Shown piece by piece: positions 1 to 34,607 of a stretch of 34,607 bases of DNA. The notes under the pieces were generated by a model, which was not told where the DNA came from, did no database searches, and saw only the letters and a program-made list of their open reading frames with translations. This DNA comes from Kiritimatiellales bacterium (GTDB taxonomy: Bacteria > Verrucomicrobiota > Kiritimatiellia > UBA8416 > JAIOPI01). Where the stretch lies: the NCBI GenBank assembly GCA_945949405.1, contig CAMFEP010000005.1, positions 1 through 34,607 on the forward strand, in the 5' to 3' direction. Made by a program: the position numbers and the translations under genes. Position 1 is the stretch's first letter. Every line of letters starts with the position of its first letter.

Positions 1-25
1 CTACAGCCCCCAACCCGAATAAACC

Positions 26-55
26 TTGTTCCCCCTCCACGCCCCCTGCTAGCGT
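26..55 (+). promoter_or_regulatory. putative guaA promoter (TTGTTC-N18-TAGCGT)
   Basis: A -35-like TTGTTC (26-31) and a -10-like TAGCGT (50-55) are separated by 18 nt of very C-rich spacer. Only 10 nt lie between the -10 box and the guaA ATG, and there is no Shine-Dalgarno sequence, so the transcript would have a leader of only a few nucleotides. The same arrangement recurs before other genes in the window. Assigned by eye. Confidence 0.4.
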
Positions 56-65
56 CTGCCCTTCC

Positions 66-1607
66 ATGCAACCACACGACTGGATCGCCATTCTCGACTA
101 CGGCTCGCAATACAGCCAACTCATCGCCCGCCGCATCCGCGAGCAGCACGTCTATTGCGAACTGCTGCGCTTCGACACCCCCGCCGCCACCCTCGCCGCC
201 CGCAAACCCGCCGGCATCATCCTCTCCGGCGGCCCCTCGAGCGTCTTTGAACCCAACGCGCCCCTCGGCGACCCCAAACTTTTCGACCTCGGCCTCCCCG
301 TCCTCGGCATCTGCTACGGCATGCAGATGACCGCTAAGCTCCTCGGCGGCCACGTCAAACCCGGCCACAGCCGCGAGTACGGCCCCGCCCTCATCCAGCG
401 CACCGGCGACGCCCCGCTCTTCTCCGGCCTCCCCGGCGAACTCGACGTCTGGATGAGCCACGGCGATCAAGTCACCACCCTGCCCCCCGGCTTCGCCTCC
501 ATCGCCGGCACCCTCACCTGCCCCATCGCCGCCATGGCCGACGTCCAACGCCGCCTCTACGGCCTCCAGTTCCACCCCGAAGTCGTCCACACCCCGCGCG
601 GCGCCGAAATCCTGCGCCACTTTGTCTTCGATATCTGCCGCTGCAAGGGCGATTGGCAGATGTCCCAGTTCGTCCGCGAAAGTACCGACGCCATCCGCCG
701 CCGCGTCGGTACCGAGCACGTCGTCTGCGGCTTGAGCGGCGGAGTGGATTCCTCCGTCGTTGCCGTGCTGCTCCATCGCGCCCTCGGCAAGCAACTGCAT
801 TGCATCTTCGTGGACAACGGCCTCCTGCGCCACGGCGAGGCCGAACAAGTGGAAAAAACCTTCAGCGACTACGGCCTCGACCTGCACGTCTCCCACGCCC
901 AGGACCTGTTTCTCGGCCGCCTCAAGGGCGTCACCGACCCCGAGCAAAAACGCAAAATCATCGGCGCAACCTTCATCGAAGTCTTCGCCGCGGAAGCGCG
1001 CAAACTTGGCGACATCAAATTCCTCGCCCAGGGCACCCTCTATCCCGACGTCATCGAAAGCCTCTCACCCCTCGGCGGCCCCTCGGTCACGATCAAAAGC
1101 CACCACAATGTCGGTGGCCTGCCCCCCGATTTGAAATTCGAGCTCATCGAACCCGTGCGCGAACTGTTCAAGGACGAAGTCCGCGAGCTCGGCCGCGAGC
1201 TAGGCATCCCCGCCGCCATCGTGGACCGCCAGCCCTTCCCCGGCCCCGGCATGGCCGTGCGCGTCCTGGGTGAAGTCACCGCCGAACGCGTCGCAATCCT
1301 CCAACAAGCCGACCTGCGCGTGCAGGAGGAAATGCTCAAACTCCCCAACTACCGCGACATCTGGCAATCCTTCGCCGTGCTGCTCCCCGTCCAAACCGTC
1401 GGCGTCATGGGCGACGGCCGCACCTACGAAAACGTCGCCGCCCTGCGCGTCGTCGAAAGCCGCGACGGCATGACCGCCGACTGGCACCGCGTCCCCTACG
1501 ACACCCTCGCCCGCATCTCCAACCGCATCATCAACGAAGTCCGCGGCGTCAACCGCGTCGTCTTCGACATCTCTTCCAAGCCCCCCGCCACGATCGAGTG
1601 GGAATAA
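66..1607 (+). CDS. guaA: GMP synthase (glutamine-hydrolysing)
   Basis: Converts XMP, ATP and glutamine to GMP, the last step of guanine nucleotide synthesis, in the cytoplasm. The 513-residue length is normal for the single-chain bacterial enzyme. The N-terminal class I glutamine amidotransferase (about 1-195) has the nucleophile Cys83 in GICYGMQ and His170/Glu172 in QFHPEV, completing the triad. The ATP-pyrophosphatase domain follows with the P-loop SGGVDSS at about 224-230. The C-terminal dimerisation domain holds the XMP-binding segment and ends in the typical TIEWE. The ATG at 66 fits because residues [12 protein letters not shown] start immediately after it. There is no Shine-Dalgarno motif; the start sits 10 nt after a -10-like box. 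The gene stands alone, with no guaB nearby. All key residues are intact. Confidence 0.98.
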
Positions 1608-1617
1608 ACCTCGTCCC

Positions 1618-1680
1618 AGCTCCCAGCAGCCTTGCGCCGCCGGAGACAAAATTCGTGCTGCGGCGCACCTACCCAACGAC
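1618..1680. repeat. dispersed intergenic repeat, family D copy 1
   Basis: This roughly 60-bp stretch downstream of guaA matches 11643-11706. Both share CTCCCAGC, CCTTGCG, a GGAG-ACAAA-TTC block, GCTGCGG and CCAACG in the same order and orientation. The first half can fold as a short hairpin around CTTGC. It is non-coding and of unknown nature, and may be a REP-like or MITE-like unit. Confidence 0.6.
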
Positions 1681-1754
1681 GAATACTCCTCCGCAATCTT
1701 CCGCACCGCCCTCACATCGCGCACGTTGATCAACAGCCGCAGATTTCCAAATTT

Positions 1755-1816
1755 TGAACCGCAGAATGTCGAAGGCACTTCCGAGCCTTCATCATTCGGA
1801 ACTCAATATTCGTCAA
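1755..1816. repeat. dispersed repeat, family F copy 1
   Basis: TGAACCGCAGAAT-TCGAAGG followed by CATCATTC and then TCGTCAA is shared in order and spacing with 17704-17764. Both copies lie just upstream of the promoter of a + strand gene for an exported protein. This copy lacks the clear terminal inverted repeats seen in the second copy. Confidence 0.6.
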
Positions 1817-1860
1817 AAGGGTCTTATTTCGCTGCGTTCACCTTGACCCATCCCCACCAT

Positions 1861-1890
1861 TTGCTCCCCGCCCCCTGTAAATGCTATCAT
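1861..1890 (+). promoter_or_regulatory. putative promoter (TTGCTC-N18-TATCAT) of the CotH/lamin-tail gene
   Basis: TTGCTC (1861-1866) and TATCAT (1885-1890) are spaced by 18 nt and followed 7 nt later by an ATG (1898) that opens a five-codon ORF. The spacer is C-rich, as in the guaA and rnhC promoters. Confidence 0.45.
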
Positions 1891-1897
1891 ACCCCTG

Positions 1898-1915
1898 ATG
1901 ATTCGCCCTCGATAG
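1898..1915 (+). other. possible leaderless five-codon leader ORF (MIRPR-stop)
   Basis: ATG at 1898 lies 7 nt after the -10 box, the position where a leaderless start would fall, and encodes MIRPR before TAG at 1913-1915. The next codon, GTG at 1916, is in the same frame and continues through ATG 1922 into the long exported protein. It could be a reinitiation leader or chance; there is no direct evidence of translation. Confidence 0.25.
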
Positions 1916-1921
1916 GTGTAC

Positions 1922-4900
1922 ATGACAACCGCTTTTGCATACATGCGTAAAACACTGCAATTCTACGCATTTGCATGCACCCTCGCCCTCGCCGCCACCC
2001 ACGCCCGCGCCGCCACCGAAACCTTCACCACTTGGCCCACCACCACCGCCTTCGACACCTACACCAACGCCGGTTGGACCCTCTATAACGGCGAAATCCG
2101 CCCATCCCGCGGCGGCTATGGCACCACGCTCAACGGCACCGACAACTGCGCCTGGCTGGGCGATCTCGACACCGTCACCAACGCCTGGCTCCAAACACCA
2201 CTCTTCACCCAGGGCGTGCAGAAAATCTCCTTCTGGACCCGCCGCAACGATGCCGGCACCGGCACGAACGTCTTTGAACTGCAAGTCACCTCGGACACGC
2301 AGAATTGGACCACCGCCGCCATCTACACCAACGCCACCGCCACCTGGACCCCGCACACCAACGTGCTGAACCGTTTCGGCAACACCGCCCTGCGCCTGCG
2401 CAAAACCGCCGATAACGCTCCCACCCAATTCCTCGGCATCGATAGCGTGGATGTGCGCCCCGCCGACGCCGTGATCCTCGACAATCTCCAGCAAACACCC
2501 GCCTCACCAACTTCGGTGGAATCCGTCCAAATCCGCGCCAACCTCCTCGCCGCACCCTCCACCTCGAACGTCGTCTTGACCTGCCGCTACCGCATCGGCA
2601 CCAGCGGCGCCTTCACCACCTTGCCCATGGCCCCGGAATCGGGCGCCACCTTCCGCACCACCGCCCCAATCCCCGCCACCGGCAGCAACACCCAGGTCCA
2701 GTATTATGTGCAATGCGATTTCCAGGGCGCCGGCCAGTCCCCGCGCTTCCTCCCCGAATCCGGCAGCAACGCCCCCGCCTCCTACACCACCTCCAACCCC
2801 TACCTCGCCACCGCCCCGCGCACCCTCGATCCCTCCAGCCGCCGCACGCCCCTCACGATCACGGAAATCATGTACAACCCGGGCGCCGACTCCGAGTCCC
2901 TCGAATACATTGAACTCTTCAACACCGAGCCCGTGGCCCGCGACATCAGCGGCTATTCCATCTCCGGTTCGTCCGATTTCACCTTCCCCTCCAACACCAC
3001 CATCGCCGCCCGCAGTTTCCTCGTCATCGCCCGCGACCCCGCCGCCCTCACTTCGCATTACGGCCTCGCCAACGCCCTCGGCCCCCTCGACGCCGACCTT
3101 CCCAATGACGAGGCCACCCTGCGCCTGCGCAACAAACAGGACGCCGTGCTCCTCGAAGTCACCTACACCGACCTCGCCCCCTGGCCCAAAGCCCCCGATG
3201 GCACCGGCCATGCCCTCGTCCTCGCCTTCCCCGACCTCGGCGAACGCGATCCCGATGCCTGGACCTGGGGCGCCGAAATCGGCGGCTCCCCCGGCAAACT
3301 CGATCCCCCCATCACCGACCCATGCCATGGAGTCGTCATCAATGAATTCCTGGCCCACACGGACCTGCCCGATGTTGATTTCATCGAACTTTTCAACACG
3401 ACCACCCAGACGATCGATCTCTCGCTCTGCACCATCAGCGACAGGCTCACAACCAATCTATTCACCGTCCCACCGGGCTCCCTGATTCCGCCCCGCGGCT
3501 TCCTCGCGTATTCCCAACCCCAACTCGGTTATTCCTTGAGCAAAAGCGGCGGCGACATCCTCCTGCGCAACCCCGCCAACACGCGCGTACTCGACGCCCT
3601 GCATTTCGGCGCCAAAGCCAACGGCATCGCCAGCGGCCGCTACCCCGATGGCACCCCCAACGTCCACGAACTCACCACCACCACCTTCGGCACCACCAAC
3701 GCCCCCCTCCTGATCCGCGATATCGCCATCAATGAAATCATGTTCCACCCCATCTCGGGCAACGACGATGACGAGTATCTCGAACTCTATAACCGCGGCA
3801 CCGGCACCGTGGACCTCTCTAACTGGCGCCTCGAAAAAGGCGTCTCCTTCACCTTCCCGCCCGGCGCCTCCATCAGCTCGCACGGCTTCATGATCGTGGC
3901 CCGCAACATCACCAACCTGCTGGCCCGCCATGCCCAGCTCAACGCCGCCAACACCATCGGCAATTATCAAGGCAGCCTCTCGGATCGCGGCGAACGCATC
4001 GTCGTCTCCATGCCCGATGACCCGCTCTTCCCCGCCCTCGATCTGATCACGATCGATGACGTCACCTACACCGACGGCTGGGGCGCCTGGTCCGATGGCG
4101 GCGGCAGCAGCCTCGAACTCATCGACCCGCGCAGCGACAACCGCCGCCCCAGCAACTGGGCCGGCAGCGTTGAAACCAACAAGGCCGCCTGGACCACCCT
4201 CGAATACACGGGCACCCTCGCCAACGGCACCGCCTCCGCCAGCGCCCTAAACGTCATGGCCATGCAAGCCGGGGAATTCTTGCTCGACGACGTGGAGGTC
4301 ATCGTCGCGGGCGTCAACCGCATCAGCAACCCCGGCTTTCAAAGCAATCTCACCGGCTGGACCCTCGCCGGCACCCACAGCCGCAGCACCCGCGAAACCA
4401 CCGAGGGCTACTTGAGCACCGCCAGCCTCCACATCCGTGCCAGCGATCAGGGCCACGCCGCCAATCAAATCAGCAGCCCCCTCTCGCTCGTTCCCACGGA
4501 TGGACAAACCGTCACCATCCGTGCCAAAACACGCTGGCTGACCGGCTGGCCTTATCTCGTCCTCGCCCTCAACGGCGCCTGGCTGGAAGCCGCCGGACCA
4601 CTCTCTCTGCCCACGAACCTCGGCTCGCCGGGCCTCACCAACAGCCGCGCCCAAACCAATGGCCCGCCCGCCGTGGAGGAACTCACCCACGCCCCCATCC
4701 TGCCCACCAACCTGCAGCCCGTCTTGGTTTCCTGCCGCGTCCATGACCCCGACGGCATCGCCTCCGTCACCCTGCGCTATCGCCTGGACCCCAACACGAA
4801 TCGCATCAATGTCACCATGAACGACAACGGCACGAGCGGCGACGCCCTCGCCCGCGACGGCGTCTACAGCGGCTTGATCCCCGGTCAGGCCGCGAATGCC

Positions 4901-7900
4901 CTCGTGGGCTTCATCGTCGAGACCCGCGACACCGGCGCCCCGCAAGGCCTGCGCACCGTGCCCCTCGGAACGCTGGGAGGCGAAGGCCTCGTTCGCTTCG
5001 GCAGCCGCACGGAGAACGGCGTGCTCGCCACCTACAACGTCTGGATCACCGCCGCCACGCTCACCACCTGGAATTCGCGCGACCTCTATAGCGACGAACC
5101 CCTGCCCGCCACTTTCGTCTATGGCCGCCACCGCGCCGTGTATGCAGGCGGCGTCCGCTATCGCGGCAATTCCCGCGTCTTCGACGGCCCCACCAGCTAC
5201 GCCCCGGCCAACGACCCCAAAACCCCCAATCAGGCGCGCGGCGCCTTCTCGGTGACGCTCACCGGCGGCGAACGCCTCCTGGGCACGGACGAACTGGAAC
5301 TGGATTCCCTCGGCCAGATCGGGCGCCAATATTCTCTGCAAGGCGAACGCCACAGCTATTGGATCGCCGAACAACTCGGCGTCCCCCATGTCAATGCGCG
5401 CATGATCCACCTGCGCATCAATGAATCCGACCGCGGTGCGTTGCAGGATCTGCAAACCCCCGCCCGCGATTTCGCGCAAAGTTGGTCGCCAACCTACAGC
5501 GACGCGCGCCTCTTCAAACTCGAACAGGGCGAGGCCCTCGCCAATTACACCTCGGGTGGCGCCAAATCCAAGGCGCGCTATCGCGCCAATTGGCCCGCCA
5601 AACGCCTCGATGCGCCCAGCGACGATTTCTCAACCCTCTACCCCCTCGTGGACGCCTTCAACCAGGCCAGCAACACGCTCTTCGAGGCCCGCGCCAGTGC
5701 CCTCATCGACACGCGCGACTGGCTCGGCTATTTCGCCGTGAACCACATCGTGGGCAACGAGGACAGCTGGGGCTATTTCTACCCCCACAACATCTACCTC
5801 GAAGCCACGCCCGGCCACCGCGCGCGCCTCTTCATGTACGACATGGATTGGAGCCTTGGCTTCACCGGTGCGGATTTTAACGACGACCTTTTCCGATGCG
5901 ATGATCCCATCATCGCCCGCTTCCTCGGCCTGCCCCCGTTCCGCCGCGCCTACTGGCGCCTGATGAAGGAGGCCGCCGAGGGCCCCCTCACCGCCGCCCA
6001 AAATGATCCCGTCATGGACGCTTGGTACGCCGCCCTGCTGACCAATAACGCCCATGTGGCCTACAACGGCTTCAACAACCCGCCCTACTCCCCCGACCAG
6101 CCCTCGCCGGCCGCTCCCTCCCGCAGCATTCGTGGCTTCGTCAACGGCCGACGCGCCTACATCAACACCCAACTCTCCGCCCTCGTTGCCGCGCCCTTCG
6201 CCGTGACCAACAACAACGGCGCCAATTTTTCAACGCTCACCCGCGTCTTCACCCTCGAAGGCTCCGCCCCCATCCATGTGGAAACAATCCGCCTGAACGG
6301 CCTCGCGCAAACCATGACCTGGCCCCAAGTCACGGGCTGGCGCACCGCCGTCGGCCTCCAGCCCGGCGCCAACGCCCTGTTGCTGGAAGGCTATGACAGC
6401 ACCGGACAACTCGTGGGCAGCGACACCATCACCCTCACCTATCTCGGCCAGGAGGTCTCGCCCATCGGCAACATCGTCATCAATGAAATCCACTATCACC
6501 CCGTCACGGACGGCGCGGAGTTCGTCGAAATCCACAACCGTTCGGGCTCGGCGAGTTTCGACCTCGCCGGCTGGCGCGTCAACGGCGCCGGCGTGGACCT
6601 TCCCGGCGGCACCGTCATTGGCCCCGGTGAGTACCGCGTGCTCGCCGGCGATTTACAGGTCTACGCCACGTCCTACACCAATGTGGAACTCGCGATCGCC
6701 ACCCTCGGTGGTGGCCTGGATGACGATGGCGAAAGCCTGCAGTTACTGCGCCCGCTGGGCAGTAACGCCTGGCAGGTTGTGGATGAAGTTCGCTACGCCG
6801 ACACCCCGCCCTGGCCCACCCCCGCCGATGGCTCCGGCCCCTCGCTGCAATTGCGCAATCCAGCCCTCGACAACCGCCGCCCCGGCAGCTGGGCCGCCGT
6901 GACCAACGCCGGCCTCGCCGCCTTCACCCCCGGCAGCATCAACTCCCTGTTCACCAATCTGTCGGACTTTGCAAACCTCTGGCTCAACGAAGTCATGCCC
7001 TCGAATGTCACCGTCACGGTCGATAACGTCAGCGAAGCCGACCCCTGGATCGAACTCTACAATGACGCCACCACCACCCTGGACCTCGCGGCGGAAAGTA
7101 TTTATCTCACCGACGACCTCGCCCAGCCCGAACGCTGGCCTGTCCCGCCCGGCTGGTCCATGAGCCCCGGCAGCCGCCTGTTGGTCTGGGCCGACGCCCA
7201 AACGAATCAAACCGCCCCCGGATTTTTGCACGCAAACTTCCGCCTGAATCCCACGAACGGTCTGATCGCACTGGTGCAGCGCAAAAACGGGACCTCCTAT
7301 GTGCTGGATTCCCTGACCTACGACAACCTCGGCCCCGACCAGTCCTATGGCTCATTCCCCGATGGCGATCCAGCACACCGCCAGATTTTCCACGTCCCCA
7401 CACCCGGCTCGATCAACAACCCCACGTCGCAAACCGCCATGATCCGCATCAACGAGTGGATGGCGGATAACACGCGCGTACCGGTCGATAACTCCGGTGG
7501 TTTTTTCGATTGGTGCGAACTATTCAACGCCGGCCCGGACCCCGTCAACCTGGGCGGCTTCCATCTCACCGATGACCTGTCCCGCTCGAATAAATTCACC
7601 ATCCCGGGCGGCCACATCATCGACGGCTACGGATTTCTTATCGTCTTGGCCGACGACAACGCCGCCACGAATGGCCCGGGCACCGAGTTGCATGTGAACT
7701 TCAAACTGTCCAAGAATGGCGATGCACTCGGTGTCTTTGCCCCGGACGGCACGCTGCTCGATGCCGTGCAGTTTGGCCCCCAACATCAGGATGTGAGTGA
7801 AGGACGCTGGCCGGACGGCGACGGTCCGCTGTACACGCTGGCCCGCCCCACCCCCGGCAGCACCAACATCCCCCTGCGCACGGCAACCCTCTCGTCGCTG

Positions 7901-8095
7901 GTGTCCACCGGATTGTCGCTGCACTGGGCCGGACAGTCAGGCGTCGTGTATCAGGTGGATTACAAACCGTCCTTGACCGCCACCAACTGGTCCTCCGCCG
8001 GCACCGTCACCGCCACATCCGCCAACGTCACCTTCACCGCCCCCACCAGCCAAACCCAGCGCTTCTACCGCATCCGCTGGGATGTGGAAAATTGA
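1922..8095 (+). CDS. giant secreted lamin-tail / CotH-domain protein
   Basis: About 2058 residues. The N-terminus (ATG 1922, or in-frame ATG 1943) is a signal peptide with a hydrophobic core (FACTLALAATHARA), so the protein is exported. At least six lamin-tail (LTD) beta-sandwich modules can be read from INE/TEI starts followed by (Y/F)IEL(F/Y)N: about residues 310, 470, 600, 1520, 1690 and 1840. A short conserved segment, SLEL-PRSDNRRPSNWA, occurs after the third and, with changes, after the fourth. The middle (about 1030-1420) is a CotH-type kinase-like domain with RYRGNSR and MYDMDW near residues 1304-1309, the latter a likely metal/ATP-binding motif. A choice-of-anchor-like Ig domain precedes it. 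The C-terminus ends in a beta domain finishing FYRIRW, seen in many verrucomicrobial exported proteins; no PEP-CTERM or LPXTG signal is visible. Substrate unknown. ATG 1922 has AGGTG close upstream. Confidence 0.85.
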   Translation: MTTAFAYMRKTLQFYAFACTLALAATHARAATETFTTWPTTTAFDTYTNAGWTLYNGEIRPSRGGYGTTLNGTDNCAWLGDLDTVTNAWLQTPLFTQGVQKISFWTRRNDAGTGTNVFELQVTSDTQNWTTAAIYTNATATWTPHTNVLNRFGNTALRLRKTADNAPTQFLGIDSVDVRPADAVILDNLQQTPASPTSVESVQIRANLLAAPSTSNVVLTCRYRIGTSGAFTTLPMAPESGATFRTTAPIPATGSNTQVQYYVQCDFQGAGQSPRFLPESGSNAPASYTTSNPYLATAPRTLDPSSRRTPLTITEIMYNPGADSESLEYIELFNTEPVARDISGYSISGSSDFTFPSNTTIAARSFLVIARDPAALTSHYGLANALGPLDADLPNDEATLRLRNKQDAVLLEVTYTDLAPWPKAPDGTGHALVLAFPDLGERDPDAWTWGAEIGGSPGKLDPPITDPCHGVVINEFLAHTDLPDVDFIELFNTTTQTIDLSLCTISDRLTTNLFTVPPGSLIPPRGFLAYSQPQLGYSLSKSGGDILLRNPANTRVLDALHFGAKANGIASGRYPDGTPNVHELTTTTFGTTNAPLLIRDIAINEIMFHPISGNDDDEYLELYNRGTGTVDLSNWRLEKGVSFTFPPGASISSHGFMIVARNITNLLARHAQLNAANTIGNYQGSLSDRGERIVVSMPDDPLFPALDLITIDDVTYTDGWGAWSDGGGSSLELIDPRSDNRRPSNWAGSVETNKAAWTTLEYTGTLANGTASASALNVMAMQAGEFLLDDVEVIVAGVNRISNPGFQSNLTGWTLAGTHSRSTRETTEGYLSTASLHIRASDQGHAANQISSPLSLVPTDGQTVTIRAKTRWLTGWPYLVLALNGAWLEAAGPLSLPTNLGSPGLTNSRAQTNGPPAVEELTHAPILPTNLQPVLVSCRVHDPDGIASVTLRYRLDPNTNRINVTMNDNGTSGDALARDGVYSGLIPGQAANALVGFIVETRDTGAPQGLRTVPLGTLGGEGLVRFGSRTENGVLATYNVWITAATLTTWNSRDLYSDEPLPATFVYGRHRAVYAGGVRYRGNSRVFDGPTSYAPANDPKTPNQARGAFSVTLTGGERLLGTDELELDSLGQIGRQYSLQGERHSYWIAEQLGVPHVNARMIHLRINESDRGALQDLQTPARDFAQSWSPTYSDARLFKLEQGEALANYTSGGAKSKARYRANWPAKRLDAPSDDFSTLYPLVDAFNQASNTLFEARASALIDTRDWLGYFAVNHIVGNEDSWGYFYPHNIYLEATPGHRARLFMYDMDWSLGFTGADFNDDLFRCDDPIIARFLGLPPFRRAYWRLMKEAAEGPLTAAQNDPVMDAWYAALLTNNAHVAYNGFNNPPYSPDQPSPAAPSRSIRGFVNGRRAYINTQLSALVAAPFAVTNNNGANFSTLTRVFTLEGSAPIHVETIRLNGLAQTMTWPQVTGWRTAVGLQPGANALLLEGYDSTGQLVGSDTITLTYLGQEVSPIGNIVINEIHYHPVTDGAEFVEIHNRSGSASFDLAGWRVNGAGVDLPGGTVIGPGEYRVLAGDLQVYATSYTNVELAIATLGGGLDDDGESLQLLRPLGSNAWQVVDEVRYADTPPWPTPADGSGPSLQLRNPALDNRRPGSWAAVTNAGLAAFTPGSINSLFTNLSDFANLWLNEVMPSNVTVTVDNVSEADPWIELYNDATTTLDLAAESIYLTDDLAQPERWPVPPGWSMSPGSRLLVWADAQTNQTAPGFLHANFRLNPTNGLIALVQRKNGTSYVLDSLTYDNLGPDQSYGSFPDGDPAHRQIFHVPTPGSINNPTSQTAMIRINEWMADNTRVPVDNSGGFFDWCELFNAGPDPVNLGGFHLTDDLSRSNKFTIPGGHIIDGYGFLIVLADDNAATNGPGTELHVNFKLSKNGDALGVFAPDGTLLDAVQFGPQHQDVSEGRWPDGDGPLYTLARPTPGSTNIPLRTATLSSLVSTGLSLHWAGQSGVVYQVDYKPSLTATNWSSAGTVTATSANVTFTAPTSQTQRFYRIRWDVEN

Positions 8096-8106
8096 AATGT
8101 CGTGAT

Positions 8107-8157
8107 GGGCGGCCGCCTGACCGCCCAAAGGTGGCCCGGGCGCTCCGCGCGCGGGCA
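8107..8157. repeat. palindrome plus REP family C copy 1 (GTGG-headed)
   Basis: The convergent junction between two stop codons holds a GGCGGCCGCC palindrome (inside 8107-8126). It is followed directly by AAAGGTGGCCCGGGCGCT-CCGCGCGCGGGCA (8127-8157). The latter is one of four near-identical units and has GTGG at the foot of a GC-rich hairpin, the layout known for REPs recognised by RAYT transposases. It may also act as a bidirectional transcript end. Confidence 0.75.
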
Positions 8158-8172
8158 AGTTGAATTCTTTTC

Positions 8173-9093
8173 CTACTTCACAGCACTGAAATTGCCACTG
8201 AAGACGATCACGCCGTTCGAGGCCGAGGAAGACGCCGAGCCCTGGATATTGCCAACGATGCGCTGGTCCACCACCGTGCCAGGGTATTGAATCTCCCCCG
8301 CAACGCCGCCCTCGTTGACGGAGCCCACAAGCACGAAGCTCGACCCGGATAATGAAGCTTCCATGTTCTGCCCATCACGCAGATTGTCCGACTGCACCAC
8401 GCCCTGCTCCGAAATCGTGATGGTCAACCCACTGGATTCGCAGGTACTCGTGCCGTCCGGGTTCTGCCGGCAAGTCGTGTCGGTGCCTGTATAGGTGCCG
8501 GCCGCCGGCGTGGGCCCGCCACCCCCGCCACCGCCATCGTCACCCCCGCCGCCACCACTTTGTGACAGCGCATACGCGACACCACCCACCGCCAGAATGC
8601 CGCCGCCGATCAACGCCGGCTTCACCCAACTGGACTGCGCTTCCCCTCCGGATTCTCCACTCGCACTCGTCCCCACTCCCGTGGTCCCTGCACCTGTTTT
8701 TACACCTGTTCCCGAACGCACGTGCACCGTGTACCACGGCGTTTCGACCGGCGCATCGGCGGCATCGCGCGCTTCAATGTAGTAGTACACCTCGGGGAGA
8801 CGCGCCAGCATCGGCTCCGGAATGCTGCCCGTATAAACCCCGGGGCCAAGCATGCTCATCGGCACCCGAAACGGCGCCGCATCCTTCGACGTGGCGAACA
8901 AAAGCGTCACCGACTTGGGCACGCCGCCGGAGATGCGCGCGCGAATAGTCAGGCTCTGCCCGGGAATCGCCGAATGCACCGGCGCATGCTCAATCACCGG
9001 AACTCCGGTGGCTTCGCCCGCTTCCACCGCGCGCCCCGCGGCGAGCGTCAGGAAAACGGCCAGCAACAGTCCTCTGGATACACGCGAAAACAT
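8173..9093 (-). CDS. exported membrane-anchored beta-domain protein, unknown function
   Basis: 306 residues; not recognised as a named family. The start at ATG 9093 opens directly on a signal peptide (MFSRVSRGLLLAVFLTLAAG), whereas the longer reading would bury it. Residues about 30-130 form an Ig/FN3-like beta domain (IPGQSLTIRARISGG to YYYIEARDA). A Ser/Gly linker and one membrane helix follow (about 157-177, ALIGGGILAVGGVAYALS). Next come a Gly/Asp-rich spacer (about 180-195) and a C-terminal beta-rich domain with two cysteines (CRQNPDGTSTC). The order suggests two soluble domains separated by a single membrane pass. It has its own putative promoter and is separated from the upstream glycosyltransferase by a double REP, so it is probably transcribed alone. 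Confidence 0.75.
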   Translation of the reverse strand: MFSRVSRGLLLAVFLTLAAGRAVEAGEATGVPVIEHAPVHSAIPGQSLTIRARISGGVPKSVTLLFATSKDAAPFRVPMSMLGPGVYTGSIPEPMLARLPEVYYYIEARDAADAPVETPWYTVHVRSGTGVKTGAGTTGVGTSASGESGGEAQSSWVKPALIGGGILAVGGVAYALSQSGGGGGDDGGGGGGGPTPAAGTYTGTDTTCRQNPDGTSTCESSGLTITISEQGVVQSDNLRDGQNMEASLSGSSFVLVGSVNEGGVAGEIQYPGTVVDQRIVGNIQGSASSSASNGVIVFSGNFSAVK

Positions 9094-9100
9094 GACGGGC

Positions 9101-9128
9101 AGACTAGTGATTTCCACCCCATCTGCAA
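9101..9128 (-). promoter_or_regulatory. putative promoter (TTGCAG-N16-TAGTCT)
   Basis: On the minus strand, TTGCAG (9128-9123) and TAGTCT (9106-9101) are separated by 16 nt. Seven nucleotides then lead to the ATG at 9093, with no Shine-Dalgarno motif. This fits the near-leaderless layout of other genes here. Confidence 0.4.
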
Positions 9129-9162
9129 GCCAAAAGGCGGCTGGCCTGTATCCATCCGAAAA

Positions 9163-9238
9163 TGTAGGGGCCGCGCTTGCGCGGACCTAGTGGCCCTATC
9201 GCGACGGTTTTGGAGGGGCGCTTGCGCCCAGCCACTAC
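9163..9238. repeat. double REP unit (BIME-like), family B copy 1 plus an inverted partner
   Basis: TGTAGGGG followed by the hairpin CCGCGC-TT-GCGCGG (9163-9187) is a GTAG-headed REP. It is followed by TAGTGGC ... GCCACTA (9188-9194 and 9231-9237) enclosing a second perfect hairpin, GGGCGC-TT-GCGCCC (9216-9229). Read on the minus strand, this second unit again begins with GTAG. The stop codon of the glycosyltransferase (9235-9237) lies inside it, so the element probably also ends that transcript. Confidence 0.8.
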
Positions 9239-10047
9239 GCCAAATCATCATGGTGCACATCGCGCGCATCGGGCAGCTCCCGATACCCTTCACGATGCGT
9301 CAGCACCAGTTCCCATTGCTTGACGTACTTCAGAAACGCACCAAAGGAGGCGATCGTCGCGATGGCCAGCCCGTGCGTCCCGTCCAGAAATCCCCCGCGA
9401 ATGATGTAGCCTTTGATAAATCGAAAAAACGGATGCAGAATCAGATTCGCGCGCCGGAACCGGCCACCCTGCGCATACCGCTGCTGCGCCGTGATCGTCG
9501 AATAGCGGTTCAGACGGTTAAGGTGGTCGACCACGTCGTCGTAGGTGTAATGCCAGATTGGATGTTTGAGCCGCTTGATCGGGCCATGCACCACCACCCG
9601 GTCGTGCGGCTCCTCGCCTTCCGTGCGCCCGAACTCCTTGTTGAACAGCCGCAGCTTGACGTCCGGATACCATTCGCCGTGCCGGATCCACTTTCCAAGG
9701 TAATACACCTGTCGGGGAAACTCGTACCCCAGATAGGTTCCCGTGCCCTGGTCGAGCTCCCGGTGAATTTCATCCTTCAACGCGGGGGACATCTCCTCGT
9801 CCGCATCCATGAAAAGCAGCCAGTTGTTCTTGGCCAGATCGCGCACCGTGTTGCGCTGGCCCACGTAGCCCAGCCATTGCTGCTGGTACACGCGCTCCGT
9901 GAACTCCTTGGCCACCGCCACCGTGCCATCGGTGCTGAAGCTGTCGAGCACGACGATCTCGTCGCACCAGCGCACGCTTTCAAGGCAGCGCCGTAGTTTG
10001 CGCTCCTCGTTGTAGACAATCACACAGGCCGAAATTTTTTCCCGCAT
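9235..10047 (-). CDS. family 2 glycosyltransferase, LPS core type (WaaE/LgtF-like)
   Basis: 270 residues, a normal length for the small LPS-core GT2 enzymes that transfer a sugar (often glucose or a heptose-linked hexose) on the cytoplasmic face of the inner membrane. It starts MREKISACVIVYNEERKL, the usual beta1 strand and NEE motif. IVVLDSFSTDGT is the second nucleotide-binding segment. The DXD-like metal site is DAD at residues 81-83 in LFMDADEE. The downstream segments KLRLFN and EPHDRVVV are typical of the WaaE group. The C-terminal third has an amphipathic/hydrophobic stretch (GLAIATIASFGAFLKYV) for membrane association. It lies 27 nt after the FHA gene and is probably cotranscribed with it. 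The acceptor sugar cannot be told. Confidence 0.9.
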   Translation of the reverse strand: MREKISACVIVYNEERKLRRCLESVRWCDEIVVLDSFSTDGTVAVAKEFTERVYQQQWLGYVGQRNTVRDLAKNNWLLFMDADEEMSPALKDEIHRELDQGTGTYLGYEFPRQVYYLGKWIRHGEWYPDVKLRLFNKEFGRTEGEEPHDRVVVHGPIKRLKHPIWHYTYDDVVDHLNRLNRYSTITAQQRYAQGGRFRRANLILHPFFRFIKGYIIRGGFLDGTHGLAIATIASFGAFLKYVKQWELVLTHREGYRELPDARDVHHDDLA

Positions 10048-10074
10048 GTCAACGTTCCCACCCCTGCAGCGAAC

Positions 10075-11553
10075 TCACGGCGCGTGACGGCTCAATGCCC
10101 CGACATCGGTGTTGGCCAGCGGACCCGGCTCCCCACCCCCGCCCGGCGATGCCACCTGCACCAGCAGCCCGGAAGGCTGTGCGGATTGGTCCTGCAGCGC
10201 CCCGAAGTGATACACGCGCACAACGTACCCATAAAATTGCTCGGCCCGCGTCCCGGCGGGCGCCATCGCCACCGGCACCATGTACGTCGCCGTGACGGAC
10301 TTCATCTCGCCCTGCTGCCAGGGCCCCGGCACCTTCAAGTCCCGGTTCTCCCCCGTGGCCCGCGTCCGCCGGATGCTGCCCGTGCGCATGTCGCGGTCAT
10401 AAAACAGCACATCCACCTTCACCGCTTTGGCATCGGGCGCCTGCATGGGGTCCGCCGCCGCAAGTTGCACGGTGACAATGCGCATCTCGCGCATCTCCTT
10501 CGATTCGGGGAATTTCTTCTGCTCCGTAGACTCCACCCGGACGCGTCCCCCGAATTTCGGCTGGACCTCCCGGCGCGCATCCCCCAGCTTGGCCAGCCGC
10601 TCGCGTGCGGTTGTGAGCAAGGATTCATTCCCGCCAACCTGAATCACCTTGCGCCACTCGGCCAGCGCCGGTTCTAGCATGCCTTGATCTTCATACAGCC
10701 AGGCCCGCTCGGCATGCGCTTCGAGATACTCCGGCGCCAGCCGCAAAATGCTTCCCAATAGTTCGTCGGCTTCGCGGTACTGGTTGCTGGCGATCAAGAG
10801 ATGCGCGTCCATCATCATCCCCCGCACCGTGTCATCCACCATCGCCTGCGCCAGCACATAGGGGTCGGGCCTGTCTCCAGCGTCAGAGCCTTGCACTGCC
10901 GGTGGCGGCGGCGCCGGAGCCGGAACGGCTTCCGCGGCCAGCCCGATCGGATCGGCATCCGCCGGCGCGGCCAGATCCGCCAGCGCGTCACGGGAATCCC
11001 GTGCAGACGCCGGCGCGGGATTGTCCGCCACCACGGCTTCGGCGGCGGCGGCCGGCGCTTTCGCAACGACCTGCAAGTCCGGGATCTTCACCATCTCGGG
11101 TTCCTGCTCGCCCGCCGACAACACAATCTCCGGCCCCCCACTGTGCGACGCACGCCAGACGATCATCGCAGCCACGCCACAGGCCGCCAGCAACACCACC
11201 GCCGCAGCCCGTCGGCGGCGGCCCACCAGTGGATAATCGAATGCCGCCCGCACCTCCGCCTCGACCACCGCCTGCACCAGCATGCGCGTGTGCCCCAGTT
11301 CCACGATGTCGCCATGCTTCAGCGAGCAATCGCGCACGGCCCGGTTGTTGACGAGCAATTTCCCCATGGAGCCCAGGTCACGAATTCGCAATCCCTGCGC
11401 CGAGTGCTCCACGACCGCATGGGTGTTGGCAATTTCAGGATCGTTCAGGCAAAAACCGCAGTCCGACCCCCGGCCGATCGTCATCGACTCTTCGGGAATG
11501 GTGATCTGCTGCCCTTTGCGATCCCCATTCAGTATGGCCATTCTATAAATCAT
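10075..11553 (-). CDS. FHA-domain transmembrane protein with TPR-like region
   Basis: 492 residues from MIYRMAIL (an upstream ATG at 11571 would add six). Residues about 1-90 form a forkhead-associated domain, which in the family binds phosphothreonine peptides. IGRGSDC, NTHAVVEH and NNRAVRD are the conserved segments; the usual Ser-Arg before the His is replaced by Asn-Thr. A basic stretch and one membrane helix (about 116-133, AAAVVLLAACGVAAMIVW) follow, then a long Pro/Ala-rich linker. Next is a helical TPR-like region (ANQYREADELLGSILRLAPEYLEAHAERAWLYEDQG). The C-terminal domain is beta-rich (VKVDVLFYDRDMRTGSI). The order implies a cytoplasmic sensor joined to a periplasmic domain. No Ser/Thr kinase gene is in the window. 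It precedes the glycosyltransferase in a probable two-gene operon. Confidence 0.85.
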   Translation of the reverse strand: MIYRMAILNGDRKGQQITIPEESMTIGRGSDCGFCLNDPEIANTHAVVEHSAQGLRIRDLGSMGKLLVNNRAVRDCSLKHGDIVELGHTRMLVQAVVEAEVRAAFDYPLVGRRRRAAAVVLLAACGVAAMIVWRASHSGGPEIVLSAGEQEPEMVKIPDLQVVAKAPAAAAEAVVADNPAPASARDSRDALADLAAPADADPIGLAAEAVPAPAPPPPAVQGSDAGDRPDPYVLAQAMVDDTVRGMMMDAHLLIASNQYREADELLGSILRLAPEYLEAHAERAWLYEDQGMLEPALAEWRKVIQVGGNESLLTTARERLAKLGDARREVQPKFGGRVRVESTEQKKFPESKEMREMRIVTVQLAAADPMQAPDAKAVKVDVLFYDRDMRTGSIRRTRATGENRDLKVPGPWQQGEMKSVTATYMVPVAMAPAGTRAEQFYGYVVRVYHFGALQDQSAQPSGLLVQVASPGGGGEPGPLANTDVGALSRHAP

Positions 11554-11594
11554 AATCGTGGCGCCCGGCATGGTGACACACCGGCCCCAAGGCC

Positions 11595-11623
11595 AATATA
11601 CACCCTGCCCAGAGTCTTTGGAA
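11595..11623 (-). promoter_or_regulatory. possible promoter of the FHA-glycosyltransferase operon
   Basis: On the minus strand, TTCCAA (11623-11618) is followed after 17 nt by TATATT (11600-11595). This would give a leader of about 35 nt before ATG 11553. The -10 box is good and the -35 weak. Confidence 0.35.
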
Positions 11624-11642
11624 CTGTGGATTCGATGCGCCT

Positions 11643-11706
11643 CCTCCCAGCGCCCTTGCGGCGCTGGAGGACAAATTCAGGCTGCGGGCCGGCACATTCA
11701 GCCAAC
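11643..11706. repeat. dispersed intergenic repeat, family D copy 2
   Basis: This is the partner of 1618-1680, in the same orientation. CTCCCAGCGCC-CTTGC-GGCGCTGGAG forms a nearly perfect stem with one bulged C, followed by ACAAATTC and GCTGCGGG. It sits between the acs stop and the FHA promoter and may end the FHA-facing side, but its function is unknown. Confidence 0.6.
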
Positions 11707-11708
11707 GC

Positions 11709-13694
<1,986 letters not shown>

Positions 13695-13760
13695 GCGTCG
13701 CTCCTCTCGCATTGGCATGAAAATCGGCCAGTCCCCCCGGATTGGCACCACCGTCCGGAA

Positions 13761-13789
13761 AATCTACCCGTTGCCCGCCCCCCAATCAA
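13761..13789 (-). promoter_or_regulatory. putative acs promoter (TTGATT-N17-TAGATT)
   Basis: On the minus strand, TTGATT (13789-13784) and TAGATT (13766-13761) are exactly 17 nt apart with a G-rich spacer. The leader would be about 60 nt and ends in a clear Shine-Dalgarno sequence. Confidence 0.5.
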
Positions 13790-13810
13790 GCGCCGCGTAC
13801 TTGCTTCCCG

Positions 13811-13843
13811 CCCAAGGTGGCCCGGGCGCTCCGCGCGCGGGCA
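13811..13843. repeat. REP family C copy 2 (GTGG-headed)
   Basis: CCCAAGGTGGCCCGGGCGCT followed by CCGCGCGCGGGCA matches the unit at 8127-8157 in the same orientation. It lies in the divergent intergenic region between acs and the ROK kinase, upstream of both promoters. Confidence 0.8.
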
Positions 13844-13863
13844 TCCCCCTCCTCGAATTTCTA

Positions 13864-13892
13864 CTGACAAATCCCCCAATCCTTGGAACATT
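13864..13892 (+). promoter_or_regulatory. putative ROK kinase promoter (CTGACA-N17-AACATT)
   Basis: CTGACA (13864-13869) and AACATT (13887-13892) are separated by 17 nt. Exactly 6 nt separate the -10 box from ATG 13899, which would place transcription start on the A of the start codon. No Shine-Dalgarno sequence is present. Confidence 0.4.
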
Positions 13893-13898
13893 CCGCGC

Positions 13899-14783
13899 AT
13901 GCATCGCATCGGCATCGATTTCGGCGGCACCAAGATCGAAGGCATCGCCCTCGACGAACAGGGTCGGGAACTCTTTCGCAAGCGCATCCCCACCGAGCAA
14001 CCGAAAGGTTACGAATCCATCGTCAGCCGCCTCGTGGCGCTCGTCCACGACCTGGCCGGCCAGCTCGGCAACCCGCCCCACACCGTCGGCATCGGCATTC
14101 CCGGCACCCTTTCGGTGAAAACCGGTCTGGTCAAAGGCTCGAACACCGTCTGCACCATCGGTCGCCCCCTCAAGGAGGACATCGAACACGCGCTGCGCCG
14201 CCCCGTCGGCATCATGAACGACGCCAATTGCTTCGCCATGGCCGAGGCCATCCACGGCGCGGGCAAAGGCAAAAATATGGTCTTCGGGGTGATCATGGGC
14301 ACAGGCTGCGGCGGCGGGATCGTCTATAAAGGCGAGGTGTTTAACGGATTGCAATCCATCGCCGGCGAGTGGGGCCACATGGCCATCGATCCCAATGGAC
14401 CCCTCTGTTACTGCAAGACCCGCGGCTGCGTGGAAACGTTCATCAGCGGCGGCGCCCTGCAAAAACGCTGGCAGGAACAGCATGGCGAAGCATTGAAATT
14501 TCAGGAGATCGAAGCCCGCTACCGGGCCGGCGACAAGGCTGCCGGCCTCTTCGTCCAAAGCTTCTTCGAATACTTTGGGCGCGCCATGGCCAACCTGATC
14601 AATATCCTCGACCCCGATATCGTCGTCCTTGGCGGCGGCGTCTCGAATTTCAACGACCTCTACACCAAAGGCGTCGCCGAGGTGGCCAAACGCATCTTCA
14701 GCGACACCCTCGAGACCCCCATCGTCAAGCACCAGCTGGGCGACTCCGCCGGCGTCATCGGCGCCGCCCTGATCGGCGTTTGA
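13899..14783 (+). CDS. ROK-family sugar kinase (glucokinase/N-acetylglucosamine kinase-like)
   Basis: 294 residues. It phosphorylates a hexose with ATP in the cytoplasm. ROK features are in order: phosphate-binding IGIDFGGTKIEG at residues 4-15, the IGIPG segment, catalytic NDAN (about residue 107) and the glycine-rich MGTGCGGGI. The zinc site is GHMAID followed by CYCKTRGC, close to the ROK consensus CxCGxxGC but with Lys for the Gly. The C-terminus has LGGGVSN. Sequence alone does not separate glucokinase from fructokinase or N-acetylhexosamine kinase. The start is at MHRIGIDFGG; no family member would need the long upstream in-frame extension. Single gene, with no sugar transporter or regulator nearby. 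Confidence 0.92.
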   Translation: MHRIGIDFGGTKIEGIALDEQGRELFRKRIPTEQPKGYESIVSRLVALVHDLAGQLGNPPHTVGIGIPGTLSVKTGLVKGSNTVCTIGRPLKEDIEHALRRPVGIMNDANCFAMAEAIHGAGKGKNMVFGVIMGTGCGGGIVYKGEVFNGLQSIAGEWGHMAIDPNGPLCYCKTRGCVETFISGGALQKRWQEQHGEALKFQEIEARYRAGDKAAGLFVQSFFEYFGRAMANLINILDPDIVVLGGGVSNFNDLYTKGVAEVAKRIFSDTLETPIVKHQLGDSAGVIGAALIGV

Positions 14784-14830
14784 TATGTTGGGAATTTTCC
14801 GGAATTCACCACGCCTTACGCCTATCCATG

Positions 14831-14860
14831 TGTAGGGGCGCATGTGTCATGCGCCCACAC
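14831..14860. repeat. REP family A copy 1 (GTAG-headed) at the start of the RAYT gene
   Basis: TGTAGG is followed by a perfect 9-bp stem GGGCGCATG-TGT-CATGCGCCC (14836-14856), then ACAC, which can pair with the leading GTGT. The preferred RAYT start codon (14849) is inside the stem. The preceding CACGCCTTACGCC (14811-14823) resembles the inverse of the hairpin at 18719-18732. Confidence 0.85.
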
Positions 14861-15346
14861 GGAAATCGTCACTTGCTTCCAAATCGCAAACGTCCGCCTC
14901 GCCTACCCTTCATCTTTAGCGACCACGCATCACCCATTTATTTTGTCACGATGGCAACTCGATCACGCACATCCCTGTTGGCAAATGATGCTGTCCATAT
15001 CGCTTTCCTGGGTTTTGCCCGCATTGGCTTGGATCGCAAAGGGATTGCCGTGGGGCGTTACGTCATCATGCCCGATCACATCCATCTATTCGTACGCGGG
15101 CCAATTGGCTTCAACTTGCGCCAATGGGGACGCATGCTAAAACGGGCGCTTGGCACAAGCGCCCCTACACAGGCAGGATCGTTCTGGCAGCGCGGTTTCT
15201 TTGATCATCTTCTGCGCAATGGTGAGAGCTACGCGCAGAAATGGGAATACGTTCGCATGAATCCAGTACGCGCCGGCCTTGTCGCAGCTCCAGAAGACTG
15301 GCCCTATCAAGGCGAACTTATTCCCCTTGAAGGCCCCAATGTGTAG
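14849..15346 (+). CDS. RAYT, REP-associated tyrosine transposase (Y1/HUH, IS200-like)
   Basis: 165 residues (172 from ATG 14828). RAYTs are single-strand DNA nucleases of the Y1 HUH family that recognise REP hairpins. The HUH motif is His77-x-His79 in MPDHIHLF. The C-terminal helix NGESYAQKWEYVRMNPVRAGLV carries the candidate nucleophiles Tyr128/Tyr134, and FWQRGFFDHLLR and DWPYQGEL are typical of the family. YFVT near the N-terminus is the first strand. No frameshift or stop is visible, so it may be active. Oddly, residues about 99-108 (RALGTSAPT) are encoded by a complete REP hairpin in reverse orientation. The start lies in another REP, and the stop TAG is part of a degenerate REP head. 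Base composition looks less GC-rich than its neighbours. Confidence 0.92.
   Translation: MRPHGNRHLLPNRKRPPRLPFIFSDHASPIYFVTMATRSRTSLLANDAVHIAFLGFARIGLDRKGIAVGRYVIMPDHIHLFVRGPIGFNLRQWGRMLKRALGTSAPTQAGSFWQRGFFDHLLRNGESYAQKWEYVRMNPVRAGLVAAPEDWPYQGELIPLEGPNV
15144..15170. repeat. REP family A copy 2, reverse orientation, inside the RAYT gene
   Basis: GGGCGCTTG-GCA-CAAGCGCCC followed by CTACAC is the exact reverse complement of 15355-15381. It adds or replaces codons between the KR segment and FWQRGFF of the transposase, without breaking the frame. Confidence 0.85.
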
Positions 15347-15381
15347 GGACCCTGGTGTAGGGGCGCTTGTGCCAAGCGCCC
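15341..15381. repeat. REP family A copy 3 preceded by a degenerate copy
   Basis: GTGTAGGGACCCTG (15341-15354) is a decayed or partial head whose TAG is the RAYT stop codon. The full unit GTGTAG-GGGCGCTTG-TGC-CAAGCGCCC (15355-15381) follows. It lies between the convergent RAYT and fusA genes and could stop transcription from both sides. Confidence 0.85.
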
Positions 15382-15415
15382 GCTCTTCCCAATGACCGAT
15401 GCCCAATGACATCCG

Positions 15416-17503
15416 TCAGCGGATCTTGTTCGCCGCCCGCTGCTTCTCGATGATTTCCTCGGCGATCCCGAAGGGCACCGCCTCGTAGCGCTCGAATTGC
15501 ATCGTGAAGGATCCACGCCCCTGGGTCAGCGAACGCACGGAATTCGAGTAGCCAAACATGTCGTTCAGCGGCACGAACCCGCGAATCATCTTGTCCCCAC
15601 CCTTGGTTTCCATGGAATCGATGCGCCCGCGCCGGCTGCATACCGATCCCGTCACGGGGCCCATGTAATCTTCCGGGCAGGTCACTTCCACGCCCATCAC
15701 CGGTTCCAGAATTTGGGGGGCGGACTTCAGGAATAGTTCCTTGAAACAAGCCCGCCCGGCTTCCTGGAAGGCAAAGTCGCTGGAGTCCACGTCATGGTAC
15801 GATCCGTCAATCAAGGTCACCAGCATGTCCACCACCGGATAACCCGCGAAAGGACCGCGGGTCATGGCATGAATCACGCCCTTTTCCACCGAGGGGATGA
15901 AGTTCGATGGGATGTTCCCGCCCTTGACCTCGTTGACGAAGGAAAAGCCCTTGCCCGGCCCCTGCGGTTCCAGGCTCATCACCACGTGCGCGTACTGGCC
16001 GCGCCCGCCGGTCTGCTTGATGTGCTTGTACGAACCCTGCTGCGCCGCTGTGCCCGTCTCACGGTAGGCCACTTCCGGACGCCCCACCTCGCCAATCACG
16101 CTGAACTCACGCTTCATGCGCTCGACCAGCACTTCGAGGTGCAGTTCGCCCATGCCCGACAAAATCGTTTCGCCCGTCTCCTGGTCAAAGGACACCAGGA
16201 ACGTCGGATCCTCGTCCGCCAGCGCGCGCAGCGCCACGCCCATCTTGTCGCTCTCGCCACGGTTCGCCGGCTTGACGCTGATCGACATGACCGGCGTCGG
16301 AAACTCAATGCTCTCAAGGATCACCGGCTTCACATCCATCGTGCAAATTGTATCACCCGTGCGCGTCTCCGAGAGCCCCGCCACGGCCACGATGTCACCC
16401 GCATAGGCCTCGGTGATCTGTTCCTGCCGGTTGGCATGCATCCGGATCAGACGGCCGATGCGCTGCTCCTTGCCGCGCGAGCTGTTCAGCACCACCGTGC
16501 CCTGCTGCAGGATGCCGGAATAAATGCGCACAAAGGTCAGCTTGCCCATGTGCTTGTCCGTCATGATCTTGAACGCCAGCCCCGCGAACGGCTCGGTGTC
16601 CTCTGGCTTGCGGGACACACTCGGATCCTTGGCATTGATGACCGGCGGCTGATCAAGCGGGGACGGCAGAAAGTTGACAACGCCGTCGAGCATGCGCTGG
16701 ATGCCCTTGTTCTTAAAGCCCGACCCGCAATACACCGGAATCATCTTGCGCGCCATCGTCGCCTTGCGCACCGCATCGATGATTTCCGCGTTGCTGATTT
16801 CAATGCCGCCGAAAAACTTTTCAAGCAACGCATCGTCCTGCTCGGCGGCCTTCTCGATTAAATTCGCGCGCCAGGTCTTGGCCTCCTCGACCAGCTCCGC
16901 CGGAATCTCTTCCTCGGTGAAGGTGACGCCCTTGTCCTTCTCGCTGTAGTACACGGCCTTCATCGCGATCAGGTCAATGACTCCGGCAAATTTTTCTTCC
17001 TTGCCGATCGGGATCACCACCGGCACCGCATTGGCGTTCAACGTCTCCTGCAGTTCCTCCACGACACCGAAAAAGTCCGCACCCACGCGGTCCATCTTGT
17101 TGATGAAGGCAATCTTGGGCACGGCATACTTCTCGCTCTGCCGCCACACCTGCTCCGACTGCGGTTGCACGCCGCCCACGGCGCAATACAACGCCACCGC
17201 GCCGTCCAGCACGCGCAGGCTGCGCTCGACTTCGGCCGTGAAGTCCACGTGCCCGGGGGTGTCGATCAACTGGATCGTATGCCCCGCCCAGCTCGTGGTC
17301 GTCGCCGCGGAGGTGATCGTGATGCCGCGCTCCTGCTCCTGGTCCATCCAGTCCATCACGGCGCCGCCGTCATGCACCTCGCCGATCTTGTGGATCTTGC
17401 CGGAATAAAAAAGAATGCGCTCGCTGACGGTCGTCTTGCCCGCGTCGATGTGGGCCATGATGCCGATGTTGCGAACCTTGGTCAGCGGATATGTACGTGG
17501 CAT
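15416..17503 (-). CDS. fusA: translation elongation factor G
   Basis: GTPase that drives ribosomal translocation. 695 residues, normal length. Start at [12 protein letters not shown] (17503), preceded by GGGAG 7 nt upstream; the longer frame adds 11 non-homologous residues. G1 is AHIDAGKTT, switch II is DTPGHVDF, and G4 is NKMD. The switch I segment [11 protein letters not shown] is present, so it looks like a canonical EF-G1 rather than a degenerate paralogue. Domain II/III segments and the domain IV loop (GGRGQYAHV) follow; the C-terminus ends RAANKIR. It is not next to rpsL, rpsG or tuf as in the usual str operon; the next gene upstream is divergent. It has its own putative promoter and a leader of about 86 nt. 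Confidence 0.97.
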
Positions 17504-17552
17504 TGTCGTCTCCCGAATGGCGCCCCGCGACACCATGCCGCGTATGTTCGCC

Positions 17553-17624
17553 CCTCCGCACCCACTCAGGCAGCGGAGGCCTCAAAAAGGGTCGCACTAT
17601 GTGCACATTCCGCCCCCGCTTCAA
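17553..17624 (-). promoter_or_regulatory. putative fusA promoter and 5' leader hairpin
   Basis: On the minus strand, TTGAAG (17624-17619) and CATAGT (17601-17596) are 17 nt apart. The implied leader holds a 7-bp inverted repeat CCTCCGC ... GCGGAGG (17553-17559 and 17573-17579). The hairpin could be regulatory, but nothing ties it to a known leader class. Confidence 0.35.
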
Positions 17625-17680
17625 GCCCAAAATCCGGCCATATTACCGCAAACACATCAAGACCCGGAATCATTCACACC

Positions 17681-17776
17681 GGAAACCGCAGCTTGCCGAG
17701 TGATGAACCGCAGAATATCGAAGGAAATCATGCCTTTCATCATTCTAAAATCAGCAATCGTCAATCTGCGGTTTCC
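17681..17776. repeat. MITE-like 96-bp element, family F copy 2
   Basis: It is bounded by an 11-bp perfect terminal inverted repeat GGAAACCGCAG (17681-17691) and CTGCGGTTTCC (17766-17776). The interior (17704-17764) matches 1755-1816. It lies in the 333-nt divergent region between fusA and the next + gene, just upstream of that gene's -10 box. Apart from this element and the promoters, I see nothing else in the region. Confidence 0.65.
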
Positions 17777-17820
17777 GATTCTGCCACGCATTTCCTGTAT
17801 TCCCCTGCCCCCCTACCCGC

Positions 17821-17826
17821 TACCAT
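17821..17826 (+). promoter_or_regulatory. -10-like box TACCAT before ATG 17837
   Basis: CGCTACCAT matches the CTATCAT boxes before rnhC and the CotH gene and is preceded by the same C-rich tract. Ten nucleotides separate it from ATG 17837. No convincing -35 is visible. Confidence 0.3.
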
Positions 17827-17836
17827 GCCCACCAAC

Positions 17837-18727
17837 ATGCGTGTCCCACTTTTCGCTAGCCCCGTCCTATTGGTCCTCTCCGTCCTATTTTTCCCCCATC
17901 CTTCCACCGCCGCCGTCTTCCAACTCGCCCTCACCCCCTCCTCCCGCGTCATCGCCGGACGCGTAACCGTTCGCGTGGCCTTCGCCAACCATGGCGACGA
18001 AGCGATGCAAAACCTGCGTCCGTCGATCTGGTTCGATGGCGCCTGGCACGAAGGCCCCCTGGTCGCGGAATCCCTCGGCCCCGGCGAATCCGGAAACTAT
18101 CCACTCGACCTGGGCCCCACACCCGCCCTGCCGGGCGCCTACACCGCCGTCGCCGCCATGCGCTATTCCGACCGCAACGGCCACCCCTTCACCACCCTGC
18201 AAACAATCCCGGTCTATACCGCCGAGCCCCCGGAATCCGCCCCGCTCACCGCCACCCTCGCCCCGCCTGCTCCAAGGTGGCCCGTGCGCTCCGCGCGCGG
18301 GCAGACCGCAAAACTCACCCTCCGCCGCCGCGGCACCCTCACCCTCATCCTGGAATCAAAATCCGCCGATCCCCTGCAAGCCGCCTGCACGCTGATCCTC
18401 CCCGAAGAGTTGGCTGGCATACAAACGGACCCCATGTCCTTGGAAATCCCTCCGCAAGGCGCGGCGCACCACGCATTCCAAATTCAAAACGCCTGGGCCG
18501 TGCCGGGAAGCAACTACCGCGTATTTGCAATCGTGGATTACGTCCTGGATGGGCAACACGCCAGTCTCATCGTCCCAGGCAACATCGAACTCGCCACCCG
18601 CCGCCAGCTCTCCGAACGCACAGTGCAAAGGCTGTGGCTGATTCCCGGAACACTGGGGCTGCTCTACCTGGCGTTGCAGTTTTTCTGGAAAAAGCGTGAT
18701 GTGAAATCGTTTGTAGTAACGCCGTAA
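17837..18727 (+). CDS. exported protein with beta domains and C-terminal membrane anchor, unknown function
   Basis: 296 residues from ATG 17837 (ATG 17825 adds four). An N-terminal signal peptide (VPLFASPVLLVLSVLFF) is followed by two beta-sandwich regions of the alpha-galactosidase NEW3 type: about 25-125, VIAGRVTVRVAFANHGDEA, and about 160-265, LTLILESKSADPL. One C-terminal membrane helix (about 270-290, IPGTLGLLYLALQFFW) and a short basic tail come next. So most of the protein should be outside the cytoplasm, held by the last helix. Not recognised further. Two oddities: the inter-domain linker PRWPVRSARGQ is encoded by a complete GTGG-headed REP, and the last residues VVTP plus the stop codon come from a GTAG-headed hairpin. 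The original C-terminus may therefore have been different. Confidence 0.75.
   Translation: MRVPLFASPVLLVLSVLFFPHPSTAAVFQLALTPSSRVIAGRVTVRVAFANHGDEAMQNLRPSIWFDGAWHEGPLVAESLGPGESGNYPLDLGPTPALPGAYTAVAAMRYSDRNGHPFTTLQTIPVYTAEPPESAPLTATLAPPAPRWPVRSARGQTAKLTLRRRGTLTLILESKSADPLQAACTLILPEELAGIQTDPMSLEIPPQGAAHHAFQIQNAWAVPGSNYRVFAIVDYVLDGQHASLIVPGNIELATRRQLSERTVQRLWLIPGTLGLLYLALQFFWKKRDVKSFVVTP
18272..18303. repeat. REP family C copy 3, in frame inside a coding sequence
   Basis: CCAAGGTGGCCCGTGCGCT followed by CCGCGCGCGGGCA is nearly identical to the intergenic copies at 8127, 13811 and 22690. It is read through as RWPVRSARG in the exported protein. Confidence 0.85.
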
Positions 18728-18733
18728 GGCGTG
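18713..18733. repeat. GTAG-headed REP-like hairpin over a stop codon
   Basis: GTAGTA is followed by ACGCC-GTAA-GGCGT, with the stop codon TAA (18725-18727) in the loop. It differs in sequence from families A and B but keeps the GTAG foot. An inverse relative (CACGCCTTACGCC) lies at 14811-14823. Confidence 0.5.
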
Positions 18734-18789
18734 CCACGTTCGCTTTGCGCGGATTTGCCGCGGCTTAATGCGTCCCTTGCAACACCCGG

Positions 18790-18827
18790 CCCCGCACCGC
18801 TTCCACACCGCTGATCTCGCTGCACCA
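18790..18827 (-). pseudogene. duplicated 3' end of the small membrane protein gene (remnant)
   Basis: This segment matches 22075-22112 at 33 of 38 positions, in the same orientation. Read on the minus strand it encodes W-C-S-E-I-S-G-V-E-A-V-R-G-R. The real gene ends D-A-W-R-A-E-I-S-G-V-E-G-V-R-G-R. The remnant begins about 9 nt after the stop of the beta-helix gene and would continue VLQGTH to a stop. It has no start or body. Confidence 0.7.
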
Positions 18828-18835
18828 TGTTGGAA

Positions 18836-21800
18836 TCAGTTATCCCGAACCGCCTGGATCCGATAGACCGCATTGCTGTTGGAAGATATTGCCCACACGA
18901 AGCTGGTGGCGACAAGCGTGGGCGGTTCATTGGTGAGCAACGTTTCCCATTCCGTTCCCGTTGCTGCCGGGGTTCCAGCCTGTTGTAGGTACTGCCAAGC
19001 TTCGACGCCCCCTTGCCACTCAATGCGAATGCCTTGCGGTACCAATTGAATGCTGGTGATGGCCAGCTGAGAGTTCGCATCAATCGGATCCGTATCGGCC
19101 GCGTGCTCCTCCACCAAATCCATATGATCACCGTCTGAATCACTGAAATCCGCAGACCCATCCGTGGGCAACCCATAGCCGAGCAACCGGCCCCACGGAA
19201 TCCCCGCCGCCGTCAAGCCGTTTGTACTTTCGTACGCACCAATGTCCACAACTCCGCCGATGATGCGCGGACGTCCATCAAGGTCCGTCGCGTCGCTCAT
19301 CCATGAAAAATTGTTTGTGCCGGCGTTGATACATGGCGTTCCTATTTGCAATCGGTAATTGACTGCATTCGTATTCACGAACAATGGCGCATTCGAGCTA
19401 TTGCCGAAACCGGTGGGAAGTGGTGTGGTGACACAATGATCCAGCGTACTGCTGTCCCAGTTTGGTCCAGCCGGGGAGGAATTGTCCCAAAGAATGCAAT
19501 TGTACTGGTAACCACGCCACACTCCGCCGCCGCTCACTGAAGCGCTGTTGTTTGCGAGCGTGCAGTTATAGAGCGAAGATGCATCTGCACCGCCCCCGCG
19601 CGTTGCTGCGAAATTGCCCGAAAATACGCAATTATACAGCTGCCCTCCCCACGCGCCGCCGCCTGTACCAAAGCTGGAACCTAGGGCAGAATTGCCGATA
19701 AGCATGCAATTGCGCAGCAGCCCCACAGCGGAGCCCCCCCCACTGTAGCTGGAGGCGTTTCCAGACAGCGTGCAATCATACAGCGTGCCGCCGTAAGTCC
19801 CGCCGCCGAGTTCACCGACGCTGTTGCTGAACAGCGCACAACTATAAAGTGCGGCATCAAAGGTTCCGCCGCCACGGGTGGCTGAATTGGAGGTGAGAGT
19901 GCAGTCGACGAGAGTGCTGTAGTATGCCCCCCCTCCATCCACGGCGAAGTTGCCAGATAACGTGCAGGTGTGAAGCGTGCCCCCTTGCGCTCCGCCGCCT
20001 TGAATAGCGGAGTTGCCGACGATCACACAGTTGCTAAGGACGCCGCTATTCTCACACGAAACGCCTCCTCCGCCATAATCCAGGCCAGAACCTGTCCCCG
20101 ATCTCGTAAATCCATTTGTCAGCATGAATCCTTTAAGAACCGCTTTCGGTCCTAAGTACGCGCAACGAACGGCCCCAACGCCAAACGGCCCATTCCCCTT
20201 GATTGCCGTCGCACCTGGACCACTCACGCTGCGTACCACGACCGCGTTGGTGATTGCCACCCTGTTCGTTAGGACTCCATGAATGGGCCGACCGCCACTG
20301 GCGTACACTCCGCTGGCTACAAGAATCGTCGCGCCCGCCACCTCTACCGCGTCCATCGCGTCCTGTATGTTCGTCGCGGCCGTGTCCCACGATGTGTATG
20401 GTGCAGACGGAGACGGATTGGTCCAGTTGGCGTAATGGAGTGGCGACTCCACGACCACGACGGTCACCGAAGCCGCAACCCCAATCAAGTCGCTCTCATT
20501 GTATGCTGATAGCGTTACCACATACGCCCCCGTCGTCGACCACGTGTGCGAAGCCCAAGGACGATTGCTCACCATCGATGCGTCACCCCAACTCCAACGA
20601 CTGCCTGAAATTTTCCCTTCGGTCCGGGCTTTGAAGTCCACCGAAAGTCCTGTGGCGAAAAGCGTGTACTCCGGTTCGATGGCCACACTCATGGAGCCCG
20701 TCACGGCGCCCGGCAAATACTCGTCACAACCGATCGATGGCGGGGTTGCCCATGGTTCACCCTCAATGTCCAAGCCACTGACGAAAGCGGTACTTCCATT
20801 AGCGATACAGGGCGATTCAGCGCTCAGGGCCCATGAGCCGGAAAAAAGAGGGTCTTGATCAATGTTTCCTTCTCCGAATGAAAGCGGCATGGCGCAAGAA
20901 TTGCTCAACGTGCAGTTATCGTAGTTCTCTCCTCGAAGCGCAGAATTGTGCCAGAGAATGCTATTGCAGAGCGTGCTGTCCGTCGCGCCACCGCCGACGA
21001 AGCTGGCGGTGTTTCCACTGAGTGTGCACTGAAGGAGCGTGCTGAAGTGTACGCCGCCACCCCACTGGGCGGAATTGTCATAAAGCGCACAATTTTTGAG
21101 CGTTCCACTGAAGGCTCCTCCTCCCGTAGCGGCGGAGTTACCGGTGAAGCTGCAGTTGTAGCAAGTAGCCCCGTAAACCCCTCCAGCCTTATCAGAAGCT
21201 GTGTTGTCGGCGATTAAACACCTGTACAGCGAATACGAGGTGTTCCCGTGCGTTGCGCCCCCATCGTCTACGGCAACGTTCTCCACAAGAATGGAGTCGT
21301 ATAAGGTACAATTATAGGTGCCACCGCCATCTTCCCCAGCCAAGTTATTTGAGAGAGTGCAATTATACAGTTTGCCACCATATGCTCCTCCGGCGTTCAA
21401 AGCGGCGATGTTTCCCGAGACAATGCAGTTGGAAACAATCCCGCCGGTATCGCACCAAACCCCGCCGCCGTTTAACACGCGTTCGGGTAAAAATCCAGAT
21501 GCTACAGATCGGGTGTAACCGTTCGTCAACGTGAACCCCTGAAGGCACGCCCCGTTCCCCACATAGGCGCAGCGAACTGCACTGTTCCCCGAAGGCCCAA
21601 GCCCTTTGATGATCGTCACGGCTGGGCCATTAACGCTTTGCACGATCACAGCCCGGTCAATCGCCACCCGGTTCGGCACGACGTAAACGGCCCGCCCCCC
21701 AGTGTCGTACACACCGTTGGTCACGAGAATCGTGTCGTTTGAAGATGCCGCATCGACTGCCGCTTGGATCGTGTGTGCCGCAGTATCCCACGAAATAAAG

Positions 21801-21916
21801 CCAGCGCCAGGACTGGGACTATTTGTCCACACGTAACGGGTGGTTGCCAAGGCAGCGCTTGAGAGAGCCAAATTGAAGACGAAAAACAGACAGTGGGATC
21901 GGACCCGTAAGCGCAT
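18836..21916 (-). CDS. secreted parallel beta-helix protein with central PKD domain
   Basis: 1026 residues. Start at MRLRVRSHCLFFVFNLAL (21916), giving a signal peptide and a GAGG Shine-Dalgarno 5 nt upstream; the longer frame spoils both. The protein is an internal duplication. Each half opens with a segment like SWDTAATNIQDAMDAV, then V-VRSV-GP--T-IKG. Ladders of about 22-residue repeats NCTLSGNSA--GGGA follow, i.e. right-handed beta-helix coils as in pectate-lyase-like and choice-of-anchor-Q proteins. Between the halves (about 440-510) lies a PKD domain (RWSWGDASMVSNRPWASHTW). After DLDGRPRIIGGVVDIGAYES comes a calcium-loop-like SDSDGDHMD and a C-terminal beta domain ending VYRIQAVRDN. Probably a surface or extracellular protein; no catalytic residues recognised. 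It appears less GC-rich than its neighbours, and it is flanked by copies of the adjacent gene's 3' end, which suggests insertion. Confidence 0.88.
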   Translation of the reverse strand: MRLRVRSHCLFFVFNLALSSAALATTRYVWTNSPSPGAGFISWDTAAHTIQAAVDAASSNDTILVTNGVYDTGGRAVYVVPNRVAIDRAVIVQSVNGPAVTIIKGLGPSGNSAVRCAYVGNGACLQGFTLTNGYTRSVASGFLPERVLNGGGVWCDTGGIVSNCIVSGNIAALNAGGAYGGKLYNCTLSNNLAGEDGGGTYNCTLYDSILVENVAVDDGGATHGNTSYSLYRCLIADNTASDKAGGVYGATCYNCSFTGNSAATGGGAFSGTLKNCALYDNSAQWGGGVHFSTLLQCTLSGNTASFVGGGATDSTLCNSILWHNSALRGENYDNCTLSNSCAMPLSFGEGNIDQDPLFSGSWALSAESPCIANGSTAFVSGLDIEGEPWATPPSIGCDEYLPGAVTGSMSVAIEPEYTLFATGLSVDFKARTEGKISGSRWSWGDASMVSNRPWASHTWSTTGAYVVTLSAYNESDLIGVAASVTVVVVESPLHYANWTNPSPSAPYTSWDTAATNIQDAMDAVEVAGATILVASGVYASGGRPIHGVLTNRVAITNAVVVRSVSGPGATAIKGNGPFGVGAVRCAYLGPKAVLKGFMLTNGFTRSGTGSGLDYGGGGVSCENSGVLSNCVIVGNSAIQGGGAQGGTLHTCTLSGNFAVDGGGAYYSTLVDCTLTSNSATRGGGTFDAALYSCALFSNSVGELGGGTYGGTLYDCTLSGNASSYSGGGSAVGLLRNCMLIGNSALGSSFGTGGGAWGGQLYNCVFSGNFAATRGGGADASSLYNCTLANNSASVSGGGVWRGYQYNCILWDNSSPAGPNWDSSTLDHCVTTPLPTGFGNSSNAPLFVNTNAVNYRLQIGTPCINAGTNNFSWMSDATDLDGRPRIIGGVVDIGAYESTNGLTAAGIPWGRLLGYGLPTDGSADFSDSDGDHMDLVEEHAADTDPIDANSQLAITSIQLVPQGIRIEWQGGVEAWQYLQQAGTPAATGTEWETLLTNEPPTLVATSFVWAISSNSNAVYRIQAVRDN

Positions 21917-21934
21917 AAAAGCCTCGTATGGCGG

Positions 21935-21973
21935 ATTGTAACACACGAGCACGAGGAGTGCAGCTATCCTCGT
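21935..21973 (-). promoter_or_regulatory. putative beta-helix gene promoter with 7-bp dyad
   Basis: On the minus strand, an extended -10 TGT-TACAAT (the TACAAT is at 21940-21935) lies 18 nt before ATG 21916. Upstream, ACGAGGA (21951-21957) and TCCTCGT (21967-21973) form a perfect inverted repeat with a 9-nt gap, overlapping the -35 region like an operator. The gene could thus be expressed independently of the export operon. Confidence 0.45.
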
Positions 21974-22067
21974 AGGCTGATAAAATTCACGTTGTAACTG
22001 GTCGCTGTTTCTAACTCGGTCAGGTGGATGCCAGGGCGGCCCTAAAACAAAAATTAGCCATCACATT

Positions 22068-22664
22068 TTATCGCCCCCGCACCCCTTCCACGCCGCTGAT
22101 CTCGGCGCGCCAGGCATCGTTGAGCGCCCGCTGCGCGTCTTGATAAAATGGCGGCCGCGATTCGAGCAAGGCCAGCCTCTCCAGGGCTTCCCGGTAACGT
22201 CCCGCCTTGCCATACAACTCGACCATCACCACATGGTTGTAGGGCTCCCAGTATTGCCAGTCAACAAAGGCTTCCCATTTGCGCACGGCTTCGCGCAGGG
22301 AATGCCGCTCCGTCAGCCGCATGTCGAGCATGCGTAACTGGCTGGACCATGGATTCAAGGCCTGCCCCGCCGCGCACCAGCGCGCCGCCGTATCCAACCG
22401 GTCCACACGCTCCCCCCCGGCTTCATCAACGCGCGTATACCAAGCCGTCTCGGCGGTCAGGATGCATAGCAGATCGTTGTAGGGATAAAACCCGTGGGCG
22501 CGCTCCGCCGCGACGAAAGCACGATCGGGATCAGCCTTCCAAGGGCCATACTTGCATTGAAAATACAGCAATTGTGCCAGTTCCGCGCGCACGCCATGCA
22601 CAACGCCCGCCACGCCAATCACAGCCAGCGCCAGCCCGGCCACCACAATTCCCAAACGTCGCAT
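22068..22664 (-). CDS. small membrane-anchored helical (TPR-like) protein of the export block
   Basis: 198 residues. An N-terminal membrane helix (about 4-24, LGIVVAGLALAVIGVAGVV) is followed by alpha-helical sequence resembling TPRs: FVAAERAHGFYPYNDLLCILTAET, WCAAGQALNPWSSQLRMLDMRL, and VMVELYGKAGRYREALERLALLE. The pattern resembles the C-terminal TPR tail seen on some O-antigen ligase/polymerase (Wzy-like) proteins, but the polytopic ligase part is absent, so the function is open. It lies 69 nt after the Wza-like gene, with a REP and a TATCAT box between them. Its last 13 codons are duplicated beyond the beta-helix gene. Confidence 0.7.
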   Translation of the reverse strand: MRRLGIVVAGLALAVIGVAGVVHGVRAELAQLLYFQCKYGPWKADPDRAFVAAERAHGFYPYNDLLCILTAETAWYTRVDEAGGERVDRLDTAARWCAAGQALNPWSSQLRMLDMRLTERHSLREAVRKWEAFVDWQYWEPYNHVVMVELYGKAGRYREALERLALLESRPPFYQDAQRALNDAWRAEISGVEGVRGR

Positions 22665-22676
22665 GGGGAAGGACCA

Positions 22677-22718
22677 ATGATATGCAAGCAGGTGGCCCGT
22701 GCGCTCCGCGCGCGGGCA
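22677..22718. repeat. REP family C copy 4 abutting a -10-like TATCAT
   Basis: AGGTGGCCCGTGCGCT followed by CCGCGCGCGGGCA (22690-22718) is the fourth GTGG-headed unit. On the minus strand TATCAT (22682-22677) lies just downstream, 12 nt before ATG 22664. The -35 region of any promoter here would therefore be REP sequence. Confidence 0.75.
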
Positions 22719-22733
22719 CTGCCTTGACTCGGC

Positions 22734-23552
22734 CTACAGGAAAATCCGCCGCTCAACCACGATAATGTCCATGGCGTGGATCAGGAAATCCTCCACATCG
22801 CGATCTTCCATGCGCGTGGCGTTCAACACGTTGACCTCGTCGCCGCGGATCACCTTGATCTTGGTTTCTTTGGCGTAATCCGTATACCCACCCGCCGCGG
22901 TGATCGCCATGATCAGCGTGGTGTTACCGGTGAGCGGATACTTTCCGGGCCGGATCACCTCGCCGCGCACGAAGTAGGAATCTTCCTGCGCCACGATGAT
23001 CACCGTGAGGTTCCGGTAAAAACCGCCGTCAATGTAGGCGGCTTTGATTTTACGTTCCGCCTCGGCGGTTGTGAGCCCCTCCACATTTACCAGGCCGATT
23101 AACGGCAGATTGACATTGCCATCGCCGTCAATCACCTCGGCAACTTCTTCGGGCCGAGGAATCGCCCGCAAGCCAATGTTCACGCGGTCATCGCGCTTCA
23201 AGAGCCGCGAAGGACTCTGGGCCGGCCCGCTGGCGGCATCCCCGGACTGACCCGAGATCCCGCCCCCGGTACCGTCGTCGGTGATCGTGGCGGCATACGT
23301 CCCGGGCTCCCCAGGTAACAGGGTTCCCGGCTCAATCGCCGCGGACTCCCCCGACTTCCAGGGCATGCGGTCCCCGGCCTGCACATCCGGCGTGTAGGCC
23401 GCCACGCGCTGGCCCGCCAGCGGATCCGTCGCGCAACCGCTGGCAAGCACGCACAACCACGCCGCCAGCACCGCACCACGCAAGGCCGCACCGCGTAAGC
23501 CCGCCGCCGCCCACATCCGCATCCGCTGCCCCATGGCACGTATCCCTTGCAT
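22734..23552 (-). CDS. Wza-like polysaccharide export lipoprotein
   Basis: 272 residues from 23552; the in-frame ATG at 23534 has AAGGGA upstream and may be the true start. A signal peptide ends in a lipobox LASGC (Cys40), giving an outer-membrane lipoprotein. The Poly_export (SLBB-preceding) domain is about 115-190: DDRVNIGLRAIPRPEEVAEV and GNVNLPLIGLVNVEGLTTAEAERKI. A single SLBB domain follows (YFVRGEVIRPGKYPLTGNTTLIMAITAAGGYTDYA, about 200-240). It is shorter than E. coli Wza (about 380), with one SLBB instead of two and no C-terminal pore helix. A separate outer-membrane barrel, encoded two genes upstream, may therefore provide the pore. It starts 6 nt after the BY-kinase stop, so the two are translationally linked. 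Confidence 0.92.
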   Translation of the reverse strand: MQGIRAMGQRMRMWAAAGLRGAALRGAVLAAWLCVLASGCATDPLAGQRVAAYTPDVQAGDRMPWKSGESAAIEPGTLLPGEPGTYAATITDDGTGGGISGQSGDAASGPAQSPSRLLKRDDRVNIGLRAIPRPEEVAEVIDGDGNVNLPLIGLVNVEGLTTAEAERKIKAAYIDGGFYRNLTVIIVAQEDSYFVRGEVIRPGKYPLTGNTTLIMAITAAGGYTDYAKETKIKVIRGDEVNVLNATRMEDRDVEDFLIHAMDIIVVERRIFL

Positions 23553-23558
23553 CCGTCG

Positions 23559-25712
23559 TCAGCCCTTCTTCCCAGGCACTTTCGGCGGCTTGACGGTGTT
23601 CTCCGCGTCTTCGCCGCCGCGCCGTGGAGAATAATAGGAGTAGCTGTAGTGGTAATAATACGAATAGTCCTGGGAAATGTTGATCTTGTTCAAAACCACC
23701 CCCACCAGCTTCCCGCCGGCGTTTTCCACCATCGCCTTGGCGCGCATCGACACCGAGCGCGGATACTTGCGATGCTGCACCACAAGCAGCACGCCATCCA
23801 TCTCGCGTACCAGCAGCGAGGCGTCGCTCACGCCGATGATCGGCGGCGCGTCGAAGATCACCAGGTCGTAACGCCCCAGCGCTTCCTGCACAAGCTCCTT
23901 CATCCTCGGCGTGTCCAGCAGCCCGTGCACACCCGTATTCAGTTTGCCGCTGGGCAGGAAATCCAGCCGCTCCTGCTCCGTGTGCACCACGGCCTCCTCC
24001 AGCGTCGCCTCCCCCACGATGACGTTCGCCAGGCCCACCGTGTTCGGCACGCCCAGGATCTTGTGCTGGCGCGGCCGGTGCAGGTCCGAATCGACGATCA
24101 ACACCTTGTCCCCCAGCTGCGCGCAGACGTATGCCAGGTTGAAGACGGTCAGCGATTTGCCTTCCGCCATGCTGCCGCTGGTGATGCAAAACGCCCGCCC
24201 CTTTTTGACGCGCTCGGAAAACCGCACGTTCGTCCGCAGCATGCGATAGGCCTCGGCGTGATCGCGGTAGGCGCGCTTGTCCGTAAAGGCCTCAACCTTT
24301 TGCGGAATCACGCCAATCACCGGGAGCTCCATGAAACGCTCGACGTCGTCGATGGTCTTGACCGAGGTGTCAATGTACTCCACGAAATAGGCCAGGCCCA
24401 TGCCCGCGCAAAGCCCCATGAACACACTCAAAATAATATTCAGCACCACGTTCGGACTCACGAAGTCGTCGGCCTCGGCCGCCTTGGCGGGGGTGATCAC
24501 CTCCACCGTCGTGGCGGGAATGTCGATTTCGATCTCTTCCTCGACGTAGCGCATCTCGAGCGCGTCCGCGATTTTGCGCGCGTGCTCGAGTTCCTCCAAC
24601 GCCCGGTCGAATTCCTGGTAGCCGCTGGCTTCGGACGTGATTTCAGTTGCGCGCAGCCGGTTCAACTCAGTTTCCAAGGTGTCGAACTGCGCCTTGACCG
24701 CCTCGTATTCATGCTTGAGGCCGGTTTTTAATCCATTCAGCGCATCGGTGACTTGTCTTTCGAGCTGGGCGATCGTGGCCTCGACGCTGATGACTTCCGG
24801 GTGCTTGGGGCCGAGGGAGGACATCGCGTCGGCCCGGCGCGCCTCCGCTTCGCGCTTGGCTTTTACCAGCGCCGCCAGCGCGGGGTCTCCCACCAGGTAC
24901 GGCGCCGCATCGTTCAGTTCGCGGGGCGAGAGGCTGATGGCCTTCTCATAGCGCGTACGCTTGGACTCCATCTCCATGCGCAATTGCACACGCTCGTCTT
25001 CGTAGCGCGTCAGAATGCGCTTGTCGATCGCGCTTTCCGTGCCCGTCCGCGAGCTGAACACCGTGATGTTGAATTTTCGGCGAATTTCCTCCACCCGGGT
25101 GCTGGCCTCAACCACCTTGCGCTTCTGGTCGTCCAACGCCACCTTCAACGCGTCCAGCGCACCTTCCGTGACCCGCCGCACACGCAGTTGGTTTTGCTCG
25201 CGGTAAACCTCCGCAATTTTGTTCGCGGTCTCCGCGGCCGCAATATGGGCATGGCCCTTGGGTTCGTGGTAATTGAGTTCAATCTGAATCAGGTTGGTGT
25301 CGCGGTAATTTTGAACGCGCAACGCCTTGGTCACATACTTGACCGTGCGGTCGAACGCCTTCTCCGGAGACAGGTTGGCCAGCCCGCCCGCCTCGGAAAG
25401 CTTGCCGACCATCCCCTGACGGCGCACGACTTCCTCGATCACCGGCGGCGACTGGATGATTTCAAACTGGGTGCGCAGGAACAAGGGGTCAAACTGCAGG
25501 CGCTCCTGCTGGAACACCGGCAAGTCCGGCTGCTTTTCCTTCACCTGCACCACGCAGGTCGCCCGGTACACCTTGGGCATCGCCAGCGTAAAGATGATCC
25601 CCGTCAGCACCACGAGGAAGAAAACAGCGAGAACAACTTCTTTGCGCGCCCGGATGATGCGCCAGTAATCAAGAAAATGCAGGGTTTCTTGGGTGTTCGT
25701 CGTCGCTGGCAT
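23559..25712 (-). CDS. Wzz chain-length regulator fused to BY-kinase (Wzc-like)
   Basis: 717 residues, the full-length proteobacterial-style fusion. A Wzz domain begins after LDYWRIIRARKEVVLAVFFL (first membrane helix about 26-46). A long periplasmic coiled-coil region (about 60-420: EHEYEAVKAQFDTLETELNRL and similar) and a second helix (about 424-446) follow. The cytoplasmic tyrosine kinase has Walker A GSMAEGKS (about 510), Walker A' VLIVDSDLHRP and Walker B LVIFDAPP (about 612). The C-terminal tyrosine cluster YSYYYHYSYSYY (about 680-692) is the autophosphorylation site in this family. It controls chain length and assembly with the Wza partner, encoded immediately downstream. The ATG at 25712 has only a weak CGGGA upstream. 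Confidence 0.95.
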   Translation of the reverse strand: MPATTNTQETLHFLDYWRIIRARKEVVLAVFFLVVLTGIIFTLAMPKVYRATCVVQVKEKQPDLPVFQQERLQFDPLFLRTQFEIIQSPPVIEEVVRRQGMVGKLSEAGGLANLSPEKAFDRTVKYVTKALRVQNYRDTNLIQIELNYHEPKGHAHIAAAETANKIAEVYREQNQLRVRRVTEGALDALKVALDDQKRKVVEASTRVEEIRRKFNITVFSSRTGTESAIDKRILTRYEDERVQLRMEMESKRTRYEKAISLSPRELNDAAPYLVGDPALAALVKAKREAEARRADAMSSLGPKHPEVISVEATIAQLERQVTDALNGLKTGLKHEYEAVKAQFDTLETELNRLRATEITSEASGYQEFDRALEELEHARKIADALEMRYVEEEIEIDIPATTVEVITPAKAAEADDFVSPNVVLNIILSVFMGLCAGMGLAYFVEYIDTSVKTIDDVERFMELPVIGVIPQKVEAFTDKRAYRDHAEAYRMLRTNVRFSERVKKGRAFCITSGSMAEGKSLTVFNLAYVCAQLGDKVLIVDSDLHRPRQHKILGVPNTVGLANVIVGEATLEEAVVHTEQERLDFLPSGKLNTGVHGLLDTPRMKELVQEALGRYDLVIFDAPPIIGVSDASLLVREMDGVLLVVQHRKYPRSVSMRAKAMVENAGGKLVGVVLNKINISQDYSYYYHYSYSYYSPRRGGEDAENTVKPPKVPGKKG

Positions 25713-25840
25713 GTTGTCCCGTTACGCAATGGGGAATCCCCGGCCCCTTCCGGCGGCCGCGGTTCCTCCGGGCCCATCCGCAACGCAAACGCCCTCGCAT
25801 CAGCCGTTCATCACGGCGCCGCGGGGGCGTTGGCGGCGAC

Positions 25841-27064
25841 TCAGAAATCCAGATGCAGCTCGACCGACGAGGTGTTCTTCTGGAAACTCTCCGCGACGTC
25901 CGAACTGATGTCTTCGTACATCTGGCGCAGCCTCAGTTGCGCGGTCTCTTTCAACTTCCAGGCCACATGGCCCGTCACGACGGTGGTCGTCTCGTCGCCA
26001 TCAGAGTCCTTCGCAGGCAGCGGCGCACCCGCGGGCAGCGTGTCTTCTGAATACGTGCTCACACGGTACGTCCCGTCCACCCCCACGGTGACGATCGCCG
26101 AGGTGTCCACTTCCACACCGCCGCGAAATTCCGTGTACTCCTGCGAGGCGAAGGGATAGACGTCCGCGTCGCGCACGCCGTGCCCCAGCGAACCGTGGAT
26201 GCGGAACGCCGGCTGCGGCGCCAGCGTGATGTCGGCCAGCGCATAGGGAAAGACTTCGGAGTCCAGCGTGTCGTCGGAATACGACACCGACTGCGCGCCC
26301 ACATCCAGCCCGCCGCGCACCTGGGGGCTGAACACCATCTCAGCGCCCGCCGAACCCATCATCACGTCAAAATCGCGATCGATGCCAAGCGCACTCTCGT
26401 AGCTGTAAAGCGAAATTCCGCCCATGCCATGCACGGCCAGCGAACGCGTCACCTGGCGCCACAGCAGGAGTTCCGCCTGGTTACGGTCTTCATCCGATTC
26501 GTCGGCAACATCGTCGTCATCGTAACGCTTGAGCGTGTTGCGCGCCAGCACGTCGGCATGCGTCAGCGGATTGATGTCCTGGCGCAGGCCCAGTTCGACC
26601 CGGTTCAAAATATAACTGCGGTTGTCTCGCACCGTGCTACCACCTTCCTCGATGGAAGGATCGTCCTGGAAATCGAGCTTCTCCAACAGGCGCAGGTGCG
26701 TCCGTTCGGAGGCATCCATCTTGAGGTTCAGCCCCAGATCGTGCAGCAACTCGACATCGTTTTGAATGTCGATCGGATTTTCGCGGTAGCGCAGCGACGG
26801 CTCGTAAAAGAAATTCAGCGTCGTGCGCTCCGAATCCAGAAACACATCGATGCGCGGCGTGACGTAGAAATCGAAGGTGCTTTCCTTGTCAGTCTCGGTG
26901 GCATCACGGTTGTCCGTATAGTCGCCGCGCAGCGAAAGCCCAAGATTGATCGCGTCCTGGTCCTCCGGGCGATCCCCGTCGACCGCTTCCGGGTCCGCGC
27001 CAAACGCATTCATGCGCACCGCCATGCACACCACCAACACGATCAGAATCCAGATTTTCGTCAT
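25841..27064 (-). CDS. outer-membrane beta-barrel protein of the polysaccharide export locus
   Basis: 407 residues. Start at MTKIWILIVLVVCMAV (27064), which gives a signal peptide and a GGAG Shine-Dalgarno 6 nt upstream; the longer frame adds 54 residues. After a short acidic segment the rest is alternating hydrophobic/polar strands with aromatic girdles: INLGLSLRGDYTDNRD, STFDFYVTPRIDVFL, TTLNFFYEPSLRYRE. It ends in SSVELHLDF, a classic BAM-recognised last strand with terminal Phe. This matches the outer-membrane barrels that accompany Wza/Wzc in exopolysaccharide loci. It is the first gene of the probable operon and has the best promoter of the window. A role as the exit pore is an inference. 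Confidence 0.85.
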   Translation of the reverse strand: MTKIWILIVLVVCMAVRMNAFGADPEAVDGDRPEDQDAINLGLSLRGDYTDNRDATETDKESTFDFYVTPRIDVFLDSERTTLNFFYEPSLRYRENPIDIQNDVELLHDLGLNLKMDASERTHLRLLEKLDFQDDPSIEEGGSTVRDNRSYILNRVELGLRQDINPLTHADVLARNTLKRYDDDDVADESDEDRNQAELLLWRQVTRSLAVHGMGGISLYSYESALGIDRDFDVMMGSAGAEMVFSPQVRGGLDVGAQSVSYSDDTLDSEVFPYALADITLAPQPAFRIHGSLGHGVRDADVYPFASQEYTEFRGGVEVDTSAIVTVGVDGTYRVSTYSEDTLPAGAPLPAKDSDGDETTTVVTGHVAWKLKETAQLRLRQMYEDISSDVAESFQKNTSSVELHLDF

Positions 27065-27133
27065 GATGATCTCCAAACCGCGCCGCGCCACATGCTTTAC
27101 GCTCTCCGGCTGCAACGCAACCGTATGCCCGCG

Positions 27134-27162
27134 TTTGTATCGGAAAGCCCCCGTACCGTCAA
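27134..27162 (-). promoter_or_regulatory. putative export-operon promoter (TTGACG-N17-TACAAA)
   Basis: On the minus strand, TTGACG (27162-27157) and TACAAA (27139-27134) are exactly 17 nt apart. The implied leader is about 63 nt and ends in a good Shine-Dalgarno sequence. This is the closest match to the sigma70 consensus in the window. Confidence 0.6.
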
Positions 27163-27209
27163 CCCTCAAACCCCCGGGTCGGATGTCCGGCACACATTTT
27201 CCCGGTCCA

Positions 27210-27244
27210 CAATCGGCAATCTTCAATTTTCAATTTTCAATCTC
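27210..27244. repeat. heptamer array CAATCGG/CAATCTT/CAATTTT x2/CAATCTC
   Basis: Five consecutive 7-bp units each start with CAAT. The array overlaps the -35 region of the rnhC promoter. Confidence 0.7.
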
Positions 27245-27262
27245 CTGCCCACCCCCTATCAT
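27234..27262 (+). promoter_or_regulatory. putative rnhC promoter (TTTTCA-N17-TATCAT)
   Basis: TTTTCA (27234-27239), supplied by the heptamer array, is 17 nt from TATCAT (27257-27262). Eight nucleotides lead to ATG 27271, with no Shine-Dalgarno sequence, so the mRNA would be almost leaderless. Confidence 0.45.
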
Positions 27263-27270
27263 GCCCGCCC

Positions 27271-28293
27271 ATGACCACCACCCCGACATCCTTCACCTTC
27301 AAGCTCAATCACGAGCAACAACAATCCCTGGTTCAACTCCTGCGCGCAGGCAACTACCGCCCCGCCGAGATCCCCCACACCATCGTCGCCGCGCGCGGCC
27401 CGGATTTCGGCGTCTCCCTCTACACCAGCGGCAAGTGCCTGATCCAGGGCAAGGGCGCTCAGGAGTTCGTGCTCTTCGTCATGGAACCTTCCGTGCTCGG
27501 CAACGCCACCATCGGCTACGAAAAAATCCTGAACCCCGAGGCCACCAGCGCCCACATGGGCATCGATGAAAGCGGCAAGGGGGACTTTTTCGGCCCCATG
27601 GTCATCGCCAGCGCCTTCGTCGATGAATCCCTCGCCGGCAAAATGCAGTCGATGGGCGTGCGCGACAGCAAAACCATCACCAGCGACGCCAAGGCCATGG
27701 CCATGGGCCGCGAATTGCGCACGCTCCTTGGCCGGCGCTTCAGCGTCGTCAAAATCGGCCCGCGCGCCTATAACCGCCTCTACAGCAAGATGCGCAGCGT
27801 GAACAAGCTGCTGGCCTGGGGCCATGCCCGCGCCATCGAAAACCTGCTGGAGGCCATCCCGGATTGCCCGCGCGCCATCTCGGATCAGTTCGGCGATGAA
27901 AAAATCGTCAAACGCGCCTTGATGGAAAAAGGCCGCGCGATCGAACTCGTGCAACGCCACAAGGCCGAGTCGGATCTCGCCGTCGCCGCCGCCTCGATCA
28001 TCGCCCGCGAAGGCTTTTTACGCAGCCTCGCCGACATGGTGGTGCAGTACGGCTTGAAAATCCCCAAGGGCGCCTCCGAGGCCGTACGCGCCGCCGCCGT
28101 GGAACTCGCCCGCCAGCGCGGCCCCGCCATCCTGCTCGATACGGTGAAATGCCACTTCAAAACCACGGACCAGGTCCTCGCAGAATTGAAGGAAACCCGC
28201 GCCATCCTCGGCCCCGAAGGCCAGGCCGTCTCCCGCACCCTCACCAACCCCCGCTGGACCCGCAAGAAACCTGCTGAACCGCCGTCGGAATAA
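27271..28293 (+). CDS. rnhC: ribonuclease HIII
   Basis: Cleaves the RNA strand of RNA-DNA hybrids in the cytoplasm. 340 residues, slightly longer than the usual 300-310. An N-terminal TBP-like substrate-binding domain (DUF3378, about 5-90: SFTFKLNHEQQQSLVQLL, GVSLYTSGKCLIQGKG) marks HIII rather than HII. The catalytic domain opens with HMGIDESGKGDFFGP (Asp99, Glu100), the HIII signature with Glu in the second position. VRDSKT (Asp132) and KAESDLAVAAASIIARE follow. The C-terminal tail after about 310 is basic and lacks recognisable motifs. It is convergent with the M29 peptidase gene across a large inverted repeat. Confidence 0.95.
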   Translation: MTTTPTSFTFKLNHEQQQSLVQLLRAGNYRPAEIPHTIVAARGPDFGVSLYTSGKCLIQGKGAQEFVLFVMEPSVLGNATIGYEKILNPEATSAHMGIDESGKGDFFGPMVIASAFVDESLAGKMQSMGVRDSKTITSDAKAMAMGRELRTLLGRRFSVVKIGPRAYNRLYSKMRSVNKLLAWGHARAIENLLEAIPDCPRAISDQFGDEKIVKRALMEKGRAIELVQRHKAESDLAVAAASIIAREGFLRSLADMVVQYGLKIPKGASEAVRAAAVELARQRGPAILLDTVKCHFKTTDQVLAELKETRAILGPEGQAVSRTLTNPRWTRKKPAEPPSE

Positions 28294-28298
28294 CTGAA

Positions 28299-28398
28299 CC
28301 ACGGAGTCACGGAGACACGGAGCAGCAGTTTTTCTTCGCGCGCAGACGCGCGCCGTCCACGGTCTCCACGTCTTCTCCGTGCCTCCGTGTCTCCGTGG
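28299..28398. repeat. 100-bp inverted repeat of CACGGAG units (possible bidirectional terminator or mobile palindrome)
   Basis: 24-nt arms (28299-28322 and 28375-28398) made of three CACGGAG units each are complementary at 22 of 24 positions. The loop holds a second stem CGCGCG-CAGA-CGCGCG (28337-28352). It fills the convergent gap between rnhC and the peptidase gene. Confidence 0.8.
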
Positions 28399-28407
28399 TG
28401 AGTTCGC

Positions 28408-29490
28408 TCACACGAACTTGCCATTCTTCTCGAACAGCGTCCCGTCCACGTAAATCGCCCCGTCTTTGCGCAGATCCTTGATCATGTCCCAGTGCAGGCC
28501 GGACTTGTTGACCCCGCCCGTCTCGGGATAGGATTTGCCCAGCGCCAGGTGAATCGTCCCGCCAATCTTTTCGTCGAAGAGAATGTTTTTGATGAAGCGC
28601 TGAATATTCCGGTTCGTGCCGATGCCCAGCTCGCCCAGTCGCCGCGCCCCCGGATCCATGTCGAGCATCGCCTTCAAAAAAGCCTCGTTCTTCGTCGCGC
28701 TGGCCTCAACCACCAGCCCCTTGCGGAACACCAGCCGGATGCCGTCAATCTCGCGCCCCGCGTTGCACACCGGGAAATCGTACTGCACCACGCCTTCCGC
28801 CGAATCTTCGATCGGCCCCGTAAAAATCTCCCCGCTGGGCATGTTGTGCGTCCCCGCCGAGTTGATGAACGTGCGCCCCTTGACCGACAGCTTCAAATCA
28901 GTCCCCGGACCGACGATGTGAATCTCGTCCGCGCCCTTGAGCTTCTTGATCAACCGGTCCTGCCCAATCCGGATCGCCTCCCACGCCTTGACCGGATCGT
29001 CCTCCGTCGCAAAGGTCGCCGCATACACGAAGTCCTCGAAGTCGCGCAGGCTCATCTCCGCATCCTGCGCATAAGCCGCCGTCGGGAAAAGCGTCAGCAC
29101 CCAGGACTTGCTCAACATGATGTTGGAAAGCGGCCGGGTCGCCATGGAGAGCGCCGCTTGCTTCTTGGGATCGGCCTTGGAGAGCCCGCGCGTGTTCGTC
29201 TCCGCCATGATGCGGATCGATGCGTCCGCCAGCTTCACCGCCGCGCGCTGAAACTTCGTGACGCGATCGAAGTGGTGCGGCTGGCCATGCTGAAACAAAA
29301 TTTCGGTCAGCCCCGCCGGCGCCATGTTGACCACCGGGTAGCACCCCAGCTTGATCAACTCCTCGTAGCACGCCGCCACCAGCGCCTCCGCCGCACTCGG
29401 CGCCGCGATCGTCACCGTCATCCCGCTTTTCACCACAATCGAATACTGCGTCAATATCCGCGCCAGATTGCCCACCCGTGCATCGCCCAT
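28408..29490 (-). CDS. M29-family aminopeptidase (AmpS/aminopeptidase T type)
   Basis: 360 residues. Metal-dependent exopeptidase that removes N-terminal residues from peptides; cytoplasmic, as there is no signal peptide. The start at MGDARVGNLA (29490) has AAGGA 5 nt upstream; a GTG reading would add seven residues. The family's metal and catalytic ligands are visible in order: Glu in NMPSGEIF, Glu in LGELGIGTN, His and Tyr in GTIHLALGKSYPETGG, His and Asp in GLHWDM. The N-terminal half carries the usual SIVVKSGMTVTI segment. Slightly shorter than the 400-410 residues of AmpS. It lies 48 nt downstream of trpA and may be cotranscribed with trpBA, though no pathway link is obvious. Confidence 0.92.
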   Translation of the reverse strand: MGDARVGNLARILTQYSIVVKSGMTVTIAAPSAAEALVAACYEELIKLGCYPVVNMAPAGLTEILFQHGQPHHFDRVTKFQRAAVKLADASIRIMAETNTRGLSKADPKKQAALSMATRPLSNIMLSKSWVLTLFPTAAYAQDAEMSLRDFEDFVYAATFATEDDPVKAWEAIRIGQDRLIKKLKGADEIHIVGPGTDLKLSVKGRTFINSAGTHNMPSGEIFTGPIEDSAEGVVQYDFPVCNAGREIDGIRLVFRKGLVVEASATKNEAFLKAMLDMDPGARRLGELGIGTNRNIQRFIKNILFDEKIGGTIHLALGKSYPETGGVNKSGLHWDMIKDLRKDGAIYVDGTLFEKNGKFV

Positions 29491-29504
29491 GATCGTCTTC
29501 CTTG

Positions 29505-29532
29505 CTGACACCTGAACCCTGACACCTGAACC
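29505..29532. repeat. heptamer array (CTGACAC CTGAACC) x2
   Basis: Four 7-bp units, CTGACAC and CTGAACC alternating, fill most of the gap between trpA and the peptidase gene. Confidence 0.7.
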
Positions 29533-29538
29533 CTTCCC

Positions 29539-30312
29539 CTACCCATCCAACCCCGCCCGCAAATCCTTCACCAGTGCCGCCACGCGCTTCTCTTGCGCCG
29601 CGCGCACCAGCGCACTGCCCACCACCACCGCGTCCGCATGCGTCGCCGCCGCCCGCGCCTGCGCCCCATCGCTCACGCCAAATCCCACCGCGATCGGCAA
29701 CGCCGTCACGCCCCGCAGCGCCTGCAGGTGCTCAGTCAAATCGTCGGCCACCCGCGCGCGCGCGCCAGTCACCCCCGTGACCATGATGTAGTACGCAAAG
29801 CCGCCCGACCCGTTGAGAATCATCGCCGCCCGCGCCGCCGGCGTCGTCGGCGCAATCAAAGGCACAAAGTGCAGGCCGTGCTTGTTCAGCGGTTTGCGCA
29901 ACTCTTCGGACTCTTCAAACGGCATGTCCACCACCAGCAGCCCGTCTGCCCCCGCCGCCGCCGTATCCGCCGCGATTGCCTCGAATCCGTAACTGTAAAA
30001 GGGATTGGAATACCCAAACAACACGATGGGAATCTGGAAGTCCTTGCGCAGCCGCTTGACCAGCGCCAGCACCTCGCAAAGATTCGTCCCCGCCGCCAGC
30101 GCACGCATGGACGCTTCCTGGATCACCGGCCCATCCGCCGTCGGATCGGAAAACGGTACGCCCAGTTCAAGCACGTCGAGCCCGCTCTCGATCGCCGCGC
30201 GAATCTGCGCCTCCGACTCCGCCAGCGTCGGATCCCCCGCCGTCAAATACCCAACGAGCCCCTTGCGCCCCGCCCTCTTGAGTTCCGCAAATGTCTGATC
30301 GATCCGATTCAT
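29539..30312 (-). CDS. trpA: tryptophan synthase alpha subunit
   Basis: Cleaves indole-3-glycerol phosphate to indole and glyceraldehyde-3-phosphate, passing indole to TrpB. 257 residues, a standard TIM-barrel length. The catalytic residues fall at Glu49 (VLELGVPFSDP) and Asp60 (TADGP), the same numbers as in the enteric enzyme. FGYSNPF and the phosphate-binding GFGVSD are present. ATG 30312 opens on MNRIDQTFAELK; the longer frame only translates upstream repeat DNA. It lies 85 nt downstream of trpB, and the gap is mostly two heptamer arrays. No other trp genes are in the window. Confidence 0.97.
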   Translation of the reverse strand: MNRIDQTFAELKRAGRKGLVGYLTAGDPTLAESEAQIRAAIESGLDVLELGVPFSDPTADGPVIQEASMRALAAGTNLCEVLALVKRLRKDFQIPIVLFGYSNPFYSYGFEAIAADTAAAGADGLLVVDMPFEESEELRKPLNKHGLHFVPLIAPTTPAARAAMILNGSGGFAYYIMVTGVTGARARVADDLTEHLQALRGVTALPIAVGFGVSDGAQARAAATHADAVVVGSALVRAAQEKRVAALVKDLRAGLDG

Positions 30313-30332
30313 GCGTGAGTCCGGATACTCCA

Positions 30333-30360
30333 AACACTGAACACTGAACACTGAACACAA
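30333..30360. repeat. heptamer array (AACACTG)n
   Basis: Three perfect AACACTG units plus a fourth ending AACACAA, in the trpB-trpA gap. Confidence 0.75.
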
Positions 30361-30374
30361 AACCGAGCTTGAAC

Positions 30375-30402
30375 GTTGAGAGTTGAAAGTTGAAAGTTCA
30401 AA
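30375..30402. repeat. heptamer array (GTTGAAA)n overlapping the trpB stop
   Basis: GTTGAGA, GTTGAAA, GTTGAAA, GTTCAAA are consecutive 7-bp units. The trpB stop codon (30398-30400) lies in the fourth unit, so the array reaches into the end of the gene. Confidence 0.75.
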
Positions 30403-31594
30403 GTTTTCCCATCCCGCCCATCGCCAGCACCGAATCCAGATCCTTGTCCCCACGCCCCGAAAGATTCGCAATCACAATCCCGCTTTTCCCCAGCGCTTGC
30501 GCGCGCCGCCCCGCCTCCACCACCGCATGCGCACTTTCGAGCGCCGGAATGATCCCCTCCAGCTCCGTCAGCATATGAAACATCGCCAGCGCTTCTGTGT
30601 CCGTCACGGGCACATAACTCGCCCGCCCCGTCTGCGCCCAGTACGCATGCTCCGGCCCCACGCCGGGATAATCCAACCCAGCGCTGATCGAATGCGCATT
30701 CTGTATCTGCCCGCTCTTGTCCTGCAGCACATACGAACGGCTCCCATGCAAAATGCCGATCTGCCCGCCGGCAATACTCGCCGCATGCGCACCCGACGCA
30801 ATCCCGTGCCCGCCCGCCTCAACCCCGATCAGCTGCACACCCGCATCGTCCAGAAATCCACTGAAAATTCCCGCCGCATTGCTGCCCCCGCCCACGCAGG
30901 CCACCACCGCATCGGGCAGCCGCTTCTCCTTTTCCAGAATCTGCGCGCGCGCCTCGTCGCCAATCACACGCTGAAATTTGCGCACCATCATCGGATACGG
31001 ATGCGGCCCCGCCACCGACCCGATCACATAAAAGGTCGTGCGCACTTCCGCCGTCCAGGCCCGCAGCGCCTCGCTCATCGCATCTTTCAAGGTCCGCGTG
31101 CCGCTGCGCACCGGCACCACCGTGGCCTTGAGCAACTCCATGCGCTTGACGTTGGGCGCCTGGCGCTTGATGTCTTCCTCGCCCATGTATACATCGCATT
31201 CCATCCCCAGCAGCGCCGCCACCGTCGCCGTCGCCACCCCGTGCTGGCCCGCCCCGGTCTCGGCCATCAACCGCCGCTTGCCCATGCGCCGCGCCAGCAA
31301 CCCCTGCCCGATCGTATTATTGACCTTGTGCGCGCCCGTGTGGTTCAGGTCCTCGCGCTTGAGGTATATCTTGGCCCCGCCGAAATGCGCCGTCAGCCGC
31401 TGCGCCAGGTAAAGCGGCGAGGGCCGCCCCACATAGTCCTTCAACATCGCGTGATACTCGTCCCGGAACGCGGGGTCGGCCATCGCCGCCCGAAAGGCCG
31501 CTTCCAGCTCGATCAGCGCCGGCATGAGCGTCTCGCCCACGTAGCGCCCCCCGAACGTTCCATAATGTCCCGCCGCATCCGGTGCGTGTTTCAT
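30398..31594 (-). CDS. trpB: tryptophan synthase beta subunit
   Basis: PLP enzyme joining indole and serine to give tryptophan; partner of TrpA, encoded just downstream. 398 residues, canonical TrpB1 length. The PLP lysine is Lys90 in HTGAHKVNN, and catalytic Glu112 is in [10 protein letters not shown]. The phosphate loop GGGSNAAG and the C-terminal NLSGRGDKD are present. The start [18 protein letters not shown] (31594) matches the family N-terminus. Translation initiation signals are weak (GGAT/GGCGG nearby). No trp attenuator or leader peptide was found upstream, only a REP and a palindrome. Confidence 0.98.
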
Positions 31595-31643
31595 GATCCG
31601 CCCATCCTGCCTTCGCGCTCAACCACGCGCAAGCCCGATTTGA

Positions 31644-31663
31644 AATTTTGGAATTCCGAAATT
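31644..31663. promoter_or_regulatory. 20-bp palindrome upstream of trpB
   Basis: AATTTTGGAATTCCGAAATT is symmetric about GAATTC except for one base pair. It sits 50 nt upstream of the trpB start and could be an operator, though similar AT-rich words occur in other intergenic repeats here. Confidence 0.25.
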
Positions 31664-31671
31664 CGAACGCT

Positions 31672-31696
31672 TGTAGGGGCCGCGCTCGCGCGGACC
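31672..31696. repeat. REP family B copy 2 (GTAG-headed)
   Basis: TGTAGGGG and a hairpin CCGCGC-TC-GCGCGG followed by ACC match 9163-9187 apart from the loop. CCAAAACCGTC, 9 nt further on, also occurs in reverse complement within the 9163-9238 element. It lies between the divergent trpB and strand-repeat genes. Confidence 0.8.
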
Positions 31697-31798
31697 TGTT
31701 TCCCAAAACCGTCTCCACGGCTCGATAAATCTCGCCAATGTCAATCGGAGCCGCTGCGGTCATATGCAAATGCGAACAACTTTATGGTCTCCTCACGA

Positions 31799-31827
31799 TT
31801 GCCTAGTACACCGTTTTCGCGTATGAT
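31799..31827 (+). promoter_or_regulatory. putative promoter (TTGCCT-N17-TATGAT) of the strand-repeat gene
   Basis: TTGCCT (31799-31804) and TATGAT (31822-31827) are 17 nt apart, giving a leader of about 39 nt. A second TTTTCA-N18-TATGAT overlaps the start codon and is less likely. Confidence 0.5.
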
Positions 31828-31872
31828 TAGCACCCTGGAGCAAATCGTTTTCAAGAATAGGCCTCTGCCACT

Positions 31873-34607
31873 ATGATGATACCACGCTTCGCCTTCTCCG
31901 CCTTGTTCGCCCTGTGTACGCTATCAACCCCATTTTTCTGCGAGTCCCACGCCACAACCATCATCAAAGCCAATAACGCCAACGATCTGAACCAGACCAA
32001 TAGTTGGGTCACCAACGGCCCACCGAGTTCAGCAGACGTCGCCACCTGGGATGCCACCGTGACGGCGGTGAATACCTGCCTGTTGGGCGCCGACATGACC
32101 TGGGGCGGTATCACGGTCGGCGTGGGCTCGAACCCCGGCGGCAACGTGGCAATCACCATCGGCAACACGCTGACCCTGGGGCCCAGCGGGATTGTCCTGT
32201 CTTCGGCCAACCGCAACCTGACACTAAATTGCGACGTGGCGCTGAACGCGGATCAGGTCTGGAGTGCCGGAACGGTGGCCACACGATTGCTCACGATCTC
32301 CGGGAATATTTCCGGCAACCAACGGTTAACAAAAGACGGCGTGGGCACGCTCATCCTCACCGGCACCAACACCTACGCCGGCGGCACCGTCGTGACCAAC
32401 GGCATTCTTTCCATCGACGCCGACGAGAGCCTGGGCAATGCCACCGCACCGCTGATTTTTGCGGCCAGCGGAACGCTCACCCTGACCGGCGCGGGAACCT
32501 ACGGCACGAACCGCACGACGGCGATCAGTAATGCCGTCACCGCAACCTACAGCACGACAGTCGAGGCGACATGGGCCGGCGAAATCAATGGCGCCGGTGC
32601 GCTGACCAAGTCGGGTAGTGGCACGTTGATCTTGTCCGGCACCAACACCTACACCGGCACCACCCTGATCAGCGCCGGCGCCCTGCGCGCCAATGACACC
32701 CTGGGCCTCCCCGCCAGCGGCAACGTCAACATCGCCGGTGGCATCTGGGAAACCGCTGCCAACATCACCCGCAACACCGGCACCGCCGCCGGTGAGTTGC
32801 AAATCGGCGCGGGCAGCAGCGGCTTCAGCGCCTTCGGATCCCCCGTCACGGTGAGCCTGAACGGCGGCGCCGCACTCACCTGGGGCAACGCCAGCTTCGC
32901 CCCCACCACCGCCCTGGTCCTGAACAGCACCACGGCGAATAACGGGATCACCCTCGCCAATGGCCTCGACCTCAATAACGCCGCGGCGCGCACGCTCACC
33001 GTCAACGCCAACAACGCCATCCTCGCCGGCACCTTGAGCAACACCCTCGCCGGTGGACTCACCAAGAACGGCAATGGCCGCCTGGTCCTCGCCGGCACCA
33101 ACACCTACACCGGCGCCACAACTGTCAGCGCCGGCCCCCTGCAAGCCGCGGCCGGCACAGGCCTCCCCGGCGGCAATCTGGCCATCACCGCCACGGGTAT
33201 CTTCGAACCCATCGGTGGCATCACCCGCGAACTCGGCACGAACGCCGCCCAAGTTCAAATCACCGGCGCCGCCGCCAGTGGCTTCTCGGCCCAGGGCAGC
33301 AACGCCACCATCGCCATCGCCGGCACCATCACCTGGGGCGGTACCACCTTCAACCCCAGCCCCTTGATCCTCAACGCCACCGACGCCACCCACGACCTCT
33401 TCTTCCAGGGCAATCTCGATCTTAACGGCGCCGGCCGCGTCATCCAGGTCACCACCAACACCGCCACGGTCAGCGGCATCATCAGCCACAGCACCGGCAG
33501 CAGCCGCCTGCAAAAAACCGGCATCGGCGCCCTGATCCTCTCCGCCACCAACACCTGGACCCATACCCAGACCTTCGCCACCAACCTCTATGTTTCCGTC
33601 GGCACCCTGCAAATTTCCCAGGAGGAAAATCTCGGCGGCACCCCCGCGTCGTTCCAAGCCAAAAGCCTGATGCTCGACGGCGGCACCCTGCGCACCACCG
33701 CCACCTTCACCATCGACGACGCCAATCGCGGCATCAACCTGGGCGCCGCGGACGGCCGCTTCAACGTCGATGCCGGCACCACGCTGACCGTGATGAACGT
33801 CGTCACGGGAGCGAACCTGGGTGTCCTCTTTAAGGAGGGACCAGGCACCCTGTTGCTGGGCAATTCCGCCAATACCTACGGACAAGGCGCGCGCACGGAG
33901 ATGCTTGCCGGTATTCTCCAGATCGCCAACGATGGCAACCTGGGCACACCCGCCGCCGACGTCACCCTCTCCGGTGACTCCACGCTCTTCGCCACGGGCA
34001 CCACCACGATCAATAGCGGCCGCACGATTAATCTGAATACCAACTGGACCGTCAACGTCACCAACGGCGTGGTCCTGACCATTGCCGGGATTGTAAACGA
34101 GTCCGTGGGTTCCGGCGGTGCGCTCACCAAGACCGGTGCGGGGACCCTCATCTTCAGCGACGCCGGCAATGGCAACGATTGGAACGGGCTCACGCTCATC
34201 GCCGAAGGCACCATCAAATTGGGCGCAGCCAACACGCTGCCGAACACCGCGGCCGCGGGCGGCGACGTCAGCATCGCCAGCGGGGCGCTTCTGGATATGA
34301 ATGGATTCTCTGCCACCATGGGCTCCATCATCGGTGCGGGCACGATCGATAACACCGTCTCGGGCGGTCCATACACCAATAGCGTGGGCAACAACGCCAC
34401 CTCCACCACCTTCTCCGGCCTCATCCAGAACACCGGCGGCATCCTCGCCCTCACCAAGGTCGGCACCGGCACCATCACCCTCGACACCCCGCACACCTAC
34501 AGCGGCGCCACCACCGTCTCCGCAGGCACCCTCAAACTGGGCGCGGCCAACGTCATCCCCAACGGCGTGGGCAAAAGCAATGTCACCGTCAGCGCCATCT
34601 TCGATCT
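31873..34607 (+). CDS. autotransporter-type strand-repeat surface protein (partial, 3' end beyond window)
   Basis: The frame is open from ATG 31873 to the window end (911 codons), so the protein is truncated here only by the window. A signal peptide (FAFSALFALCTLSTPFFCESHA) is followed by at least seven autotransporter-associated beta-strand repeats (PATR, TIGR02601 type). Each has the form LTK-G-GTLILSGTNTYTG-T-V-AGTL, at about residues 150, 245, 395, 535, 655, 755 and 860. Between them are irregular beta segments with many Asn, Thr, Gly and Ala. Family knowledge says these form a long beta-helix on the cell surface. Whether it ends in an autotransporter barrel or a PEP-CTERM signal cannot be seen. 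The long reading frame on the opposite strand is a shadow of this gene. Confidence 0.88.
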   Translation, partial: MMIPRFAFSALFALCTLSTPFFCESHATTIIKANNANDLNQTNSWVTNGPPSSADVATWDATVTAVNTCLLGADMTWGGITVGVGSNPGGNVAITIGNTLTLGPSGIVLSSANRNLTLNCDVALNADQVWSAGTVATRLLTISGNISGNQRLTKDGVGTLILTGTNTYAGGTVVTNGILSIDADESLGNATAPLIFAASGTLTLTGAGTYGTNRTTAISNAVTATYSTTVEATWAGEINGAGALTKSGSGTLILSGTNTYTGTTLISAGALRANDTLGLPASGNVNIAGGIWETAANITRNTGTAAGELQIGAGSSGFSAFGSPVTVSLNGGAALTWGNASFAPTTALVLNSTTANNGITLANGLDLNNAAARTLTVNANNAILAGTLSNTLAGGLTKNGNGRLVLAGTNTYTGATTVSAGPLQAAAGTGLPGGNLAITATGIFEPIGGITRELGTNAAQVQITGAAASGFSAQGSNATIAIAGTITWGGTTFNPSPLILNATDATHDLFFQGNLDLNGAGRVIQVTTNTATVSGIISHSTGSSRLQKTGIGALILSATNTWTHTQTFATNLYVSVGTLQISQEENLGGTPASFQAKSLMLDGGTLRTTATFTIDDANRGINLGAADGRFNVDAGTTLTVMNVVTGANLGVLFKEGPGTLLLGNSANTYGQGARTEMLAGILQIANDGNLGTPAADVTLSGDSTLFATGTTTINSGRTINLNTNWTVNVTNGVVLTIAGIVNESVGSGGALTKTGAGTLIFSDAGNGNDWNGLTLIAEGTIKLGAANTLPNTAAAGGDVSIASGALLDMNGFSATMGSIIGAGTIDNTVSGGPYTNSVGNNATSTTFSGLIQNTGGILALTKVGTGTITLDTPHTYSGATTVSAGTLKLGAANVIPNGVGKSNVTVSAIFD

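Follow-up and report, generated by a model that had tools for sequence, protein, structure and literature searches.

A REP within the reading frame of a RAYT gene occupies what is most likely a tolerated landing site

A gene for a REP-associated tyrosine transposase (RAYT, or TnpA_REP) of a Kiritimatiellales bacterium carries within its own reading frame a copy of its presumed cognate REP, one of a family with members on either side of the gene and at many other places in the genome. Here we show that this inner REP belongs to the family of the flanking REPs, that it is translated in the frame of the gene, between the HUH motif and the catalytic tyrosine, in what is predicted to be the alphaC–beta4 surface loop, and that REPs recur at this loop in other RAYTs. 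Most likely the loop is a tolerated landing site and not a control switch. We put at roughly 0.78 the probability that RAYT activity spreads REPs, which then persist wherever neither the frame nor the encoded peptide does harm, the inner REP being one such tolerated copy. This copy could have arrived by REP mobility, through the action of a RAYT on single-stranded REP DNA, or by recombination or conversion with the flanking copies. It may have survived because the loop tolerates changes of length and sequence and the frame gives small, soluble residues, and it would need no function in the gene.

Identity and limits of the RAYT gene

The window, the whole stretch of 34,607 nucleotides that was analysed, encodes a protein that matches the NCBIfam family NF047646 (REP_Tyr_transpos) with an E value of 2.3e-26, exceeding the family cut-off, and also Pfam Y1_Tnp. 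Its fold matches that of Escherichia coli TnpA_REP (PDB 4er8; E 3.5e-8, TM 0.65). The hallmarks of class 2 TnpA_Y1 proteins (RAYT / TnpA_REP) are present, namely an HUH motif (DHIH) and a single tyrosine in a Y...NP motif (YVRMNP), together with a WQ motif; as expected of a RAYT gene, REPs of a genome-wide family (about 60 copies) lie on both sides (Table 1).

The start is the least certain part of the gene. The sequence-only reading had placed the start region in a REP, which fits two of the three candidates: of the 5′ REP, the right arm contains ATG 14849 and the head overlaps with ATG 14828. By contrast, TTG 14873, which has GGAA 8 nt upstream and begins six residues ahead of the conserved RPPRL, would put the 5′ REP wholly upstream of the gene; the N terminus read from it resembles MSPRHRPPRL, with which L008, the nearest relative, begins. 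At the other end, the stop codon TAG (15344–15346) sits in GTGTAGGGACCC, which differs from the REP head at two positions. A degenerate REP head, as had been proposed, is plausible here, but the case is weak because near matches barely exceed chance in the window, where the 12-mer of the head is found 11 times with at most two mismatches against 5.5 expected. REPs of the GTAG type that provide TAG stop codons are described in the passages covered of Di Nocera et al. (2013; PMC3733652).

Table 1. Features of the RAYT locus (positions in the window)
Feature	Position	Strand	Basis
RAYT / TnpA_REP gene	14849..15346	+	NF047646, Pfam Y1_Tnp, fold match 4er8; start uncertain (ATG 14849, ATG 14828 or TTG 14873)
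5′ REP, GTGTAGGGGCGCATGTGTCATGCGCCC	14830..14856	+	pattern match at 14832–14856
DHIH (HUH) motif codons	15074..15085	+	residues 76–79 of the ATG 14849 reading; homologue alignment
Recurrent REP landing site: end of helix alphaC and alphaC–beta4 loop, codons W93–W113	15125..15187	+	AlphaFold2 model; tagged-hairpin counts in 203 RAYTs
Inner REP, in frame, encoding RALGTSAPT (15143–15169), head GTGTAG on minus strand	15143..15170	-	28/28 complementary to 3′ REP; pattern match at 15144–15168; predicted hairpin -16.6 kcal/mol
YVRMNP catalytic tyrosine motif codons	15248..15265	+	residues 134–139; homologue alignment
GTGTAGGGACCC, possible REP-head remnant supplying stop TAG	15341..15352	+	2 mismatches to head; little above chance
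3′ REP, family of the inner REP	15355..15382	+	pattern match at 15357–15381

The inner REP and its family

The pattern GTAGGGGCG..CGCCC has three matches in the window, one in each of the three REPs, and no others, against 0.01 expected from shuffles. The inner and 3′ REPs form an inverted repeat, complementary at 28 of 28 nucleotides, and the inner copy lies in the RAYT frame downstream of DHIH and upstream of YVRMNP. A perfect REP in reverse orientation, translated between the HUH domain and the tyrosine helix, had been claimed from the letters alone, and the comparison with the 3′ REP confirms it.

Across the source genome assembly (1.96 Mb in 163 contigs, 76% complete) the pattern matches 60 times, 22 of these with the exact TTG..CAA hairpin. 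Several REPs of the window type have a partner of a second type, GGGCGCTTCTGTGAAGCGCCC, in inverted orientation, forming REP pairs (REPINs), and the genome holds an additional REP family, GTCGCTTGCGAC / CCGCTTGTCGGC. A chance palindrome or coding convergence, for which one could cite the first three encoded residues, R-A-L, as the consensus of the protein family at that place, is refuted by the identity to the neighbouring REP at 28 of 28 positions, the 22 exact genome copies and the expectation of 0.01 in the window; we give it next to no weight.

The REP-encoded loop in the protein

In an AlphaFold2 model of the window RAYT built from 71 homologues (mean pLDDT 86), residues 90–102 form a helix and 118–122 a strand. 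R99–G102 make up the end of helix alphaC and T103–T107 the loop before beta4. After the REP loop come W113, Q114, D119 and R123, the counterparts of W94, Q95, E100 and R104 of E. coli TnpA_REP, which are named for the GTAG-guide region in the passages covered of Quentin et al. (2018; PMC6006769). As the modelled loop adjoins W113/Q114 and D119/R123, it might tune REP recognition, and the same passages place alphaC:beta4 insertions near the REP-recognition region. We hold this to be very unlikely: the loop takes very different sequences and lengths, which argues for tolerance, and most relatives have no REP there.

A recurrent landing site in RAYT genes

A contig scan, two whole-genome searches and four fetches yielded 203 distinct RAYT genes, mostly from Verrucomicrobiota and relatives. 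We defined the linker as the stretch from W93, the tryptophan of helix alphaC, to W113, which is variable among homologues and makes up 15.6% of the sequence, and a tagged hairpin as GTAG, GTGG or GGAG adjoining a stem of at least seven pairs. Codon shuffles predict 0.9 tagged hairpins in the linker, which holds 15, and 2.9 in the remaining 84% of the sequence, which holds 4; 15 of 19 in the linker corresponds to a binomial p of 1.6e-9. Hairpins outside the linker look like chance, except for one REPIN in L069. In that gene, from an Akkermansia MAG, an in-frame, REPIN-like inverted repeat occupies nucleotides 170–230, between the HUH strand and helix alphaC (the beta3:alphaC place), a second landing loop.

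Besides the window gene, the linker carriers are L008, L044, L045, L080, L082, L084, L104, L244 and L251/L252, joined under looser criteria by L012, L065, L083, L109 and L113. Their REP families differ (GTAGGGGCG, GTAGCTGCCGC, GTAGCCGCGCTT, GTGGGG and GGAGGGACG types). Where checked, the host genome holds the family of which the inner REP is a member, with 34 copies for L082, 32 for L012, 11 for L044 and 22 for the window. The linkers of L012, L044 and L082 contain whole REPINs (two inverted REPs, about 65–75 nt) translated in frame; of the three frames, a single one is open. On a tree built without the linker columns, REP presence in the linker changes state at least 10 times, or 13 times with the looser set. 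The earlier suggestion of a self-insertion that was tolerated as the frame survived is thus well supported, the same linker having repeatedly taken up REPs or REPINs with open frames in other RAYTs; the passages covered of Quentin et al. (PMC6006769) report the same.

In the linker, a reverse-orientation REP head (GTAG or GGAG) is present in 13 RAYTs and keeps one phase, nCT-ACn (nCT-CCn for GGAG), in all of them. In the nine single or short linker units all three frames are open, yet one is always used; full REPINs have a single open frame. The frame in use gives mostly small residues (ALGTSAPT, ALRRSAPT, AAGTAATT, PRTASTAT, PQPTAAAT). This constancy, in 13 cases that are not all independent, is consistent with selection on the peptide or with descent from a REPIN in which no other frame was open.

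Two further RAYTs are of note. Another RAYT of the source genome (L005/L007, G000:C106) has a long linker rich in proline and alanine, GEAAPSRASPSRPAP, which may be a decayed REP array, and L074 has at the alphaC end an untagged palindrome, GGAGCGCCAAAGCGCTCC (gene nucleotides 193–210), with no matching copy nearby.

Most RAYT homologues have no REP in the gene, and about 5 to 8% have one in the linker. This share seems much higher than what an ordinary gene of the source genome would show; a local (cis) preference or a benefit of some kind could explain it, and it counts against simple tolerance. The RAYT genes of this clade (Verrucomicrobiota/Kiritimatiellota) may acquire their own REPs, in the alphaC–beta4 loop, at a much higher rate than is usual for other genes, through movement in cis or an advantage, although we regard this as improbable. 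If true, the advantage might be that REP and transposase are kept together in horizontal transfer, for example, or that the loop tunes recognition.

Insertion, replacement or conversion

REP-bearing linkers are longer than REP-less ones (medians of 32 and 20 residues, p 2e-7), and the linker of L008 is clearly longer than that of its REP-less neighbour L015. The window linker has 19 residues, as does that of L009, and those of L010, L016 and L021 have 18. With no gain over its nearest REP-less relatives, plain insertion is rejected as a full account of the window gene; it must be assumed that the REP replaced linker sequence, that the linker was trimmed after insertion, or that conversion at the GCGCTT stretch produced the copy. 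Homologue alignment thus gives a divided answer to whether the REP-encoded residues are an insertion: G-T-S-A-P-T is absent from REP-less relatives, but the linker is not longer. It had also been argued that homologues from genomes lacking this REP, if they had the same residues at this position, would refute the reading. REP-less relatives agree with this in part: they share R-A-L, the consensus (RRALSTRI in L010, KRALS in L030 and L035), but not G-T-S-A-P-T, which is not consensus.

These observations bear on a variant of tolerated landing in which the inner copy reached the gene by another route: not by REP transposition but by template switching or gene conversion, with the flanking REPs as the source, at an existing GCGCTT stretch, the codons of R-A-L. 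In all other respects the two readings agree. The absence of a net gain in linker length, the identity of the inner and 3′ REPs over 28 nt and the REP-less L035, which already encodes R-A-L as GCGCGCTT, speak for it. Other RAYTs clearly gained length, however, the whole REPINs in their linkers fit insertion better, and distant copies of the same REP are present in the genome. We consider conversion a possible but minority route.

The window RAYT, L008 and L015 form a supported clade (98/92) whose inner order is equivocal (AU p 0.21 both ways), so that a single REP ancestral to the window gene and L008, lost in L015, fits no better than two insertions. The genome of L008 (G408) has both REP types of the window genome; those of L009, L010, L015 and L021 have none. 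In L008 itself the inner REP is of the window genome's second type, and the REPINs that flank the gene have another head (GTAGTGG).

In-frame REPs in other genes and the case for autoregulation

In-frame REPs also lie in unrelated genes of the source genome, in three of them in the linker between two Pfam domains. In tilS (L153, C26) a REP pair at about residues 220–237 falls between ATP_bind_3 (1–189) and TilS_C (294–361). A REP at 476–485 of a polyketide synthase (L269, C37) separates an acyltransferase domain (to 423) from a carrier domain (506–571), and in a glycogen-debranching enzyme (L272, C44) REPs at about 488–505 lie between GDE_N (to 467) and GDE_C (527–910). An L,D-transpeptidase (L276, C58) has a domain found on one side only of its in-frame REP, as does a membrane protein with a spermine-synthase domain (L293, C141), whose REP is the same as that of the RAYT. 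Near-identical peptides such as VGASLATPAGADERRPY are common to five proteins of this genome (L153, L160, L269, L272 and L276). The occurrences in tilS, the polyketide synthase and the debranching enzyme weaken a RAYT-specific self-targeting: the copy in the RAYT gene is one of several tolerated copies, and the gene is not uniquely self-targeted.

The inner REP could instead limit expression of its own gene, either through RAYT binding to the inner hairpin in the mRNA or in the single-stranded gene, or through pairing of the inner and 3′ REPs. The inner hairpin is predicted to fold by itself (Table 1), the inner and 3′ REPs are predicted to form a 28-bp duplex in the mRNA (z -4.1), and the inner REP is of the same family as the flanking copies. 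The predicted duplex is compatible with regulation but does not show it. Against such control, most relatives have no REP in the gene and in-frame REPs occur in unrelated genes too. Moreover, RAYTs act on single-stranded DNA, and to our knowledge RNA binding by them is not established. A literature search for RAYT autoregulation found none. Autoregulation therefore strikes us as unlikely.

Relation to known systems

That REPs can be tolerated within RAYT genes is essentially known already. The passages covered of Quentin et al. (PMC6006769) report REPs inside the gene as 'unique' to TnpA_REP subclass 2.4 (RAYT group 4), with which the window RAYT shares an in-frame REP between HuH and Y. It departs from that subclass in its HuH motif (DHIH instead of NH[IFV]H, with N in 1 of 203 relatives) and its Y motif (YVRMNP instead of YIxNNP). 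Their Table 1, as covered, gives the subclass 2.4 insertion at beta3:alphaC, whereas the window REP reads as alphaC:beta4, a difference that depends on the paper's nomenclature. With D in place of E100 (D119, in 201 of 203 relatives), WQ and DHxH, the window RAYT is as subclasses 2.5/2.7, to which those passages link D at the E100 position. Compared by published motifs, YVR[MEQDN]NP resembles the YI[LR][NQ]NP of 2.7 without matching it exactly, the motif of 2.5 being YI[VI]ANP. Assignment to subclass 2.4 was judged by published motifs because the plasmid RAYTs fetched as reference sequences were 2.2- or 2.5-like. Since the window protein lacks the 2.4 motifs, the phenomenon is wider than published: it extends to another RAYT group and probably to another loop.

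E. coli RayT (TnpA_REP, 4er8) shares the fold and the conserved WQ..R guide-contact positions, but has no REP in its gene and E100 in place of D. Rickettsia palindromic elements (RPE) are likewise palindromic repeats in frame in protein genes, although no link of theirs to a RAYT is known to us. The passages covered of Di Nocera et al. (PMC3733652) report REPs in frame within many genes, those of the GTAG type mostly in Opitutus terrae; like the REP studied here, GTAG REPs and dimers are part of open reading frames, and GTAG can supply TAG stops. RAYT genes are not named as intragenic targets in those passages.

Our findings confirm, in another transposase clade, that the gene for the enzyme presumed to mobilise REPs itself takes them up in frame. 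The about 10 independent cases, together with their REP-less relatives, make up a natural collection that bears on how local REP movement is, on the mode of insertion and on the function of RAYTs with a REP in this loop.
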